From: a virus
Virus record (IMG/VR): IMGVR_UViG_3300006920_000004
Coordinates: 1-64,000 of that record
DNA: 64,000 nucleotides
Reading direction: 5' to 3' (one strand)
The notes under the pieces were generated by a model that worked only from the letters and a program-made list of their open reading frames with translations, was not told the origin of the DNA and searched no databases. A program made the position numbers and the translations under genes. Below, piece after piece: positions 1-64,000 of this stretch. Position 1 is the stretch's first letter, and every line of letters begins with the position of its first letter.

Positions 1-546
1 AAAATTTATGCTGCTAAACAATCAGATGAGTTAGCTTCTAAGTGGATTCCTAATAACCCTAAGATAGATGTAACAACTATTACTGCTAAGTTTAACACAA
101 TAAGTGAACATAATAAGAGAGCAGAACAAGCTGCCGAACAAAAACGTAAGATAGCTAAGTTAGAGAAGTTAGAAGAAGAAGTTGGCGATTTAACTGTGTT
201 AATAGAAACTGGCAGACAATCACTTCAAGATGCTATCAAAGATATGAACCCAATAGTAGAGGGATTATACTTTAATGATGACCAATTGCTTTACAATGGT
301 GTTCCTGTAAGTACTGCTTCACTAGCTACTTCTGAAATAATTGAGTTAGGATTTAAACTAAAAATGGCACAGAACCCAGACTTAGGGCTGATATGTCTTG
401 AACATGGCGAAAGCTTAGGCAACGAAAGACTTAAACATATACTTCAAATTGCCAAGAAAAACAATTGGCAGTTAATTATTGAGGAAGTAAAACGTGGTGA
501 AGAAAACTTAACATTTGAGTTTATAGCCGATGTTGACAATAAGTAA
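1..546 (+). CDS. C-terminal part of an SMC/Rad50-like recombination ATPase (partial)
   Basis: The reading frame is open from the first base of the window, so the start lies upstream. The visible first third is rich in Lys, Glu and Ala (coiled-coil). It is followed by a segment resembling the ABC-ATPase signature (STASLATSE) and a Walker B-like strand (LGLICLEHGESL), the order seen at the C-terminus of Rad50/SbcC/RecF-type proteins. Inference: a phage ATPase acting in DNA repair or recombination, probably paired with a nuclease upstream. The Walker A half is not in the window, so the family is tentative. Confidence 0.65.
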   Translation, partial: KIYAAKQSDELASKWIPNNPKIDVTTITAKFNTISEHNKRAEQAAEQKRKIAKLEKLEEEVGDLTVLIETGRQSLQDAIKDMNPIVEGLYFNDDQLLYNGVPVSTASLATSEIIELGFKLKMAQNPDLGLICLEHGESLGNERLKHILQIAKKNNWQLIIEEVKRGEENLTFEFIADVDNK

Positions 547-754
547 TGAAGACTTATACATAAGTCTAATTGCTTTAACATCAAAAGGGAATACCTTAGA
601 ACATAGCTGCGAGATAATTAATATTTCTCGTGGCTATGTTTATCAAAAGATGTCCAAAGAACAGTTAAAAGCAATCAAAAAATCTAAAATTAGAAAACCT
701 AAAAAACAATATAAACACGTTAATTATGACAAAGAATTTAATGGGTACTATTAA
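530..754 (+). CDS. Small basic protein, possible helix-turn-helix
   Basis: 74 aa. The start overlaps the end of the ATPase gene by 17 nt, which suggests translational coupling. The middle (SCEIINISRGYVYQKMSKEQ) looks like a short helix-turn-helix, and the C-terminus is strongly basic (KKSKIRKPKKQYK), as in small DNA-binding phage proteins. I do not recognise a family. Confidence 0.6.
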   Translation: MLTISNEDLYISLIALTSKGNTLEHSCEIINISRGYVYQKMSKEQLKAIKKSKIRKPKKQYKHVNYDKEFNGYY

Positions 755-761
755 AGTAAAG

Positions 762-1001
762 ATGACAACAGAGGAGATATTAGCTGTACTTCATTACCGC
801 AAGGATAAAATACACGTTGGTAAATCTATTTACAAACACGTTAGCATGTTTGAATACGATAAAATAGTATATTACAAAGCACAAATTGCTAAATTTAAAT
901 GGCACAAGTTCTTTACGACAGAACGAGAAGCGGCAAAAGCAGTAGATTTTAAATTAATAGAAAAAGGATTAAGTCCATTAAACATTTTAAGAGCCAATTA
1001 A
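762..1001 (+). CDS. AP2-like DNA-binding domain protein
   Basis: 79 aa from the ATG at 762, 7 nt after the previous stop; an upstream in-frame ATG at 726 would overlap the previous gene by 29 nt. The sequence YYKAQIAKFKWHKFFTTERE followed by AAKAVDF matches the AP2 pattern (aromatic strands, then TEEEAA.AYD). AP2 domains in phages normally sit beside HNH nucleases in homing endonucleases; here the domain stands almost alone. It may be a remnant of such an enzyme or a free-standing DNA-binding protein. Confidence 0.6.
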   Translation: MTTEEILAVLHYRKDKIHVGKSIYKHVSMFEYDKIVYYKAQIAKFKWHKFFTTEREAAKAVDFKLIEKGLSPLNILRAN

Positions 1002-1003
1002 TT

Positions 1004-1546
1004 ATGAACGTAGAAGAATATTATTGTAAGCAATTTACCATAAACAAAGAAAAGAAAGAAAAAGATATTTTGTACACAAAGAATGATATGATAAAATTTG
1101 CATCTAATTATCATTCCTACAAGAAGATTTCAACAGAAGATGTTGAAGAGGAGGAAGAAGATAAAATAGAAACAACAGAGCAAGTTATAACAAGGGCAAT
1201 AAATGCTATTGAATTAATAACAGGAGTAACATTTAACATGATGAATGATAACACTAGAACTAGAAATATTGTTTACCCTAAATATATGTTTTATACTTTA
1301 CTAAAAAGATATTCTAGCTTAAAACTTACAGAAATATGTAAATTATTTTTTAGAAAATCGTGGAATCCAGTTCTTAAAAAGACAGTATTATGTCATCCAC
1401 ACCATTCAAGTATTATAAGTGGTCTTAAAAATATAGAGGACATAGAATATATGGGCAAGATAGATGAGTGGTATAACACTTGGGATTCAGTACATAGAAC
1501 ATTTTTAGGAACAAATTTAAAACAATTAACTACCTCACAAGGGTAG
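1004..1546 (+). CDS. DNA-binding protein with DnaA domain IV-like C-terminus
   Basis: 180 aa, with an acidic linker (EDVEEEEEDK) separating two parts. The C-terminal half reads like the Bac_DnaA_C fold: NIVYPKYMFYTLLKRYSSLKL, then TEICKLFF and HPHHSSIISGLKNIED. This corresponds to the DnaA pattern R-x-x-A-M-Y-L, SLxxIG and DHSTVxxAxxKI. No AAA+ ATPase part is present. Inference: binds origin-like boxes or represses initiation. The gene ends inside the stem of an intrinsic terminator. Confidence 0.6.
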   Translation: MNVEEYYCKQFTINKEKKEKDILYTKNDMIKFASNYHSYKKISTEDVEEEEEDKIETTEQVITRAINAIELITGVTFNMMNDNTRTRNIVYPKYMFYTLLKRYSSLKLTEICKLFFRKSWNPVLKKTVLCHPHHSSIISGLKNIEDIEYMGKIDEWYNTWDSVHRTFLGTNLKQLTTSQG

Positions 1547-1553
1547 TTTTTTT
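1528..1553 (+). terminator. Intrinsic terminator after the DnaA-like gene
   Basis: AACTACC and GGTAGTT form a 7-bp stem with a short loop, followed by a run of seven T. The stem overlaps the last codons of the preceding gene. It should reduce transcription into the next gene, which starts 9 nt after the T run. Confidence 0.75.
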
Positions 1554-1561
1554 ATACTATT

Positions 1562-2035
1562 ATGAAAATAAAAACTTGCAACAATTGTAAAAACGATTTT
1601 ACACCACATTTAAGCAGTAAAACTTGTGATGTATGTAAACGTACAGAATATTACCACAAAGCCCAAGAGAGAGCCAAAAACAAGCCAAAAAAGGCTATTA
1701 GAAAAGTAAGTGATAAACAAAGGAGTAGAATAGTGGCTAATAAAGATTATTATGTTCAAGAAATTGCTCGGCATATTGAGGGAAACAAAGGGTTATGCCC
1801 ATGTGAGAACTGTGGTGTTGAAATAATTAATCCTAGTGGAAGAAATGTAAGCCATATTATAGCAGGTTCAGCTAATAGTGCATTGTATCATCACCCTTTA
1901 AATAGATTTATTCTTTGCCATGATTGCGAGAGAATATGGACTAACGAGGATAAGACTAAACTAAAAATCTACCATACTTCCGAAGAGAGAATGATAGATT
2001 TAAAGAATTTTTATTATACTACGATTGTTGTTTAG
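1562..2035 (+). CDS. NinG/HNH-like recombination endonuclease with zinc ribbons
   Basis: 157 aa. The N-terminal CxxC pair (CNNCKNDFTP..CDVC) is a zinc ribbon, followed by a basic linker. The C-terminal half has CPCENCGVEI...SHIIAGSANSALYHHPLNRFILCHDCERIW, with paired cysteines around SHII and LCHDC. This arrangement resembles lambda NinG/Rap and DUF968-type nucleases that cut branched DNA. It lies just after the recombination ATPase and DnaA-like genes and converges with the minus-strand block by a 4-nt overlap. Confidence 0.6.
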   Translation: MKIKTCNNCKNDFTPHLSSKTCDVCKRTEYYHKAQERAKNKPKKAIRKVSDKQRSRIVANKDYYVQEIARHIEGNKGLCPCENCGVEIINPSGRNVSHIIAGSANSALYHHPLNRFILCHDCERIWTNEDKTKLKIYHTSEERMIDLKNFYYTTIVV

Positions 2036-2274
2036 AAGGGTAATTTTTCTTTTATAAATAATATTTTAGTTAATGGGTACTTTTCTAATTTGCTTTCGGC
2101 TTTAAATTTTCGGTTTATAAAATAGCCATAGCAACCGCTATTTAATTGTTTTTTGTAAATTTTTCCGTTGTCATAATTTATCATACCAATATCACTTAAA
2201 ACCAAATTTGTATTTTTAATTCCAGCATATACAATTATAATTGTATCAAGATTTATATGTTGTAAATATTGCAT
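2032..2274 (-). CDS. Hypothetical protein, first open frame of the methyltransferase cassette block
   Basis: 80 aa, no recognised domain; contains short beta-type hydrophobic stretches (DTIIIVYAGI, NLVLSDIGMINYD) and a basic C-terminus. It is read in the same direction as the four methyltransferases and lies directly beyond the half-palindrome at 2283-2318. It could be the product of a further cassette. Confidence 0.5.
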   Translation of the reverse strand: MQYLQHINLDTIIIVYAGIKNTNLVLSDIGMINYDNGKIYKKQLNSGCYGYFINRKFKAESKLEKYPLTKILFIKEKLPF

Positions 2275-2282
2275 TCTTATAC

Positions 2283-2318
2283 ATTTGTTGCGCCAATCGA
2301 CTAGTTATACGCAAGCTG
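2283..2318 (-). repeat. attC-like half-site A, downstream of methyltransferase 1
   Basis: On the minus strand this follows the methyltransferase stop codon and carries the core GCGTATAAC, which matches the ATAAC/GTTAT cores of the other junctions. The second palindrome arm is not recognisable, so this is a degraded or truncated site. Confidence 0.4.
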
Positions 2319-2954
2319 CTACATTCCGTTTTCAAACAAACTGTGTTGCTCATAATCTTTTTTAATTAAAATTTTTCCCACCGCACAATTAAGAATGTGA
2401 AGCCCTAACTCCGAATTAACAGCGTTTCTATCTTCCAAACTTTTGTCGTGGGCGTGTTTTCCAGTTCCTACATATTCTTTCATCATTGTTCCTATTTCGT
2501 TTTTAGGCATTTCAATTTTCGGTATTTTAAAGTTGCTCCAAATAAAGTGCCTACCAATTTGTGTGTATTGTGGCAAAAATGGTTCGTAAAAAGGTATCAC
2601 ATTTTCAACCATCCATAAGCCTTTAAAAAATTGGTTTAAGAATATAATTTCTTGCCACAATTTCATATCTGGATATGTAGGCACTTTTCTTATTGCTTGT
2701 GTAAAATAATTTGTTCGGCTATGAGTTGGGCAAGGTGGTGAAGTCCAAATGATATTAAACCGCTTGTAATTAAGCAATAAGTATTCGTGTGCATCTGCTA
2801 CAATTACAATATCATTCGGGTATCTTCTTTGGTATTCCGCAGCAACTTTAGGATTAATTTCAACGGCTGTAATTTCGTATTCATCACCCCAAAGCTCTCG
2901 GTTTCCACCAATGCCACAATACAGGTTTAATATTTTAATTTTTTCTATTTCCAC
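2319..2954 (-). CDS. DNA cytosine-5 methyltransferase
   Basis: 211 aa from a GTG start. Motif I is LYCGIGGN (11-18), the catalytic motif IV is SPPC with Cys75, and motif VI is ENV at 117-119. It methylates cytosine C5 in DNA using AdoMet; the length is short for the family, leaving little room for a target recognition domain. The last residues (KKDYExxSLF) are nearly the same as those of the unrelated methyltransferase ending at 3856, which suggests a shared cassette tail. No restriction enzyme is adjacent, so a protective or regulatory role is likely. Confidence 0.85.
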   Translation of the reverse strand: MEIEKIKILNLYCGIGGNRELWGDEYEITAVEINPKVAAEYQRRYPNDIVIVADAHEYLLLNYKRFNIIWTSPPCPTHSRTNYFTQAIRKVPTYPDMKLWQEIIFLNQFFKGLWMVENVIPFYEPFLPQYTQIGRHFIWSNFKIPKIEMPKNEIGTMMKEYVGTGKHAHDKSLEDRNAVNSELGLHILNCAVGKILIKKDYEQHSLFENGM

Positions 2955-3021
2955 GCTTCAAAATTTTAATTAAAAAAGGTTTTCGTTTTCAAATGAGCTT
3001 TACCATTAACAACCGCAGCCA

Positions 3022-3092
3022 GCTTATAACAGCACCTAACCAAAATTTTTGCGAAAAGCAAAAACTATCGGTTAGCTGCAAAACGTTACCTG
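3022..3092 (-). repeat. attC-like palindrome B between two methyltransferases
   Basis: Imperfect inverted repeat: CTAACC/GGTTAG and TTTTTGC/GCAAAAA arms around a 5-nt loop. The outer cores are TTATAAC on one side and GTTACCTG on the other; one arm has 3 extra bases. Length (about 70 nt), asymmetric bulges and RYYYAAC/GTTRRRY-like ends are the hallmarks of integron attC sites. The stop codon of the downstream gene lies within one core. Confidence 0.5.
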
Positions 3093-3775
3093 CAAGCACT
3101 ACTGAGTGCTTCAAAACATAATTCTCGTGGTATTTTAGATCTCTCATAACTACCTTTTCGCCCCTGCGTTCCTGTCTTGCTTCCTCTCGGTGCAGGTTGG
3201 TGATGGCAGTTTTTATTCCCATTGTGGCAAATGTTTCTCGGCTTCCAAGTTTGGCTATTAGTCCAAATATCAGTTGGCTTTGCTCTATCATCTCCATATT
3301 GGCAATACCATATTGTGTGCCTTTTTAACTCCTGCATAAACGGCATTTTTCTTAGCATCCCTCGTGGATTCTCAATAAAGTAAACCATATTAGGGTTTAT
3401 CTTTTCCCATTCGTGTATCAGTCCAATAAAATGCCTATTCACATGATCGCACTTTTTAGCATAATCGCTTTTAGGTTCTGTTCCGTTTCTATGTGTGCTT
3501 ATCGCTGCAATAGTGTAGGTAGTGCAATCAGGTGAAGCCCACACAATATCAGGCACAAAAGGCACATCTTCTTTTTTCATTTCGCCAATATCAATAGCCA
3601 AATTAATCCCTTCAAACATTTGCCAGTCAACACTAAAAACTTTCATCCCTAATTCTTCACCAACCTTCCCCACACTTCTACTACCTGCGAAAAGTTCCAG
3701 TAAATTACCCGTGCCAGCAGGTAACAGCACCTTTGCAAAAGTGGGGCTTTCATCTATAAACAAACTTTTCTGCAT
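3086..3775 (-). CDS. C5 cytosine methyltransferase-like protein with SPDC motif
   Basis: 229 aa. Motif I is LLELFAGSRSVG (25-36), the catalytic segment is SPDC with Cys84 (Asp replaces the usual second Pro), and the ENV-type motif is FIENPRG with Glu134. The end has CHNGNKNCHHQPAPRG, with Cys/His that may bind zinc. The SPDC variant occurs in phage cytosine-modifying enzymes, so it may be a divergent C5 methyltransferase. Second cassette of the block; the N-terminus starts 30 nt before motif I, as expected. Confidence 0.75.
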   Translation of the reverse strand: MQKSLFIDESPTFAKVLLPAGTGNLLELFAGSRSVGKVGEELGMKVFSVDWQMFEGINLAIDIGEMKKEDVPFVPDIVWASPDCTTYTIAAISTHRNGTEPKSDYAKKCDHVNRHFIGLIHEWEKINPNMVYFIENPRGMLRKMPFMQELKRHTIWYCQYGDDRAKPTDIWTNSQTWKPRNICHNGNKNCHHQPAPRGSKTGTQGRKGSYERSKIPRELCFEALSSACR

Positions 3776-3813
3776 CTAATTAACATTTTTGGTTTAACAA
3801 ACTTTTATCTTTC

Positions 3814-3850
3814 TAATCCCCACCTTCGCAAAACTGCGGATCGTTATGCG
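3814..3850 (-). repeat. attC-like junction C
   Basis: Short stem CGCA/TGCG with ATCC/GGAT outer pairing, ending in the core CGTTATGCG. The plus-strand text shares CCACCTTCG-CAA--CTG and CGTTAT, in the same order, with junction E (5729-5771). The left core is unclear, so the site may be decayed. Confidence 0.45.
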
Positions 3851-3855
3851 TAATG

Positions 3856-4662
3856 CTACATTTGCCCTCCGAATAAACTTTCCTTCTCATAATCTTTTTT
3901 ATTAAAACTTTTTTCCCTCCCTAAAATAAGAGAAAAATAATCTTGTTCCTTTTCAATTTGTATGTAGTTCCTGCCTGTATTGTAACACGCTTCGCCAGTT
4001 GTTCCACTTCCTGCACAGTTATCCAATATCAAATCATTTTCATTCGTATATGTTTTGATTAGGTATTCAAATAATTCAATCGGCTTTTGTGTCGGGTGCA
4101 ATTTGTGTCCTCCTTCATTTGGAACGCTTTTAAATTCTAAAACGCTTTCAGGGTTTTTAGTTTCGCTATTGTATTGCACCTTTACAATTTCCATTGATAT
4201 ATGACTACTTGTTTTTTTGCCACCACCACGCACAGGCTTTTTGCACATCTTTTTACTTGCCTCACTAAATCGTTCAGTCGGTATTGGATTGTAGTTTGTT
4301 TTACCTTTTGCAAAAACCAGTATGCTTTCGTGGTATCTCAATGGTTGATACTTTGCAGTAGCAAATCCTGTCCCTGTATTTTTTCTCCAAATCCATTCGT
4401 ATTTAAAAAGTTTAGGATTACTCATTACCAAAGCACTTGAAAATGGTTGTGAGGCAGTTAATACTATTGCTCCATTTGGCTTTATCAACCTTTCGTATTC
4501 CTTCCATAGTTGTTCAAATGGTATTATTGTGTCCCATTTACAGGCAGTTGTTCCGTAAGGTAAATCACAAAGTATCATATCAAACATTCCGCTTTCCATT
4601 TGTGGCATTAATTCCATACAATCACCTAAGTAAGTTTTATTTTTTTTAAAAATATTTGCCAC
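3856..4662 (-). CDS. DNA N6-adenine or N4-cytosine methyltransferase (beta-type order)
   Basis: 268 aa from a GTG start. The catalytic motif DLPYG (33-37) comes first, and the AdoMet motif DNCAGSGTTGEA is near the C-terminus, after HPTQKP; this is the beta-class order. GTG at 4662 is chosen over the ATG at 4707 because the leader of the 2319-2954 gene is similar and also ends in GTG at the matching place, and because YLGDCMELM normally lies near the N-terminus. Third cassette; no partner restriction enzyme is visible. Confidence 0.85.
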   Translation of the reverse strand: MANIFKKNKTYLGDCMELMPQMESGMFDMILCDLPYGTTACKWDTIIPFEQLWKEYERLIKPNGAIVLTASQPFSSALVMSNPKLFKYEWIWRKNTGTGFATAKYQPLRYHESILVFAKGKTNYNPIPTERFSEASKKMCKKPVRGGGKKTSSHISMEIVKVQYNSETKNPESVLEFKSVPNEGGHKLHPTQKPIELFEYLIKTYTNENDLILDNCAGSGTTGEACYNTGRNYIQIEKEQDYFSLILGREKSFNKKDYEKESLFGGQM

Positions 4663-4731
4663 CGCTCTAAAAAGTTTTAATAAAAAAGGTTTCCGTTTCC
4701 ATATCAAGTTTATCTAAAATTAACCGCACTA

Positions 4732-4833
4732 CGCATAACACGGTATTTGTGCAAGTTTTGCCATTAACTTTTGTCCTCTGAATTGAGCATTGTGCAAGGC
4801 AAAACCTGACACAAATACCCAACCGTTATAGGC
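4732..4833 (-). repeat. attC-like palindrome D, the most complete site
   Basis: The arms at 4741-4762 and 4798-4825 pair over about 20 bp (blocks TATTTGTG/CACAAATA and GTTTTGCC/GGCAAAAC) with bulges of 1-5 nt on one side only. The outer cores are GCATAAC and GTTATAGGC. The loop is about 35 nt and the total about 100 nt. Asymmetric bulged arms with GTTAT/ATAAC ends fit the attC pattern (R''-L''-loop-L'-R'). Confidence 0.6.
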
Positions 4834-4899
4834 AATAGGGCAGACGTTCTTCGTTTCAACATTTGTGGAAGAAAAAAAGAAAAAAAGCCCACCGCACTT

Positions 4900-5658
4900 T
4901 TAAAATAATTGTGGTTGAGATATTCTAATATTAAGTCGTTTTTCTGCATATTTACATTGTTCTTCTGATAATTCACTTCCTAAATAATTTCGTTTTTCAA
5001 TAATACAAGCATTGGCAGTTGTGCCAGTTCCCATAAAACTATCATAAATTAAATCATTTTCTTTTGTATAAAGTAACAATAGCTTTCTAACCAATTCGGT
5101 TGAGTAGGTTGCTTTATTTAAGTCGGTTGAATTATCATTATTTTTGGCAGTAATAAAGTTAAATACATTTTCATAAATAGCTTGTCCCGTTTCTCTTTCT
5201 TTCAACTTTTGCTTATTGCAGTTAAAAGTATAAAATTCGTCTTTTCTGCAAAAAACATAAATGTATTCAACTATCCTTGTCATTTTGTTATGTGATACGT
5301 TATTTGGTGTTGCCATTTGCTTTTTCCATACAATAATATCAGCTAAAGTAAAATCACTTTTTCTTATCAAATCAGCAATAACCAAACTCATTAAAATAGT
5401 GTTTTCAGTTCCATAACTCATATTGTATAAAACAACTCCATTTGGCTCTAAAATTTTATTATATCCTTTAAAAATATCTAAAGTCCAATCAATATACTCA
5501 TCGTTTGTTTTATCGTCTTTATAAATATCGTAACCTCTATCAGTTGAGTTTGGTCTTATGATATTATAAGGCGGTGAAGTAATTACTGCATTTACTTTAC
5601 CATCTAATCTTTTCATAGTTAGTAAGCAATCTTCGTTGTATATTTTATTTATTTCCAT
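4900..5658 (-). CDS. DNA N4-cytosine/N6-adenine methyltransferase (TSPPY type)
   Basis: 252 aa. It starts with the usual MEINKIYNEDCL and has the catalytic TSPPY at 27-31, which is most common in N4-cytosine methyltransferases. FMGTGTT, the AdoMet-binding loop, is near the C-terminus (YDSFMGTGTTANACI), again beta-class order. Fourth and first-transcribed cassette of the block. The leader upstream is rich in A (AAAGAAAAAAAGAGGG). Confidence 0.85.
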   Translation of the reverse strand: MEINKIYNEDCLLTMKRLDGKVNAVITSPPYNIIRPNSTDRGYDIYKDDKTNDEYIDWTLDIFKGYNKILEPNGVVLYNMSYGTENTILMSLVIADLIRKSDFTLADIIVWKKQMATPNNVSHNKMTRIVEYIYVFCRKDEFYTFNCNKQKLKERETGQAIYENVFNFITAKNNDNSTDLNKATYSTELVRKLLLLYTKENDLIYDSFMGTGTTANACIIEKRNYLGSELSEEQCKYAEKRLNIRISQPQLF

Positions 5659-5680
5659 CCCTCTTTTTTTCTTTTTTTTC

Positions 5681-5732
5681 TTTAGTGCTTCGATTAAACA
5701 TTTGTTTTTATATCAATTTTAGTGCTTCGATT
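5681..5732. repeat. 15-nt direct repeat in front of methyltransferase 4
   Basis: TTTAGTGCTTCGATT occurs exactly at 5681-5695 and again at 5718-5732. The second copy runs into junction E. This may be a duplication made during cassette insertion. Confidence 0.6.
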
Positions 5733-5771
5733 TCGCCACCTTCGGCAATCTGTAAACCGTTATCCTATTGC
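5729..5771 (-). repeat. attC-like junction E
   Basis: GATT-TC-GCC / GGC-AATC form a bulged stem around ACCTTC, followed by AACCGTTATCC. It shares CCACCTTCG and the CTG...CGTTAT block with junction C, and GGCAA..CTG...AACCGTTAT with junction D. Confidence 0.45.
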
Positions 5772-5816
5772 AAATATAAATACATATTGCAATATTCCTA
5801 ATTAATCTTTTTTAAC

Positions 5817-6227
5817 CTATTTTCTTAATTGTCTGCTAAAAAACATTCCTATTTGGTCTTTGTTTACTACTGTAAAATCATGTTCGTTGCAGTATTTTAC
5901 AGCGTGTTGTAAATCTCTACATAACATACTTTCGCTTCCATCGGTTCTTCTTGCTTTTACTTTGCTTGAACCGCTAATTATTTCTATTTTTACGTTCATT
6001 TTACTTGGTTTTGGTTTATATTCTTGAATGAAATTTTTAATTGGTGCTTTTAAATTACTAATTGTTATCGCTCCTAATGGGTAAGGATTTTTGTCTAGCT
6101 TTATTACTTTTAGTTCAAAACTGTTTGAGTATGTACGTTTTAACTCATTCGCAGATTTCCTCGTTCTTAATTGGAACGAGTTAATCATGCGAAAGTGAGT
6201 TTTGTTTTCCTTTACTACTGCATACAT
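5817..6227 (-). CDS. Hypothetical basic protein
   Basis: 136 aa, basic, with no recognised motif. The second half (VKIEIISGSSKVKARRTDGS..LCRDLQHAVKYC) looks like a small alpha/beta domain. It is the first gene after the methyltransferase block and is separated from the next gene by 73 nt with no clear terminator. Confidence 0.65.
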   Translation of the reverse strand: MYAVVKENKTHFRMINSFQLRTRKSANELKRTYSNSFELKVIKLDKNPYPLGAITISNLKAPIKNFIQEYKPKPSKMNVKIEIISGSSKVKARRTDGSESMLCRDLQHAVKYCNEHDFTVVNKDQIGMFFSRQLRK

Positions 6228-6300
6228 AATTAGTTAATCACAATTAGGTAAAAGTATGCTACAACAATACATCTAATTACTATCTGGTATATCGTGTCTT

Positions 6301-6492
6301 TCATAGCTGATTAATAAATAAATGTTCTATCTCTTGAATGTTATCTCTACGCTCTTGCAAATGTATAGGTCTAAGTCTAGTATTTTTGCTTTGCTCTAAC
6401 TTTTTTAGCTGTGCTTTTGAATTGTTAATGTATTTAATACTCATAGCGCACAATAACTGCCTTTGTTTTTCTGTGATGATTAACTGTTTCAT
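6301..6492 (-). CDS. Hypothetical small helical protein
   Basis: 63 aa, mostly charged helix (KAQLKKLEQSKNTRLRPIHLQERRDNIQEIEHL). Its start codon touches the stop of the hydrolase gene before it (6492), so the two are probably translated together. Function unknown. Confidence 0.6.
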   Translation of the reverse strand: MKQLIITEKQRQLLCAMSIKYINNSKAQLKKLEQSKNTRLRPIHLQERRDNIQEIEHLFINQL

Positions 6493-7010
6493 TATGATTT
6501 ATTTTTTTTGATTATTTGTTTAAGTTTACTGATATAGCTTTTATCCTCCGCATAAATATTTGATAATAGTTTAAAGTATTCCGCATCGGTTGTAATAAAT
6601 AGCGCATTTTGTATCTGGAATGCTTTATAGTCAAGGATACAATCTTCTACTGATTCATACTTAGCATAAGTCCCGTAATCGTGGCTGTTAATGGCAAAAG
6701 TGAACCTTTGTGCAGCTACTCTCATGCCAAAACAGTTTAAATTGTTTTTAAACACTTGTGATTTAAAGTTACTGCTTTCAAGTATTGCCTGTGCGAGGAC
6801 TATATGACTAAACTTTATTTTATGCTTTTCAAGGTTATCTCTAAAGCAGTTTATATCAATTTTTTCCTCTAAGCAAGTAGTTTTATCTACTTGCTTTTTG
6901 AGTGCATCTACCTTTCTGCTGTTGAAAACTTCTGTGAATGTAATTCCTGTTGCAATGCCAATGATAAAAATTATTAATATCAATGCTATATCTCTTCTAA
7001 ATTCTTTCAT
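6492..7010 (-). CDS. Membrane-anchored glucosaminidase (GH73-like) hydrolase
   Basis: 172 aa. Residues 7-27 form an N-terminal membrane anchor after basic residues (KEFRR). The GH73 signature follows: AQAILESSNFKS with catalytic Glu78, NLNCFGMR, then YAKYESVEDCILDYKAF and a final YAEDKSYISKLKQII. It cuts the glycan chain of peptidoglycan. Signal-anchor endolysins are exported without a holin. It lies among small early-type genes, far from the holin/M15 genes at 63 kb, so it may act in entry, remodelling or superinfection rather than final lysis. Confidence 0.8.
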   Translation of the reverse strand: MKEFRRDIALILIIFIIGIATGITFTEVFNSRKVDALKKQVDKTTCLEEKIDINCFRDNLEKHKIKFSHIVLAQAILESSNFKSQVFKNNLNCFGMRVAAQRFTFAINSHDYGTYAKYESVEDCILDYKAFQIQNALFITTDAEYFKLLSNIYAEDKSYISKLKQIIKKNKS

Positions 7011-7011
7011 G

Positions 7012-7041
7012 GTTTTAAACTGTTTGAGCTTGTATGTTTAA
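7012..7041 (-). repeat. Leader repeat copy 1
   Basis: On the minus strand it reads TTTAAACATACAA..TCAAACA, then GTTTAAAA, just before an ATG. It matches the copies at 8121-8158, 9061-9097 and 9815-9850. Confidence 0.55.
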
Positions 7042-7254
7042 AGGGTTAATTAATTTACCATCCATGATTATTTCTACTACTGTGTAGGTTTCTTCTGGCG
7101 TTATTCTAAGCATTTTACTTATGCTTTCCGCTGCTTTTATTCGCTCAACACAATGGTATTCTAATATTTTGATAATAGTTCTTCTTTGCTGTGCTGTTAG
7201 CTTTGTTACTTTATTGTGTAACTCTGTGGCTAATTGTCCGTTGGTTAGTTTCAT
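7015..7254 (-). CDS. Hypothetical small protein
   Basis: 79 aa, helical (KLTAQQRRTIIKILEYHCVERIKAAESISKML) followed by TPEETYTVVEIIMDGKLINP. Its start ATG overlaps the stop of the next upstream gene (ATGA), so the pair is coupled. The last codons double as part of a leader repeat used by the gene at 6492-7010. Confidence 0.6.
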   Translation of the reverse strand: MKLTNGQLATELHNKVTKLTAQQRRTIIKILEYHCVERIKAAESISKMLRITPEETYTVVEIIMDGKLINPLNIQAQTV

Positions 7255-7418
7255 AATTTTTGTACTATTTTTATGTGGTTAATAATTATATCTTGTTTGA
7301 TTGCAGTTAGCTTGCTTAACAATTTTATTGTTTTGATTGTTGGTTCTTGTAAATCTTCTTTTAATTGTAGGTTGTATTTAAAGCAGTCCACAATGTTTGC
7401 CTTTTGATGGCTGTTCAT
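7251..7418 (-). CDS. Hypothetical 55-aa protein
   Basis: Reads MNSHQKANIVDCFKYNLQLK onwards, helical and basic. It ends with TGA overlapping the ATG of the gene at 7015-7254, a typical coupled arrangement that supports it being real. No function recognised. Confidence 0.5.
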   Translation of the reverse strand: MNSHQKANIVDCFKYNLQLKEDLQEPTIKTIKLLSKLTAIKQDIIINHIKIVQKL

Positions 7419-7420
7419 AT

Positions 7421-7618
7421 TTATTGTGCCTTTAAATTGTTGTCAATAAATTCAATGCCAATACATTTGCACATTAATTCTTCTGGATATGCTCCACAAT
7501 TAAAATATGCACCAATGAAGTATGCTTTTGCTTCATTTTCAGTTACTGCTCCGCTTACATTTGTGCTGTAATTATTACTAGCATCTTCAAATTTTACATT
7601 TATTGTGTTTAGTTTCAT
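7421..7618 (-). CDS. Hypothetical 65-aa protein
   Basis: Starts at the ATG of MKLNTINVKFED; a longer frame from 7663 would overlap the previous gene. Has beta-type N-terminus then NEAKAYFIGAYFNCGAYPEE with two Cys and CKC near the end. Unknown. Confidence 0.55.
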   Translation of the reverse strand: MKLNTINVKFEDASNNYSTNVSGAVTENEAKAYFIGAYFNCGAYPEELMCKCIGIEFIDNNLKAQ

Positions 7619-7631
7619 GTTTTTAGTTGGT

Positions 7632-7898
7632 TTAATTACTAGGTTTATATTTATAACTGCCAAAACTTATAACGTGTTTTTCAATTATTGAATTTACATT
7701 TGCTGTGCTGTCGTTACATTCCTTTGCTACTCTTCCGACTAATTTTCTGTAAGTTAAGCACCCATTGTTAAATAGTTCAATAGCATATTTTGCTTTTACG
7801 AGATTTTCGTTTTCCCAATAGTATTTTACATCATTAAAATACTTTACTTGAATGTCTGTTGCTACTTTGTTAAAAAAGTTTTCTGTTGTATGTATCAT
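7632..7898 (-). CDS. Hypothetical 88-aa protein
   Basis: Helical with aromatic residues (YFNDVKYYWENENLVKAKYA). The ATG directly follows an AAACAC leader (CTAAAACACATG), the pattern shared by many genes of this block. Unknown. Confidence 0.55.
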   Translation of the reverse strand: MIHTTENFFNKVATDIQVKYFNDVKYYWENENLVKAKYAIELFNNGCLTYRKLVGRVAKECNDSTANVNSIIEKHVISFGSYKYKPSN

Positions 7899-7903
7899 GT
7901 GTT

Positions 7904-8113
7904 TTAGTTTTTGTTATATCTTATTTGACCTTGTTTTATTTCTTTCCATTTGCCATTGTATTTGTGCGCAATTTCATGTGCAATATAACCGCAATTATAT
8001 CTGCAAGTAATTGTTAGATAACCGTTTTTTGTAGCAAAGTTTTTTGCTCCTCGTTCTGTTTTTGATGTGTCAATATGTACTCCATTGAGTAATACTCCAT
8101 AAATGTTTTGCAT
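7904..8113 (-). CDS. Hypothetical 69-aa protein
   Basis: Contains GAKNFATKNGYLTITCRYNC and a HEIAH sequence that recalls but does not match a full HExxH zinc protease in context. Preceded by an AAAAACACAAAAAATT leader and one of the leader repeats. Unknown. Confidence 0.55.
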   Translation of the reverse strand: MQNIYGVLLNGVHIDTSKTERGAKNFATKNGYLTITCRYNCGYIAHEIAHKYNGKWKEIKQGQIRYNKN

Positions 8114-8120
8114 AATTTTT

Positions 8121-8158
8121 TGTGTTTTTAAATTTGTTTGAAATTGTATGTTTAAAAT
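8121..8158 (-). repeat. Leader repeat copy 2
   Basis: On the minus strand: TTTTAAACATACAATTTC, AAACAAATTTAAAAACACA, then the ATG of the 7904-8113 gene. Same order of blocks as copies 1, 3 and 4. Confidence 0.6.
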
Positions 8159-8328
8159 CTTTTATTAGTTTGTTGAAGTCTTTTTATTTGCATTCTATCT
8201 GATTCAAATAATATTTGTCTTTCGATAGGCTGTAAATCTTTGTTTGCATCCACAGTCCTGTTAATTAAGGGCTGTGGGTATGTTGCTTTTAAAATTTCAC
8301 TTGCTAGTTTTAGTTGTTGGCTGTTCAT
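8152..8328 (-). CDS. Hypothetical 58-aa protein
   Basis: Begins MNSQQLKLASEILK; the ATG at 8328 is chosen because an AAAATT leader precedes it and the earlier ATG would overlap the neighbouring gene. Basic helical C-terminus (RMQIKRLQQTNKRF). The start recalls the MNSHQ start of the 7251-7418 gene. Confidence 0.5.
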   Translation of the reverse strand: MNSQQLKLASEILKATYPQPLINRTVDANKDLQPIERQILFESDRMQIKRLQQTNKRF

Positions 8329-8332
8329 AATT

Positions 8333-8536
8333 TTAAATATAATTTTCGTAATAAAATGATTGTTCAACAATGGGTAATTGTGTTTTTAAAACAATATGTT
8401 TATTGTTTATTGGCGCAATTCCATAACCAAAATGTATTGATAGTCTTTCTATCACTTGCTTTTTGGATGTTGCTTGTATTTGTATTTTTTGCTTTTTGTC
8501 TAAAGCTTTTGTTATTGTTACAATATAATTTTTCAT
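8333..8536 (-). CDS. Hypothetical 67-aa protein
   Basis: Starts MKNYIVTITKALDKKQKI, with an AAACACATAAAATT leader just upstream of the ATG; an ATG at 8572 is also possible. Looks like a small alpha/beta protein. Unknown. Confidence 0.5.
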   Translation of the reverse strand: MKNYIVTITKALDKKQKIQIQATSKKQVIERLSIHFGYGIAPINNKHIVLKTQLPIVEQSFYYENYI

Positions 8537-8576
8537 AATTTTATGTGTTTTTACTAAGTTTTTGTTTTTCATAATT

Positions 8577-8765
8577 TTAATTTATGTTTTCTCTTTTATT
8601 TGTTTCTTTTAAAATACTTTCGTATAAATTTGTTAATGTAGTTTGTATTGAGGTGGGCAAATAATTTGAAACGTGTCTGTATGCTTCAATTTCAGCATCA
8701 ATACTTACAGCAAGTGAGCATAATTCACTCAATTGATTATCATCTAATTTTTTTAATGTTTTCAT
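8577..8765 (-). CDS. Hypothetical 62-aa protein
   Basis: Starts MKTLKKLDDNQLSEL immediately after the stop of the upstream gene. Helical (AVSIDAEIEAYRHVSNYLPTS). Unknown. Confidence 0.55.
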   Translation of the reverse strand: MKTLKKLDDNQLSELCSLAVSIDAEIEAYRHVSNYLPTSIQTTLTNLYESILKETNKRENIN

Positions 8766-8766
8766 T

Positions 8767-9048
8767 TTATAGTTCGTTTTTATACATTTTATACAAAATT
8801 GCTTCGCTTGCATCATAACTTAAATGTGTTGCATCTTTGTTTATTCCGTCTCTCCACGTTGGATTTATATCATCTGATTTAAGGCTTTTAATAGCCTTTC
8901 GCAAGTCTTTTTTTGCCAATGATACACTATCATAGATAAGAGTGAAAGAGTTAAACATTGTGTCTTTTTTACTTTCGTAATTTGATAATTTTGAGAGTAT
9001 TCTAAAATTACCTCCGATTTGTCCTTTAATTAAAATTTGTGCTTTCAT
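8767..9048 (-). CDS. Hypothetical 93-aa protein
   Basis: Small alpha/beta protein: MKAQILIKGQIGGNFRILSK, then LIYDSVSLAKKDLRKAIKSL. It may be a small phage DNA-mimic or regulator, but there is no recognised motif. Preceded by leader repeat copy 3. Confidence 0.6.
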   Translation of the reverse strand: MKAQILIKGQIGGNFRILSKLSNYESKKDTMFNSFTLIYDSVSLAKKDLRKAIKSLKSDDINPTWRDGINKDATHLSYDASEAILYKMYKNEL

Positions 9049-9060
9049 GAGTTTTTTGAT

Positions 9061-9097
9061 GTGTTTTTTAATTTGTTTGTGTTTGTATGTTTAAAAT
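9061..9097 (-). repeat. Leader repeat copy 3
   Basis: On the minus strand: TTTTAAACATACAAACAC, AAACAAATTAAAAAACACAT, then the ATG at 9048. Very close to copy 2. Confidence 0.6.
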
Positions 9098-9285
9098 ATT
9101 TGATTTAAGTATATAGGCTTTACAGTATAATTGTGTTTTAACTTGTAAGTTTGCCCACTTATAAACAGGTCGGCAAAATCGGAGGGCTGTAAACTTTCGC
9201 AACTGTGTAGCTTTAAAATTTGCCTTGTGTTTTTGTCGGCTGTTGATATGGCTATAATTGTGCCTTTAAAATATATTGCTTTCAT
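9091..9285 (-). CDS. Hypothetical 64-aa protein
   Basis: Mostly beta-type (MKAIYFKGTIIAISTADKNT). ATG directly after TAAAAAACAC. The stop codon lies inside a leader repeat. Unknown. Confidence 0.55.
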   Translation of the reverse strand: MKAIYFKGTIIAISTADKNTRQILKLHSCESLQPSDFADLFISGQTYKLKHNYTVKPIYLNQIF

Positions 9286-9292
9286 GTGTTTT

Positions 9293-9616
9293 TTAGTTGT
9301 TTAAATATGCTTTTGAAATTCTTAAAATATAATTAGGGTTGTCTGTGTGTATAGGTTCAATTTTATCAATAAATTTGCACATATCGACATTGCCCATTAA
9401 ATTATATTCACTTTCAAATGTTGGTTTAAATTCTGTATAAAAAAACGGCTTGCCAATTCTAAACCAAAAGCCTATATTATCAGGGCTGTTTAATGTGTAC
9501 AAATTATTAAAAGAGTCCTTAAAACTTAAATAGTTATTTTTTAAAATAAAACTATTGAAGTACCCTGTTTTATATGCTTTTTTTGCTGTTTGCTTTAAAA
9601 TTTTTTTAGTATTCAT
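9293..9616 (-). CDS. Hypothetical 107-aa protein
   Basis: N-terminus basic (MNTKKILKQTAKKAYK), middle aromatic with YLSFKDSFNNLYTLN and NIGFWFRIGKPFFYTEF. No motif recognised. Leader contains AAACACATAAATAAAATAAA. Confidence 0.6.
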   Translation of the reverse strand: MNTKKILKQTAKKAYKTGYFNSFILKNNYLSFKDSFNNLYTLNSPDNIGFWFRIGKPFFYTEFKPTFESEYNLMGNVDMCKFIDKIEPIHTDNPNYILRISKAYLNN

Positions 9617-9629
9617 AATTTTATTTTAT

Positions 9630-9806
9630 TTATGTGTTTAAAAATATTTCCTGTTTATCTCTTTTTTCTTTTAAAATGTTTATACTTTCGCAAAGTTCAA
9701 ATATTAATTTTGATTTATTAAAAAGCATGTAACAATCTGTTTTTTCAACTATTTTAAGGGCTTTTTCAAGGTTTAAAATATCTTTTTTAATTATTTCTAT
9801 GTTCAT
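9630..9806 (-). CDS. Hypothetical 58-aa helical protein
   Basis: Begins MNIEIIKKDILNLEKALK; coiled-coil-like and charged. The final codons (AAC ACA TAA) overlap the leader of the next gene. ATG follows AAACACATAAACAC. Confidence 0.5.
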   Translation of the reverse strand: MNIEIIKKDILNLEKALKIVEKTDCYMLFNKSKLIFELCESINILKEKRDKQEIFLNT

Positions 9807-9814
9807 GTGTTTAT

Positions 9815-9850
9815 GTGTTTAAAATTTGTTTAAAAATGTATGTTTTAAAG
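9815..9850 (-). repeat. Leader repeat copy 4
   Basis: On the minus strand: TTTAAAACATACATTTTTA, AACAAATTTTAAACACA, ahead of the ATG at 9806. Conserved block order with copies 1-3. Confidence 0.55.
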
Positions 9851-9857
9851 GCTGTTT

Positions 9858-9953
9858 TTATAACAGTTCTATTATTATAAAAACTGTTAAAAATAATATA
9901 AATAAGCCTATAATTTGCCCTATTGAAAGGAAGATGTTTATTATTGTTTTCAT
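9858..9953 (-). CDS. Single-pass membrane peptide (31 aa)
   Basis: MKTIINIFLSIGQIIGLFIL continues into LFLTVFIIIELL: one membrane helix covering nearly the whole peptide. It lies 5 nt beyond the stop of the gene at 9959. Possibly a membrane-acting phage toxin, holin-like or superinfection factor, but too short to assign. Confidence 0.4.
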   Translation of the reverse strand: MKTIINIFLSIGQIIGLFILFLTVFIIIELL

Positions 9954-9958
9954 GATGT

Positions 9959-10594
9959 TTAATTTTTTGCTATAAATTCATAAATACTGCCAACACTGTG
10001 AGAATTTAATAAACCAAAATAATTTAGTAAACTTAAATTTAAACTATTTTTTTGAGCACTAAAACGCTCAACAGCTTGTTTAAATTCATTGTTTATATTT
10101 TCGCAGTTTAAAACAATTTGCCTGTATTCTTCAATTGTTATGTTTTTTAACATGATAGAATTTAGTTCCAAAAATTGCTCAAAAGTATCAATATTTATAT
10201 ATTCAATCGGTTTGTTATATTCATATTTTCGTTTATACATTTGAAACTTTTCACCGTTCAACGTAATTTCAATAAGTTTATTATCTTCAAATTTACCATA
10301 AACATATTTTAACGCTGCTAATTTTGGATATTTTTTAACCTTTACAGCGTGAAAACTTGAGTCATTGCATAAAATATCATTTATAGGCTTTTCACATTCA
10401 AAAACTTGTTTTGCTAGTTCTCTTAATCTTGTTTGTTTTGCGTTTACTTCACTAATAAGTTTTAACTGCTTTAAATCTTTAATTTGTGAATCAATTTTTT
10501 TTAATTGCTCTATTTCTTTTTTTGCATCATTAAATTTTAAGTTTCTAACAATTGCGCTTTTTTGTTCCTGTAAATTTTCAATTTGTGTGTTCAT
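9959..10594 (-). CDS. Hypothetical protein with N-terminal coiled coil
   Basis: 211 aa. Residues 1-60 form a clear coiled coil (IENLQEQKSAIVRNLKF, KKEIEQLKKIDSQIKDLKQL). The rest is mixed alpha/beta with no motif I know. Largest product of the small-gene block. Leader is A-rich. Confidence 0.6.
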   Translation of the reverse strand: MNTQIENLQEQKSAIVRNLKFNDAKKEIEQLKKIDSQIKDLKQLKLISEVNAKQTRLRELAKQVFECEKPINDILCNDSSFHAVKVKKYPKLAALKYVYGKFEDNKLIEITLNGEKFQMYKRKYEYNKPIEYINIDTFEQFLELNSIMLKNITIEEYRQIVLNCENINNEFKQAVERFSAQKNSLNLSLLNYFGLLNSHSVGSIYEFIAKN

Positions 10595-10670
10595 AATTTT
10601 TATTTTTTTTAGTTTGTTTAATACAAGGCTTTTAAACCTTGTTTCGGATATTAAATCCTCATCAGTTAAA

Positions 10671-10913
10671 CTATTTCATATTTTGATATGCTAAAGCCTC
10701 CTTTAAAATATTATTTAAATTATCATTAAAAACTTGTTTTGCCTCGTTTATTTTTGCGTCCAAACTTATTTCAAACTGTTTTTTAATTGTTTCTTTGTTT
10801 ATTACTGTTAAATTACATGATATTTCAAGCAATAAAATATCAAAATTTATCGAGTCTAAAATATTTTGGCTTGCCTCGTAAGGGCTTTTTAAATTTACAT
10901 TTGAGTAATCCAT
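10671..10913 (-). CDS. Hypothetical 80-aa helical protein
   Basis: Starts MDYSNVNLKSPYEASQ. The ATG at 10913 follows AAAAAAAATT; the longer frame to 10958 has no leader. Acidic, helical (FEISLDAKINEAKQVFNDNLNNIL). Unknown. Confidence 0.5.
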   Translation of the reverse strand: MDYSNVNLKSPYEASQNILDSINFDILLLEISCNLTVINKETIKKQFEISLDAKINEAKQVFNDNLNNILKEALAYQNMK

Positions 10914-11044
10914 AATTTTTTTTGTTTGTGTTTTTAAATTGTTAATTTGATGCTGCAATATTACAGCTAAGTTATTAAAATGATGTTTAGATTTAATTAT
11001 TTGTTAGTTAAAAAAACGTTTTAAAACTTGCTTAGGTTATTAAA

Positions 11045-11479
11045 TTAGTAATTATTTATTGGGCTACATAAATTGTCTAGACCTGTATAACTTTCTAATA
11101 AAAATATTTTATTGTCAACTATACCAAAAATTTTATGATTTATAAAATTTGCATCATCCCAATTTTTTGAGCTATTATAAGCAATAATTTTAAAACTCAC
11201 TTCACTATCTTTTTTAATTGAATCTAAAAAAGTTTTAACTGGTGAATAATTATAATTAGATAAATGAAAACAAATTTTGTTTATTTCAATACCTTTTTTA
11301 TAGTTATCAATTGAAAAAATAGTATCGGTTTCAATAAATACGCTATGAATCTCATTTGTATATTTACTTTTTTCGTCAATACATATTCGAATAAATGTAT
11401 TTCCGTCTCTTTTCATAATTAACATAGCTTGTAAGTTTTTGTCTTTTTTAGCTTGCATAAATTCGTTTGATACTTTCAT
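11045..11479 (-). CDS. Hypothetical protein, first gene of the small-gene operon
   Basis: 144 aa, no family recognised. It contains beta-strand-like repeats (FIRICIDEKSKYTNEIHSVF) and ends in LDNLCSPINNY. A promoter with TTG-N20-TTCCTTTG lies upstream, and an inverted repeat TTAGAATGAATCTAA lies about 140 nt upstream. Transcription from here may cover the whole 5.8-11.5 kb block. Confidence 0.6.
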   Translation of the reverse strand: MKVSNEFMQAKKDKNLQAMLIMKRDGNTFIRICIDEKSKYTNEIHSVFIETDTIFSIDNYKKGIEINKICFHLSNYNYSPVKTFLDSIKKDSEVSFKIIAYNSSKNWDDANFINHKIFGIVDNKIFLLESYTGLDNLCSPINNY

Positions 11480-11510
11480 AATTTTTATTTTTTATTTGTT
11501 TTTGATAGGG

Positions 11511-11541
11511 CAAAGGAACATCCAACCGCATTAAACTACAA
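11511..11541 (-). promoter_or_regulatory. Promoter for the small-gene block
   Basis: On the minus strand: TTG, 20 nt, TTCCTTTG. This is the Bacteroidetes pattern with one mismatch in the -7 box. The ATG follows after a 31-nt A-rich leader. Confidence 0.5.
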
Positions 11542-11617
11542 TCTAAAGCAAATTAAAATTAATTAATGGTTGATAGTCAAGCAAATAAAATGTAAAAAGG
11601 CTAAAAATAAATATTAT

Positions 11618-11632
11618 TTAGAATGAATCTAA
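11618..11632. promoter_or_regulatory. Candidate operator copy 1
   Basis: TTAGAATGAATCTAA: arms TTAGA/TCTAA with a 5-nt spacer. One mismatch from the perfect palindrome at 24966-24980. It lies downstream of the regulator gene and upstream of the small-gene promoter. Apart from this element I see nothing coding between 11480 and 11748. Confidence 0.4.
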
Positions 11633-11748
11633 GTAAAAACGTGTGTTTTTTTGGCTTTTTTGAGCAACAAAAAAACAACAAAAACCACAAAAAAGAAACT
11701 AGTAATTATATAAAATTGATAGGTAATAAGAGACAGGAAACAATAAAA

Positions 11749-12000
11749 CTATTTTGATTCAAGTTGGTGAATATACTTTAATAAATCGAAAGTAAAATTA
11801 TACTGCTTACATATTAAGTAAAGAGTATTTAAAGAAACATATTGAATGGAATAGTTTTGTAATTTATTATAAATAAAGTTTTTCGGTAAATTGCAATCCT
11901 TAGTAAGTTTGTAAACGGTTATATTTTCACGCTGTAAAATATCTAAAACAAAGAGTTTAAATAATTCGTTTGTATAAGTTGTTAGTTGTTGTTTATCCAT
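11749..12000 (-). CDS. Cro/CI-like small helix-turn-helix regulator
   Basis: 83 aa. The core VLDILQRENITVYKLTKDCN followed by LPKNFIYNKLQNY has the HTH_3/XRE pattern (short helix, T-x-x-x-L-T/A, recognition helix). There is no dimerisation or protease-like C-terminal domain, so it resembles Cro more than full CI. Candidate operators flank it at 11618, 12022 and 12147. Inference: regulates the adjacent early promoters. Confidence 0.6.
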   Translation of the reverse strand: MDKQQLTTYTNELFKLFVLDILQRENITVYKLTKDCNLPKNFIYNKLQNYSIQYVSLNTLYLICKQYNFTFDLLKYIHQLESK

Positions 12001-12021
12001 TCAATTAGATGATATTTAAAA

Positions 12022-12035
12022 ACCTATATTAATAG
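12022..12035. promoter_or_regulatory. Small palindrome upstream of the regulator
   Basis: CCTATATTAATAGG: 5-bp arms CCTAT/ATAGG with a 4-nt spacer, 21 nt before the regulator's ATG. A candidate autoregulatory operator. Confidence 0.35.
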
Positions 12036-12146
12036 GACTATGAAAAGTGAATGTTAAAAATTTTATTTGTGGAGGTCATTATTCTTTTTTATATATAAAC
12101 TGCTAAAATTTAACCCAAAAAAATAAGCCTTTCAAAAAGGTATATG

Positions 12147-12161
12147 TTAGAATGATTTATT
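12147..12161. promoter_or_regulatory. Candidate operator copy 2
   Basis: TTAGAATGATTTATT: left half identical to the other copies, right half weak. On the minus strand it lies just upstream of a TACCTTTT box that points at the regulator gene. Confidence 0.3.
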
Positions 12162-12183
12162 TTTTAAAGTATCAACCAATAAA

Positions 12184-12462
12184 TTAAACTTTGCTTATTG
12201 TTCGTTTAGCAAAGTTTAAAATATTGATTGACTGATTTTTAAATTTTAATTTTAATAAATTTATTTGCTGTTTACTGCTTACAATAATATTTAAAATGTT
12301 GGTATGCAGTGGATTACAAGGGGTGCGGGTGTTTTTATGTAGAATTTTGGAAGTCAAATGAGTGTAGGTAATAGGTGGCTTACACTCGTACATATTTTTT
12401 TTACTAACAGACTTATTGTGAAATATTTTACTGCACAATACTCTTTCTAAATTCATTTCCAT
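12184..12462 (-). CDS. Uncertain basic Cys/His-containing protein
   Basis: 92 aa with no recognised fold: MEMNLERVLCSKIFHNKSV, then a basic Thr/His/Asn-rich stretch. The amino-acid mix is unlike its neighbours and could be non-coding. In favour of a gene: a near-perfect promoter (TTTG-N19-TACCTTTG) whose box ends 4 nt before the ATG, the same spacing as real genes elsewhere in the window. Confidence 0.35.
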   Translation of the reverse strand: MEMNLERVLCSKIFHNKSVSKKNMYECKPPITYTHLTSKILHKNTRTPCNPLHTNILNIIVSSKQQINLLKLKFKNQSINILNFAKRTISKV

Positions 12463-12466
12463 AGGT

Positions 12467-12497
12467 CAAAGGTAATATAAAACTGTATTAAAACAAA
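12467..12497 (-). promoter_or_regulatory. Leaderless-type promoter, minus strand
   Basis: On the minus strand: TTTG, 19 nt, TACCTTTG, then 4 nt (ACCT) and ATG. Confidence 0.65.
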
Positions 12498-12570
12498 ACT
12501 CTAATAAAAACACTACTTAATTTATCTAAACTCGGTAAACACGAAGACAGGCTAAATAATACTAAACCCC

Positions 12571-12601
12571 TTGTAAATCTCGAACCGACCGCATATATTT
12601 T
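12571..12601 (+). promoter_or_regulatory. Leaderless-type promoter of the GIY-YIG gene
   Basis: TTG, 20 nt, TATATTTT (one mismatch), 4 nt (CAGT), ATG. Divergent to the promoter at 12467-12497. Confidence 0.55.
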
Positions 12602-12605
12602 CAGT

Positions 12606-13016
12606 ATGGGAAAGCAAAAAGAATACCCTAATTTAATTAAATTACAACAGAAACCCGAAGTTGCTCATATTGAAAAGAAACAAGGGGTTTATCGAATTAT
12701 ATACAACGATGGCACTTACTATGTAGGTTCATGTGGAAACTTAAACAGTCGAGCATCAAATTATATGTGCGTTAGGCAATCTAAACACGCTTCTGGAGGA
12801 TTAAAGAAGTTATTACAAGTTGGAGGGGTATTTGGTGTTATTGAGTATGCCCCTTATCTTAATAAAGCGGATTTACTCTTATTAGAACGTGAAGAAGTAA
12901 TTAAAGATGGCAATAAGACTATAAATAGGAGTTGCCCTGCTTGTAGAAGAAAGATTACAACTTGTAATTGTTGTGATAACTATAAAGGAATTACTAAGAT
13001 GATTGTCTTCTTATAG
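12606..13016 (+). CDS. GIY-YIG endonuclease with C-terminal Cys cluster
   Basis: 136 aa. GVYRIIYNDGTYYVGSCGNL gives the GIY...YVG core, followed by the conserved Arg in NSRASNY and a Glu in LLLLEREEVIK. The C-terminus CPACRRKITTCNCC is a probable zinc knuckle that could bind DNA. Such single-domain enzymes are common as homing endonucleases in phages. It is the only plus-strand gene in an otherwise minus-strand 17-kb region and has its own promoter and terminator, consistent with mobility. Confidence 0.8.
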   Translation: MGKQKEYPNLIKLQQKPEVAHIEKKQGVYRIIYNDGTYYVGSCGNLNSRASNYMCVRQSKHASGGLKKLLQVGGVFGVIEYAPYLNKADLLLLEREEVIKDGNKTINRSCPACRRKITTCNCCDNYKGITKMIVFL

Positions 13017-13032
13017 GATTTAATAAATAGAA

Positions 13033-13066
13033 AAAGGGAGTAAGTTGTTAGCTTCTCCCTTCTTCC
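13033..13066 (+). terminator. Terminator of the GIY-YIG gene
   Basis: GGGAG-t-AAG / CTT-CTCCC stem with a 7-nt loop, followed by TTCTTCCTTT. Confidence 0.65.
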
Positions 13067-13074
13067 TTTATGCA

Positions 13075-13118
13075 AGAATAATATTATCTGACGTTATCAC
13101 GTCATCTATTATTATTCT
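13075..13118. repeat. 44-nt imperfect palindrome beside the recombinase operon
   Basis: Outer arms AGAATAATA/TATTATTCT (9 bp) and inner arms TGACG/CGTCA pair around a 6-nt loop. A symmetric 5-nt internal mismatch region separates them. It is followed by a T-rich stretch, so it may end transcription from one or both sides. Alternatively it is a recombination site for the nearby serine recombinase. Confidence 0.5.
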
Positions 13119-13127
13119 TTATTTCTC

Positions 13128-13262
13128 CTAAATTGTTCTAAACCAAATTCTAAAATACTTTTTTTTAGTTTCAATGTTTATAATTGATTTTACATCTATA
13201 TCTCTAAAAAATAACTCTAGTCTTATATCCCAATAATTTTCTACATCAATATAATCAACCAT
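13128..13262 (-). CDS. Hypothetical 44-aa protein, end of recombinase operon
   Basis: MVDYIDVENYWDIRLELFFR onwards; acidic then basic. The ATG lies directly after the stop of the 91-aa gene upstream (TAATATG). Function unknown. Confidence 0.45.
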   Translation of the reverse strand: MVDYIDVENYWDIRLELFFRDIDVKSIINIETKKKYFRIWFRTI

Positions 13263-13263
13263 A

Positions 13264-13539
13264 TTATTTCTTTTTAAATTGTTCAATTAACCATTCTTTA
13301 AAACACCAAGCATCCTCATTGTTTGTATAAAGTCTATATTCTAACCATTTTTGCTCTATATCATTTTCCATTTCTTTGGCTTGTTCGCATTTCATTTTCA
13401 ATATAGTTGTTGCTGTCAATATAGCATCAATTTCTTTTTTTAATGATTTGTCTTTTTTAGCTAAATCAATGTACATTTTTTGCTGTTGGTTAATTTCTTC
13501 TTCTAACCATCCAACTGCCGTTATCTTTTTATTTTGCAT
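13264..13539 (-). CDS. Hypothetical phage protein (ITAVGWLEEEI type)
   Basis: 91 aa starting MQNKKITAVGWLEEEINQQQ; the ATG at 13539 overlaps the recombinase end by 11 nt. The N-terminal TAVxWLEE block and the C-terminal CFKEWLIEQFKKK look like small proteins common in Bacteroidetes prophages (from memory). The middle is a coiled coil. No function known to me. Confidence 0.6.
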   Translation of the reverse strand: MQNKKITAVGWLEEEINQQQKMYIDLAKKDKSLKKEIDAILTATTILKMKCEQAKEMENDIEQKWLEYRLYTNNEDAWCFKEWLIEQFKKK

Positions 13540-14203
13540 ATTTATATATTGTTTGTAGTGATACGTTAATGCCATTATCTGCAAGTTTTTGTTTAATATC
13601 TTTCTTAGGTACACCATTTTGAGATAGTGACTGTACGAGAGTAAATCCTATGGGTGATTTCTTCTCATATACTCTGTGAGATGCTACATAAGCCATTTGT
13701 TTTTTAGCAGTTTCTCTGTTTTGTAACGCTCCATTACCGAGAGTAGATATAATTCTACCTGCTTTTGTGGTATATTCTCCATCAGCTGCTATTCTAGCTT
13801 TTATTACTTGTAATGCCTTAGAGGTTCTTTCGGAAATCATTTTACGTTCTCTTTCAGCTAACGAGGCAAAAATATGCAAAGTAAAGTTATCAACTTCCTT
13901 AAAGTCAGCGCAAATAAATTTAACTTTACTCTCCATTAAAGAACTAATAAAGTAAACATTCCTTGATAACCTGTCTAATTTAGCTACTACTAATGTTGCT
14001 CCATGTAATTTACAAGTATCAATAGCTTCCATAAGCATAGGTCTGTTGTTTTTCTTACCTGATTCTACTTCTGTGAACGATTTAATTACAATTCCATTGT
14101 CGGTAATTTCCTTTACAGCTTTCTCTTGTGCTTCAAGCCCTAGTCCACTTCTACCTTGTTCTTGGGTACTAACCCTAAGGTAAATACAATATTTCTGTGT
14201 CAT
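13529..14203 (-). CDS. Serine recombinase (resolvase/invertase family)
   Basis: 224 aa. The catalytic N-terminal domain starts YLRVSTQEQG with nucleophile Ser12, then VVAKLDRLSRN and LAERERKMISERT, the helix E region. The C-terminal part ends with KKDIKQKLADNGINVSLQTI, a recombinase helix-turn-helix. Length and layout fit small resolvase/invertase enzymes rather than large integrases. It may invert or resolve a phage segment, or may act in integration. A 44-nt palindrome is at 13075-13118. Confidence 0.85.
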   Translation of the reverse strand: MTQKYCIYLRVSTQEQGRSGLGLEAQEKAVKEITDNGIVIKSFTEVESGKKNNRPMLMEAIDTCKLHGATLVVAKLDRLSRNVYFISSLMESKVKFICADFKEVDNFTLHIFASLAERERKMISERTSKALQVIKARIAADGEYTTKAGRIISTLGNGALQNRETAKKQMAYVASHRVYEKKSPIGFTLVQSLSQNGVPKKDIKQKLADNGINVSLQTIYKYAK

Positions 14204-14223
14204 AATTTGTTTGTTTTATTAGG

Positions 14224-14231
14224 CAAAGTTA
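14224..14231 (-). promoter_or_regulatory. -7 box of the recombinase promoter
   Basis: TAACTTTG on the minus strand matches TAnnTTTG; the -33 element is weak. A 20-nt leader containing AAAACAAACAAATT precedes the ATG. Confidence 0.45.
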
Positions 14232-14264
14232 AAAATGTAATATAGAATAACTAATTATATTTTT

Positions 14265-14453
14265 TTAATTCAATACTTTTATTATTTTCTCATCTCGGAT
14301 AGCTTGTTCAAACTGTTCTCTTGTTCTTGAAAATAGCTTTCCTTTTACTACAAACTCTACTCTTGGGTTCTTTCCGTACCAGATGTCTTTTATTGTTAAA
14401 TCGTAGCCATCGCTTGTTTGGTAGTTTCCTTGTTGGTGTATTGTTACTTTCAT
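14265..14453 (-). CDS. Hypothetical 62-aa protein
   Basis: Beta-rich: MKVTIHQQGNYQTSDGYDLT, then WYGKNPRVEFVVKGKLFSRT. Follows the next gene closely (4-nt gap), so it is in the same operon. Unknown. Confidence 0.6.
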   Translation of the reverse strand: MKVTIHQQGNYQTSDGYDLTIKDIWYGKNPRVEFVVKGKLFSRTREQFEQAIRDEKIIKVLN

Positions 14454-14457
14454 AATA

Positions 14458-14682
14458 TTAATCCATTTGTCTAAAGTTTATTTCCATACTTACTAATACT
14501 CCTTTTACATCACGAATGTATTCATCAAAGAGTTCTATTGCTTCGTAATTACTTTGTCGGTACTCTTGGTGGGTTACTTTTCCGTTAGTTTCTTCTCTAA
14601 ATTCGTAGTTTTCTTCATGTTTTTCAAGGAAGTACTCGTATCTGTTGTCGTAGGTTGTTATTGATAAATGTCTAATATTCAT
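14458..14682 (-). CDS. Hypothetical 74-aa protein
   Basis: Beta-rich start (MNIRHLSITTYDNRYEYFLE) and acidic helical end. Unknown. In the same operon as the homing endonuclease upstream. Confidence 0.6.
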   Translation of the reverse strand: MNIRHLSITTYDNRYEYFLEKHEENYEFREETNGKVTHQEYRQSNYEAIELFDEYIRDVKGVLVSMEINFRQMD

Positions 14683-14701
14683 ATTTTTATGTTTGTTTTA
14701 T

Positions 14702-15586
14702 TTAAGAATTTGCTGAATTGTAATTGTAAATATAGTTATCACAAGATTTTTTTGCATCATATTCGCTAGTAAAAGTGCCTAAATAAATTGATTTACCTTT
14801 TATGTATATTCTAGCAGAATATTTTTTCTTTCCAACCTTGTAAACTCCTTTAAATTTAGATGTTTTTTGCTTTTTATTATAAACTATATCTTCAAATCTG
14901 TTTTCTAAAATACATTTTAAAGCTGCTTCTTTCCCTAAGTAGGCTTCATATTCCGAGTTGTAGCGACCTATATGTAAAGTTTTCTTATTATGATATATGC
15001 TTGCTACCCATTTATTATTATCTTTATCATAGCTAACACCCTTATAAACACTTGTTTTATTATACCCACATCTATTTATAATTTCGGCATTAGGATTTGA
15101 TAGTACAGCCTGATAAGCATTGCTAGCATCAATCTCGTTAATAAACCCGCCTATAAACCTATACTCCCCACCTATATTTATTGAGGCTCTCCACTTCTTA
15201 GTGCTTTTATTCCAAGTAACTCCTGTATATTTACTAGAATGAGGCTTACTTTTCAAACTTGTGTTTTCTCTTGTTGTTACTATTTCTAAATTTGAAACTC
15301 TATTATTGTGCTTATTAAAATCTTTATGATTTACAACTAAATCAAACCCGCATGGGGTATGCCCTAAAAATGCCATCGCTACTAATTGATGTCCACGAAC
15401 CAATTTAGACTTTCTGTACCCTGCCGCTAGACTATAACAAACATATTTTCCTTCTTTTGCATACCCTTTTAATAACGACCATCTTCCATATCTAAAACTT
15501 CTAACTCGCCCCTCTGAACTTACTTCATATTTTAAGTATCCAAAATCTATTGGACGCCATTCTTCTGTTTCTATCATATTACCCAA
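14702..15586 (-). CDS. Homing endonuclease: NUMOD4-HNH with three AP2 domains
   Basis: 294 aa. Residues about 7-30 (EEWRPIDFGYLKYEVSSEGR, then VRSF) are a NUMOD4 motif. The HNH part is VNHKDFNKHNNRVSNLEIVT around residue 85-105. Three AP2 repeats follow: SKYTGVTWNKSTKKWRASI, SVYKGVSYDKDNNKWVASI and SKFKGVYKVGKKKYSARI, each with a G-x-F/Y-x-x-E-x-x-A tail. It cuts a specific DNA site to spread itself. It sits within the replication operon between hypothetical genes, typical for free-standing homing enzymes. ATG at 15577 is an equally possible start. Confidence 0.9.
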   Translation of the reverse strand: MGNMIETEEWRPIDFGYLKYEVSSEGRVRSFRYGRWSLLKGYAKEGKYVCYSLAAGYRKSKLVRGHQLVAMAFLGHTPCGFDLVVNHKDFNKHNNRVSNLEIVTTRENTSLKSKPHSSKYTGVTWNKSTKKWRASINIGGEYRFIGGFINEIDASNAYQAVLSNPNAEIINRCGYNKTSVYKGVSYDKDNNKWVASIYHNKKTLHIGRYNSEYEAYLGKEAALKCILENRFEDIVYNKKQKTSKFKGVYKVGKKKYSARIYIKGKSIYLGTFTSEYDAKKSCDNYIYNYNSANS

Positions 15587-15977
15587 TTATTTCTTGTACT
15601 ATTTTAAATCCCATAGTTGTAGCTAAATACTCTTTGCACTTCTCTTCAATTTCTTCTAAAATTTCATAAGAACTTTCTTGCTGACTCTCTATATGTTGAG
15701 GAGTTAAGTCTTTACTATTTTCAAACGCTTTATCTAGTATGGAAACTAAATAATCTTGCTCTATAAAAGCGTCCATAATTAACTTTACGGTTTTTTTGTT
15801 TAACATATTTTGATAGTATCGAATATACTCTGCGTTATGAGCAGCCGCTTTTAATACAGAATGGAACGCTACTAAAGCTACTCTAATATTGTTCATTCTT
15901 TTTTCTTTTTCTTCTGCACTTAAATTTCTAATTTCTAGTTTTGTTAGCGGTGCTTCTCTTTTTATTTTATTTTTCAT
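15579..15977 (-). CDS. Hypothetical helical protein
   Basis: 132 aa, strongly helical and charged (LTKLEIRNLSAEEKEKRMNN; ESQQESSYEILEEIEEKCKE). It follows the primase-helicase by about 40 nt in the same operon. Might be a replication accessory factor, but no motif supports this. Confidence 0.6.
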   Translation of the reverse strand: MKNKIKREAPLTKLEIRNLSAEEKEKRMNNIRVALVAFHSVLKAAAHNAEYIRYYQNMLNKKTVKLIMDAFIEQDYLVSILDKAFENSKDLTPQHIESQQESSYEILEEIEEKCKEYLATTMGFKIVQEIIG

Positions 15978-16016
15978 GGTTTTTGTTTTCTAAAATTCTA
16001 ATTGTTTTTGTAATAT

Positions 16017-17813
16017 TTAAAAAGGAGGTGTATATTCATCATTATCATCAAAGGTATTTTCGGTACTAGGGGCTATAAAATTGTATTGTACAGGTTTAAC
16101 TTCTCTAATTTTAGCTACAATACCATCTGTTGCAGATTCTTTTAGCCAACTAACATTCTCTTCGGTAGTACCTTCTATTGAATATCTTCCGCTTTGTTTG
16201 TCGTAAATTTGATTTACCGAACCTGTTTCGCCCCAATGATTAAACTTAACTTTTTGAACAAGAACAGTAGTAATATTAGTATCAAAGTTACGATAAACAC
16301 AAATACCTACATCGGCTTTATTATAAAAGTTAGCAGAACCAGCAATATCGTAAAGTGTAGGAACTTCATAGCGTAATCCATCAACTGTTTTACGCATTTT
16401 TGTAGGATGTGCCACTAAGAAGCAATGCACGTTATTTAATTCGCAGAAATCGGCTAATTTGTCTAATTGTTTTCCAATATATCCTGTTGAGTCTTCCTTA
16501 TGTTCAAGCTTGTTCCAAGCATCTATTACAAAACAGTCAACTCCTTTTGTTAAAATAATTCTCTTGACACTTGCTAAAATACTGTCTAAAGTAAAGTCTT
16601 TTTCAGGTTTTATAAACCATATTTTGTCTTTAACGTATTCTTTTACAATATTCATTTCGTTAAATGTCATTCTGTTTACGCCATCCCACCATTTTCCTGT
16701 AAACAATCTTGCAAGTTTACTAAAATGTAATTTTGTAGGTTTATTTTCAGGAGAATAGTAAGCAATTTTCCATTTCTCGCTAATATTAAGCCTTACTAGC
16801 CAATCATCTAATAGTGAGGACTTCCCGTGAGAAGGCACGCCTGTAATTATTGTTAAATATCCTTTATGGAAACTAACTAGCTTATCAATTTCATCTATTC
16901 CAACCTTAGCACCGATAGGCAATCCATTGTGATAAAAGTCATCAATATCATCGCTTATGTCGGTTACAGTAAAAACTCCTTCTATTGGAAACTCAATTTT
17001 ATTGGATATAGCATCTAAAATACCTTTATATCCCTCTTTTTGTAAGCAGTCATTAGCATCTTTATAATCTCCAAAAACTACATAGTCACAATTTTCTTTT
17101 CCTAAACGTAATGACAAGTCTTCTCTTAACTTCCTACCTGCAATGTCATTATCTGTTGAAATGTGAAACCTCTTTATATGCGATATACGCTCATAACTAT
17201 TGTCAAGGTATAGTAAGTTATTACTTGACAAAGTTGCGCCATTAGGAACGCTTAAAACATTAACTATGCCCGATTGGTGTAAAGATAAGCAATCCATTTC
17301 TCCTTCAACTATGTAACATTCGTCAAAATCTTTAACGCTATCTAAGTTAAAAAATATTAGTTCTGCATCTTTTGAAAGTTTAAAGTTCTTTTTAGCGTCA
17401 CGATATTTTACGTTTATTAGTTCGCCATTACGAAAGTAGGGGAACAAACAAGCGTTCATTTCTTTGCCTACTTGTGGCATCCACTCTAACTTATCAACTA
17501 TTTTAAAATGATTAATAGTTTCTTGGTTTATACCTCTGCCTTCAAACCACTTAACAAGGTTTTCACTAGCTCCCGTTTTGTTTATTGCTACTGGTTTTTT
17601 GTATTCTACTTTTTGCATTTGTTGATAATCATTAGGTAATCCGCCTTTCCACCCACAATGAGCGCAGTTCCAAACTTTTTTGTCTAAGTTTACGCCTAAA
17701 CATTTGTCTTTTTTCTTCTTTCTAGTGTGGCTACACTCTGGGCAAGTAGTAGTTATTTCTCCTGCTCTTTTGCCTTGTGGAATATCTATTCCGTAATCTG
17801 AAAATGTTTTCAT
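16017..17813 (-). CDS. Bifunctional primase-helicase (T7 gp4-like)
   Basis: 598 aa. The zinc ribbon is Cys24, Cys27, Cys50, Cys53. The TOPRIM core is CYIVEGEMDCLSLH (about 165-178) followed by STDNDIAGRKL. The DnaB-like helicase half has Walker A GVPSHGKSSLLD (about 322-333), DCFVIDAWNKLEH as Walker B, and HCFLVAHPTKMRK. It makes primers and unwinds DNA at the replication fork. The C-terminal acidic/aromatic tail (FDDNDEYTPPF) resembles the tail of T7 gp4 that contacts polymerase. Its ATG overlaps the stop of the gene upstream. Confidence 0.93.
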   Translation of the reverse strand: MKTFSDYGIDIPQGKRAGEITTTCPECSHTRKKKKDKCLGVNLDKKVWNCAHCGWKGGLPNDYQQMQKVEYKKPVAINKTGASENLVKWFEGRGINQETINHFKIVDKLEWMPQVGKEMNACLFPYFRNGELINVKYRDAKKNFKLSKDAELIFFNLDSVKDFDECYIVEGEMDCLSLHQSGIVNVLSVPNGATLSSNNLLYLDNSYERISHIKRFHISTDNDIAGRKLREDLSLRLGKENCDYVVFGDYKDANDCLQKEGYKGILDAISNKIEFPIEGVFTVTDISDDIDDFYHNGLPIGAKVGIDEIDKLVSFHKGYLTIITGVPSHGKSSLLDDWLVRLNISEKWKIAYYSPENKPTKLHFSKLARLFTGKWWDGVNRMTFNEMNIVKEYVKDKIWFIKPEKDFTLDSILASVKRIILTKGVDCFVIDAWNKLEHKEDSTGYIGKQLDKLADFCELNNVHCFLVAHPTKMRKTVDGLRYEVPTLYDIAGSANFYNKADVGICVYRNFDTNITTVLVQKVKFNHWGETGSVNQIYDKQSGRYSIEGTTEENVSWLKESATDGIVAKIREVKPVQYNFIAPSTENTFDDNDEYTPPF

Positions 17814-18148
17814 CGTGGGAATATAGATACGTTTTTAGCGTTATTCTTTTTTAGCCAATACATTAAACTTGGCATATCGTTATACTGTGGTTGTTCGGTG
17901 TTATTAAACTTTTGCATAATACCATCTAAAATTATTTGCTGTAATTCGCCAAGAGTAAGTTTAGGGTATTCGTTTTTAATAAAACTAGCTGCAACAATTA
18001 TTTGCTCTCCCGTACTATTGTTGTTTCTGATTGAATTAAGCAGCGTAACAGCTTGTGCTACCTCATTTATTGTTGAGGAACATAATTGCTTGTTGTTGTC
18101 CAATTGCGCTAATATCGCTTGTTTCTGTGTTGTTTCTAATGATTTCAT
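17810..18148 (-). CDS. Probable replication accessory protein
   Basis: 112 aa. The C-terminal half FIKNEYPKLTLGELQQIILD, then YNDMPSLMYWL, resembles small proteins next to initiators in Bacteroidetes phages and mobile elements (from memory, DUF6633-like). It lies between the initiator and primase-helicase and overlaps both (86 nt and 4 nt). Possibly a helicase loader. Confidence 0.55.
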   Translation of the reverse strand: MKSLETTQKQAILAQLDNNKQLCSSTINEVAQAVTLLNSIRNNNSTGEQIIVAASFIKNEYPKLTLGELQQIILDGIMQKFNNTEQPQYNDMPSLMYWLKKNNAKNVSIFPR

Positions 18149-18812
18149 TTGTCCAAGATTTGTTGTTAAAAAATGTTAAAGGGTTTTTTCTATATTTTTT
18201 TTCGGGAGTAGATTTTAAATAGTCTGGCAAGTAATTTATTATTTTCTCTTTATCTGCTTGTGAAATATTATTCCACGCTTTCTCTGATTTAGGTCTATCT
18301 ATTTTTTTATCATAGGCAGTCCAAAAATCTTCAAAAGTTGGATAAACATCTAAATCTATATGTTTACTTGTTTTTTGTTTATTATCTTCTTCTTTACTTA
18401 GTAGTTGCTTGTTATCCATGTGTGGTTCATCCGTTGACGGTTCAACCGTGCATGGATAACAAGTACGTGGTTCAGTCGTAGATTTAAAAAAAGGTTGCGG
18501 ATTTTCAGTATGTGGTTCACCGTTAAAAGGCACGTCATATACTATATGGTTGTATTCAAAAATTCCTAAACTATTCTGTTTTTTTAAAGATAAAATATAA
18601 CCACTTTCTTGTAGTTCTTTAAATACAGTGTTTAATTTATCCTTTCCTACACCAATCCTTTTATATAGCTGCGTTTTGTATATCACCCAATTATGGGGTA
18701 ACGACAGTAAATGGCAGAGAAGCCCTATTGCCTCTAATGACAGTCCAATTTTTAATACCTCATTAGAAAGTACTAAATAATTAGATGCGTGCTTTGATTT
18801 AACTATACTCAT
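18063..18812 (-). CDS. Replication initiator / replisome organiser with winged HTH
   Basis: 249 aa. The N-terminal half LSLEAIGLLCHLLSLPHNWVIY, KTQLYKRIGVGKDKLNTVFKELQESGYI is a winged helix-turn-helix typical of phage replisome organisers. The middle is a low-complexity linker with repeated EP-T/H motifs. The C-terminal WNNISQADKEKIINYLPDYL, then YRKNPLTFFNNKSW resembles the DnaT/DnaD-type end (Y..NP.TFL..K.W). Inference: binds the phage origin and recruits the primase-helicase encoded two genes downstream. Confidence 0.75.
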   Translation of the reverse strand: MSIVKSKHASNYLVLSNEVLKIGLSLEAIGLLCHLLSLPHNWVIYKTQLYKRIGVGKDKLNTVFKELQESGYILSLKKQNSLGIFEYNHIVYDVPFNGEPHTENPQPFFKSTTEPRTCYPCTVEPSTDEPHMDNKQLLSKEEDNKQKTSKHIDLDVYPTFEDFWTAYDKKIDRPKSEKAWNNISQADKEKIINYLPDYLKSTPEKKYRKNPLTFFNNKSWTNEIIRNNTETSDISAIGQQQAIMFLNNK

Positions 18813-18991
18813 TATTGTATATGGCTTGTTAGGGTATTAATTAATTTCTTTATATCTTCAGTATTAAGTTTTACCGAACATATTTTAGAAGGGAAGTAAG
18901 TGTCATCTTGAATAAAAATTAGAACGGTATTATTATCTGATTTTATTAGTTCTAATTTACTTTTTTTTGAAGTAAAAATTGATTTTGCCAT
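18812..18991 (-). CDS. Hypothetical 59-aa protein
   Basis: Starts MAKSIFTSKKSKLELIKSDN; its TAA overlaps the ATG of the initiator gene by one base (TAATG), strong support for coupled translation. Small beta-rich protein, unknown. Confidence 0.5.
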   Translation of the reverse strand: MAKSIFTSKKSKLELIKSDNNTVLIFIQDDTYFPSKICSVKLNTEDIKKLINTLTSHIQ

Positions 18992-19027
18992 AATTCTTTA
19001 AAATTTTAAACTTTTAATTGGTAAAAA

Positions 19028-19171
19028 TTACTTTGACTTAATTAAAATAGTCTTTCCTAATTTAACTGCATCTAATGTCTTTCTTGAAATTGCTTGGTAT
19101 ATAGCTTGTACGCTAACCCCTTTTTCTTTTGCGTATTCTAATACGCTTTTGTAATTATTTATGTTTTCCAT
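19028..19171 (-). CDS. Excisionase-like helix-turn-helix protein (47 aa)
   Basis: MENINNYKSVLEYAKEKGVS, VQAIYQAISRKTLDAVKLG, then KTILIKSK. This is the excisionase/MerR-type pattern (S/T-x-x-x-A, G-V-S, T/A-I-Y, then basic G-K). First gene of the replication operon, with a near-perfect promoter whose box ends 4 nt before the ATG. Probably a regulator of this divergent promoter region, or a recombination directionality factor. Confidence 0.6.
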   Translation of the reverse strand: MENINNYKSVLEYAKEKGVSVQAIYQAISRKTLDAVKLGKTILIKSK

Positions 19172-19175
19172 GTGG

Positions 19176-19205
19176 CAAATGTATATTTAATATTTTAAAT
19201 AGCAA
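19176..19205 (-). promoter_or_regulatory. Leaderless-type promoter of the replication operon
   Basis: On the minus strand: TTG, 19 nt, TACATTTG, 4 nt (CCAC), ATG. Confidence 0.75.
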
Positions 19206-19290
19206 GTTTTATTTTAAAATTATTTATATTTTATATGATTACTAATACTTTATTTTTTTTAACCACCATTTTCTTCTCTACAAAAGTATA

Positions 19291-19304
19291 ATACCTAATG
19301 GTAT
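19291..19304. promoter_or_regulatory. Palindrome in the divergent promoter region
   Basis: ATACCTAATGGTAT: 5-bp arms ATACC/GGTAT with a 4-nt spacer, midway between two divergent promoters. Candidate operator. Confidence 0.4.
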
Positions 19305-19326
19305 AATTACATTAATTTAATTTAAC

Positions 19327-19356
19327 TTGTTATTTAGTTAAATATCATTACTTTTG
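19327..19356 (+). promoter_or_regulatory. Leaderless-type promoter, plus strand
   Basis: TTG, 19 nt, TACTTTTG, 4 nt (CGAT), ATG. Confidence 0.75.
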
Positions 19357-19360
19357 CGAT

Positions 19361-19555
19361 ATGAAAGATTACATATTGCGCTTTGAATTTTACGGAAGGA
19401 AGATGAGTACAAAAGTAAGAGCATACAACATTAAAGATGCTAAACGTCAAGTAAATGACAGATTAAATTTCATTAGCATAGAAGATATTACAGAACCCGA
19501 TTTCTCGGCAGATGATATGCTAAATAACATTAAGAACTTATTCGGATTTAAATAA
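19361..19555 (+). CDS. Hypothetical 64-aa protein
   Basis: MKDYILRFEFYGRKMSTKVR onwards, a beta-alpha-beta start followed by an acidic helical end. First gene of the plus-strand block. The predicted transcript begins at or within a few bases of its ATG. Unknown function. Confidence 0.65.
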   Translation: MKDYILRFEFYGRKMSTKVRAYNIKDAKRQVNDRLNFISIEDITEPDFSADDMLNNIKNLFGFK

Positions 19556-19566
19556 ACAAATAATAT

Positions 19567-20781
19567 ATGGCAAACAATGGAGTATCGAGGTGGGCGATTT
19601 ACGAGGAAGCAATTAAAGATATTATTCTTGAAACTAATTTAGAATCAGACACCGAAATTGCAAGACAGGTTTGTCAGAAATTAAAGTTTACATTAGAGTT
19701 TAAGGAGTTAAGAGAATTTAGGAAGTATGTTTATAGAAATAAACGAAGAATATTAGACGACCATGAAGGAATTTACGATGCAACTAAAGGATTAGATGTA
19801 GACTTTGGAAATGTTAAACACATGTGGCTTAAAAACAAAACCGCAAGTTTATTTGTTAAGAATCCTAATTTTGTAAAGCAAGGCGAAACAGCACCTAAAG
19901 AAATTGATTTCTTGTCAATATTTAAGGATAAAATAGAACCAATTAACTTATCTCCTACACCAAGTAAAATAAATGGTTTTGATAGGTTTATTTATACCGA
20001 TGTCCACGTTGGAATGTGTGTTGATAAAGATGGTTTTGCATTATACGAAGGTAAGTGGGACGAGGAGGAGTTAAACATAAGACTTAAAATAGCTATTGAT
20101 TGGATATTGAACCATAAAAAGTTTAATACATTGTTTATCAGCGATTTAGGTGATTATATGGACGGATTTGATGGACTTACAGTAAGAAGAGAACACCATT
20201 TACCGCAGAATATGGATAATCAAACTGCCTTTGATGTTGGATTGAGGTTTAAAATTAAAATGATAGATAGTTTAATTCCTTATTACGATAAAATTGTTTG
20301 CAATAATATTACGGATGACAATCATTCTGGCTCTTTTTCCTATATTGTTAATTCAGCATTTAAGGCTTACATTGAACTAAAGTACCCTAATGCTGTAACA
20401 GTAAACATACAGCGTAAGTTCATGGATTACTATATGGTTATGGATAAATTCTGTATAATTGAGTGTCATGGAAAAGATGGTGGGACTATGAAGTTTGGTT
20501 TAAAACCGCAAATAAATGACAAAATTATCAAGACTATATCACATTTTATTGACCAAAATTATTTATCTAAAAAAGGAGTTATAATAGAATTTGACAAAGG
20601 AGATAGCCATCAATCGCTTATAGATAAGTCTTGCAGTACAAAGTTTCAGTATCATAACTTTCCAAGCTTTGCTCCTCCAAGTAACTGGGTTAAAACTAAT
20701 TTTCAGAATAGTATGAGTGGCTTTACCTTTAGGAACTATTATACCAATGGACAAGTTAGTAATCACGATTATATCTTTTAA
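19567..20781 (+). CDS. Calcineurin-like metallophosphoesterase
   Basis: 404 aa. Metal-binding motifs are in order: TDVHVG (D-x-H, about 143-149), FISDLGDYMDG (G-D, about 189-199), DDNHSG (in place of GNH, about 250) and ECHGKDGG (G-H region, about 298). About 130 N-terminal residues form a helical extension with a possible HTH (DTEIARQVCQKLKF). Inference: hydrolyses nucleotide or DNA phosphates using two metals, perhaps end processing of phage DNA or removal of host signals. Confidence 0.75.
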   Translation: MANNGVSRWAIYEEAIKDIILETNLESDTEIARQVCQKLKFTLEFKELREFRKYVYRNKRRILDDHEGIYDATKGLDVDFGNVKHMWLKNKTASLFVKNPNFVKQGETAPKEIDFLSIFKDKIEPINLSPTPSKINGFDRFIYTDVHVGMCVDKDGFALYEGKWDEEELNIRLKIAIDWILNHKKFNTLFISDLGDYMDGFDGLTVRREHHLPQNMDNQTAFDVGLRFKIKMIDSLIPYYDKIVCNNITDDNHSGSFSYIVNSAFKAYIELKYPNAVTVNIQRKFMDYYMVMDKFCIIECHGKDGGTMKFGLKPQINDKIIKTISHFIDQNYLSKKGVIIEFDKGDSHQSLIDKSCSTKFQYHNFPSFAPPSNWVKTNFQNSMSGFTFRNYYTNGQVSNHDYIF

Positions 20782-20784
20782 TCT

Positions 20785-21141
20785 ATGATTATTCCATCCT
20801 CCTTTAATATGTTTGGACACACAATAACTGTAAAGTACGATAACAAGTATTGTGCAGAAAACGAGTGTTATGGTGAATTTATATATTGGGAAAACACTAT
20901 TGTACTAGCAAATAAATACAAAACAGAAAAAACTTGGAGGAAATATAAAGAATCTATAATTGAACATACTTTTTATCATGAATTAGGGCATTGTGTATTA
21001 TATTATACAGGCTATGCTGATTTATGGTTAGATGAAAAATTAGTAGATTTAATAGGTGCGCTATATCATCAATACGAAATAAGTAAAACAATAGAAACGA
21101 ATGGAAAACGAAAAAGAAAAAGTAGAAGTAACCAGATTTGA
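20785..21141 (+). CDS. Zinc metalloprotease-like protein (HELGH)
   Basis: 118 aa. IIEHTFYHELGHCVLYYTG carries the HExxH zinc-binding motif with His65, Glu66 and His69 in a single helix. The N-terminal part (FNMFGHTITVKYDN) and YWENTIVLANKYK resemble the ImmA/IrrE or SprT-like minimal phage peptidases. The C-terminus is basic. Four nucleotides separate it from the phosphoesterase. May cleave a host regulator, or be an inactive zinc protein. Confidence 0.7.
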   Translation: MIIPSSFNMFGHTITVKYDNKYCAENECYGEFIYWENTIVLANKYKTEKTWRKYKESIIEHTFYHELGHCVLYYTGYADLWLDEKLVDLIGALYHQYEISKTIETNGKRKRKSRSNQI

Positions 21142-21274
21142 GATTATAAATCATGCAGATAATGATAAGCCTATTGGTAGATTATTAACTATGAAAAAAA
21201 TATATGGAGATTTTCAATAAGTAGAGGTTCAATATCAAGATGGTGGTAAGACTATTAAAGTATTCTTGAGGTAG
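21101..21274 (+). pseudogene. Small gene interrupted by an in-frame TAA
   Basis: The frame from ATG 21101 encodes 39 aa ending LLTMKKIYGDFQ, then TAA at 21218-21220. The same frame continues immediately as VEVQYQDGGKTIKVFLR and ends with TAG. Joined, the text reads like one small beta-rich protein, so the stop is either a recent nonsense change (CAA to TAA), a sequencing error or a readthrough site. TAA is the ordinary stop in this phage, so recoding is unlikely. It overlaps the metalloprotease gene by 41 nt. Confidence 0.5.
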
Positions 21275-21279
21275 TTATT

Positions 21280-21498
21280 ATGATAGAAGCTAAAGAAAAA
21301 GCATTAGAAATATTTAACGAGCATTATTTTTACTTGAGAGCGAATCTAATGCACGATGAAGATGCTAAAGAAGATGCAATAGAATGTGCTTTAATTACAG
21401 TAAATAGAATCTGGAAAGAATTAGAAAACGAAAGAGTATTTGAAATGTACGATTACTGGCAAGAAGTTAAGAACGCACTAGAAAATATATATATTTAG
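21280..21498 (+). CDS. Hypothetical 72-aa acidic protein
   Basis: Helical, acidic (MIEAKEKALEIFNEHYFYLR; YDYWQEVKNALENIYI). Looks like a small protein frequently seen in Bacteroidetes phages, from memory. Function unknown. Starts 5 nt after the preceding frame. Confidence 0.6.
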   Translation: MIEAKEKALEIFNEHYFYLRANLMHDEDAKEDAIECALITVNRIWKELENERVFEMYDYWQEVKNALENIYI

Positions 21499-21547
21499 GT
21501 ATTTTAGTAAGCACATCAGTTCAAAACTGACATCTGAAATATAAATC

Positions 21548-21583
21548 ATAATTACTAATTAAAAAGATTTAATTAGTAATTAT
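21548..21583. repeat. Perfect 16-bp inverted repeat
   Basis: Arms at 21548-21563 and 21568-21583 are exact reverse complements around AAGA. They are entirely A/T except two C/G pairs at the centre of the arms. The repeat includes the -33 position of the promoter at 21573-21603, so operator function is more likely than termination. Confidence 0.6.
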
Positions 21584-21603
21584 GAATTATATTTTTATTT
21601 TTG
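21573..21603 (+). promoter_or_regulatory. Leaderless-type promoter with TTAG -33
   Basis: TTAG, 19 nt, TATTTTTG, 4 nt (TGAT), ATG at 21608. Confidence 0.55.
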
Positions 21604-21607
21604 TGAT

Positions 21608-21697
21608 ATGAAATTAATACTAATAACAATAATTATATGGGAAATAGTTAAAAACTATGTTCCTAAATTGTTTCATTATTTTTTAAATAAAATGTAA
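21608..21697 (+). CDS. Hydrophobic 29-aa peptide
   Basis: MKLILITIIIWEIVKNYVPK, then LFHYFLNKM. A short membrane-inserting N-terminus with a basic end. It ends 1 nt before the next ATG (TAACATG). The promoter spacing matches the other leaderless genes, which supports expression. Could be a leader peptide or membrane effector. Confidence 0.4.
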   Translation: MKLILITIIIWEIVKNYVPKLFHYFLNKM

Positions 21698-21698
21698 C

Positions 21699-22064
21699 AT
21701 GACACGCAAAGAAACCATATTAACACTAAACAAAGAATATAGGCGCATCTGTAATGCTTATATAGAAGAGTTTGTGAAAAAGCAAAAGATTAGTTTTGAC
21801 TATAATATGGCACAAGAATCAGGAAATACCGTAAGATACTTTGAGCAATATTATTTTAACGTACAAGATATTATATTTGATTTGACTAACAACTGCGCTA
21901 AAGGGTTAATTTACAGGTGGCAACAATATAATATTAAGAACGATTGCCAATGGACTTATTCTCAATACTGCAAAGGGTTAAGAAAAAGACATAAACAAAT
22001 AGAAAATATTGAAGAACCTTGTCAAGTAACATTAACACACAATGGAGTAGTAATAAATAGATAA
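21699..22064 (+). CDS. Hypothetical 121-aa protein
   Basis: Helical and basic, aromatic-rich (YNMAQESGNTVRYFEQYYFN, then GLIYRWQQYNIKN). Unknown. Start chosen because the ATG follows the small peptide gene directly. Confidence 0.6.
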   Translation: MTRKETILTLNKEYRRICNAYIEEFVKKQKISFDYNMAQESGNTVRYFEQYYFNVQDIIFDLTNNCAKGLIYRWQQYNIKNDCQWTYSQYCKGLRKRHKQIENIEEPCQVTLTHNGVVINR

Positions 22065-22080
22065 AAAAACAAATAAACAC

Positions 22081-22431
22081 ATGAAATCAAAACAAGAATT
22101 TAACACACAAGAAGAGTACAGAGAATATTTATTCCAGTACTATTGCCCAACTTGCTTACTATCTGTTAGCCAAAGTGCGCTAGGCGGAGTTAATCAGTAC
22201 ATTGCTGCTACTAACTTAGCTAAAGACCTAGTAAATGCAGTAGCACCCTTAGAAATGGATATTCCGCACCCAATGAAAACAAGTAGAGAAGAAATTTTAG
22301 GAAGAATTATTCCTCAACAAGAATTTGATAAAGTAGTAGAAGCTAATAGAAAGTGGTACGAACTACACAGAGGAACAGGGAGTAATAAAGTAGTAGTTAC
22401 GAACCCAGAAGTTGAGGGAGATATGTCGTAA
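22081..22431 (+). CDS. Hypothetical 116-aa protein
   Basis: MKSKQEFNTQEEYREYLFQY, then CPTCLL (CxxC pair), a helical Ala-rich segment and IPHPMKTSREEILGRIIPQQ. Leader contains AAACAAATAAACAC before the ATG. Ends by overlapping the next ATG by one base (TAATG). Unknown. Confidence 0.6.
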   Translation: MKSKQEFNTQEEYREYLFQYYCPTCLLSVSQSALGGVNQYIAATNLAKDLVNAVAPLEMDIPHPMKTSREEILGRIIPQQEFDKVVEANRKWYELHRGTGSNKVVVTNPEVEGDMS

Positions 22432-22841
22432 TGGCTAAAAAGGTAGAAAAACAAAGGTTTAAAATTGACTTTATAGAATTTTGTTTCCTCGTGGAGGCGT
22501 GCATACCGCCAAGACCGATTGCTCGTGCAATGTTTTGGCATAATGTAATAAACGAGTATTACCACGAACTTACGACAAACGAAAGAGTAAAGCTATACGA
22601 ATGGATAAATAGAAGTTATTCTATGCAACACGCTCTAGAACTCAATAACGAAGATGCTATTGAGTTTAACTTACGCTACGACCCTAATAATCAGTATGAG
22701 GTAAGAACTGAATGTGAAGGCAAAGAAGAAACCGTACAAGCCTACAAAGATGGAGATAAGTACTATGTAAAAATTAACAAATGGATTTCACCAGAGTTTA
22801 TAAAGGAAGTAATAAAAACAGAATGGAACAAGGAAAATTAA
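22431..22841 (+). CDS. Hypothetical 136-aa protein
   Basis: Contains FCFLVEACIPPRPIARAMFW, a hydrophobic helix with two Cys, then an acidic mixed region. Coupled to the gene before it. Unknown. Confidence 0.6.
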   Translation: MAKKVEKQRFKIDFIEFCFLVEACIPPRPIARAMFWHNVINEYYHELTTNERVKLYEWINRSYSMQHALELNNEDAIEFNLRYDPNNQYEVRTECEGKEETVQAYKDGDKYYVKINKWISPEFIKEVIKTEWNKEN

Positions 22842-23011
22842 AAATAACATTTGAAACAGACAATGTAAAGCACTTAGCTGTTATGAGTGATTCTGTAGGA
22901 CTAGAAGAAATATACAACGCAGTAAACGCAATGCTGATAGGTATGACTTTTCATCAAGAAACAATAAACAATTACATTTTAGAATTAGCAGAGAGTATAG
23001 AAAATAAATAA
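22823..23011 (+). CDS. Hypothetical 62-aa protein
   Basis: MEQGKLKITFETDNVKHLAV onwards; the ATG at 22823 overlaps the previous gene by 19 nt, and the longer frame from 22781 is less likely. Alpha/beta, ends in an amphipathic helix. Unknown. Confidence 0.55.
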   Translation: MEQGKLKITFETDNVKHLAVMSDSVGLEEIYNAVNAMLIGMTFHQETINNYILELAESIENK

Positions 23012-23020
23012 AAAAAAATT

Positions 23021-23191
23021 ATGAACAAAATAGAAAGAGCAATTTACGATGTTAAGTTATTAATTAAAGACAGAGAGTATAAAATATTAGTTGCAGAAAC
23101 AGAACTTAAATCTTTAAAAGTACAACTTAACACTTTAATAATAATTGAAGAAGACCAATCCATACCTTACGAAACATTTATTAACAAATAA
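23021..23191 (+). CDS. Hypothetical 56-aa coiled-coil protein
   Basis: MNKIERAIYDVKLLIKDREY, then ILVAETELKSLKVQLNTL: one long amphipathic helix. The ATG is preceded by AAAAAAAATT. Unknown. Confidence 0.5.
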   Translation: MNKIERAIYDVKLLIKDREYKILVAETELKSLKVQLNTLIIIEEDQSIPYETFINK

Positions 23192-23194
23192 ACT

Positions 23195-23395
23195 ATGACA
23201 CCAATATACTTTCAACCAAAAGGAATTAGACCTCAATTTTGTGAGGTAGGTATGATTTCAGATACAGACCCTGATTACATTTGGTACTTAAATGAACCTT
23301 GTAAAATTTTAATTAGTGAAGTTAAAATCATAGACAACGGAGAAGTATTTTATAATAAAAAAACTAGAAACCACGAAGTAATAAAATGGAAATAG
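23195..23395 (+). CDS. Hypothetical 66-aa protein
   Basis: Beta-rich: MTPIYFQPKGIRPQFCEVGM, then YIWYLNEPCKILISEVKI. Starts 3 nt after the previous stop. Unknown. Confidence 0.55.
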   Translation: MTPIYFQPKGIRPQFCEVGMISDTDPDYIWYLNEPCKILISEVKIIDNGEVFYNKKTRNHEVIKWK

Positions 23396-23399
23396 AAGT

Positions 23400-23537
23400 A
23401 TGATAATAAAAATAAAACACTATGAAACAGTTGTTGAAATTGAAACAAAGGATAGCACAAGCGAAACACATAACAACGAAAATATTTTAAAAATAGTAAA
23501 AGAAGTTTTTATACAAATTACAGAAGTAAAAAAATGA
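23400..23537 (+). CDS. Hypothetical 45-aa protein
   Basis: MIIKIKHYETVVEIETKDST onwards. It ends in TGA overlapping the next ATG (ATGA), which supports it being translated. Unknown. Confidence 0.45.
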   Translation: MIIKIKHYETVVEIETKDSTSETHNNENILKIVKEVFIQITEVKK

Positions 23538-23908
23538 AACTACCAATATTTAAGCAACTCCTTAGTAAAATCAAAAAGACAGATGATACTATTGACATAT
23601 TATACAAATACATTGACATAACAAATGTTACAGAGGAATATAATTCTATAATAACACTTTTGTTAGAACATTACTACGGAGAAGAAGCTAATGAATGGAT
23701 AGGCTGGTATTTGTACGAGAAAGCAGGTCGTAAGGATATAAAAGCATGGGATAAGGATAAGAAAGAGATATGCAGGAACGAGAAAGAACTTTGGGAGTTA
23801 TGTGAACAAGCAAGAGTTGTAAAGCTTGATTACGAACCAAAAACCCCAATGACAAATAAACGAAGAGCAGAACTAATGGAGGAGATGAAAAAAATATTTG
23901 TAGATTAA
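23534..23908 (+). CDS. Hypothetical 124-aa protein
   Basis: Aromatic and acidic: LLEHYYGEEANEWIGWYLYE, then KDIKAWDKDKKEICRNEKEL with WELCEQ. This block resembles a protein found in many phages of diverse hosts (from memory), function unknown. Last gene before the small-RNA region; its coding end overlaps a conserved promoter-upstream repeat. Confidence 0.6.
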   Translation: MKLPIFKQLLSKIKKTDDTIDILYKYIDITNVTEEYNSIITLLLEHYYGEEANEWIGWYLYEKAGRKDIKAWDKDKKEICRNEKELWELCEQARVVKLDYEPKTPMTNKRRAELMEEMKKIFVD

Positions 23909-23918
23909 AAAGATTTAA

Positions 23919-23949
23919 TTAGGAATTTAATTCAAAAGACTTAGATTTG
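23919..23949 (+). promoter_or_regulatory. Promoter of small RNA 1
   Basis: TTAG, 19 nt, TAGATTTG. The -33 differs from TTTG but matches the promoters at 21573, 24053 and 24966. Confidence 0.55.
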
Positions 23950-23952
23950 CTC

Positions 23953-24043
23953 TTGTGTTAATTGGAAATAGTTCTCATAATGCTATTTCAAATAAATTTG
24001 TTTTGTAAAAATTCCTTCAATTAATTTTGAGGGAATTTTTTTT
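23953..24043 (+). ncRNA. Candidate small RNA 1
   Basis: About 90 nt between a promoter and an intrinsic terminator, with no plausible gene inside. Hairpin 1 pairs TTGGAAATAG (23962-23971) with CTATTTCAA (23983-23991) with one bulged G. Hairpin 2 is the terminator at 24007-24043. Start point is inferred from the promoter. Confidence 0.5.
24007..24043 (+). terminator. Terminator of small RNA 1
   Basis: 14-nt arms AAAAATTCCTTCAA / TTGAGGGAATTTTT with one T-G pair and a 6-nt loop, then further T. Confidence 0.75.
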
Positions 24044-24052
24044 AAAAATAAA

Positions 24053-24083
24053 TTAGAATAATTAAATTATTTGCGTATATTTG
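24053..24083 (+). promoter_or_regulatory. Promoter of small RNA 2, with operator-like sequence
   Basis: TTAG, 19 nt, TATATTTG. The TTAG is part of TTAGAATAATTAAAT, whose first 7 bases match the candidate operators at 11618 and 24966. Confidence 0.6.
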
Positions 24084-24087
24084 CAAA

Positions 24088-24190
24088 ACATAAATAAGTA
24101 TTAGGCAATGTGAGAGTTGATTGATACTTACTAAAATTTAGCAATAACTAAATTAAGCCCCTTTTATCTCTCACTAATTGGGGCTTTTTT
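24088..24190 (+). ncRNA. Candidate small RNA 2 or attenuator leader
   Basis: About 100 nt. Stem 1: TAAGTAT (24095-24101) with ATACTTA (24124-24130). Stem 2: AATTTAG (24135-24141) with CTAAATT (24148-24154). Stem 3: terminator AAGCCCC/GGGGCTT. The stem 1 loop has GTGAGAG (24110-24116), exactly complementary to CTCTCAC (24168-24174) in the terminator loop. A 7-bp kissing contact between two hairpin loops is hard to explain by chance. It may act alone or control the HNH gene that starts 9 nt after the terminator's T run. Confidence 0.6.
24155..24190 (+). terminator. Terminator of small RNA 2
   Basis: AAGCCCC (24155-24161) pairs with GGGGCTT (24180-24186) around an 18-nt loop and is followed by TTTTTT. 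Confidence 0.75.
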
Positions 24191-24198
24191 ATTTAATT

Positions 24199-24906
24199 AT
24201 GACTGATTTAGAAAATAAAGAACATAAAAAAGAATATCGTAAAATTAACAAAGAAAAAATTAAAGAATATCAAAAAGAATACAATAAAGAATATCTTTTA
24301 AAAAACAAAGAAAAAGTAATTGAATATATGAAAATATATCGTTTAAATAATAAAGAACATATTAAAGAAAATAATAAAGAATACTATCAAAATAATGCAG
24401 AAGAACTTAGCAAAAAGCAAAAAGAATATAATCAAAAAAATAAGCAGCAGCTTAATGAAAAAGCAAAAGAATATTATCAAAATAACAAAGAAAAACTTAG
24501 CAAAAAGCAAAAAGAATATAATCAAAAAAATAAGATAGAACGTAATAAAAACTTAACCAACAGAAGAGAAACAGACTCATTATTTAAATTAAGAACGAAC
24601 ATAAGAAATTTAATTTATATTTCAATAAAAAAGCAAGGGTATTTAAAGCAATCAAGAACATTTGAAATACTTGGGTGTGAATATGAAGATTTTAAATTAC
24701 ATCTCGAACGACAATTTACCAAAGGAATGACTTGGGAGAATCAAGGAGAATGGCATTTAGACCACATTTATCCTGTTTCACTTGCAAAAGATGAAGAAGA
24801 GTTAATTAAACTAAACCACTATACAAATTTTCAGCCTATGTGGGCAGCAGAAAACATAAGTAAAGGGAATAGGATAATAGCAAATACCCAAATTAAATTA
24901 ATATAA
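24199..24906 (+). CDS. HNH endonuclease with repetitive charged N-terminal half
   Basis: 235 aa from the ATG at 24199 just after the terminator. Residues 1-120 are almost all Lys/Glu/Asn/Gln/Tyr in EY-K/Q-N repeats, probably a long DNA-binding helix. The C-terminal HNH is FTKGMTWENQGEWHLDHIYP followed by NHYTNFQPMWAAENISKGN (HLDHI, N, then N..K). This is a typical free-standing phage homing nuclease. The repetitive half contains two exact DNA repeats 90 bp apart. Confidence 0.8.
   Translation: MTDLENKEHKKEYRKINKEKIKEYQKEYNKEYLLKNKEKVIEYMKIYRLNNKEHIKENNKEYYQNNAEELSKKQKEYNQKNKQQLNEKAKEYYQNNKEKLSKKQKEYNQKNKIERNKNLTNRRETDSLFKLRTNIRNLIYISIKKQGYLKQSRTFEILGCEYEDFKLHLERQFTKGMTWENQGEWHLDHIYPVSLAKDEEELIKLNHYTNFQPMWAAENISKGNRIIANTQIKLI
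24404..24534 (+). repeat. Two 41-nt direct repeats, 90-bp period, inside the HNH gene
   Basis: 24404-24444 and 24494-24534 are identical; similarity extends upstream. The period of 30 codons keeps the frame. Likely a tandem duplication in the Lys/Asn-rich helix. Confidence 0.8.
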
Positions 24907-24965
24907 ACCATTCAAAGATTTTTGTAAAAGAGAAGTAAGGACTTACTAGCGTTAAAAAAATTTAA

Positions 24966-24997
24966 TTAGAATCATTCTAAACAATATTTTATATTTG
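24966..24997 (+). promoter_or_regulatory. Promoter with perfect palindrome, leaderless type
   Basis: TTAGAATCATTCTAA (7-bp arms) covers the -33 position; TTAG, 20 nt, TATATTTG, 4 nt (CATT), ATG at 25002. The palindrome is a likely repressor site. Confidence 0.6.
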
Positions 24998-25001
24998 CAT
25001 T

Positions 25002-25178
25002 ATGGAAGAAGAATTAAAAAAAATAGAATTGGAAATATTTCTAAGAAATAGAGAGTTTACTCAATTAGCATTAGAAACAAAAGATGCAATAGAAGAAGCG
25101 GACTCATTAGAAACTTTAAAAACATGGTTCAAGGGTACAGTAAACGAATTAGGATTAGATAAATATTTTGGGTTTTAG
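25002..25178 (+). CDS. Hypothetical 58-aa acidic protein
   Basis: MEEELKKIELEIFLRNREFT, then LALETKDAIEEADSLETLKT and a short tail. Amphipathic helix. Promoter spacing of 4 nt to the ATG supports expression. It precedes the large virion-protein genes. Unknown. Confidence 0.55.
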   Translation: MEEELKKIELEIFLRNREFTQLALETKDAIEEADSLETLKTWFKGTVNELGLDKYFGF

Positions 25179-25222
25179 AATAAATAATTAACTAATATTA
25201 ATGTAATTTAAAACTAATATGT

Positions 25223-25230
25223 TATATTTG
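25223..25230 (+). promoter_or_regulatory. -7 box before the virion-protein operon
   Basis: TATATTTG, 24 nt before the ATG at 25255. It lies inside the frame that could be read from 25219, which argues for 25255 as the start. Confidence 0.5.
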
Positions 25231-25254
25231 TGCCTTAAAATTAGATTTAGTATT

Positions 25255-26055
25255 ATGGGTTTACCATTAATTATACCAATAGTAGGAGCAGCTATGCAGG
25301 GACTAGGCGCACTTGCATCTTATCAGAGAGAACAAGCAGCCAAAGCACAGGCTGACCAACTAGCAGGACAACCATTACCCGAATACACTCCAACAGCACA
25401 AACTAACGAGCAATTTAGAACAGCTACTGCTGGAGTAGCTAATCCACAAGGATATAGTGGAGCAGAAACTTCTAAATTTCAAAATAGACTTGCTCAAATA
25501 CTTGCTACACAACAAGCCAACGCTCAAAACATGGGTGGTGGAGGAGTTGCAAGAGCGATTGGTGCAATAGGAAATGCTAGTGCAATAAATTCAAACGCTG
25601 ATTTTGCTGCATCTGATGCTAATTTAAACAGAGGGCAAAGAAACATAGCTCAAAGTAGATTAAGCAACATAGTAAATCAAATTCAAGGCATGAAAAATCA
25701 AAATACTTCTTATGCAATGAATAGGAGAGCGCAAACAGAACAAGCATTAGGAAATGCTATAAGAAGTAATCGTGACCAATGGCAAGGTAGTTTAATGAAC
25801 ATGGGTGGAGATTTATTAGGAGCAGGGTTAACATCAAGAATAGGCATGGGTGGCGCAACAACCGCAACTCCAGCAGAAAGCGCAAGCTTAGGAGGAAGCT
25901 TAGGTAAAACTTATTTAAGTACAGGCAGTAGAATGAACTTACCAAATAGATTTAGAAATGCAACCTATACAGCCCCAACTCCTAATTATGGAAATGGTGT
26001 AAATATGGGTGATGATTATGGAGATGCAGACCTTATAAATAAATACGGAGGTTAA
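25255..26055 (+). CDS. Gly/Ala/Gln/Asn-rich probable internal virion protein
   Basis: 266 aa. The N-terminus has one hydrophobic helix (LPLIIPIVGAAMQGLGALAS), then long Gln/Ala/Asn-rich helices with Gly patches (MGGGGVARAIGAIGN; MNMGGDLLGAGLTSRIGMGG). Such composition is typical of podovirus internal core or ejection proteins that form a channel during DNA injection. It is the first of a three-gene set with the 491-aa and 1627-aa proteins. Assignment is by composition and position only. Confidence 0.55.
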   Translation: MGLPLIIPIVGAAMQGLGALASYQREQAAKAQADQLAGQPLPEYTPTAQTNEQFRTATAGVANPQGYSGAETSKFQNRLAQILATQQANAQNMGGGGVARAIGAIGNASAINSNADFAASDANLNRGQRNIAQSRLSNIVNQIQGMKNQNTSYAMNRRAQTEQALGNAIRSNRDQWQGSLMNMGGDLLGAGLTSRIGMGGATTATPAESASLGGSLGKTYLSTGSRMNLPNRFRNATYTAPTPNYGNGVNMGDDYGDADLINKYGG

Positions 26056-26060
26056 TAATT

Positions 26061-27536
26061 ATGGCAGAAGACGTAACACTAGGGCTTGGAGGTATATTAG
26101 GCGAAAGCACTAACTTAAAACCTATAAATGACAGACCTTTTACAAGAGCAGCACAACAAGAATTATCTTTAGGACTAAAAGCTAAAGCTGATGAAGCTAA
26201 ACTAGCTGCTGAAAAAGCTAAGGTAGATAGGGAGTATATGAATATTATTAAACCTATTTCTACTGGCAATACAATAATTGATGCCAATATATCAAAAAGA
26301 TATAATGAATTTATGGCAAACAAAGATTACAATAGCTATCAAAAAAGGAATGAACTTGGTAATTTTATGGCTAATCAACAATCTCACGCAAAAGGATATG
26401 ATGATTTTACAAATGCAGTAAAAAAAGGAGATATACTTGTAAGCCCAGAAGATAAGCAAAATATTATTACAAGAAATTACGAAGCCTTATCTAAAAGTTC
26501 CGATTTTGCTAAAAACCCTGAATCTAATTTATACGAACCTATTTCATATCACCCTAATTATGATATAAATAAAATGTTAAATACTGCTTTTACATGGAGT
26601 GGAGACACCCCTTTAAATACTGCTGATAGAAAATTATCATCAATAAAAGGTAGTGATTACGCAAGTATAGCAGTTGCACCAGAAATTGTTGATAATGAAA
26701 TAAACAAATTACTTAAAGATGAACATTTTATGGCTAATTACTTATTAAAAAATAAGGAAAAAGTTAATAAAGAAATGGTTGACAGTAAAGTAGATTTACG
26801 ACAAGCTGAATTTAATTTAATTAAAAAAGAACACGCTCCTGATTTTAGAGTAGAAAGAAATATTAAAGACTTCCCTAAAGCAAGTGGTGGGTTTAATTTT
26901 AATTTTGGTGGCGGAGGTTCAATTGGCAGTAACGGTATTGAAATGAAACCAGACCCTACTAATATTGGGCTGATAAATATTAACAAAATAGTAAAAGAAG
27001 GTAAAGAGCCAGAAGTGTTAAGCGCAACAATACTTGACAAGAATGGCACATCTCATAATTTTGCTAAAATAGAAGGATTCAGAAGGATAGGGCAAGATAA
27101 TTATCAAGTAATAGGTTCTATCAAAGAAGGCGGTTCTACCGTTGAGCAAACACCAAAAAACATTAGCGGAGAGCAGTTGGCGAAATCAGTAGGAATGAGT
27201 AAGGATGCTTTAGAAAAGTTCCCTATTTCATTTGATTATGACAAAGAGATGGCTGCAAGAGAAAAAGGTTTCAATATATATGTCAAAAAATATCCAAAAA
27301 CAGCTAATAAATCAGGTGAATTAGAGCCTACTACTATGGAATCATTGTATGGCGACCCTGATATTACAAAATACATATCGTATAAACCAACAGCACCAAC
27401 TGTAAAAACAGTAGCACCACAAGCAACAACTAAACCTCAATCAGCAAGTAAAACAATGACAAGTGCTGAATACAGAAAATTAAGCCCAACAGAAAGAGCC
27501 GCATTTAAAACAAGCGGAGGTAAAGTAGAAGGATAA
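26061..27536 (+). CDS. Probable virion/ejection protein, 491 aa
   Basis: No recognised enzyme motif. Helical N-terminal 90 residues rich in Ala/Lys, a Gly-rich patch near residue 280 (FNFNFGGGGSIGSNGIEM), then a beta-rich domain (DKNGTSHNFAKIEGFRRIGQ) and a Pro/Thr/Ala linker near the end (PTAPTVKTVAPQATTKPQ). The end TMTSAEYRKLSPTERAAFK resembles a short helical peptide motif. Starts 5 nt after the preceding gene. Confidence 0.55.
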   Translation: MAEDVTLGLGGILGESTNLKPINDRPFTRAAQQELSLGLKAKADEAKLAAEKAKVDREYMNIIKPISTGNTIIDANISKRYNEFMANKDYNSYQKRNELGNFMANQQSHAKGYDDFTNAVKKGDILVSPEDKQNIITRNYEALSKSSDFAKNPESNLYEPISYHPNYDINKMLNTAFTWSGDTPLNTADRKLSSIKGSDYASIAVAPEIVDNEINKLLKDEHFMANYLLKNKEKVNKEMVDSKVDLRQAEFNLIKKEHAPDFRVERNIKDFPKASGGFNFNFGGGGSIGSNGIEMKPDPTNIGLININKIVKEGKEPEVLSATILDKNGTSHNFAKIEGFRRIGQDNYQVIGSIKEGGSTVEQTPKNISGEQLAKSVGMSKDALEKFPISFDYDKEMAAREKGFNIYVKKYPKTANKSGELEPTTMESLYGDPDITKYISYKPTAPTVKTVAPQATTKPQSASKTMTSAEYRKLSPTERAAFKTSGGKVEG

Positions 27537-27540
27537 AAAT

Positions 27541-30500
27541 ATGCCAGATAAAATAAAAGAAGCATTTACAGCTATAAACGACAAAGAGTTATTTTTAGAC
27601 GAGCAAGACTTTAGGGATAATGTAATAAAAGACCCTAAAGGAACATTTGAAGCATTGAATAATTATGGTAAAACTAAAGGGTTTTTTTTAGATTACGGAG
27701 ATTTTGAAAGTGCTTTAGATTTAAAAAAAAAAGTACCTTCCGTACCAACTTTTTCAACAAGTTTGGAAGAGGTTATTCAGCCTTTACCAAATGGTGTAAA
27801 AGAAATTGCTCAATCTCCATTAACATCGAACTTAAAATCGGAAATACCGACATACATTGACCCTACAAAACCTTTAAAAACTAAAGATGTTGTAGATGTA
27901 AATGCCGAGAAAAAACCTTTTGATAGCAATGTAATAAGAGAACAGCGTAAGCAAAGAATGGGTACACATAGTAGCAACTTAATGGCTGCCATTGTAAAAG
28001 AACCCGACCTATACACTAAGAAAGCATCTACTTCTCATTACGGAACACAGTTTGTACCCGAAACGCCTAATATTGAAAACATATCAAAGGCAATAGATGT
28101 ATATGCCGACAAAATAAAAAGAACTACTGGCGAAGATATTACTACTTACGATAAACAATATTTAGTAAATAGTGTTGCTGAACAAGTAAAACAAAGAAAA
28201 GATATTGCAGAAGCAGCATCAAATGCAAGTTTAAGGGCAACAAATAGAAAAGAATTACCATCATACGCTTACACAGGGGTAACTAATAATAAAGGAGAAG
28301 TATTAACAAAAGGATTTTTTCAAGAAGCAAACGAAAAAATAATCAACGAGCAAAATAAAGAAGTTAATAATTATAAAATCAATTCTCAAAACTTAACCAA
28401 TAAAGTTGCATTAGAAGTAGCACCCGAAGTAAATGCCTTAAAACTTGATGTTAAAAGCAAAGCAGAAATGTTAAACCAAGAGGTTGCAACTGCTTTTAAT
28501 AAATCATTTGAAGAAAAAGACAAAGCACTATACGCTCAATATAATCAATTAGTTCAAAGCGGACAAATGACACCAGAAGTAGCAAACGGTGCATTAAAAA
28601 TAAAAAGAGAAGAATTACAAAAGCAAACACAAGACGAAGTAACTGCTGCCTATGCGCCTAAATTTGACCAATTAAATAAAGATGTTAATTTAAAATCAAA
28701 AGATATTCAGAGTAGGTACAATAGAAACTATTTAGCAAAAGCAAACTTACTAAAAGAAGCTACTGATAAGAGATTACAAGAAATAGCCCAAAAAAATATG
28801 GTAAATATGCCAAAGGGGTATATGGAAAAATGGGGTAAAGATTTTCAAGAAAGTTTATCTGAAATAAATAAAAAAAATATAAATCAAGCATATTTAGAAG
28901 CCAAAAATACACCAATGGCAGTAAGAATGTCAAAAGCTATAACAGCAGGTTTTGGCGATGTATTAGGCTCAATAGGTGGTGCTATGTCTTTTGCAGGTTT
29001 AGATGCAAGTGCAGTAAACGATGTAGTTATTAAAACTGCAATGCAAAACGAATTAGCAAGTGGCGCATACTATCAAATTAAAGACGAGGAGTCAAAATTA
29101 AAAGGAAATAAATACGAAAACTTTGGAGAAAAACTTTTAGACCCTTCATGGTGGATTGACAATGGTGTTCGTTCTGTTCCATTTATGTTAGCAACTATGC
29201 CAGTAGGAATAGCAGCAGGTTACGGAACAGGAACTTTGGTTAAAATGTTAGGCGCAAGTAAAAGAGCAGCAGCTATTTCAAGTGCAGTAGGTGGTGGTGC
29301 TGTAAGTTGGTTAGGAGAAGCAACACTAGAAGCAGGAAGTGCATTTAACGATGCTTTAAAACAAGGATATTCAGAAAAAGATGCTGGAGAAATAGCAGCA
29401 AGAACATACGAGAATAACTTATCAACATTACCTTTAAGTGTGTTTCAAATGATGCCAGTATTTAGTAAAGCGTTTAACTTTACTAAAGCTTTTGCAATGG
29501 AAACAGTTTCAGGGGGAGCAGAAGAAATATTACAAGGTTGGTCACAAGCACAAGCAAACGCATCAGCACAAGGTCAAGACGTAAGTATATTTGAATATGC
29601 TAAAACTCCACAAGCATTAGAGGAAGGAACTATTGGAGCAGCAATGTCATCGGGAATGGCACTATTTGCTTTAGATAATACTCCTAATATTGACAAACAA
29701 ATATCTGCATTAATGAGTTCTATAAGCGTAGGTGGCGAACAACACGCAAGAGCAGTATTAGATATAATGAACAAGAATAAAGCCATTACAGATGTTCAAT
29801 ATAAAGAAGCTAATTTACAGTTAGACTATATAATGAATGGTATCGAAAGTGTTCAAAACTTTAACGTAGATGATAACGTGAAGGTAGGATTAGTAGGTAA
29901 ATTTGCTAAAATAGGCAGAGCAAAAGCTATGCTTACAGATGATGAAAATGATTTGGCAAGTCAAGCTGCAAAAGAAATGATTGCAGAACAAGAAAAAGAG
30001 ATAAAAGAAATTTTAAAAGGAACTACTCCTTTATATTTAGTATTTGAAAAAGGCAATCCAATACCAACAGCAGCAAGTAAAGAGGATTTTATAGCAATAT
30101 TAAAAGACCCAAAATTAAGAGAGCAATTTACATTACAAGCAATAAACGATGATAAATGGCAATCACAAGTAGATAAAGTATATAAAACAGAAACACCAAC
30201 AGTTAGTGAAGAAACTTCCCCTTCGGAAGTTACTGCAATAACTGACATAAATCAAGAACAAACAAATGCAGAACAAGAAATTACTCCAACAACTCAAACC
30301 ACTATTACACCAAGTAGCGATATTAGTAGTAAAGTACAGGCATCTGGTAATGTAGAACAAATTGATTTAGATTTTGAAGGAAAACCTAATAAATTTTCAG
30401 ATATTACATTAGAAGATAATAACCAATTCGATTTTGAATATGAACTAAAAAAATCGTTAGGATTTGAAGGCAATCAATCTTTTAGTGGATATAAAGGTAT

Positions 30501-32424
30501 GGGAAAAATTGGAGATAACGGAACTGAAATTGTTATTAGGGTTAAAGACCATACTGCAAATCCCGATAGAATAGATGCAGAAATGGATGAAGATTATGGT
30601 GATACTAAATTGTTTATTAATGTAATTCCTTACGAACAAAAAGGTTTTTTTGATAAATACGATAGAGAAGGATTGGTAAATATTTATATTAAAGAAGGCG
30701 ATACAGTTTCTGATATAAAACAAAAAGTAAAAGATGCAATAATAAACTATAAACAAAATGATAAAGAAAACATCACAGGGTTACAAAGTAACCAGCGAGA
30801 AGGGCAAGAACCTAAGCAAACCAAACCTAACGAAAACAGAAGCGCAGAAGAGATTAGCGCAAGTGGAAATGTTCAAACATATGAAGAAAAAGTAGAACCC
30901 CTACTATCTAAAGAAACACCCAAAGCAGAAGTTGGAGATATTTCAAAGGAAGATGAGAATTACAAGCAATCAAGGGAGGTTACAGAAGCGGTAAGCAAAG
31001 AAAATCCTGAGGCAAGTGTATTAATACATCCTAAAGGAGAAGATTTAAGTTTAACAGCAGTATATGTAGGAAAAGAAAAAAGAGGTCAAGGAATAGGCTC
31101 AAAAGTACTTGAAAGCGTAAAAAGGCAAGCAGATAAATTAGGTAAAAAAGTAGTTTTAGATGCTACTAAAGAATTAGACGAGGAAACCGACTTAGAGAGA
31201 TTAGGAAATTTTTATGAAAAGAATGGATTTGTAAAAGTTGGTGAAAATAAGTTTGAATACAATTCAAAAGAAACACTCAAAGAAGAAAGTAAACCTATAA
31301 CCTTACCAACAGAAGATAAAAGTAAAGAGATAGCTTTACAAAAGGAAAGTGAATCAGAAATTATAGATAAGATAAACGCATTTCCAAGCAGTTCCAATAC
31401 TTTTGACCAATCATTAAAAGAATCAATGCTAGAAAACCCTCAAAGAGCAAAATTGGCTTTTGAGTTAAGAGATTTGGCAAGTAAAGTATGGGAAATGGAT
31501 TTAGACCCAACAGGGAAAAATATAAGTTCATTATCAATGTTTTTTTATGGAGATGCCAATAATGCTACTGAATTTTTAGAAGGTCAAATAAAAGACGCTA
31601 ATAGTTCAATAGAGCGAATGAAAGGGCAAATATCAAGGTTAGGTAAATCAAAATCTGACCAAAGTTTAATAAAAAGTTATGAAGAAGACATAGCTAGTAG
31701 AGAAAAAGCTATTAAAAAATACAAACAATATTTAACCCCCTCACCTACCACAGAAAACCTTAAAGGTGAAACCACCGAGAAGCCTACTACCAAAGAAGTT
31801 ACTCCTACTGAAAGTCCAGTTTTTGATGATAAAAACATGACAAAAGAGGGGGGAGAAATACCACAACAAATAATAGACAAAGAAGGCGAAAAAGAATACT
31901 TAGCTATCGTTGGCGATAACGGATATAAATATGCAATATCAATAGGTGAAGGTGTAAATCAAGGGCTATTAGGGAGAAAAGAGGATATAAAAAAGGCAGA
32001 AGCAGAATATAATGATAAAGGATGGTATATATCTTCGCAACTAGGAATTGATAATCTAATGAATGTTTTTGTTAAAAACAAGGAGATTCTAAACTATATA
32101 ATAGATAAAAAATATCATAAGGAATTAGGCATAAAAACAACTGTTCAAGAAACGAGAACAGAAGCAAAAACTGAACAAACCAAAAAAGTAGTTAAAGACC
32201 TAAACACAGCAGAAGTAGAAGCGGTAGCAAAAGTTTTAGCAAGAGAAAATACTAAGCAAGGTAAAACCGAAGCTAAAAATGCTAGAAAAACCGAAGCAAG
32301 TAAATCAATTAAAGAAACACAAAACGCTGAAACAATATTAGCAATAACAAATAACTTAGATATGATTAGAGCCAAATTACTTGAAAGTGGCGACATAAAA
32401 ACTATTGATTGTAAATGGGGCTAA
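27541..32424 (+). CDS. Giant virion-associated polyvalent protein with GNAT domain
   Basis: 1627 aa. N-terminal DEQDFRDNVIKDPKGTFEAL domain; long coiled-coil to about residue 480; hydrophobic Gly/Ala-rich region about 536-610 (PFMLATMPVGIAAGYGTGTL) that could cross a membrane. Residues about 1140-1240 match a GNAT N-acetyltransferase: LTAVYVGKEKRGQGIGSKVL (acetyl-CoA loop R-G-x-G-I/V-G) and LGNFYEKNGFVKVG. The C-terminal 300 residues are coiled-coil and linkers. Inference: injected with the DNA; the GNAT may modify a host target. Confidence 0.6.
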   Translation: MPDKIKEAFTAINDKELFLDEQDFRDNVIKDPKGTFEALNNYGKTKGFFLDYGDFESALDLKKKVPSVPTFSTSLEEVIQPLPNGVKEIAQSPLTSNLKSEIPTYIDPTKPLKTKDVVDVNAEKKPFDSNVIREQRKQRMGTHSSNLMAAIVKEPDLYTKKASTSHYGTQFVPETPNIENISKAIDVYADKIKRTTGEDITTYDKQYLVNSVAEQVKQRKDIAEAASNASLRATNRKELPSYAYTGVTNNKGEVLTKGFFQEANEKIINEQNKEVNNYKINSQNLTNKVALEVAPEVNALKLDVKSKAEMLNQEVATAFNKSFEEKDKALYAQYNQLVQSGQMTPEVANGALKIKREELQKQTQDEVTAAYAPKFDQLNKDVNLKSKDIQSRYNRNYLAKANLLKEATDKRLQEIAQKNMVNMPKGYMEKWGKDFQESLSEINKKNINQAYLEAKNTPMAVRMSKAITAGFGDVLGSIGGAMSFAGLDASAVNDVVIKTAMQNELASGAYYQIKDEESKLKGNKYENFGEKLLDPSWWIDNGVRSVPFMLATMPVGIAAGYGTGTLVKMLGASKRAAAISSAVGGGAVSWLGEATLEAGSAFNDALKQGYSEKDAGEIAARTYENNLSTLPLSVFQMMPVFSKAFNFTKAFAMETVSGGAEEILQGWSQAQANASAQGQDVSIFEYAKTPQALEEGTIGAAMSSGMALFALDNTPNIDKQISALMSSISVGGEQHARAVLDIMNKNKAITDVQYKEANLQLDYIMNGIESVQNFNVDDNVKVGLVGKFAKIGRAKAMLTDDENDLASQAAKEMIAEQEKEIKEILKGTTPLYLVFEKGNPIPTAASKEDFIAILKDPKLREQFTLQAINDDKWQSQVDKVYKTETPTVSEETSPSEVTAITDINQEQTNAEQEITPTTQTTITPSSDISSKVQASGNVEQIDLDFEGKPNKFSDITLEDNNQFDFEYELKKSLGFEGNQSFSGYKGMGKIGDNGTEIVIRVKDHTANPDRIDAEMDEDYGDTKLFINVIPYEQKGFFDKYDREGLVNIYIKEGDTVSDIKQKVKDAIINYKQNDKENITGLQSNQREGQEPKQTKPNENRSAEEISASGNVQTYEEKVEPLLSKETPKAEVGDISKEDENYKQSREVTEAVSKENPEASVLIHPKGEDLSLTAVYVGKEKRGQGIGSKVLESVKRQADKLGKKVVLDATKELDEETDLERLGNFYEKNGFVKVGENKFEYNSKETLKEESKPITLPTEDKSKEIALQKESESEIIDKINAFPSSSNTFDQSLKESMLENPQRAKLAFELRDLASKVWEMDLDPTGKNISSLSMFFYGDANNATEFLEGQIKDANSSIERMKGQISRLGKSKSDQSLIKSYEEDIASREKAIKKYKQYLTPSPTTENLKGETTEKPTTKEVTPTESPVFDDKNMTKEGGEIPQQIIDKEGEKEYLAIVGDNGYKYAISIGEGVNQGLLGRKEDIKKAEAEYNDKGWYISSQLGIDNLMNVFVKNKEILNYIIDKKYHKELGIKTTVQETRTEAKTEQTKKVVKDLNTAEVEAVAKVLARENTKQGKTEAKNARKTEASKSIKETQNAETILAITNNLDMIRAKLLESGDIKTIDCKWG

Positions 32425-32461
32425 ATAACTATACTCGCAAAACTACAACAAACAAAAATAG

Positions 32462-32490
32462 AAAGCTATGCTAATTCAGCGTAGCTTTTT
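32462..32490 (+). terminator. Terminator after the 1627-aa gene
   Basis: AAAGCTATGC / GCGTAGCTTT, 7-nt loop, followed by TTTTT. The end of the T run overlaps the -33 box of the next promoter. Confidence 0.75.
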
Positions 32491-32518
32491 GTTTTTGTTG
32501 CAAAAAATAATACCTTTG
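32488..32518 (+). promoter_or_regulatory. Promoter of the ferritin-like gene
   Basis: TTTG, 19 nt, TACCTTTG, then 5 nt and ATG. The -33 lies in the T tract of the preceding terminator. Confidence 0.7.
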
Positions 32519-32523
32519 TAATT

Positions 32524-33012
32524 ATGAAATACGAAATACCAAAAAAAGCAATGAACATTGTTAATAGCCTAGCTAAACTAGAACTAGGACAAACATCATT
32601 TTATAAACGACTTGCTCAACAAGCAAACAAAAGCGGATTCCTATTAGCAGAAAAATATTTTTTAGCAGAAAGCAAAGAAGAGAGCGAACATTTTGACGGG
32701 TGGTTATCGTATGTAAACGGTAGAGGAAACGACTTCTGTATTCCAAGCGTAGAAGAATATGACATAGAAGCAAAAGACCTAACAGAACTTATAGAACTAA
32801 GCCTAGAAAAAGAAATAGAAGTAAGTATAGCCTACAACGAAGCATACAGCGAACTACTAAGCCTAGACGTACCAACAGCAATAAAAGCAATAGAGTACAT
32901 TACTATTCAAACACTAGCAGTAGCAATATACAAAGATTACGCATCAGCACTAAGCGGATTAGATAAAAGCGGTCAGTTGGTAGCAGAACACTCAATTTTC
33001 GAGGAAAACTAA
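32524..33012 (+). CDS. Ferritin-like four-helix protein
   Basis: 162 aa, all-helical. Helix A has Glu20 (AKLELGQTSFYKRLAQQA). Helix B has E53xxH56 in ESKEESEHFDGWLSYVNGRG, matching the ferritin EExxH-x-x-x-x-x-Y-x-x-x-R-G pattern. Helix C has Glu97/Glu99, and helix D keeps Gln129 (ITIQTLAVAIY) but lacks the following Glu/His ligand. It may thus bind one metal or none. Ferritins are rare in phages; a role in iron or oxidative stress, or a structural role, is conceivable. It has its own promoter. Confidence 0.65.
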   Translation: MKYEIPKKAMNIVNSLAKLELGQTSFYKRLAQQANKSGFLLAEKYFLAESKEESEHFDGWLSYVNGRGNDFCIPSVEEYDIEAKDLTELIELSLEKEIEVSIAYNEAYSELLSLDVPTAIKAIEYITIQTLAVAIYKDYASALSGLDKSGQLVAEHSIFEEN

Positions 33013-33014
33013 AT

Positions 33015-33116
33015 ATGGAAAGCGAATGCTGTGGAGCAGAAGAATGGATAGAAGATACAGGTATTTGCGGTTATTGTCGTGAACACGCTGATTGGATGGA
33101 TACAGAAGAAGAATAA
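33015..33116 (+). CDS. 33-aa Cys/His-rich mini-protein
   Basis: MESECCGAEEWIEDTGICGY, then CREHADWMDTEEE. CC...CxxC...H could hold one zinc. Acidic, 2 nt after the ferritin-like gene. Similar mini zinc fingers occur in phages. Confidence 0.5.
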   Translation: MESECCGAEEWIEDTGICGYCREHADWMDTEEE

Positions 33117-33136
33117 CTAAATACATTACAATTTTA

Positions 33137-33184
33137 AAAATGCCCTCCATGCCTATCAACGATGCACACTTGGAGGGCTTTTTT
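33137..33184 (+). terminator. Terminator after the ferritin-like operon
   Basis: GCCCTCCA (33142-33149) pairs with TGGAGGGC (33171-33178), followed by TTTTTT. Confidence 0.75.
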
Positions 33185-33221
33185 GTGTTCAAATTAAAAT
33201 ATATATTTTAAAACATTTTAC

Positions 33222-33252
33222 TTGCATACATAAATAATATATATTACATTTG
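33222..33252 (+). promoter_or_regulatory. Promoter of the KilA-N gene
   Basis: TTG, 20 nt, TACATTTG; 26-nt leader before the ATG. Confidence 0.65.
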
Positions 33253-33278
33253 TGCAATAATTAAATATATTATTCGAT

Positions 33279-33884
33279 ATGATTACAGAAGTAATAATGA
33301 AAAGAGAATTATTTGGGCAACAAATATCTCAAAAAAGCCAAAGTGAATTTTTTAGTGCAACCGATTTGGTAAGGGCAGGAAATAAATGGCGAATAGCAAA
33401 TGGTTATTCTGATTTTAATTTAAGCCAATATTTAAAAGGGGTAAAAACATTAGAGTTTATAAACGAATTAGAAATAAAATATGGCAAAAGTTTTATTAAT
33501 GGTAGAGGGAGAAATGCGCATACATGGGTACACCCTTTACTTTTTATTGACGTTGCATTATCTTTAAACCCAAAATTGAAAATTGAAGTGTATGAATGGC
33601 TTTTTGATAATCTTATAAAGTACAGAAACGATAGTGGAGATAGCTATAAAGAAATGTCAGCAGCGTTATTTACTAGGGTAAACAATGTTAGAGAATTTCA
33701 GCAGTATATCCAAAAAGTAGCAAGTGAAATAAAGGCTTCTTTAAGTGTAAAAAGTTGGGAAACTGCAAGTGAAAAGCAATTAAAGCAGAGGGATTTAATA
33801 CATAACAGTATAAAACTTCTTTGTAGAGTAATGAAAGACACAGACTCTATTGTTAGAATTGCAATTGAGGAAAATATTAAATAA
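33279..33884 (+). CDS. KilA-N domain DNA-binding protein
   Basis: 201 aa. The N-terminal 110 residues match KilA-N: FFSATDLVRAGNKWRIANGY, then FNLSQYLKGVKTLEFINELE and NGRGRNAHTWVHPLLFIDVA. The C-terminal half is a helical segment. KilA-N proteins bind DNA and are frequent in phages as anti-repressors or regulators. It has an independent promoter between two terminators, so it may be expressed at a separate time or act as a moron-like gene. ATG at 33297 (MKRELF) is an alternative start. Confidence 0.8.
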   Translation: MITEVIMKRELFGQQISQKSQSEFFSATDLVRAGNKWRIANGYSDFNLSQYLKGVKTLEFINELEIKYGKSFINGRGRNAHTWVHPLLFIDVALSLNPKLKIEVYEWLFDNLIKYRNDSGDSYKEMSAALFTRVNNVREFQQYIQKVASEIKASLSVKSWETASEKQLKQRDLIHNSIKLLCRVMKDTDSIVRIAIEENIK

Positions 33885-33890
33885 AATAAT

Positions 33891-34115
33891 ATGACAAACA
33901 AAACATACAAAATAGAAACTATCCAAGACATATTTGATGTTGTAACGGAAGAGAATTGGGAATTACTTTCTGCTGATATATGCCAAGTGCTTTACGATAT
34001 TGCTAAGATAAAAAAAGTAGCAGAAAATCCTAAAGACATTAAGTGGGCAGAGTTCTTATGGACAGACGATGGAATAGTAGGACATAAGATTACTCTTGTG
34101 CCAAAAGAGGATTAA
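33891..34115 (+). CDS. Hypothetical 74-aa protein
   Basis: Acidic, helical then beta (MTNKTYKIETIQDIFDVVTE; FLWTDDGIVGHKITLVPKED). Six nt after the KilA-N gene. Unknown. Confidence 0.6.
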   Translation: MTNKTYKIETIQDIFDVVTEENWELLSADICQVLYDIAKIKKVAENPKDIKWAEFLWTDDGIVGHKITLVPKED

Positions 34116-34147
34116 ATAAACAAGCGGAGAAAACAAACAAAAAGAGT

Positions 34148-34180
34148 AAGCTACCTTAATTTCAAGGTGGCTTTCTTTTT
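34148..34180 (+). terminator. Terminator after the KilA-N operon
   Basis: AAGCTACCTT / AAGGTGGCTT with one wobble pair and a 6-nt loop, then TTCTTTTT. Confidence 0.65.
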
Positions 34181-34195
34181 GTTGTAAAAAAAGAC

Positions 34196-34203
34196 TAAAT
34201 TTG
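34196..34203 (+). promoter_or_regulatory. -7 box before the 1380-aa gene
   Basis: TAAATTTG, 22 nt before the ATG; no clear -33 at 19 nt. Leader has AAATAAACAAACGAA. Confidence 0.45.
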
Positions 34204-34225
34204 TTACTTTAAATAAACAAACGAA

Positions 34226-37200
34226 ATGCCTTGTAACATAACTTTCACTCCTATTGGAAAAACAGAACCTATAACACTAACAGAACCAGAATACATAGTA
34301 TTTCTTGCAACTCCTGATGAGAATGGAATAACTGAATACCAAAAACTAATTGATAGCGGAATAGACTTACCTCCAATAACCCCACCAAAAGCACCTAAGA
34401 AAGAAAACGCACCAAGTGAGGGAGGGAAGAAACTAATGAGAGGTGTAACAAAACAATTCCTAAAAGAAAACCCTAGCTTAGCAGAAATACTTTCAGAAGA
34501 CGCTATTTACTACGACCAAATGCCTAACAAGCTTTCAGAAGCAGAAGCTAGAAAAATAATCGAAGTAACACCTATTGATTACTTAGAAAAAGGAATAAGA
34601 GATTTAAACAACGGAATGAATGGTGCTGTAAGAAACGTATTAGCACAATTAACAATAAAGGAGTACGATAGGATAGGTAGAAGCCAAGATGCAATAGATT
34701 TAAGAGAATGGCTAATAAAAGCTAATACCGATGCAGGTCAATTCACACAAGCATCGTTTGTAATACCAACTTTAAGTGCAGCAACAGAAGTATTTGCTGT
34801 AAGCCAAGCAATAAAAAAGATTAACCAAGAACGTGCTGAAAAAGATGGCAAACCTAAAAAGATTGCTAAAGAATTTAAAAAAGCTAACAAGGAAGCAGCA
34901 AAAGAAGCAGTAGAAAACGTACAAGGTAAATTAGAAAAATTTAGTCAAGCCCCTAATAGAAAATCGCCAACATACGGTTCTAAGAATAAGTTAGTAACAA
35001 AAGAGAATTACGATAAGTTATTAAAAGACTTAAATAAAATGACTTTTGCTGCTGCACTCCCTGTTCAATTAATACCAATAGGAGTTTATCATATAGAAGC
35101 AGGAACAAGAAACTTTGTAGCATTTAGCGAAGCAGTAATAGAAGCAGTAGGAGAAAAAGTTAAACCATATTTAAAAGACCTTTACAATAAAGCGGTAGAA
35201 CAAGTAGATACAGAAATTAATGAAGCTAGGGGCAAAAAATGGAAAGATAAATTAGATGTAGCATTAGCAAAAGCCGATAAAAAAGGAATTGAAAAAGCAA
35301 TAGCTAGCTTACAGAACGTAGCTAAAGAAGAAGGCTTATGGGGTAAGTATAGAGATATGGCTGCTAAAAGATTAAAGAATATTAGCCTAGAACAAGCAAG
35401 TTCAGACATAAGAGAAAACGCAGCATTAGAAGACTTTACTAACGGGCTTGTAAGAAATATGCAAGCAAAGATTATAGAAGCGTTACCTGCAAGCGAAAGA
35501 ACAAGCAAACCACTAAGAAGTTCAATTGAAGTTATTGGCGATGCTTATAAAAACTTAGATAAATATGCTGACGTATGGGAGAAAACTAAAGCGGAGTTTC
35601 AAGAAAAATATAAAGATAACGAACAAGCATTAGAAGCTATTGACGCTTACTTTGGAGATATATTAGCAACACCATTTAGCCAAAAAGAAATTACTAAAGC
35701 GGTAATAAAAGGACTTAAAGAAGAAGGCGAAACTATTGCAAAAATAGCACAACAACACTATACTGTTTACGATGCAACCAAAAGAACCTTAATAGAAAAG
35801 TTAGTAAAAGAAGCAGGTTTGACAGAAGCACAAGCAAAAGAAATAGGCGAAGCTATAAGTAAAGAATTTGATAGATTAGCACTAGAGAAAAAACAACAAA
35901 TACTAGCAACTATTTTTAGCAAAAAGGAACGTGGTAAAAATCAAGTAAAGAATTTAGAAACAGAGTTAATCAGATTAACAAACTTAGGTGCATTTACTGA
36001 CGATGCTTTAGTGAAAGCTTATGCTGAAAAAATGGGGTGGGCAACATTAACTCCCGAAAATATAAAAGAAATTGAACGATTAGCAAGCATAGTAGAAAGA
36101 ACTGCCGATGGATTAAAGAAAGCAAGTGCTATTGAAGATTTATTAGGATACCAAGCCAAACTTAAAGGAGTATCACTTATTGACGTAATGTTTTCTATAT
36201 GGTACGCAAATTTACTAAGTGGGTATAATACACAGATAGTAAACGCTGCATCGGGATTGTATAATACCCTTTCGGTGTTTGGTGTAGCAGCATTAAGAAG
36301 ACCTAAATCAGTTCCGTTCCTTGTAAATGGTTGGCTGAATGGTATAAAACAAGGTTTTTTTGAAGCCAAAAGCACACTAACAACGGGTTATAGTCCATTA
36401 AGAGGTAGGGTAGAAGTTCCTTCAACATTAGAACTATATCCATTTAAAGGTGGTGATTTTAACCCTGCTAATTATTTAAAATATGTAAGAAGAGTAATGG
36501 CAGCTACCGATGTACTTATAGCAGGTGGACTTAAAGAGATGAGAGCCTATCAATGGGCAAGAATGATGGCGGCAAACGATGGAAAGCTAGAGCCAAACGT
36601 AAACACAAGACAAAGAGCCTTAGAATATTTAAACAAAGATAACGATTCTGTAAATCACGCTAAAGAAACAGCAGCACTTGAATTACAAAAAGAAATAGAA
36701 GATATAAATAACGAGCCTATTAGTCAAAAAGAAAAAGATGCTAAAATAAAAAAAGCAAAGAATGATGAACAAAGACGTGTATTTGAATTAGTTGAAATGG
36801 CTAGAGGTACTGAAATAATAGAAGAAAGTGCCAATTTTGCAGCAAGGTCAACTTTCAATTATAAAACAGAAGGTGCTTTAGGTGGATTAGTAACAAGCAT
36901 TAATAATTTTATAGAGAAAAACAATAGAACAAAACTACTAAAATTTGTAGTTCCTTTTACGACAATTGTAGCAAACGTGGCTAACGAAGCGTTAAACTAT
37001 ACACCTGTTGGATATATAAGAGGAATGGGCAATGGTTCTATTTTAAATATGCCTAGAAAAGATTTTGAGGATATGTCAGAAACAAGACAAGCAGAATTTA
37101 AGGCAGAACTTAAAACAAAAGCATTAATGGGTCTTGCACTAACAACAGCAGTAGCAATGTTAGCAACACTTAAAGGAGATGACGATGACGAGCCGATACT

Positions 37201-38368
37201 AGAAATAACCGCAAACGGAACAGGCGATTATCAGAAAAACGAATTATTAAAAAAAGACGAAGGTTGGCAGCCTTATTCATACCGAGTATGGAATCCTTCA
37301 ACTAAAAAATATGGCGCATGGATTTCATATAGATACACTCCTTTAATAGTAATGTTTTCCCTTATTGGTAATTTAAAAGATTACGAAGCATATAGGAGAG
37401 AAAAACTAACAGATTCGGATTTTACTAAATTTGGAGTAGCAATGACTGCTTCAATGAGAGTATTTTTTGATGCTACATTTTTAGCTTCTTTAAATACATT
37501 TTTAGGTAGTTTATTTAGTGGTGCTACTGTTTCGGAAGATGCAGCAACTAATCTATATAAATCATTAGTAAAAACAGTTAAATCAGCAGTTGTACCTGCC
37601 TTATATACTCAAACAGCAAAAGAAATAGAAGCAGCTTTTAAAATTCCCGTAAAAGAAACAAGATTAAATCCTTTAGGAATGGTTGTGGAAGATATGCCTT
37701 ATTTAAGAAATTACTTTGAGAATAAAATAGATGCGATAGGTAACGAGGTAATTCCTGATACAGATGTATTAGTTTCAGCAGGAGAGGGAAATAAAATAGT
37801 AAAATTACTTGCAGAAAAGAAATCGTTAATAAAACCGCCAGATATAAGAAAAGAAGTTTACTATAACATAAAAGAACAAAAGGATATGGTTATGGATGGT
37901 AAACAATTTAATTTATACGCTCAAACAAGAGGAGGGTTAATATCTAAATTCCTTAACGAAAACTATGAAGAAATAAAAGATTTAGAATTAGGCGAAGCGC
38001 AAAAGTTTATTTCAAATGGTATAACAGAATCTACTAAAATAGCCAAAGATAGAATACAATATAGCGAAAAAGATTATCAAGCAATTGTAGCAGAGAAAGA
38101 ACAAGCGTTTAAGGATAAAATAGAAAATAAAGAAAAGGCAGAAAAAGCGCAAGAGAAATTAGACAGACTAAACAATGTAACAGAAGAAGAAAAAGATTTA
38201 AGAAAAAAAGTTAAGTCAATGTCATTTGAAGATGCTAAACTTAAAATATTAAAACCACTTTTACTTGAATCGAATAGCCCTAGCACTCTTATACAAAGAA
38301 TGAGAAAAGCTAACATTATAACAACATACGAACAAGAACAAGATTTAAGAAAACAATTAAAAAAATAA
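34226..38368 (+). CDS. Giant virion-associated protein, 1380 aa (possible polyvalent protein)
   Basis: Long Ala/Lys/Glu-rich helices fill most of the chain. A segment near residues 650-780 (DVMFSIWYANLLSGYNTQIV; then NYLKYVRRVMAATDVLIAGG) and ARGTEIIEESANFAARSTFN to about 1040, with hydrophobic MGLALTTAVAMLATL, resembles regions I associate with large polyvalent proteins (LPD38-like). The C-terminus is a coiled coil. Inference: packed in the head and ejected, together with the proteins at 25-32 kb. No active site is recognised. Confidence 0.5.
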   Translation: MPCNITFTPIGKTEPITLTEPEYIVFLATPDENGITEYQKLIDSGIDLPPITPPKAPKKENAPSEGGKKLMRGVTKQFLKENPSLAEILSEDAIYYDQMPNKLSEAEARKIIEVTPIDYLEKGIRDLNNGMNGAVRNVLAQLTIKEYDRIGRSQDAIDLREWLIKANTDAGQFTQASFVIPTLSAATEVFAVSQAIKKINQERAEKDGKPKKIAKEFKKANKEAAKEAVENVQGKLEKFSQAPNRKSPTYGSKNKLVTKENYDKLLKDLNKMTFAAALPVQLIPIGVYHIEAGTRNFVAFSEAVIEAVGEKVKPYLKDLYNKAVEQVDTEINEARGKKWKDKLDVALAKADKKGIEKAIASLQNVAKEEGLWGKYRDMAAKRLKNISLEQASSDIRENAALEDFTNGLVRNMQAKIIEALPASERTSKPLRSSIEVIGDAYKNLDKYADVWEKTKAEFQEKYKDNEQALEAIDAYFGDILATPFSQKEITKAVIKGLKEEGETIAKIAQQHYTVYDATKRTLIEKLVKEAGLTEAQAKEIGEAISKEFDRLALEKKQQILATIFSKKERGKNQVKNLETELIRLTNLGAFTDDALVKAYAEKMGWATLTPENIKEIERLASIVERTADGLKKASAIEDLLGYQAKLKGVSLIDVMFSIWYANLLSGYNTQIVNAASGLYNTLSVFGVAALRRPKSVPFLVNGWLNGIKQGFFEAKSTLTTGYSPLRGRVEVPSTLELYPFKGGDFNPANYLKYVRRVMAATDVLIAGGLKEMRAYQWARMMAANDGKLEPNVNTRQRALEYLNKDNDSVNHAKETAALELQKEIEDINNEPISQKEKDAKIKKAKNDEQRRVFELVEMARGTEIIEESANFAARSTFNYKTEGALGGLVTSINNFIEKNNRTKLLKFVVPFTTIVANVANEALNYTPVGYIRGMGNGSILNMPRKDFEDMSETRQAEFKAELKTKALMGLALTTAVAMLATLKGDDDDEPILEITANGTGDYQKNELLKKDEGWQPYSYRVWNPSTKKYGAWISYRYTPLIVMFSLIGNLKDYEAYRREKLTDSDFTKFGVAMTASMRVFFDATFLASLNTFLGSLFSGATVSEDAATNLYKSLVKTVKSAVVPALYTQTAKEIEAAFKIPVKETRLNPLGMVVEDMPYLRNYFENKIDAIGNEVIPDTDVLVSAGEGNKIVKLLAEKKSLIKPPDIRKEVYYNIKEQKDMVMDGKQFNLYAQTRGGLISKFLNENYEEIKDLELGEAQKFISNGITESTKIAKDRIQYSEKDYQAIVAEKEQAFKDKIENKEKAEKAQEKLDRLNNVTEEEKDLRKKVKSMSFEDAKLKILKPLLLESNSPSTLIQRMRKANIITTYEQEQDLRKQLKK

Positions 38369-38369
38369 C

Positions 38370-38377
38370 TATCTTTG
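38370..38377 (+). promoter_or_regulatory. Leaderless-type -7 box
   Basis: TATCTTTG, 4 nt (TAAC), ATG at 38382, directly after the stop of the 1380-aa gene. The next promoter of this kind, at 40134, has the same TAACATG end. Confidence 0.55.
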
Positions 38378-38381
38378 TAAC

Positions 38382-39005
38382 ATGACAGGAGCAGAAATAT
38401 ACGGAATACTAGGAGCATTATATGACTTTCCTATGAACGGGATAATACCAAAGGCTAAGGTAAATCAACAATTAGTAATGATACAAGCAGAATACTTTAA
38501 ACCTATGTTTAAATTATTTGGCGAAAACGGTGAAATAAATGGTGAATTAGAACCGCTAATGAAAACATTTTCTGTGGCAACACCTACTAATAACATTGTG
38601 TCTAAAACAGTAAATACAGTAGATTACCTTACATTAATAAGTATAGATGCAACCTTTGTAGTAAACGGGAATACCTACACAAATACTGCTGCACCATTAC
38701 CTCCTAACTCAATGACTAACAGTTTCAGCAATGGAACGTTTTTGTACCCTAAATATTACATAATAAATGATAATATAACAATATACCCTAAAAACGTACA
38801 ATGCACATTAGCAGAGGGTAATTATTTTAGAACACCATTTACAATAGATGTAACAAATAGCGGTACACAAATACTTTATAACATTAACACCGTAACAGGA
38901 ATAGTAAGACAATTACTTTCAAGTTATGGATTAAGTTTATCAGACCCTCGTTACCAACAATGGGAACGTGAAATTATGCAAACAAATAACACAGTAATTA
39001 AATAA
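38382..39005 (+). CDS. Probable tail/neck structural protein, 207 aa
   Basis: MTGAEIYGILGALYDFPMNG at the start, then beta-rich, Asn/Thr-rich text (TNSFSNGTFLYPKYYIINDN). The C-terminal SLSDPRYQQWEREIMQTNNT is helical. Overlaps the next gene by one base. Assigned to virion by composition and place. Confidence 0.5.
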   Translation: MTGAEIYGILGALYDFPMNGIIPKAKVNQQLVMIQAEYFKPMFKLFGENGEINGELEPLMKTFSVATPTNNIVSKTVNTVDYLTLISIDATFVVNGNTYTNTAAPLPPNSMTNSFSNGTFLYPKYYIINDNITIYPKNVQCTLAEGNYFRTPFTIDVTNSGTQILYNINTVTGIVRQLLSSYGLSLSDPRYQQWEREIMQTNNTVIK

Positions 39006-39880
39006 TGGCACTACTACCAAAAATAAACTTATACCAAAACAGCGAAGATAATTCAGTTGTAGAAATACTTGATACAACAGGGCTATACGCAACGAATAAT
39101 AGCGGAGGGTACAATACACCCAACTTAGCTATATCAAGTGCTTATGGAGTATTAAGAATAGGAAATTACCTAAGCTTACAAAACCTTAATAGCGTTAGTA
39201 GTGGCAACCTAACACAATACAAAGAATACATTAAAACAAGTGGCACTAATAAAACTTACGACAACAAAGTAATAGTTGTAGGAAGTGTATTTACACCATT
39301 TATAAGTGTAGCAGTTCAAAGTGGCGATACATTTAAAGAAACGGGATATTATTACTCACCAATTGGAACATGGCGACCAAGCGTAACTACACCAATATAC
39401 TTAACAAGTGGAGATTTAGGATTAGGTACAAGTAGCGTAATAGCCGATACGATATTCCCAATAGAATATAAAGTGTATAGCGCAATACTAACTAACCCTA
39501 CAACAGTAATTGGTAGAGAGTATTTAGTACAAAGTAATTCAACAACGTGGGGTGGAAACACATATCGTAAAGGAGAAATATTTATAGCAAGTGCGGCAAG
39601 TGCAGTAGTAGGAACAGTAAGTGCATACGAAAGCGGTTATTACAATACTTTTCAAACATCGTTCAATATTAGTCAGCAATTAAAGGATTTAATTGTGAGT
39701 AATATTAACAATCCTAAACCCAAAAACGAACAGTTCCAAATGGAAATAGCAAGACTATACTCAAGAATAGAAGCAATGAATTGGAACAACGGACTAGGAA
39801 ACATAAGCCAAACAAACGCTTACGATAACATACAAGACATAGCCAACACTTGCATAGCACTAGCAACTAATAATTACTAA
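39005..39880 (+). CDS. Virion protein, paralogue of the 48235-49101 product
   Basis: 291 aa, beta-rich, Ser/Thr/Asn-rich. Segment VIGREYLVQSNSTTWGGNTY, then RKGEIFIASAASAVVG..GYY shares the layout Y-N-G-x-T-Y-x-x-x-D/E-I-F-x-A with the tail protein at 48235-49101. The C-terminal 90 residues are helical (LYSRIEAMNWNNGLG). Probable tail or baseplate-like component. Confidence 0.55.
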   Translation: MALLPKINLYQNSEDNSVVEILDTTGLYATNNSGGYNTPNLAISSAYGVLRIGNYLSLQNLNSVSSGNLTQYKEYIKTSGTNKTYDNKVIVVGSVFTPFISVAVQSGDTFKETGYYYSPIGTWRPSVTTPIYLTSGDLGLGTSSVIADTIFPIEYKVYSAILTNPTTVIGREYLVQSNSTTWGGNTYRKGEIFIASAASAVVGTVSAYESGYYNTFQTSFNISQQLKDLIVSNINNPKPKNEQFQMEIARLYSRIEAMNWNNGLGNISQTNAYDNIQDIANTCIALATNNY

Positions 39881-39881
39881 A

Positions 39882-40136
39882 GTGAACGAACATAAACTCT
39901 ACGAAATAATGCTATCACAGATAACCCTAGAACAACAAGGGCTACCTAACAATACTTATTTAAACAAAATAATAATGGAAACTACTAACTTATTACAAGC
40001 ATTAAAATTTATAGGATGTACCCCAAGCGATACATTACAGATAGAGAATAGGTTAGATGCAATGTTAGGATTCTGGAGAGCAACAACTCGTTATACTCAA
40101 AATATATTTAACGGATATTTTCAAACAATAGCTTAA
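39882..40136 (+). CDS. Hypothetical 84-aa virion-region protein
   Basis: Helical; start GTG at 39882 (MNEHKLYEIMLSQITLEQQG), one nt after the previous stop; ATG at 39909 is possible. The TAA stop forms the first bases of the next promoter box. Unknown. Confidence 0.5.
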   Translation: MNEHKLYEIMLSQITLEQQGLPNNTYLNKIIMETTNLLQALKFIGCTPSDTLQIENRLDAMLGFWRATTRYTQNIFNGYFQTIA

Positions 40137-40141
40137 CTTTG
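40134..40141 (+). promoter_or_regulatory. Leaderless-type -7 box overlapping a stop codon
   Basis: TAACTTTG, 4 nt (TAAC), ATG at 40146; the first three bases are the stop codon of the upstream gene. Confidence 0.5.
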
Positions 40142-40145
40142 TAAC

Positions 40146-40832
40146 ATGAATACCTTAAAACTCGTAGATGAATTAGTAAGAGCCGTAAATAGCGGATATA
40201 ATAGTAGTGACAAGAAAGTTGATGACAATTATATATTTGAGATGCTACCTCAATGGAGAGCGCAAATGATGATACTTACCTACAATGGCGGTAAAGTACC
40301 AAACAGCAATACTGTTATAAAGGGTAATAAACTTATACCTTCATATTGGAAACAAGAAGTAACTTATACAATTAATCCATTAGTACAAGACCCTACAGCA
40401 GATTATTTAACAGTACAAGGATTACCCATAGTTAGCTTAAACGAGCAGAACGATGGTATGCAATACTTCGGAACTAAAAGTATTGCTAATGGCTTCTTTT
40501 ACGCAAGAAGTTTGAACGAAATTCAACAGTTTAAAGATTTACGTTTACTAACTAAAAAACCTGCTGTATTAATAGTAGGAAACGAAAGAAGAATTTATGG
40601 TAATAAGTTATTAAAAGAAGTGCTAGAAGTCGGAATATACCAAGACCCGTATGCAGCGAACCCTACTTATAATTACAACACAGACCGATTCCCAATTGCG
40701 GAAGGAGATGTTTACTTAATGAAAGAAATAGCAATTGCAGCGTTAAGAACAGAATTTAGAGCAATAAAAGACGTTACTGCTGATGGCGGTCAGATTGAAC
40801 AAGCAACTTTAAAAAACAATATTTTAGGGTAG
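40146..40832 (+). CDS. Probable connector/structural protein, 228 aa
   Basis: N-terminal helical MNTLKLVDELVRAVNSGYNS, then EMLPQWRAQMMILTYNGGKV, beta-rich middle and a helical end. Last gene of the plus-strand block. The pattern of a helical start with extended strands fits phage head-to-tail adaptors or stoppers, but this is a guess. Confidence 0.45.
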   Translation: MNTLKLVDELVRAVNSGYNSSDKKVDDNYIFEMLPQWRAQMMILTYNGGKVPNSNTVIKGNKLIPSYWKQEVTYTINPLVQDPTADYLTVQGLPIVSLNEQNDGMQYFGTKSIANGFFYARSLNEIQQFKDLRLLTKKPAVLIVGNERRIYGNKLLKEVLEVGIYQDPYAANPTYNYNTDRFPIAEGDVYLMKEIAIAALRTEFRAIKDVTADGGQIEQATLKNNILG

Positions 40833-40863
40833 TTTGTTTGTTTAATAGAAATAATTATATTTG
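40833..40863 (+). promoter_or_regulatory. tRNA promoter
   Basis: TTTG, 19 nt, TATATTTG, ending 3 nt before the tRNA 5' end. Confidence 0.7.
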
Positions 40864-40866
40864 CAG

Positions 40867-40938
40867 TGCGAGTAGGAGAAGTGGTAACTCACGAGGCTCA
40901 TAACCTTGAGATACTTGGTTCGATTCCAAGATTCGCAA
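40867..40938 (+). tRNA. tRNA with CAT anticodon (Met or Ile2)
   Basis: Acceptor stem TGCGAGT/ATTCGCA (7 bp with one G-T), D stem GAG/CTC, anticodon stem CGAGG/CCTTG with loop CTCATAA (CAT at 40899-40901), T stem CTTGG/CCAAG with loop TTCGATT, discriminator A. CCA is not encoded. The acceptor stem begins T-A rather than the C-A mismatch of an initiator. It could be an elongator Met or an Ile tRNA whose C is modified to lysidine. It has its own promoter and terminator. Confidence 0.9.
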
Positions 40939-40949
40939 CAAATATAAAT

Positions 40950-40985
40950 AAAAAGCCCCTAGCATAATTGTTAGGGGCTTTATTT
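40950..40985. terminator. Bidirectional terminator at the convergence point
   Basis: AAGCCCCTA (40953-40961) pairs with TAGGGGCTT (40972-40980), with T-rich sequence on both strands. It ends the plus-strand block and tRNA and the minus-strand virion block. Confidence 0.8.
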
Positions 40986-40987
40986 GT

Positions 40988-41653
40988 TTAGTAGGTTTTA
41001 AATGCAAATTTATTATTAATATCTGCAACTCGTTTACCTTCTTGGCTATCATTTTCAGCAGCCAATCCTCGAATGTATCGTTTCTCAACCTTGTACTCAT
41101 GTAAGTAAGTAGCATATTTAGCCATTTGTGAAGCATCTCCTCGCTCTAAACAGAAATCCGACATAACTCCATAGGTTAAACATAAATCAGCTACACGAGG
41201 CAATACTAAATTGCCATTATCATCTAGGTTAATTCCTATATAAGAAATCTGACAGTATGAGTCTTCAATAGCAGTCCCGAACCAAATGTAATTATCTTTA
41301 ACTCTTGCAGAGGTATTATTATTAAAACTACCCTTGTAAAAGCCAGTAGTAGGAGCATAAGGCGCAGTAGAATTAATGTCATTTAAGGCTTTAAAAGTTC
41401 TTATAGGGTTGTGACCTTCAAGAATAATAAAACCTTTTGGCAACGGTGCTGTAAACGTAGTTAAATCAATAGGTATTTGAGCAATTTGAGAAGGAAACAC
41501 AAAGAAGTTCCTTAATTGTCTTACCTTATCATTTAAACTATTGTAAAGGTACGCATCATGTAATGGCGTATCACTTATACCTAGTTTTAATTTTACTCGT
41601 TGTATAATTTCATTCTCTGAAACTACATCGTACACACCGTTGTCGTTAGTCAT
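40988..41653 (-). CDS. Probable head-tail connector protein, 221 aa
   Basis: MTNDNGVYDVVSENEIIQRV, then KLGISDTPLHDAYLYNSLND and a beta-rich middle, ending with helical LTYGVMSDFCLERGDASQMA. This layout (N-terminal helices binding the portal, late helices with LA..D.S.A..Y...Y) matches gp6/gp11-like adaptor proteins in position after portal. The identity is inferred from order (terminase, portal, unknown, this gene). Confidence 0.5.
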   Translation of the reverse strand: MTNDNGVYDVVSENEIIQRVKLKLGISDTPLHDAYLYNSLNDKVRQLRNFFVFPSQIAQIPIDLTTFTAPLPKGFIILEGHNPIRTFKALNDINSTAPYAPTTGFYKGSFNNNTSARVKDNYIWFGTAIEDSYCQISYIGINLDDNGNLVLPRVADLCLTYGVMSDFCLERGDASQMAKYATYLHEYKVEKRYIRGLAAENDSQEGKRVADINNKFAFKTY

Positions 41654-41655
41654 TA

Positions 41656-42882
41656 TTATTTAGTTTTAATTATGTAAGGAGATTTTTCTGCTCTCACTCT
41701 TTCTATTTCAGATGAATACCATTCTTGTAACTCAACGCTAGCAATTCTAGGGTCTTGTGCCAATTCAGAAATACACTTAGCTTCACTTTTGCCTGTATCA
41801 GCTAAGAATTGGTATCTATTTTTAACCATGTCAGCAGTTACATCTTGACCTTTAAACATGATTTGCATTAGTTTATTACTTATTTTAAGTTTACTACTTT
41901 CAGTTTCTTTAAAATCTCTATCCTTTTCCATACGTTCAAATACAGCAGGTTTAGTTTTTAATCCATCACCAACAGGCTCGACAGTAGTTTCTGCTAATTG
42001 AATGTCTTCACTAACGTCTTGAATACCTAATTCAAACTTCAATAACTTATATTGTTGCTTGTTCTTTTTAAAGTAAGCCACAGCTTCGTTAATATCAGTA
42101 CCTACATTCTCTTCATTAAACATTAAGTAAGCACCAACTTTTTCAATAATAAACTTATCATTTTTAATAAGAACAGTACCTTTAGTAATAGTTACTTGCA
42201 TTGAGTCTTCTAATTTCTTAGATACAGAAATATATTTCTCAATATCAGAATTAACTAAGGCTACACAATGATTGAATAAACTTCTTTCTTCGTAGCCACT
42301 AATATTTTTAACACCCCAAATGTAAGCAAAGTCAATTAACTTTTGTTTGTCATTTTCAAACCAAGACTTCAATTGAGAAGTAGCATCAATAACTAAGAAA
42401 TTAGTTTCAGTTACTTTTTCAATTTTAGCTACGTTATCAATGTAATCAAATTTAACCAAGTTAAAATTCACGTTAGGGTTTAATTCTGCACCTGCTTCAT
42501 TTCTAACAGACACTTCATTATGAAGTTTAAGGAACGCTAATAATGCTTTGATATTATCGTTATCCTCTGGCGATAAACCATTTTCTACTGCTTCTGCACT
42601 TGAATCAAAATAAGTAAAGCTAGTAAAGAATACTTTCTTATCACCTTCTGTCATAAATCCATTCAATTCAATTGAGTGAATCTTATTTCTTTCGGCAGCC
42701 TGTGACGAATGTTCATCTAACCCACTAGGTAGATAATCTAATTTACGCAATACATTACCTTCTGAAATAAGGCAAGCCCAATCTCCTTTGTTTACGTTGG
42801 TGGTTCTCGCTTTCGTTTCAAACCTAATTTTTGGAGCAGCACTTAGGGCTTGCTTCGTTTTGATTGTTACTTCTCTTTTCAT
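41656..42882 (-). CDS. Hypothetical protein next to portal, 408 aa
   Basis: N-terminal 100 residues beta-rich (MKREVTIKTKQALSAAPKIR; VFFTSFTYFDSSAEAVENGL), then acidic helices and a charged C-terminal helix (EKSPYIIKTK). No motif recognised. Three nt separate it from the connector gene. Its place suggests a virion or assembly role. Confidence 0.55.
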   Translation of the reverse strand: MKREVTIKTKQALSAAPKIRFETKARTTNVNKGDWACLISEGNVLRKLDYLPSGLDEHSSQAAERNKIHSIELNGFMTEGDKKVFFTSFTYFDSSAEAVENGLSPEDNDNIKALLAFLKLHNEVSVRNEAGAELNPNVNFNLVKFDYIDNVAKIEKVTETNFLVIDATSQLKSWFENDKQKLIDFAYIWGVKNISGYEERSLFNHCVALVNSDIEKYISVSKKLEDSMQVTITKGTVLIKNDKFIIEKVGAYLMFNEENVGTDINEAVAYFKKNKQQYKLLKFELGIQDVSEDIQLAETTVEPVGDGLKTKPAVFERMEKDRDFKETESSKLKISNKLMQIMFKGQDVTADMVKNRYQFLADTGKSEAKCISELAQDPRIASVELQEWYSSEIERVRAEKSPYIIKTK

Positions 42883-42899
42883 TGTTTGTTTGTTTTCTT

Positions 42900-45065
42900 T
42901 TATTGTTTAATTTCTCCTTGTTGAGCCATTTCTTTTTGATGTTCTTGCTCAAGTAATTGTTGCATTAGTTTTTGGTCTATTTCTGCATCTTTATTCTCCA
43001 TACTTGTAGCAGCACCAGTAGCAGCTATATTCTGTTGTGCTTGTGCTTGCATTGCTGAATTAGCAGCAGCAGCGTCTTGTTGTTGTTTAACAGCAGCTTG
43101 TTCGGCTTGTTGACGTAATAAAGCCATGTTATCAAGTATTTGCTCTACTGCATCAAGAGTTTCTGCTCTCATTATTTTAATGTACTCACGTTTAGCATCA
43201 GGATTAACACCTGCTTCTTGAACAGTAATTTGACCTAATGTAGCTTTTACTTGTTCTGTTAATTGACTATCAAAATCAAATCTAATTTCAAAATCATCGT
43301 TAAGCATTTCTTGTACTGAATCCATTTTAAGTAATGTAGCAGCAGTATCACCTATTTGTAAGCTAAACGCTTCCTCGTCTTGGTCAGCAAGAACTAATCT
43401 TGTCTTGTCAACTCCTAAAGATATTACATCTTGAAAAAAGGTAGTTAAGCCACCGTATAACCATTGTGTACCTGTTTCGGCACTAAGTATATTATTTTGT
43501 AATTGAGCCTCACCAACGTAGTTAGAAGAACCTAAACGAGATTGAATAGGCATATTAAGTACATCTGCAAGTACGTTATCCCAATATTGTAATTGACCTA
43601 AATATAATTGAACATTAGGGTCAACAGTCATATCAAGAATTTCAATCATCTTGTTAGTTTTTTCTTGCCCTGCTTCTACTTCTGTTCTGTTCCCTACTAA
43701 TATACCTTGCTGTTTCATCATAGCAAGCATATCGGGAGTTTTCATAAAGTCAGGTAATTGAGAAGTATCTACGAAAGGAATTTTACCCATTGCCCTAGCT
43801 AACATACCTTGCATAGTAGTAGTTAAGGCATCTTTCATATCTTGAATTTTATGTACAAGCATTACAACACCCATATTGCTACCAAGTAATGTGAAAGGAG
43901 TAAAGGCACAAAAATCTAATCTACGTCTTGACTTATCTCTTTTATCAGAAACACTATTAGGTTTAATACCACAGTTTCTTAAATATTTATTTCCAATTAA
44001 TTGTCCTTGTCTAATACACTCAACGGGAACGCCATCAATATAAGTAATAGAACGCCATTCAACGTCTGCTACCCATACTTTAGGAACAGTAGTCATATTA
44101 GAATACCAATTAATAAAATTCCAACCTTGAACGTAAGGGGCTTGTGCATTACCAGTATTCATAGCAATTGCTTCTAAATCCTCTACTTCTTCTTTAGTAA
44201 AATCAAATCTAGCAACAATATCAGCAACAGAGTAAGGTTTAAATTCACCTGCTAAAGCATCGTTAATATGATGGTCTTCATTACGAGTCATATCAATAAT
44301 AGCATATTCAGGTTCTACAACCCTCATATATACTCTACCTTTACTTTCGTAAATTCTAATTAAAGAACGCCCTCCAATAAAACAATATTGAGCAGCCTTT
44401 AAAAATAAATCAAAGTAACGATTACGATATAAGAAGTCTTTACCTATATTTCTATAAGCAAACTCCATTTCATCCATAAAACTTTTAAAGTATTTTTGTA
44501 TACTCATCTCATCGTTAATATTTAAACCTTGAGGTATTTCTAATTCAATATTACCTAATTCCTTTTGGTCTAATAAAAACTTTTTAGCATCTACAACTGA
44601 CTTTAATACGTTTAATTTTAAAGCTTTCCTACTTAATATTCCCTCACTAATACCATTAGCTTGAAGTATTTTAGGTAAAGGCTTAAATTGTTGGCGACAC
44701 TTACCATCAAAATAACGAAACATAGCAGATATTTCAAGTCCACGCCACATTGGTATTTGAGTTGCAGCATTTGTCGCATCTTTAGAAGCCCATTCGTATT
44801 CAGTATTATACTGTAATCCGTAAATATAACGAGCAGCAAATACATATTGGTCTATAAATCTTGTGTTTATTCTATCATAAGGGTCGCCAATAGCACCTCT
44901 CATTTGAGTAGATACAATAGGTTGATTATAAGAAGTACCTACAATCCATCGAATATTTCTAGCATAATCAGAGCCTTCCCACTCTCTCCTATCATTTGAT
45001 TGATTAGGTTGTATTGAAGGAGAAGCCCCTCCCGATATAACTTCATTTATTAGTTTCGATTTCAT
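42900..45065 (-). CDS. Portal protein
   Basis: 721 aa, the usual size for podovirus/crAss-like portals. It has long alternating helices and strands, a wing-like acidic/aromatic middle (FINWYSNMTTVPKVWVADVE) and a Gln/Ala-rich C-terminal helix (ALLRQQAEQAAVKQQQDAAA), the barrel/crown end. The SSNYVGEAQLQNNILSAETG region resembles portal stem sequences in large podoviruses. It follows the terminase gene directly. Confidence 0.75.
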   Translation of the reverse strand: MKSKLINEVISGGASPSIQPNQSNDRREWEGSDYARNIRWIVGTSYNQPIVSTQMRGAIGDPYDRINTRFIDQYVFAARYIYGLQYNTEYEWASKDATNAATQIPMWRGLEISAMFRYFDGKCRQQFKPLPKILQANGISEGILSRKALKLNVLKSVVDAKKFLLDQKELGNIELEIPQGLNINDEMSIQKYFKSFMDEMEFAYRNIGKDFLYRNRYFDLFLKAAQYCFIGGRSLIRIYESKGRVYMRVVEPEYAIIDMTRNEDHHINDALAGEFKPYSVADIVARFDFTKEEVEDLEAIAMNTGNAQAPYVQGWNFINWYSNMTTVPKVWVADVEWRSITYIDGVPVECIRQGQLIGNKYLRNCGIKPNSVSDKRDKSRRRLDFCAFTPFTLLGSNMGVVMLVHKIQDMKDALTTTMQGMLARAMGKIPFVDTSQLPDFMKTPDMLAMMKQQGILVGNRTEVEAGQEKTNKMIEILDMTVDPNVQLYLGQLQYWDNVLADVLNMPIQSRLGSSNYVGEAQLQNNILSAETGTQWLYGGLTTFFQDVISLGVDKTRLVLADQDEEAFSLQIGDTAATLLKMDSVQEMLNDDFEIRFDFDSQLTEQVKATLGQITVQEAGVNPDAKREYIKIMRAETLDAVEQILDNMALLRQQAEQAAVKQQQDAAAANSAMQAQAQQNIAATGAATSMENKDAEIDQKLMQQLLEQEHQKEMAQQGEIKQ

Positions 45066-45072
45066 TTCATTG

Positions 45073-45103
45073 CAAATTTACATTAAAAAATTATATTATC
45101 AAA
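45073..45103 (-). promoter_or_regulatory. Promoter of portal
   Basis: On the minus strand: TTTG, 19 nt, TAAATTTG, then 7 nt and ATG. Overlaps the space between terminase stop and portal. Confidence 0.7.
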
Positions 45104-45104
45104 A

Positions 45105-47135
45105 TTATCCTTCTTTCAGTTCCCATTTAAACTCACCATTCACATATTTACTAACCCACATTTGAGATTTTACTTTTTCTTTTGCTACATTTTGAGTATC
45201 GGGGTCAAAGTTTCCACAAGCCATACAGCCTACACCATAAGCATCGGACAAATCCGTATTGGCTGTTCCGTATTTAAGTAAGTTTTCTACTATTCTTTGA
45301 GAGTTTATTTTATGACCGTATAGCCTTAAATATTTATTCATAATAGAAGTTCTATAATCTTTATTGTTCCCATCAATGTAAATACCATAAGCATCTCCAC
45401 TTTTTTCAAGTAGTTTGTCGGTATTGTGTTTCTTTAATTGACGAATAAGTATCTTTTGTTGCCCTTCTGTTTCAAATAAATCAGTAATGGTACTTCCTGC
45501 ACTTGCGTTTCTTTCGGGATAAGCCCTACACCCTCCAAACTTATTATAATACATACATACCCATAAAGCAACCTTTTCTACAATGTATCTTTTTTCGGGT
45601 CTAATTGAAATATTAGCCACATCAACATATTGATTATCGCCTGTAATTTTATGCACAACAATAGAAAATTCAGATTTAACCTTACCTTTTTCAGAACCAT
45701 CGGCATTTTTATTTGTACTGTTAATAGCCGTACTAGAAGCATCAAGTCCTACACGATACAAATGGTGTTCTTCTGGGTGTTCAAATACCTCAACAGTAAA
45801 CTGCCCATCTTCATTAGTAGGTGTTAATTCTATTTCTTTAGTACCATTATGCCTAAGAATATTATACTTAGGTTGTGTAGTTCCTTTTAATTCTTTTAAT
45901 CTTTTGTTCAGTATTTCAATTACATCGGGTTCTAATCCACCATCTTTTTCAATATTAAAAACGTGTTCAATATATCTAGGGTTTTGTCTTTGATATAAAA
46001 CCTTTGCACCATCTGTAAGAGATTCTAAGTTGTTCTCCCAAAACTTAATAGCTTCGTCTATTTTAGGCTCTCCATATTCATCAATAAATTGATTACCCCT
46101 ACCACCTAAGTAGAAAGGTATAAACATTCTTTTTAGTTTAGATTTAGTAAATCCATTAGCATTTTTATCGTTTTCGTTACTATCTTCATAAATAGCTTGA
46201 GCATCTACAAGTGATTCAGAAGTAACATTTTCAGCAGTAGCAATAAGCCACATTTTACCAACTACTTTCGACCCAAAATCTTCCGTACATTGTGCTAAAG
46301 CTTTAGAGTGCCAATTAGATAAAGTCATATCCTTAATAGGCTTTAATGAAGCATATTCGTCTAAGAAGGCTCTCTTTAATTTCTTTCCTTGAATACCTGA
46401 TATTTTAGTTGGCTTAACCATAAAACTTACAGCATTACCGCTTTCAATTCCATCGGCACTTTTCCAAGTAATGCTATCAATTGTACTTGCTCTGCTTAAT
46501 GCAACTAAGTTTTCAGCAGGAGGGTCTATTTTAGAATGTTTATATTTCCATATAGGTAAACTTTCGTGTAGGTTTTCATTCGCAAAATGTGTTTTAGTAA
46601 AAATATCTTTTGCTTCATCATCATTTAACGCTTGAACTACATAAATACCCGAATCTGAAAGAATAGCATCTGCAAACATTTCTGCTTGAGCAATTTCCGA
46701 TTTTCCAAGTCGCTTCATACTAAACACTATACCACCTGCACACTTTTCATCTTTAACACACAAGTCCATAAAATAGAACAAATCTCTTTGCGCTCTAGTA
46801 TAAATAAAGTAATCGCTTGAAGAATCTTTTAGTTTCCAATGCGCTAAAGTAAAGTAATAAGAACCTGTAAAGTAATTTAACTTACCATTTATCCACACAT
46901 AAATACCATGCTTAATTCTTTTTATTTCTCTTGCATAAATATCAATAGACTCTTTCCTTGATAATTTAGTAAAATCAGGAAATGTAGGTCTTATCCACTT
47001 TTGTTCTTTCTTAGGCAACTCGGCATTTAAAATATCATGTAAGCCTTCTATTGGCTCATATACAATATATTCTAAATCATCAGTTCCTTCAAGTTTTATA
47101 TTTCGTAATATTTTTCTATTTTCTTTCAAGAGCAA
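45105..47135 (-). CDS. Large terminase subunit
   Basis: 676 aa. Walker A-like FSMKRLGKSEIAQAE (about 144-158), Walker B KLKRAFLDEYASLK with LDE, followed by the coupling motif region LIATAENVTSESL. The nuclease domain starts YRVGLDASSTAIN (first Asp) and includes IVVHKITGD and LSDAYGVGCMACG (late Asp). It packages DNA by ATP-driven translocation and cuts the concatemer. It overlaps the upstream small subunit by 20 nt. Confidence 0.9.
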   Translation of the reverse strand: MLLKENRKILRNIKLEGTDDLEYIVYEPIEGLHDILNAELPKKEQKWIRPTFPDFTKLSRKESIDIYAREIKRIKHGIYVWINGKLNYFTGSYYFTLAHWKLKDSSSDYFIYTRAQRDLFYFMDLCVKDEKCAGGIVFSMKRLGKSEIAQAEMFADAILSDSGIYVVQALNDDEAKDIFTKTHFANENLHESLPIWKYKHSKIDPPAENLVALSRASTIDSITWKSADGIESGNAVSFMVKPTKISGIQGKKLKRAFLDEYASLKPIKDMTLSNWHSKALAQCTEDFGSKVVGKMWLIATAENVTSESLVDAQAIYEDSNENDKNANGFTKSKLKRMFIPFYLGGRGNQFIDEYGEPKIDEAIKFWENNLESLTDGAKVLYQRQNPRYIEHVFNIEKDGGLEPDVIEILNKRLKELKGTTQPKYNILRHNGTKEIELTPTNEDGQFTVEVFEHPEEHHLYRVGLDASSTAINSTNKNADGSEKGKVKSEFSIVVHKITGDNQYVDVANISIRPEKRYIVEKVALWVCMYYNKFGGCRAYPERNASAGSTITDLFETEGQQKILIRQLKKHNTDKLLEKSGDAYGIYIDGNNKDYRTSIMNKYLRLYGHKINSQRIVENLLKYGTANTDLSDAYGVGCMACGNFDPDTQNVAKEKVKSQMWVSKYVNGEFKWELKEG

Positions 47136-47475
47136 AGTTCCTTACGTCTTTATGTGTAACAATAGATTTATCTAAAGAATTTACTTCTTCAATAGTAAGT
47201 GTTTGCTGAATAGCTTTTAATTTTTCATTTAAAGTATCTAATTGAGATAATACTTTTAAGGCTGTTTCTACATTCTGCCTAGAGTTTTCTTCTTCTAAAC
47301 CACCTCTAATAGTAAAAGGGTTTTTTATTATTTCCTCTGACAATGCCTTGATTTGACTATAATAAGTTTGCGCTACAATAAAATCGGGGCTAATAAAAGC
47401 CGAATTTATTTTATCCTTAGTAGCCTTAGATAACTTGTCGTAATTTAGTTCTTTTTTTTCTTGTTCCGTAAGCAT
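47116..47475 (-). CDS. Probable small terminase subunit
   Basis: 119 aa, all-helical, charged (KKELNYDKLSKATKDKINSA; LSQLDTLNEKLKAIQQTLTI). Size and place, overlapping the large subunit start, fit the DNA-binding small subunit. No clear HTH, so the call rests on context. Confidence 0.6.
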   Translation of the reverse strand: MLTEQEKKELNYDKLSKATKDKINSAFISPDFIVAQTYYSQIKALSEEIIKNPFTIRGGLEEENSRQNVETALKVLSQLDTLNEKLKAIQQTLTIEEVNSLDKSIVTHKDVRNFALERK

Positions 47476-47490
47476 AATGTTTGTTTTTTA

Positions 47491-47522
47491 AGCTAGTACT
47501 AATTTCCACGTTAGTACTAGCT
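47491..47522. repeat. Perfect 12-bp inverted repeat upstream of terminase
   Basis: AGCTAGTACTAA and TTAGTACTAGCT around an 8-nt loop. No T run follows on the minus strand, so a simple terminator is unlikely; it may pause transcription or be an RNA processing or regulatory stem between tail fibres and terminase. Confidence 0.6.
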
Positions 47523-47542
47523 GTTATTGTAATGTTTATTAG

Positions 47543-48010
47543 TTATAAGCAAATATAAGTTCCCGAAACATACCAATCATCGGCTACTGAAAGCGGATTT
47601 ACGGGGGTGTTGTATTTAAAAGCTAAATCGTTAGTAGTTCCACCGTACCATAATAGCATATTAGTACTTAAAGGAATCCCTTCCCCAAGTATTCTATAAT
47701 GCTGAACAGCAGAATCGTCATAAACTTGTCCATCTCTAAATACATATTGAACAGATGGAGCAAAAGGTAATGTTACTGAATACTGACCTGTGCCAAAGTT
47801 AGTAACAGTAGCACAATTAATATTTATAGTAAAATGCACAAGCCTTCCTATTTTAATATAAGAACCAGTTGCAGGATTAGAAGAATAAGTAAGCCCTGTT
47901 CCTGTCCATATTGGCGTATAAGACACAACATCGGAGTTTGCTCTATTATCTATATAATCATTAATTGAATCCATTACGGATTGTGGTATTGGTGTTTTTA
48001 GTATTGTCAT
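47543..48010 (-). CDS. Tail fibre tip-like protein
   Basis: 155 aa, beta-rich with aromatic and Thr/Ser content. YTPIWTGTGLTYSSNPATGS, then IGRLVHFTININ and the C-terminal YVSGTYICL look like the tip domains of phage tail fibres (S-x-P-A-x-G-x-Y-x-x-I-G-R-x-V). Probably attaches to other fibre proteins or a host receptor. Confidence 0.65.
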   Translation of the reverse strand: MTILKTPIPQSVMDSINDYIDNRANSDVVSYTPIWTGTGLTYSSNPATGSYIKIGRLVHFTININCATVTNFGTGQYSVTLPFAPSVQYVFRDGQVYDDSAVQHYRILGEGIPLSTNMLLWYGGTTNDLAFKYNTPVNPLSVADDWYVSGTYICL

Positions 48011-48011
48011 A

Positions 48012-48242
48012 TTAGTATTGCCATTGGGTTAGTAAAAAGTCTAAATTATTATTCATTGAAACAGTATCAGTATCACTTGAAATAAGAGAATCCACAATAG
48101 ATAAACTAACAAAAGGATAAAAAGAAATAAGGTTTGTAGGCTTATTCCCCCCTCTAGTATAGCTATTTGTAACATTACCTTCGCTTGATAATATTTTGTT
48201 AGTAATAGTCTTAAAAGTTGATTCATATCTTGGTCTAAGCAT
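48012..48242 (-). CDS. Hypothetical 76-aa tail-region protein
   Basis: MLRPRYESTFKTITNKILSS onwards; the ATG at 48242 overlaps the upstream gene by 8 nt. Small linker between fibre genes, ends 1 nt before the next ATG. Unknown. Confidence 0.55.
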   Translation of the reverse strand: MLRPRYESTFKTITNKILSSEGNVTNSYTRGGNKPTNLISFYPFVSLSIVDSLISSDTDTVSMNNNLDFLLTQWQY

Positions 48243-49101
48243 TTCTTGTATTTTTATTAGTGTCAAATAATACTGAATTAATATAATCAAGGTTATTCTG
48301 AATATCACTTGCGCTATAAGTAGCACTTGTAAATGATTGTATATAAGGCATAGATAAACAAGTAACTGCTTTAATATAATTTGCTCTAAAATCTTCGCTT
48401 ACATTATAAGTTCCATTAGCTAATGAATCGTTATATCCTTTAATGACATCGGTAGCATTAGCATCAGTCCAAAATGCAGAAGTAGAAGTATCTAAAAATG
48501 CTACTACATAAGCAGTTCCGCTTACGGTAAAATCATCCATTGTAACTCCTGTAAAGGTTTGCCCTACATAATATTTAGAAGTAGAATTAACTGTTACAGA
48601 ACTTCCTAATGTACCTTGTACCAAGCAAAGACCATCAGGCAACGAATCACCGCTATTATATCTTGTGTTGTAAATTTCGTAACGAACATACCTAAAGTTA
48701 TCTTGAAAGTAAGTATCTGCCTCGCCAATTGTACTAGGCGTATATACGCTAGTAATTTGAACGCTAGGAATAGTTAAGTTAGGCAAACAATAGTAGCCAG
48801 TAGCTTTAACCACAACACCACTTGTAGGTAGTATAAAGTCAGCGTGTGCTACAAATATATCATTAGGATAATAAGTATGCCCATTAAGTAAAAGAGAACC
48901 GCTAACAACAGTATATTCGGTATTAGCTAATAAAGAAGCAACCGTTGTAGCATTGAGAATACTATTATAAGTAGCAAATAAGTACCTAATGCCATTAATA
49001 GAGGAAATACTAACACCAAGTGTAGCGTAATCCGTACTATCAGAAACGCTAATTGTTTCATTTGTATTCTTGTCATAAGAAATTATTATATCTGTTGCCA
49101 T
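48235..49101 (-). CDS. Tail protein, paralogue of the 39005-39880 product
   Basis: 288 aa, beta-rich, Ser/Thr/Asn-rich. Contains LLLNGHTYYPNDIFVAHADF, then VVVKATGYYCLP and a late helical part (IKGYNDSLANGTYNVSEDFR). Similar in layout to the product at 39005-39880 on the other strand. Its start overlaps the stop of the fibre gene upstream. Confidence 0.55.
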   Translation of the reverse strand: MATDIIISYDKNTNETISVSDSTDYATLGVSISSINGIRYLFATYNSILNATTVASLLANTEYTVVSGSLLLNGHTYYPNDIFVAHADFILPTSGVVVKATGYYCLPNLTIPSVQITSVYTPSTIGEADTYFQDNFRYVRYEIYNTRYNSGDSLPDGLCLVQGTLGSSVTVNSTSKYYVGQTFTGVTMDDFTVSGTAYVVAFLDTSTSAFWTDANATDVIKGYNDSLANGTYNVSEDFRANYIKAVTCLSMPYIQSFTSATYSASDIQNNLDYINSVLFDTNKNTRNA

Positions 49102-50366
49102 TATACGTTTACTATTTTAGATATTATGTACCAATGATAAAAACCTGTAATTGTATTTTGTCCGCCATATTTAAGAGTGATAGAGTCGTATGCCGCAGTA
49201 ATAGTATAACTAGTTGCACTGTTTATTCTTTCATTAGTAGCGTTAAATGGAAGTATTAAAGTGCTTGCTCCTGCCGATGCGTTTGTAATTATAAATTCAT
49301 TCCCAACTGATACAGTAGAAGTATCAGGTAATGTTATTGTTTTGCCAGAGGCGTTTACTAAAATAGTTCCTTCTGTTATTGGAACTGGATAATCTGCCGT
49401 AACTGTCTTTATTTTAGAAGTTCTAACAATTAAATCAGTAGCACTCATTGCTAAGTTACCACTAATTGCTATTTCTTCTGTGCTACCTACACCTGCGGTA
49501 ATTCTTCCTAATATTCTTTTAGTTGCACTTACTGCTTGCATTTTAGCGTAAGTAACTGCGTTTGCAGCTATTGTTAAAGCTTCGCTTCCTACAACATCTC
49601 CTGTATGAGTAGCATTCCATTTATTAGTAGCTCCTGCTACAATATTATCAGCACCGATGGTTACTGTAGTTCCTGTTAGTCCGTTTAATGTTACGATTCC
49701 AACTGAAGGTGCTGCCCACGATGCATTACCACCTACTAACGTAAGGACATTGGTATTTGTTCCGCTGCCTGTTAAAGCATTTATTGCATCTTGTGCTGTT
49801 GATTTGCCTGTTCCTCCTTTAGCTATACTTAAAGGAGCAGTTGCTTTAAGAGCATTTACTTCAATATTTGAAGGAACTACATCTACTGTTAATAATCCTG
49901 AACTTGGAACTAAGGTAACTTTACTGCTTCCTGCAACCATTGTAAACCATTCATTTGCAGTAGCAGCACTATTTGCTCTAAGAATTTGATAAGCAGTTCC
50001 TAATGTAGTAAGTCCATTACCACCTTTAGTATAAGGTACTGTTGGTAAATCTGCTGCTACCATTGCTCTCATTGTAGGTTTAGCAGAACCCGTAGATACT
50101 GCACTTGCATAAATAAGATTAGAAGCAGTAGCTACTTTAGTAAAAGTAATTACGGGAGCAGTAGTAGGATTAGCTATACTTACATTAAGAAAGTCTGAAT
50201 TAGTATCGGAATCAACTTCTGAAATAGAAGTTACGCTACCACTACTTACAGAAGCATCTTGTAAGGCTCTGATAGCTGCTTGTATTTGTGCTTGGCTTGT
50301 GGCAAAGTCTATAATTGTTAGTTCCTTTCCTGCTTCAGGAGTAGGAAGTGTAAATGTGCTTGGCAT
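49101..50366 (-). CDS. Tail fibre protein
   Basis: 421 aa, Ala/Thr/Val-rich, beta-structured. N-terminal anchoring part (LTIIDFATSQAQIQAAIRAL), then repeat-like segments with SIAKGGTGKSTAQDAINALT and PYTKGGNGLTTLGTAYQILR, the well-known GGTG/GGNG turn motifs of phage fibre shafts, and a C-terminal beta domain. It binds the host surface. Confidence 0.75.
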   Translation of the reverse strand: MPSTFTLPTPEAGKELTIIDFATSQAQIQAAIRALQDASVSSGSVTSISEVDSDTNSDFLNVSIANPTTAPVITFTKVATASNLIYASAVSTGSAKPTMRAMVAADLPTVPYTKGGNGLTTLGTAYQILRANSAATANEWFTMVAGSSKVTLVPSSGLLTVDVVPSNIEVNALKATAPLSIAKGGTGKSTAQDAINALTGSGTNTNVLTLVGGNASWAAPSVGIVTLNGLTGTTVTIGADNIVAGATNKWNATHTGDVVGSEALTIAANAVTYAKMQAVSATKRILGRITAGVGSTEEIAISGNLAMSATDLIVRTSKIKTVTADYPVPITEGTILVNASGKTITLPDTSTVSVGNEFIITNASAGASTLILPFNATNERINSATSYTITAAYDSITLKYGGQNTITGFYHWYIISKIVNV

Positions 50367-50370
50367 GGTA

Positions 50371-50378
50371 CAAATATA
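50371..50378 (-). promoter_or_regulatory. Fibre gene -7 box, leaderless type
   Basis: TATATTTG on the minus strand, 4 nt (TACC), ATG. The 20-odd nt upstream are identical to those before the 50464-51534 gene. Confidence 0.55.
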
Positions 50379-50406
50379 ATATTATTTTAATAAATATTCT
50401 CTTTTA

Positions 50407-50448
50407 ATTAAAAAGCCCCTCTAGTATTTGTAGAGAGGCTCTTTTTTT
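50407..50448 (-). terminator. Terminator between fibre genes
   Basis: AGCCCCTCTA pairs with TAGAGAGGCT (one mismatch) around 7 nt, with T-rich flanks on both strands. Confidence 0.65.
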
Positions 50449-50463
50449 ATATTTGATTAGTTA

Positions 50464-51534
50464 TTATTTGTATTCTATAAAAAATCTAACTTTAAGTCCT
50501 ACTAATGCTGCATTTGGCTGCAATTGGAAAGATATAAATCTTGTTAGCCAAATATCTCTTAACACTGAACTAACTAAATTTTGACCTATATAATAATCCC
50601 CAATTATGTTTTCTAGTATTCCGCCTCCTCCAATGTTGGCAAAAGAAACTTCTTTATAAACAGTTCCTGCGTCACCTATGTTAGCAGTTAATACGTTTAG
50701 CCCTAAAATTGCTCCCGAAACCACGCTATCTATATTATAATATGCGTCATAAACGCCTGTATTACTATTCCCTGCACTAACAAATGCCCCAGTAGATATA
50801 TTATATCTATTTAGTGTATTTGACTGATTTAAGCAAAAGTTTATTCCTCCATTATTTGAACTTAAATTTGTGTAAACTTTTATTTTAGTAATTTGATTCC
50901 ATGTTGTTGATGGCTTGAAAAATGCCTGTGGCGAAGCCCCTGCAAGCGTAGCAATGGAAACAAGCGGTTTGTTTATCCCGTCAAAAGACCACCCTGTTGA
51001 AGAATAATAAGAATCTCCTTCAATATAATTAGAAGCCCCATTTATAGCTAGAACTTTAGTTCCGCCTGTTGAAACTACCGTAATATCTCCACTATCATAT
51101 TGATTAATTGCGGGTGGAGTCCATGTCCAAGCACCTGGAAGTGGATTTTCGTAACAAAAGAAAGTATAAGGCTTTCCATCGGAAGGAATTAAAGCACTTC
51201 CATTAACTACTCCATTAATAGAGCCTCCTGTAACACTTGGATAAACTACGATTGGAAAACCACTTGTATTAATAATAGTAGAACTGTTCCCTTTTTTTGG
51301 AGGGTTAGGTAATCTACAAGCATAGTTTGTAGCACTTGCTGTAGTTATTACATTATAAGCATATTGCATATAAGTAGTAGTTGTAGCTGCTGTAGTGCCA
51401 GTCATTGCAGTAACAGTATTTATTGTATTGTTAGTAGCAGTTGCAAGAGCAATTAAATCATTTAAGATTGGTCTTAAATAACTATTTTGAGGGTCATTTA
51501 TTAATTTTTGCGATTCTAAGGATATTGGATTCAT
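50464..51534 (-). CDS. Tail fibre or receptor-binding protein
   Basis: 356 aa. N-terminal helix (LESQKLINDPQNSYLRPILN), a Thr-rich trimeric-like segment (MTGTTAATTTTYMQYAYN), then beta-rich text with Gly/Asn/Ser. This N-terminal helix plus beta-shaft plan is common in fibres. Own promoter and terminator. Confidence 0.6.
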   Translation of the reverse strand: MNPISLESQKLINDPQNSYLRPILNDLIALATATNNTINTVTAMTGTTAATTTTYMQYAYNVITTASATNYACRLPNPPKKGNSSTIINTSGFPIVVYPSVTGGSINGVVNGSALIPSDGKPYTFFCYENPLPGAWTWTPPAINQYDSGDITVVSTGGTKVLAINGASNYIEGDSYYSSTGWSFDGINKPLVSIATLAGASPQAFFKPSTTWNQITKIKVYTNLSSNNGGINFCLNQSNTLNRYNISTGAFVSAGNSNTGVYDAYYNIDSVVSGAILGLNVLTANIGDAGTVYKEVSFANIGGGGILENIIGDYYIGQNLVSSVLRDIWLTRFISFQLQPNAALVGLKVRFFIEYK

Positions 51535-51539
51535 AGTTG

Positions 51540-51547
51540 CAAATATA
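51540..51547 (-). promoter_or_regulatory. Fibre gene -7 box
   Basis: TATATTTG on the minus strand, 5 nt, ATG. Same upstream sequence as the box at 50371-50378. Confidence 0.55.
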
Positions 51548-51550
51548 ATA

Positions 51551-51793
51551 TTATTTTAATAAACTCTTATGTTTTTTAATATATTCTGTTAAAGCAGCAC
51601 AAATAATTGCAGTTTCACCTTTAAGTCCATTTTGGTCTATAATTTCATACATATCAATAAGCTGATTAACACTTACCCTTGCTTGAATAACTGAACTAAC
51701 ATACATTCCTATACCTATTTTTTTAACGCATTTAAGCCTAATATCTTCGGGTAAAGCGTCAATTCTTATCTTTTGATTATTACTTAATTCCAT
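51551..51793 (-). CDS. Hypothetical 80-aa helical protein
   Basis: MELSNNQKIRIDALPEDIRL, then KKIGIGMYVSSVIQARVSV. Helical and basic at the end (YIKKHKSLLK). It starts the minus-strand virion block and faces the capsid operon. Unknown. Confidence 0.55.
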   Translation of the reverse strand: MELSNNQKIRIDALPEDIRLKCVKKIGIGMYVSSVIQARVSVNQLIDMYEIIDQNGLKGETAIICAALTEYIKKHKSLLK

Positions 51794-51815
51794 AGTTGTA
51801 TTACAATGTATTACG

Positions 51816-51845
51816 CAAAGATATGAAAATAGTATTAATAAACAA
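51816..51845 (-). promoter_or_regulatory. Promoter of the minus-strand virion block
   Basis: On the minus strand: TTG, 19 nt, TATCTTTG; 22-nt leader. Confidence 0.65.
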
Positions 51846-51854
51846 TAATAATAT

Positions 51855-51862
51855 GACATTTG
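51855..51862 (+). promoter_or_regulatory. Weak -7 box of the capsid operon
   Basis: GACATTTG, one mismatch to TAnnTTTG, 19 nt before the ATG. Divergent from the promoter at 51816-51845. Confidence 0.4.
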
Positions 51863-51881
51863 TAGCGAAAACAACCATATA

Positions 51882-52910
51882 ATGAGTACAGAAGCAGAAA
51901 GACTTGCAGCAGAGTACATGGAGGAAAACTCCAAAAATGCTGACCCAATTGTAGTAGAAACGCCAGTTGAGGTAGAAAAACCAGTAGCAGTAGAACCTAC
52001 AACAGTAGTAACAGAAGAAGTGGTAACACTAAAAACTGAAACAGAAGAAGTAGAAAAAATATCGCTCTTTGACAATATTGATAACCTAGACAAAACTGAA
52101 ATTACAACGAAAGAAGTAACATCAGAATTGCCTGAAAGTATTAAAGCACAGTTAGCTGAATACGAAGCTTTAAAGGCTGAACGTGAAGCAGAGGTTAATT
52201 CAGACATGTATAAACTACTTAAAAGCGGTTTAACATTAGAACAAATAGCTAATGGAATTACCAAAGTAGATTATTCAAGCTTTACTACTGCTGACTTAAT
52301 TAAGTTAGAATTAGAAAAAGCAGGATTAAGTGGCGATGACTTAGAAGCAGCAATAGAAGAAGAAGTAAGTGGATATAATTCACTAACACCTTTAGCTAAA
52401 GCAAAGTACGACAACGATTTAAAATCTAACTACAAGACAGAAATTAAATACGATGAAGCTACTAAACTTTTAGAAGATACTTTAAAAGCAAATGCTAGTA
52501 ATAAACCTTTAAGCCAAGAAGCATATATAAAGCAACAAGAAGAAGAAACCGCTGCTAATATTAAGGCTGACATCGAAAGCATAGATAAATACTTAGGTAT
52601 TTTAAAAGGCAAAGGAGAATTAGACGATGCAACAGTAGAAGCAATTAAAAATAGCTATAACTTTAACAAAAGTATTGGCTACTTAAATGGCGATAAGTTC
52701 GATGCGTTATTATTTATAAAAAACGAATATAAAATACAAAACTTTGAAAAAGCAGTAGCAGAAGCAGAGAAAAGAGTCTTTGAAAAAGCAGCTAAGAAAT
52801 TCGGTAACCCCGAACAACATGGCGGAGGAGGAGGAGTAGGCACAGATAAAACGCCTGACCAAATCTATGAAGAATACTTGAGCAATGCAACTAAACCAAA
52901 ATATAATTAA
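51882..52910 (+). CDS. Probable scaffolding protein
   Basis: 342 aa, very acidic, Glu/Lys/Ala-rich and mostly coiled-coil: a Val/Glu/Thr repeat region at 25-60 (VETPVEVEKPVAVEPTTVV), helical KAQLAEYEALKAEREAEVNS and a Gly-rich end (HGGGGGVGTDKTPDQIYEEY). It directly precedes the capsid gene, where scaffold proteins usually are. No protease domain is seen. Confidence 0.75.
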   Translation: MSTEAERLAAEYMEENSKNADPIVVETPVEVEKPVAVEPTTVVTEEVVTLKTETEEVEKISLFDNIDNLDKTEITTKEVTSELPESIKAQLAEYEALKAEREAEVNSDMYKLLKSGLTLEQIANGITKVDYSSFTTADLIKLELEKAGLSGDDLEAAIEEEVSGYNSLTPLAKAKYDNDLKSNYKTEIKYDEATKLLEDTLKANASNKPLSQEAYIKQQEEETAANIKADIESIDKYLGILKGKGELDDATVEAIKNSYNFNKSIGYLNGDKFDALLFIKNEYKIQNFEKAVAEAEKRVFEKAAKKFGNPEQHGGGGGVGTDKTPDQIYEEYLSNATKPKYN

Positions 52911-52936
52911 GAAACTTTAAAAACCAAAAATAAAGA

Positions 52937-54253
52937 ATGAATACAATCCCAATAGGGCAAAACGCAGGTAGCATTTTTGATGCAGCGAATTTTACCCCGT
53001 TACAAGTTTACAACTTAGTAACTCAAACAAACAAGGCATTTAAAATGGGTCAAGCCAATATGCCAAAAGTAATGCGTGAACTATCAAAATTAAATGGTTC
53101 TACGGGTTCAATTTTAAGTGGTACAAGAACTTACAAGTTCCCTCGTATCGGAAACCAATTCCCTTACGCTGTAAGTGGACAAGCTGCTGCATTATCAAAC
53201 AATAACAAGACTGCTACAATTACTTTAACTGATTCAAGTTATAAAGAAATTGGAGTAGGTTCTTACATTTCTGATACTACAACAGGTGTTTCATGTAAAG
53301 TAACAGCTATCTCGGCAGGTGTTATCACAGCAGATTTATCGTTTAGCCCTAGTGGTTCAACAGTATTAACTGCAAATGATTTTGCTGCTAACAACCAAAT
53401 ATCTTTCATAGGATATAACGGTGGAACTAGAGTTTACAAAGCGCAAGAGCAAGGAACTCCTTTACCTCATTACGACACTTACCAAATCGGTCAATTTACA
53501 GCAGATGCTTTTGTTAAGGCTGAAGATGCAAATCAAGCTACTTGGTTCAAGTTAAACGGTCAGAACTACTACGCTGCTAAAGAAGAAATGTACAAAATTG
53601 ATTTAATGCACTCTGCAATGTACAACTATTACTTAGGTAATTATGGTGCAATCAGTGGCGAAAATCCTTTACCTGCATCTTTCTTAAATCAATTGAAACA
53701 GTATGGTGCAATGACTCAATCAAAAGCAGCTAACTTATCATTAAATGATTTTGAAGATATTGCTACTGACTTTATGCGTCAAGGTGCTGTAAGTGATGGT
53801 ACTGAAATGTTTGTTTTCTGTGGTTTAGACTACGCTAAAAACATCTCAAGAGTATTAAGACCTTACGTTTCTACTGCTGGTACAAACAACATTTTAAAAG
53901 CTACAAGTGGTTTAGATATTCGTAGATTTGAAGTATCGGGCTTAGTATTAAACGTAGTTGTTGAAATGTACTTTGAAAACAAAAACCAAGTAGGAGCAGG
54001 TAAATCTGATTCAGCTTATTGGGTTTGTGCAGACGGTGCTTATTCAGAAGATGGAAAATACATTCCACCAATTGTAGATGTGTATTACGGACAAGAAGGA
54101 TTACAAAGAAGTGTAATTTTAGGAAAGAAAGATTTAATGGGTAAACACGTTGCAAATCCTGTAAACGACCAACCATTCAGTCAAGTAAGTTTTGAAATGA
54201 ACTCGGCTAAAGTAATTACAGATGTTCAAAAATGTATGTATCACGGTAATTAA
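52937..54253 (+). CDS. Major capsid protein (HK97-like)
   Basis: 438 aa. N-terminal helical segment, then a beta-insert (ALSNNNKTATITLTDSSYKE to residue 150), FTADAFVKAEDANQATWFKL, the spine helix region (LNDFEDIATDFMRQGAVSDG), and the P/A-domain strands up to DLMGKHVANPVNDQPFSQVS. Size and context (between scaffold and decoration) fit the major capsid. A strong coding signal and Ala/Thr/Asn mix are typical of abundant virion proteins. Confidence 0.8.
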   Translation: MNTIPIGQNAGSIFDAANFTPLQVYNLVTQTNKAFKMGQANMPKVMRELSKLNGSTGSILSGTRTYKFPRIGNQFPYAVSGQAAALSNNNKTATITLTDSSYKEIGVGSYISDTTTGVSCKVTAISAGVITADLSFSPSGSTVLTANDFAANNQISFIGYNGGTRVYKAQEQGTPLPHYDTYQIGQFTADAFVKAEDANQATWFKLNGQNYYAAKEEMYKIDLMHSAMYNYYLGNYGAISGENPLPASFLNQLKQYGAMTQSKAANLSLNDFEDIATDFMRQGAVSDGTEMFVFCGLDYAKNISRVLRPYVSTAGTNNILKATSGLDIRRFEVSGLVLNVVVEMYFENKNQVGAGKSDSAYWVCADGAYSEDGKYIPPIVDVYYGQEGLQRSVILGKKDLMGKHVANPVNDQPFSQVSFEMNSAKVITDVQKCMYHGN

Positions 54254-54280
54254 TTTTTAACCAATTAAATAAATAACGAA

Positions 54281-55318
54281 ATGACAATTTTAAGACAATC
54301 AATAATTTTAAATACATTAGCGGATAACGCTGCTGATGCGTTTGTAGATGCCAATGGCTTTCTACAATTAACGGGTGCAGCTTATGGCGCACCTAAAGCA
54401 ACTGCTTGTTCATTAACAAGACAAAATGCAGTTTCAGAAATATTAGGTGTTGTTACTACTACTTTTACAGCAGTAAGTGGACAAACTTATATTTTGAAAG
54501 TATTTGGTGGTAATGCAATTCAAGGTGGTTACAATGCTTCGGTTAAGACTTACACTTATACTGCTAGTGCAACTGACACAGCAACAACTATTGGAGATGT
54601 ATTCAGAGCATTTATTAATGCTGACGTAAACATTTTAAACATAGTTGCTACTGGTACTACTACTTTAATTTGTACTGCTAAAACAGGTTTTGCAGAAATA
54701 TTCTGTACAACTACTACTGCTAACACATCTATTGTACAAACTACCGCAGGTGTACCAAGCGTAGGACAAGGAACAGTATTAGCTACTGACCTTAACTTTG
54801 TAGCAAGTACTACTTACGGTACATTTACCGCAGGTGCTACTTACACACGTTGGAACATTAGTTGGTCAACACCTAATACAATAGCTGCTCCTTCAAGCAA
54901 CACAATTGCTAACAATGAGTATGTATTGTTTATTAACAACGCAGCAACTTCAAGTGGTTCATTAAGTGCAGCTACTAACTTAAACTTTATTCAAAACACT
55001 TCTTACGGTACTTTAACTTTACTACAAGCAGGTTACAGAGCAAGTTTAATTGCATTAGGAGATGCTACTACTACCGCAGCTATATCAGTAACAACTGGTG
55101 CAATCGCTTTAGCAACAGGAACAGATACTTTAGCTTCTTTAGGAGTTCAAAGTGGGGATTTCTTAGTTTTAGCAGCATCAGGTACAACAGCTTTCACTAC
55201 AACTGTTAATACTAAGGTTCTTGGTGTAACAGGTGCAGCAGCAGGTTTCGGTACAAACATTGTAGCACAATCTGCTGTATTGTTTAAAGCTATATCGGTT
55301 CGTAACTTACCTCGTTAA
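54281..55318 (+). CDS. Probable decoration or head-fibre protein
   Basis: 345 aa, extremely Thr/Ala/Ser-rich, beta-structured (TTIGDVFRAFINADVNILNI; TTTLICTAKTGFAEIFCTTT). N-terminal helix then repeated beta-strand blocks. It follows the capsid gene by 27 nt and precedes a terminator. Candidate cement or head-fibre protein. Confidence 0.6.
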   Translation: MTILRQSIILNTLADNAADAFVDANGFLQLTGAAYGAPKATACSLTRQNAVSEILGVVTTTFTAVSGQTYILKVFGGNAIQGGYNASVKTYTYTASATDTATTIGDVFRAFINADVNILNIVATGTTTLICTAKTGFAEIFCTTTTANTSIVQTTAGVPSVGQGTVLATDLNFVASTTYGTFTAGATYTRWNISWSTPNTIAAPSSNTIANNEYVLFINNAATSSGSLSAATNLNFIQNTSYGTLTLLQAGYRASLIALGDATTTAAISVTTGAIALATGTDTLASLGVQSGDFLVLAASGTTAFTTTVNTKVLGVTGAAAGFGTNIVAQSAVLFKAISVRNLPR

Positions 55319-55374
55319 TTAATAATAAAAACATACATTATTTGTTTCCATGCTTGTAATGTTTGTTTTCTTCC

Positions 55375-55410
55375 AACACAATAACCTCCGATAAGGGGGT
55401 TTTTGTGTTT
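55375..55410 (+). terminator. Terminator of the capsid operon
   Basis: AACCTCC/GGGGGTT stem with a 5-nt loop, flanked by AACACAA/TTGTGTT that extend the hairpin; TTTTTGTGTTTT follows. Confidence 0.75.
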
Positions 55411-55465
55411 TATTACATATTGCGATATGCGATTAAAACTTTATAATTTATAATTAAAATTTGGT

Positions 55466-55473
55466 TATCTTTG
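55466..55473 (+). promoter_or_regulatory. Leaderless-type -7 box
   Basis: TATCTTTG, 4 nt (CTGT), ATG at 55478. Confidence 0.5.
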
Positions 55474-55477
55474 CTGT

Positions 55478-58400
55478 ATGCAATCAAGCCAATTAAACGA
55501 CTTATCAAAGGGTATGAATAGAGATACGGATTATCCCTCAATGCCCGATAATTACTATCCGTATGCCAATGATTTGGAACAAATAAGCGATGAAGAATTT
55601 GCTTCAAATATTAAAAATAGCAAAGCAGGAACACTTCAAATAACAAAAGTACCTAACGCAACTCCTCAAACAATTATGTTTAGAGTAAGAACTTACTCTG
55701 ATTTAGGTCAAGCAATAGGTGGTCAATATTGGACAAATCAAACATTTGTTCTTAAAGATGCTAATGGCGTACAAGTAGGCTCATCACTTGTAATTGCAAA
55801 TTTATTAGGTAATGCTGTTACAAATACTGACTTTAAAACTTACTTAGATACTGAATTTGCAGGGAATGGAACAGTAGCCTTACAAGGAACAAGTGTACTA
55901 TACACAACTATTACATTAACTTCTCCTATATACAATTCAGTAGTTAGTTGTACTCAACAAGTAGTTATAAATGGAGTTGCTGATGTTAAGATTAACGAAC
56001 TTGTAGTTATTAGAGAATTAATCACTACTGAAACAGAATTAGAACCACTTGCTTACGTTAATAGTCAAAATTTAGGGTTTATATTAAGTGTAAGCGCAGA
56101 TAATACTATTACAGAACTTGGTGTAGTAGATGAAGATAATAATTGGACTTACACAAGGTTACTAAGAACAAAAAACTTTATATTAAGCAAAACACAACCT
56201 ATTAAATTTATAGTAGAACAACAAAACGATGGCGTATATGCTTTATATTTTACTGACAACACTATCAAGGATAAATGTATTTACGTTCCACCTGCTTTAA
56301 CACAAGATTGTTGTTTAACATACAACCCTACAAATATTCAAGTAGCAGGAAAAGGAATATATAATTTAGTAAAAACCGATGCTCAAACTAACAGCCAATT
56401 AGTAAATAATATTGGATATGTCAGTTATAAAAATACGCTACAAAGCGGTGGTGGCTTACTTACAGGAGGAAAAAGATATGTGTGTAGGTTTGGAATAAAT
56501 GGTTCTAACATAACTACTCAATGGAGTATGTTAAGCAATATTGTTCCCGTAATAGCTGCAAGTGCTGATAGTGGACTTGCATGGGTAAGTACGGAAGGAA
56601 CACCAAGTGGAACACCTACAAGCAAACAAAATATATTAACAATTAATAATGCACAAGCAGACGTATTTAATTTTGTAGAATTAGCAGTTGTAAACTATAC
56701 TGCTCAAAATGCAAGTAGTGCAGAAATAGTTGGAAGGTTTGATGTATTAGCAGAAAGCTTTGATATTATTCATAGTGGTTTAGAACAAACAACATTATTG
56801 GATGTTGTAAGCCTTATAGAAGCCGAACCTATAATTCTTAAAGTAAAAGACATTGAAACTAAAAAGAATAGAATAAACAGAGCAAATATAGTAACTGCTA
56901 ACGAAGATGCTAAGTGGCAGGCAATAGCTGAAAATGCAGTTGTTACTACTCAAAGATTTTCAGATAGTTTGAGTAATACAGGAATATTAGCAACAGGCGT
57001 TGGTAATGTTAGATTTTGGGGATATTCTCAATACAGTACATTTCTTAGTATAGCTAATGGCAATAAAAGAGTATTATCTTTAGTACCTAATTCAATATTA
57101 GGAGTTACTCCATCTCCTTTTGTTCAGTCAACTGGTGCTTATACTGTAACAAGTGCTGATGAGCCTGTTTTACAAATGAATTTAACAGCTTACGGAACAA
57201 TACAAGGCTCATCAGACGGTCTTTCTAATTTTAATATGTATTTTGTTGTTTATAAAGCAGGAGTCGAAGTTGCATCAATACTTATGGCAGACTTTAAGCG
57301 TAACAACGATTCAATTCAAACCATTTATAATGTTAGTGTAAATACTTTGATAAATGTCAATGTTGCATTAGGAGATGTACTAGAATTTAAATATCAATTT
57401 TATTCGGCAGATGGAAATGCACAATTTACTCTGAATCAAGATGGTATAAATTTGCGTATAAATCAAGTAGGTAGTCAAAGTGCAACACAGTTTAAGGGTA
57501 CACAAGTAGGCGAGTATCAAATACCTTATAACGTAGCAAACAGAACAGGCTATATGTTATACGAATACTACATGACTTATGTTAGATTTCATTTAAAGAA
57601 TGGTTACATTACAGCACCATATCCTTTAGGAAAATACTATATAGACAATGCTACATACAAACGAGGTTTAGTTCAAATATTACCAACAGACCCTAAAACC
57701 CCGTTTACCGATACAAGCACATTATATAATAGAAAAGTATATAATTATGCTTTAAGCGTAGCTAATTTAGACCTTTTTTACGTTAAAGATGAATTATTAG
57801 GAGTAAGTTTTGAAAGAAGCGAACCTTTAAACACAGTTATTGGAAGTGGTATATACCACAATGCAAGAGTAGTAGATGGAGATACTTACACCTCTGGAAA
57901 AGATTATGTAGGAGGAGTATTGTCTGATACATCGTCTTTAAGAAAGTTTGGTCTATTCTTAAGTAATGACTTAGATAATCAAGTAATAAAGTATAGTAAA
58001 GGCGATTACTTAAAGCTATTAGGCTTACCTAGAGTGTTAGGATACAATGACAATTACAAAAGCGGAAATGACAAAACAGGTGTTATTACAGAATTATTAG
58101 GAAGTGTTTTTAATGGCTCTGTTGGTGCACCAGAAGAAGACGATATGACTTTAGCTACTTACCCAATTGAAGATAGTTCAACTATTGACTTTAATTCAGT
58201 AGGTAATACTATTTATAACACAACAGCAGATTTATATTACAAACCAAGTACAAGCACCTTAAATAATGCTTATACTAACGCAAAAGGAGTAGCAGTAGCA
58301 ACAACTAATTATGTAGCTACTAAATTCTTTACAGCTAATGATAAAAATACTTTTATAGCATTTTATATTAGACCTATTAATTTAAGCACAATAGATTATA

Positions 58401-60061
58401 AAAATTATAAGCCAATTCCAACAGGAGAAATAGTAAGGATTACATCATCAACTCCAGACGTACTACCTGCTACAACATTTTATGGCGGAGATACTTATAC
58501 TCAAAAAGTAATAAGAAAAGAAGCTAGTTGGTACACAAATCCAATTAACACAGCAACAATACCAACTCCTCCTCAAGAAGTAGTAAGTACCATAATTACG
58601 TTTTATGCACAAAACAGATTGAATAGTCAATTGTTTTATACAGATACCACTGCACCAAAGGCAACATGGAACTTACAAGGAAGTAAAAGTTTATACCAAT
58701 ACTTATTTCCATTTGCTAATTCAAGTGAATTAGTAGATGAACAACATAACTTTGATAAGTCTTACATAGGAGCAAATCAAGTAAATAGAATTAGCCCTTA
58801 CAATCCTTTACTACCATATCCTACAAGTAACCCTACAAGAATATACTACTCTGATGAGAAAGCAGTAGGTAGTTTGTACGATGCGTACAGAAAAGTTAAG
58901 CCATTAAACTTTGTAGATTTAGAACTTCAAAACGGTGCTATTACAGCAATATTTGACATTAGAGATGTAATGGTAGTTATTCAACCAAACTTTGTAGGAG
59001 CAATTCCTTACGCTGCTGATACTATGATACAAAGTGATAATACTGCTAAAATATTAGTAGGAAGTGGGACTGTGTATAGTAATAGAGTTTATCCACTATC
59101 AAGTTTTGGAACAGAATTAAAAACAGCTACTTTAAAAGGATATAACGTAAACGGAAACCCTCAAGTATATTGGCTAAGCAAAGACTTTACTAACATTAAT
59201 CGTTACGATTATAGTGGAGTAAAAATACTTACAGACCAGAATAGTATGAGAACATTTATTAAAAACAATGTAGCGCATATTAAGAATGAGTTTGATGTAA
59301 ACTTATACTACGATGTTAATAAAAGTGATGTAACAGTAACAGCAAGGGCAAGTAAAATATTTCCTAATTGGATAAGTAATTATCCTTATGTAGTAGGTGA
59401 CACAGTATCATTTGGAGGGGAAGGATATTATCCAGAAGGAGATTTTGAGAAAATTAATGCAACTTATGTGTGTAAAAACAATGTTACAAGTACAGTAAAT
59501 CCATTTTTAGACTCAACATTAAGTACAAGCAATTGGACACGAAAAGAATTTACAGACAATGCTTACTACAATCATTGGAGTTTAATCTTTAACGAAGTGG
59601 ATAATATGTTCTTAACTTTCCTAAGTGCTTTACAAAAAAGATACTTTACTCACAATAAACGAATATTTACACCGAGAGGAATAAGTGAATTTGGTAGAAT
59701 TTATGAGATAAACGTAGGTGAACCACTAAAGTTCTTTGAACAGAATGGAACTTGGAAACAAGGTCAGTTTTGTTTAGACATTCTTATTAATAAAGGTGGA
59801 GCATTTAAAAGATTTATAACAATAACTCTTGAAAATGGTACTTACGCAATAATAGATGCCGATGTAACTACTGAAACTGATACTAATTTCAGTACTTGTA
59901 CCGAACATGAAGCAAGAGCAAATATTACCTACTACCCTATACAGCCTGATTTTAATAATGAATTATTTGGAACTTACTTATTAGTAAAAATTAGAAGTTA
60001 TGATTTAGTAAAAATAAGAAGTATTAGCGGAATATTTAATAATATTAACATAAGACGATAA
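55478..60061 (+). CDS. Large tail protein, tail-stabilisation-like
   Basis: 1527 aa, one of the largest gene products. The N-terminus LNDLSKGMNRDTDYPSMPDN, then YYPYANDLEQISDEEFASN is close to the start I remember for tail-tube stabilisation proteins of crAss-like and other podoviruses (GMN-x-D, then L/M-P-x-N-x-Y). The rest is beta-rich with Asn/Thr/Tyr and aromatic pairs, ending with LVKIRSYDLVKIRSISGIFN. It has its own promoter, after a strong terminator. Confidence 0.6.
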   Translation: MQSSQLNDLSKGMNRDTDYPSMPDNYYPYANDLEQISDEEFASNIKNSKAGTLQITKVPNATPQTIMFRVRTYSDLGQAIGGQYWTNQTFVLKDANGVQVGSSLVIANLLGNAVTNTDFKTYLDTEFAGNGTVALQGTSVLYTTITLTSPIYNSVVSCTQQVVINGVADVKINELVVIRELITTETELEPLAYVNSQNLGFILSVSADNTITELGVVDEDNNWTYTRLLRTKNFILSKTQPIKFIVEQQNDGVYALYFTDNTIKDKCIYVPPALTQDCCLTYNPTNIQVAGKGIYNLVKTDAQTNSQLVNNIGYVSYKNTLQSGGGLLTGGKRYVCRFGINGSNITTQWSMLSNIVPVIAASADSGLAWVSTEGTPSGTPTSKQNILTINNAQADVFNFVELAVVNYTAQNASSAEIVGRFDVLAESFDIIHSGLEQTTLLDVVSLIEAEPIILKVKDIETKKNRINRANIVTANEDAKWQAIAENAVVTTQRFSDSLSNTGILATGVGNVRFWGYSQYSTFLSIANGNKRVLSLVPNSILGVTPSPFVQSTGAYTVTSADEPVLQMNLTAYGTIQGSSDGLSNFNMYFVVYKAGVEVASILMADFKRNNDSIQTIYNVSVNTLINVNVALGDVLEFKYQFYSADGNAQFTLNQDGINLRINQVGSQSATQFKGTQVGEYQIPYNVANRTGYMLYEYYMTYVRFHLKNGYITAPYPLGKYYIDNATYKRGLVQILPTDPKTPFTDTSTLYNRKVYNYALSVANLDLFYVKDELLGVSFERSEPLNTVIGSGIYHNARVVDGDTYTSGKDYVGGVLSDTSSLRKFGLFLSNDLDNQVIKYSKGDYLKLLGLPRVLGYNDNYKSGNDKTGVITELLGSVFNGSVGAPEEDDMTLATYPIEDSSTIDFNSVGNTIYNTTADLYYKPSTSTLNNAYTNAKGVAVATTNYVATKFFTANDKNTFIAFYIRPINLSTIDYKNYKPIPTGEIVRITSSTPDVLPATTFYGGDTYTQKVIRKEASWYTNPINTATIPTPPQEVVSTIITFYAQNRLNSQLFYTDTTAPKATWNLQGSKSLYQYLFPFANSSELVDEQHNFDKSYIGANQVNRISPYNPLLPYPTSNPTRIYYSDEKAVGSLYDAYRKVKPLNFVDLELQNGAITAIFDIRDVMVVIQPNFVGAIPYAADTMIQSDNTAKILVGSGTVYSNRVYPLSSFGTELKTATLKGYNVNGNPQVYWLSKDFTNINRYDYSGVKILTDQNSMRTFIKNNVAHIKNEFDVNLYYDVNKSDVTVTARASKIFPNWISNYPYVVGDTVSFGGEGYYPEGDFEKINATYVCKNNVTSTVNPFLDSTLSTSNWTRKEFTDNAYYNHWSLIFNEVDNMFLTFLSALQKRYFTHNKRIFTPRGISEFGRIYEINVGEPLKFFEQNGTWKQGQFCLDILINKGGAFKRFITITLENGTYAIIDADVTTETDTNFSTCTEHEARANITYYPIQPDFNNELFGTYLLVKIRSYDLVKIRSISGIFNNINIRR

Positions 60062-60066
60062 TAATC

Positions 60067-60097
60067 TTGTTTTAATGAAAAAAAAATTGCAAATTTG
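60067..60097 (+). promoter_or_regulatory. Possible promoter before the fibre genes
   Basis: TTG, 20 nt, CAAATTTG (one mismatch); leader of 22 nt. Confidence 0.4.
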
Positions 60098-60119
60098 TAG
60101 TATTAAATAATTTATAAAA

Positions 60120-60500
60120 ATGGCAGCACCAACTAAAATGAAAGTTAGAGAAAACTTTCAATCATATAGTGAAGTAAGTAAAGAATTTCCTATACTTATA
60201 GCAACAGTTGAAGAAGGATTAATGCAAAAAGTTAGTTCTGAAAACCTTGATAAAATAAGTGGTAGTGGAGGATTTAAATACTTTGGAACAACCGCCCAAA
60301 CAAGTGTGGCTTATAAAAGTCTTGTAATTAATACTGATGCTGTATTTACTTCTATTACTGTTAGTGATGGAACTACATTAACTAATTTAGGATTAAATGG
60401 AGCTGTTACTGTAAGTGCTGGTATATACTTACCAATGCCAATAGGTGTTACTATTACAGCAGTAACTTTAACAAGTGGTTCGGCAATCGGATATAACTAA
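60120..60500 (+). CDS. Hypothetical tail-region protein, 126 aa
   Basis: Helical N-terminus MAAPTKMKVRENFQSYSEVS, then a Thr/Ser/Val-rich beta part (TSVAYKSLVINTDAVFTSIT). Overlaps the next gene by one base. Probably an adaptor or chaperone of the fibre. Confidence 0.5.
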   Translation: MAAPTKMKVRENFQSYSEVSKEFPILIATVEEGLMQKVSSENLDKISGSGGFKYFGTTAQTSVAYKSLVINTDAVFTSITVSDGTTLTNLGLNGAVTVSAGIYLPMPIGVTITAVTLTSGSAIGYN

Positions 60501-61945
60501 TGTTAGGGATTAGCACTTCTAATTTAAGAGTAGGTGGATTTCGTGGTGGAATTTTAGCGGATTCTAAAACTATTTACAATCGTATAATAGCTGATGGTGG
60601 TGTATCAGACTTAACTCGTTTAAACTTTTTTGTTAAAGGTTTGAAAACTATCTATGGCTCATTGGCAAACGTGCCTATTTGTCACGATGCTCATTGGATT
60701 GGTTACAAATTAGGCAGTGGAACAGGCGCAACAGCAGGACAAGCAGCAGCGAAATTATATAGTTTAACAGTAGAAGGTGATGCATTGCAAACAACAGCAG
60801 CAAGTCAGCCATTGTTATTGAGTCATAATGGTGCAAGTAGTGATAATTATTGGTGGGGAAGTGGGGTAACAGGTAATTATGTAAGTACACCTGATGCAGT
60901 AGCAAATAGAATTTTAGGCGATACTGAAATAATAGCCAAATTGGAATTTAATTCTACAACTACTGCAAGAACAATTATTTCAAAGTGGGGAAATGGAACT
61001 AATTTAAATTTTTTATTATACATCGGTTCTGATTCAAATATATATTTTGGACAATCAATAACAGGTATTCTTGATGTTTATGCAGTTACTTCTACACCAC
61101 TAACTACTGCAATAAATACAGTTGTTTTTATAAAAGCAACAAGGGTTTCTTCAACAGGTGTTGTAACATTTTTTACAAGTTCAGATGGTATTACCTATAC
61201 ACAATTAGGAACACCAATTACATCGGTAACAGGAAATAGATTTAATTCAACTGCAAATTTAAATATTACTGCTTATGCTAATGGTATAGCTAATGCTTTT
61301 ACAAGTATTATAAAGATATATAGTGTAACAATAGCAAACTCAATCGGTGGCACACCTGTAGTTGACTTTAACCCTGCAACATACAACGCAGCTACAAGTC
61401 AAACTGCTTGGACAAGTGCAACAGGTGAAATCTGGACAATTTCAACGGGAACAGCAACAGTTGGTTATAAAGGGGTTTTAGTTTCAAGGACTATTGTTCA
61501 AGGTGATGGTGTTGATGATACTTTAATCAGTAGCACTTTAGCAAGTAGGCAATATTTTACAAGTATATTAGCAGTAAAAATGGCAATAACTGCAAATAAA
61601 AACATCTTGGGTTCTACATTAGATTCCCATTTAATATATACTGCGTCTAATTTATGGAGAGCATATAACGGAATAGAAATAACAGGAAGCGCAGCTAATA
61701 CTACTTTAAATATGGTAACTATTAATTTTAACAATTTAACAAGTAGTTTTATTTTAAACGCAAACACACCTGTAACAGGAATAACAGGATTGCAAACAAG
61801 CACAAATGTAAAGTTATTTGGTGGTGCTTCATCATTTGGAAACTCTACTATAAATACAGTTATACAATCATTGGCAGTAATTGATTCAACTCAACAAACT
61901 GCAACGTATAATTTAATCCGTTCTCTAAATGAAAATGCTTTTTAA
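60500..61945 (+). CDS. Tail fibre / receptor-binding protein
   Basis: 481 aa. Segments FNPATYNAATSQTAWTSATG and SRTIVQGDGVDDTLISSTLA resemble concanavalin/LamG-like beta-sandwich fibre proteins of Bacteroidetes phages. The middle FSSDGITYTQLGTPITS type strands fit a carbohydrate-binding jelly roll. N-terminus contains KTIYNRIIADGGVSDLTRLN. Likely contacts the host. Confidence 0.65.
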   Translation: MLGISTSNLRVGGFRGGILADSKTIYNRIIADGGVSDLTRLNFFVKGLKTIYGSLANVPICHDAHWIGYKLGSGTGATAGQAAAKLYSLTVEGDALQTTAASQPLLLSHNGASSDNYWWGSGVTGNYVSTPDAVANRILGDTEIIAKLEFNSTTTARTIISKWGNGTNLNFLLYIGSDSNIYFGQSITGILDVYAVTSTPLTTAINTVVFIKATRVSSTGVVTFFTSSDGITYTQLGTPITSVTGNRFNSTANLNITAYANGIANAFTSIIKIYSVTIANSIGGTPVVDFNPATYNAATSQTAWTSATGEIWTISTGTATVGYKGVLVSRTIVQGDGVDDTLISSTLASRQYFTSILAVKMAITANKNILGSTLDSHLIYTASNLWRAYNGIEITGSAANTTLNMVTINFNNLTSSFILNANTPVTGITGLQTSTNVKLFGGASSFGNSTINTVIQSLAVIDSTQQTATYNLIRSLNENAF

Positions 61946-61960
61946 GTGGATATAAATGTA

Positions 61961-61990
61961 TTGTAATTACCGAACATTTGACTATATTTG
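61961..61990 (+). promoter_or_regulatory. Leaderless-type promoter of the HNH gene
   Basis: TTG, 19 nt, TATATTTG, 4 nt (CATT), ATG at 61995. The box and the 4-nt spacer are identical to those before 25002. Confidence 0.75.
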
Positions 61991-61994
61991 CATT

Positions 61995-62600
61995 ATGACA
62001 AAAATGATACAAGTAAATAATGGACAAAGGTTTGGTCGTTATGAAGTAATTTTAAGGGTTGACAATGTAGATAGTAGACCACATTTTAAATGTAAATGTG
62101 ATTGTGGTAATGAAAGGATTGTTAGTGGTAAATATTTAAGACAAGGACTATCAAAATCCTGCGGATGTTATGGTGCTGAACAAAGAAAAAAAGCATCTAC
62201 AACACACGGTCATTCTCCAAGATTAAAGCAATCAAGAGAATATCAAGCTTGGAGGAATATGAAGAATAGGTGTTTAGATATTAATAATAAACAATATGAA
62301 GATTATGGAGGTCGTGGAATTACTTTATGTAAAGAATGGCTAACATTTGAAAACTTTATCAATGATATGGGTTTAAGTAATGGTCTTACTATTGATAGAA
62401 TAAATGTTAATGGAAACTATGAAGCATCTAATTGCAAATGGTCAACAGTAAAAGAACAAGCAAGAAATAAACGTAATAACCATATTGTTTATTTAAATAA
62501 TAAAGCAATGACAATGATTGAAGCATCAGAAATTATGAACATAAAATATGATAGTTTGAGAATGAAACTAAAAAGAGCAAATACCAATATAATAAACTAA
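61995..62600 (+). CDS. HNH homing endonuclease
   Basis: 201 aa. The N-terminal zinc ribbon is CKCDCG...KSCGC (CDCGNERIVSGKYLRQGLSK). The nuclease part REYQAWRNMKNRCLDINNKQ, then YEDYGGRGITLCKEWLTFEN and LTIDRINVNGNYEASNCKWS is the well-known phage HNH form (D-R-I, N, W). C-terminal HTH (MTMIEASEIMNIKYDSLRMK). Start at 61995 is fixed by the promoter. It lies between fibre and lysis genes and has its own promoter, as expected for a mobile gene. Confidence 0.85.
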   Translation: MTKMIQVNNGQRFGRYEVILRVDNVDSRPHFKCKCDCGNERIVSGKYLRQGLSKSCGCYGAEQRKKASTTHGHSPRLKQSREYQAWRNMKNRCLDINNKQYEDYGGRGITLCKEWLTFENFINDMGLSNGLTIDRINVNGNYEASNCKWSTVKEQARNKRNNHIVYLNNKAMTMIEASEIMNIKYDSLRMKLKRANTNIIN

Positions 62601-62857
62601 TGGAAGATTCAATTCAATACCCACGATTCTATAAATGCTTAACACTTGCTGAATTTAAGTTATTAGATGACAAATGTTGTGTTCTTTTAGGATTGCCAAA
62701 CGATGAGGCAACTAATGATTATGCAAATCCAATTGTAGACATTCAAGGATTCAATTGGTTAGTGGTTAATACTGACATAGCAAGTTTATTTACTGAAGCA
62801 GAGATTGATGCAATGGTGCAATACGATGAGATAGTTTTACCTGTTGTTAATCCGTAA
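62600..62857 (+). CDS. Hypothetical 85-aa protein
   Basis: MEDSIQYPRFYKCLTLAEFK, then CCVLLGLPNDEATNDYANPI. Acidic, alpha/beta. One-base overlap with genes on both sides. Unknown; may be a lysis-cassette regulator. Confidence 0.6.
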   Translation: MEDSIQYPRFYKCLTLAEFKLLDDKCCVLLGLPNDEATNDYANPIVDIQGFNWLVVNTDIASLFTEAEIDAMVQYDEIVLPVVNP

Positions 62858-63030
62858 TGAAAAAGAATATTTTATTAGTAATTGAAAACGGATTTGCTTG
62901 GGGTGGTGTAATAACTGCTTATGCTATGGCAATTTTACCAATCATTCAAGTTATGGCAGGTGTAGTTGCTTTTGTATTTTCGTTATTGTCTATAATCAAA
63001 ATTTGTAAGAATTGGTATGAAAAAGATTAA
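62857..63030 (+). CDS. Holin-like membrane protein (57 aa)
   Basis: MKKNILLVIENGFAWGGVIT, AYAMAILPIIQVMAGVVAFV, FSLLSIIKICKNWYEKD: two closely spaced hydrophobic stretches with basic ends, a class II holin pattern. Starts within the stop of the previous gene (TAATG) and overlaps the next gene by 14 nt. Precedes the M15 peptidase. Confidence 0.6.
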   Translation: MKKNILLVIENGFAWGGVITAYAMAILPIIQVMAGVVAFVFSLLSIIKICKNWYEKD

Positions 63031-63217
63031 GCAAAATTGGGAAAGTAAATTAAGCACGGCAATGGGTTTTATAGTTGCTATTTCTACGGCTTGGATAACT
63101 ATTGATTGGACAGTTTTTGATATCAACAAAGAGTACCCTAAATTGATTTTAAGTGCATTAATTGGGGTTGGTGGATATATGACAAAAATAAATTCAAATG
63201 GAACTAAAAGTAATTAG
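63017..63217 (+). CDS. Small membrane protein, second holin candidate
   Basis: 66 aa: basic N-terminus (MKKIKQNWESKLSTAMG), hydrophobic FIVAISTAWITID and LILSALIGVGGYMTK. Two membrane helices. Probably works with the preceding 57-aa protein as holin/antiholin. Confidence 0.6.
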   Translation: MKKIKQNWESKLSTAMGFIVAISTAWITIDWTVFDINKEYPKLILSALIGVGGYMTKINSNGTKSN

Positions 63218-63226
63218 AGAAACCAA

Positions 63227-63607
63227 ATGGCAACTAGAGATATAAAAGACGCAGTACCGCAATTGCAATTGGCTTACGAAGCAGCAAAAAAAGAATACCA
63301 AACGCTTTACCCAACAGCACCACAGCCTTTTTTAACCTGCGTGCATAGAAGTAATGAAGAGCAAACACAACTATACGCACAAGGAAGAACTATTAAAGGT
63401 AAAATAGTAACCAATGCCAAAGCAGGGCAAAGCAAGCACAATAAAATACCTAGCGAAGCGTTTGACGTTGGTTTTATTACTTTAGATAAAAAACTAAGTT
63501 GGGATTCAAAACATTTTAAAAACTTTGCTGCCATTATAAAACCAAAAGGAATTAAATGGGGCGGAGAATTTAAGTCAATTCCCGATGCGCCACACTTTGA
63601 AATATAA
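63227..63607 (+). CDS. M15-family peptidase endolysin
   Basis: 126 aa. The VanY/T5-endolysin-type motif is KAGQSKHNKIPSEAFDVGF with His71 and Asp80 as zinc ligands, and the late WGGEFKSIPDAPHFEI provides the catalytic Asp and third His (about 123). It cuts peptide stems of peptidoglycan (L-Ala-D-Glu or D,D type). It lacks a signal peptide, so it needs the holins just upstream. Confidence 0.85.
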   Translation: MATRDIKDAVPQLQLAYEAAKKEYQTLYPTAPQPFLTCVHRSNEEQTQLYAQGRTIKGKIVTNAKAGQSKHNKIPSEAFDVGFITLDKKLSWDSKHFKNFAAIIKPKGIKWGGEFKSIPDAPHFEI

Positions 63608-63610
63608 ACC

Positions 63611-64000
63611 ATGCTAATCCTACTCATATCAATATCACTTATAGCATACGCTTTTGCGGGCTTATGTGAGGCTATATTCGAAGGAATATGGTATTACGAT
63701 TCTATTAGCTATTACTTTAAGAAAACTGCTAATAAAGTATTTTGGTCAAGAAAAGCATTTTACGGAATTAAAGATAGAAATAACGATGGAATAGTAAGTT
63801 ATTGGGAGAGTACATTTATTTGTAATGGCGGTCATGTAATTAAGTTTGTAAAGACATTTGGGTTAATCCTTGCATCTATTGGTACAATACTAATTACAAA
63901 ATACAGTTTAAAATATGCTATTTTCTGTGTACTTTTTGGACTTGTAATCGTTAAGCCTAAAACATTTGATATATTTTTAACCATATTTAAGAAAAAGAAA
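63611..64000 (+). CDS. Membrane protein in lysis cassette (partial)
   Basis: The frame is open to the window end (130 codons). N-terminal hydrophobic segment MLILLISISLIAYAFAGLCE, then basic/aromatic YYFKKTANKVFWSRKAFYGI, a Asp/Asn-rich patch, and two more hydrophobic stretches (FGLILASIGTILITKY; YAIFCVLFGLVIV). May be an accessory lysis or membrane protein. The end lies outside the window. Confidence 0.6.
   Translation, partial: MLILLISISLIAYAFAGLCEAIFEGIWYYDSISYYFKKTANKVFWSRKAFYGIKDRNNDGIVSYWESTFICNGGHVIKFVKTFGLILASIGTILITKYSLKYAIFCVLFGLVIVKPKTFDIFLTIFKKKK

Follow-up and report, generated by a model that had tools for sequence, protein, structure and literature searches.

Four methyltransferase-type genes lie in tandem on the minus strand near one end of the analysed DNA (hereafter the window), a 64,000-nt stretch of an IMG/VR record (IMGVR_UViG_3300006920_000004) that is linear, 68,109 bases long and may be incomplete. 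Pfam and PHROG matches bore out this part of the first-pass annotation, an earlier reading of the sequence that had described the block as an integron-like cassette array. MT1 (2319–2954) matches PHROG 363 and carries the motif SPPC, and is probably a C5 enzyme; MT2 (3086–3775) matches PHROG 757; MT3 (3856–4707) and MT4 (4900–5658) are beta-class N-methyltransferases matching N6_N4_Mtase (PF01555) with E values of 3e-30 and 2e-37, respectively. MT1 and MT2 matched no Pfam family, and the PHROG families matched by both are DNA-methyltransferase families. A segment of MT3 is 77% identical in Polaribacter phage P12002S, and MT2, used as a query in the genome search, returned two bacterial contigs only, neither sharing a site with the window. 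The block is edged by an HNH endonuclease gene (1562–2035) on one side and an ORF at 5817–6227 on the other, and its array end is anchored by an 80-aa ORF (2032–2274, minus strand).

The window belongs to a phage of Bacteroidota. Genes for the large subunit of terminase and for a portal protein are present in its record, and the closest terminases are mostly those of phages of Flavobacterium, Cellulophaga and Tenacibaculum. The genome also holds, on the plus strand, one tRNA-Met (CAT) gene at 40867–40939 and a 1380-aa protein (34226–38368) matching a DarB-like antirestriction family (PHROG 10089), which may, by this match, be a second anti-restriction device. Searching Rfam at gathering thresholds returned an abiF small-RNA match barely over threshold (33143–33178, plus strand, 37.7 bits) and no attC-like family.

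The five junctions of the block, A to E, had all been read as imperfect palindromes, each following a gene. Three of them, all on the minus strand, are full hairpin sites, namely B (3027–3088) and D (4736–4828), both with the TAAC/GTTA cores, and C (3722–3846), which belongs to a long class; A is no palindrome and E has a single arm. Site C, formerly placed at 3814–3850, overlaps the first codons of MT2, the start and about 16 codons of which lie within it. With a held-out profile, made from the sites of other phages after excluding homologs of each window site, B, C and D scored 41.3, 66.4 and 55.3, whereas 60 shuffled versions of the 64 kb reached 13.6 at most and the rest of the window −0.7. 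A covariance model of the phage sites, run over 2000–6000 with filters off, gave 40.9 bits (1e-8), 94.8 bits (E 7e-21) and 50.3 bits (1e-10), respectively; the same model with default Infernal filters found nothing in the window, a filter effect, since the matches appear once the filters are off. Site E (5725–5766, minus strand) is a half-site, consisting of a core and the arm adjoining GTTA at 5759–5762, with the other arm absent; it scored 21.8 with a half-profile (shuffle maximum 8.0) and 17.7 bits (0.002) with the covariance model, and matches one arm of a site in locus L167 at 87%. Generic hairpin complementarity alone singled out D, the best such hairpin in the window, and left B and C at background. 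Random palindromes were considered as a reading of the block and rejected, as was an assembly artefact, several independent contigs concurring.

Site A (2271–2307, minus strand, core 2304–2307) is an attI-like array end and not a hairpin. Read in gene direction, it is TAAC-TAGTCGATTGGCGCAA..GTATAAGAATG, and also TAAC-TAG-TCGATTGG, and its first 8 nt are the first 8 nt of an attI-like motif at some phage recombinase loci (see below). It is kept in relatives, being conserved in L378, L379, L380 and L381 and more weakly in L376 and L382, and all six retain the 80-aa anchor gene directly adjoining an A-like start. In a further relative, L238, homology to the window stops at 2307, in the core of site A.

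A family of hairpin sites and exchange of units at their cores

Relatives were gathered from viral contigs with three of the methyltransferases and two flanking genes as starting points. TAAC/GTTA-bounded hairpins scoring at least 13 numbered 104 in 39 viral loci, compared with none in shuffles, and 244 hairpin sites lay in 54 of the viral loci examined. The sites belong to a single family whose spacers and cores are constant in layout. These sites have paired R boxes (AAC/GTT), an unpaired central spacer and asymmetric arms, and they have in common with IntI-linked attC the TAAC-G core and the spacer offsets of 5–6/1–3; because the AAC-G core and the spacer asymmetry are common to both, we regard the two kinds of site as related in design. 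Their arms differ markedly: right-arm bulges averaged 0.14 per phage site (n=151) versus 2.08 per IntI-linked site (n=51), and G.T wobbles are found in place of the extrahelical bases. In the window, the one-sided bulges formerly taken as typical of attC are likewise rare, with one in B, none in C and one in D versus about two per IntI-linked site. In addition, 49 of 98 long sites, versus 9.7 expected, contain an ATG whose frame crosses the core and continues in the gene that follows, MT2 being an example of such a site-borne start.

The cargo that could be named by Pfam consists mostly of DNA methyltransferases, together with a PAPS-reductase-like protein and DUF4326, and many unknown proteins are carried as well. 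One 170-kb virus contig (L303 and L304, at 88–116 kb) holds about 40 cassette units, many of them methyltransferases. When the sites are oriented like attC, they lie 5′ of the genes and not 3′ as had been supposed: of the flanking ORFs in phage arrays, 257 are on the same strand and 7 are not, the split in IntI arrays being 5 to 57, and the phage genes thus face opposite to IntI cassette genes. Lone sites of the phage class were also seen in bacterial chromosomes at four loci (L356, L360, L361 and L362), where the genes have the standard integron orientation.

The block behaves like a cassette array, as the first-pass annotation had read it: relatives have different genes between conserved ends, and homology breaks at the cores. 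The MT1 unit (2304–3031) is 88–96% identical in five loci (L081–L085) with different hairpins at both sides; MT2 shows 91–95% identity in L001–L003, the homology covering 3085–3846 only; and MT4 has a 97% identical copy in L155, homologous from 4825, in the core of D, to 5702, which is 57 nt away from a core. In L006, homology to MT2 ends at 3726, inside the MT2 ORF. Altogether, 14 of the 17 homology ends of MT1, MT2 and MT4 copies fall within 3 nt of a core, compared with 8.6% for random positions, and most contigs with such copies have only the cassette in common with the window. The anchor gene stays while the cassettes change, for the anchor-bearing relatives whose arrays are in view hold other cassettes, and in L237 the whole block is replaced by about 31 bases beside a left flank of about 87% identity. 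The relatives do not have fixed, co-linear genes. Of 24 pairs of homologous units matching end to end, 23 have neither flanking hairpin in common; sites of the phage arrays, unlike those of classical cassettes, do not as a rule travel with their cassettes, the exception being MT2, whose 5′ hairpin is common to L001–L003 and travels with the unit. Array exchange is read from comparison of the arrays, no recombination event having been seen directly.

Xer-like recombinases and an attI-like motif beside the arrays

The window genome matched no integron integrase model (TIGR02249), none of 23 related virus records had a match above its cut-off, and no tyrosine recombinase was found in the 68 kb record, confirming the reported lack of an integrase. 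In two array-bearing contigs a tyrosine recombinase directly follows the array. Relatives of one such enzyme (P0002) are present in 21 viral contigs, several of which encode a terminase and are therefore phages, and an array lies upstream of the Xer-like recombinase in 12 of 14 distinct loci with enough upstream sequence; recombinase loci L324 and L331 have no array. At 13 loci a putative attI-like motif, TAACTAnnATATA, intervenes between array and recombinase, 20–59 nt ahead of the start codon of the latter; in many related phages the pattern of the attI-like site is TAAC-TA-nnATATA. The arrays of many related phages start at such a motif beside the recombinase, and the window phage has the attI-like site A only. 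In L312 the motif occurs three times (519, 7967 and 12907), each time after hairpin sites, and several arrays of this contig are apparently served by one recombinase.

The array-associated enzymes are Xer-like simple tyrosine recombinases with two domains, and they do not have IntI's insertion of about 40 residues. Six catalytic residues (R136, K161, H220, R223, H246 and Y255) are invariant in 17 recombinases, and the fold matches XerA, XerH and IntI. In the tree, the phage recombinases split from IntI with full support and form at least two lineages among bacterial Xer-like proteins; the curated model nearest to the recombinase P0001, NF040815, scored 206 bits, under its cut-off of 220. Bacterial relatives of about 40% identity mostly have no arrays and show scattered sites in the standard orientation, and the isolated phages Freya and Ingeline encode distant relatives (36%) and no arrays. 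One bacterial genome (locus L352 in G105) encodes a 49% identical recombinase; the attI-like motif follows a probable C5-methyltransferase gene there, no hairpin site is present, and the locus is probably a prophage. The array-type recombinase was absent from 16 other records searched, nearly all of them array-bearing and some of them fragments, and the window record has none either, so that these arrays must either be served in trans or have become frozen.

Candidate systems behind the exchange

The first-pass annotation had suggested that the block may have been captured from a host integron. Such an origin, as a classical CALIN (a cassette cluster without an integrase) that came from an IntI integron of the host and is worked by the host's IntI, has points in its favour. 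Clusters of attC sites with methyltransferases and without an integrase, including the methyltransferase cassettes of Polaribacter phage P12002L, are described in virulent phages by Qi et al. 2023 (PMC9892861), and a Polaribacter phage site recombined there with attI1 via IntI1 in E. coli, so host IntI could act. True IntI is also frequent among genomes of the host phylum, being present in 84 of 296, which permitted a direct comparison; the phage-site profile scores 57 matches in IntI arrays, and a model of IntI-linked attC has some weak matches in phage arrays. Nevertheless, the covariance model of 34 Bacteroidota IntI-linked attC reached at best 10.9 bits (E 1.8) in the window with default filters, which is background, and its matches in phage arrays are weak, 11–36 bits versus mostly 60–100 in IntI arrays. 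Extrahelical bases, mostly missing here, matter to IntI: according to Bouvier et al. 2009, deleting them partly abolishes strand choice and, in reactions that use the top strand, shifts the crossover to the opposite core, and attC × attC recombination by IntI1 or VchIntIA fails when both sites are without them (PMC2727003). The genes are also inverted, and the recombinase that follows the arrays is not an IntI. We consequently regard capture from a host IntI integron as unlikely. What stands of the earlier proposal is a real cassette array; the site layout stands only in part, and the IntI-type origin is not supported. Of the two observations named beforehand as refuting it, one was made, the IntI-type attC model being at background, and the other was not, the relatives having no fixed, co-linear genes.

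A second possibility is that the folded hairpins are substrates of host XerC/XerD, like the attP of CTX phage, and that the recombinases beside the arrays only integrate the phage. Xer proteins are able to use single-stranded hairpins: the attP of the filamentous phage CTX forms when single-stranded DNA folds, and it serves host XerC/XerD as a substrate. It would fit this possibility that the phage recombinases are Xer-like and that many of the phages with arrays encode none themselves. The attI-like motif between array and recombinase in 13 loci speaks against it, as do the three motifs of L312, each after hairpins, by which the motif belongs to the arrays and not to one integration site; we therefore think this possibility quite improbable. 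Finally, a role of the hairpins in transcription termination or RNA processing, with the mosaic made by ordinary or illegitimate recombination, seems barely credible, for although the hairpins are intergenic, phage genomes are mosaic and attC sites may be weak terminators (PMC9892861), breakpoints lie at 4-nt cores while the hairpins differ, so that homology cannot guide them, the sites have fixed spacers and cores in common, half of the long sites carry the next gene's start codon, which is unsuited to a terminator, and the arrays associate with a recombinase.

The explanation that we consider probable assigns the block, as a cassette array, to an integron-like system of Bacteroidota phages with a non-IntI integrase, the window phage taking part in the exchange in trans. 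The window has three full sites (B, C and D) that are not IntI-type attC, and with the integrase absent from its genome, pick-up of cassettes in trans, which the first-pass annotation had offered as an option, is the best reading. Units bounded by GTTA...TAAC, mostly DNA methyltransferases and small unknown proteins, are separated by hairpin sites resembling the bottom strand of integron attC, with the AAC-G core, the 5–6/1–3 nt spacer asymmetry and paired arms. The gene strands would become single-stranded during phage replication and fold into hairpins, so that the folded gene strand would be the recombination substrate, and the Xer-like recombinase beside the arrays, as an integrase acting on the hairpin sites, would swap units between arrays or insert units at the attI-like end. 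Cassettes would be expressed from the phage operon, which passes through the array. For the window phage, another phage, co-infecting or resident, might supply the recombinase, or Xer or IntI of the host might serve instead. From the loss of extrahelical bases we infer that crossovers would take place on either side of the hairpin and that a different enzyme would be needed.

Relation to known systems and meaning for phages

The arrays resemble integrons (IntI, attI, attC) in their tandem single-gene units, in their AAC/GTT-core hairpins with asymmetric spacers, and in an attI-like site that adjoins the gene of a tyrosine recombinase directed away from the array. They differ from integrons in that the phage recombinase has no IntI insertion, extrahelical bases are largely missing from the sites, the genes are inverted, and the hairpins exchange independently of the genes. 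The recombinases are like the simple Xer enzymes XerA, XerC, XerD and XerH in size, catalytic residues and fold. Chromosomal Xer enzymes, however, work at dif, where they resolve dimers, whereas the array-associated ones adjoin hairpin arrays in phages. With CTX attP the arrays would have in common an Xer-type enzyme working on a hairpin of single-stranded DNA, but CTX integrates one phage genome at dif and has no cassette array. The arrays are also like the CALINs of virulent phages, especially of P12002L, likewise a flavobacterial phage with attC-like sites around methyltransferase genes and no IntI (PMC9892861); the phage profile gives the P12002L sites 23.3 and 18.5, more than any shuffle. 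They are treated there as attC sites of integron cassettes, and the available part of that report mentions no Xer-like integrase, adjoining attI-like motif, gene inversion or hairpin turnover. Phage attC arrays were thus already reported in 2023, and the dedicated recombinase, the attI, the site class and the gene orientation appear to be new; no earlier account of a phage recombinase-attI-array system was found in the literature searched, which did not extend to preprints, and the novelty is provisional.

Integrons are the main known device for gathering genes singly, and their IntI is believed to derive from Xer ancestors that acquired an additional element and came to use folded single strands. 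Hairpin cassette arrays with an Xer-like enzyme at their side would reveal another solution, or else an intermediate. We give about an even chance to the wider reading that the arrays are a separate integron-like class with an Xer-type integrase and its own attI, in which genes and hairpins are reshuffled, the pool is private to phages and modification is changed for new hosts. If so, without extrahelical bases crossovers may fall at both ends of a site and genes and hairpins reshuffle independently; the cassette pool would be private to phages because its genes and those of bacterial cassettes point in opposite directions; and methyltransferase cassettes would let a phage alter its DNA modification for new hosts. 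The benefit to the phage would be a changeable set of anti-restriction methylases, and array exchange would explain how phages keep such large, variable methyltransferase sets to escape restriction, while the unit boundaries make it possible to look for anti-defence genes of phages on a large scale.
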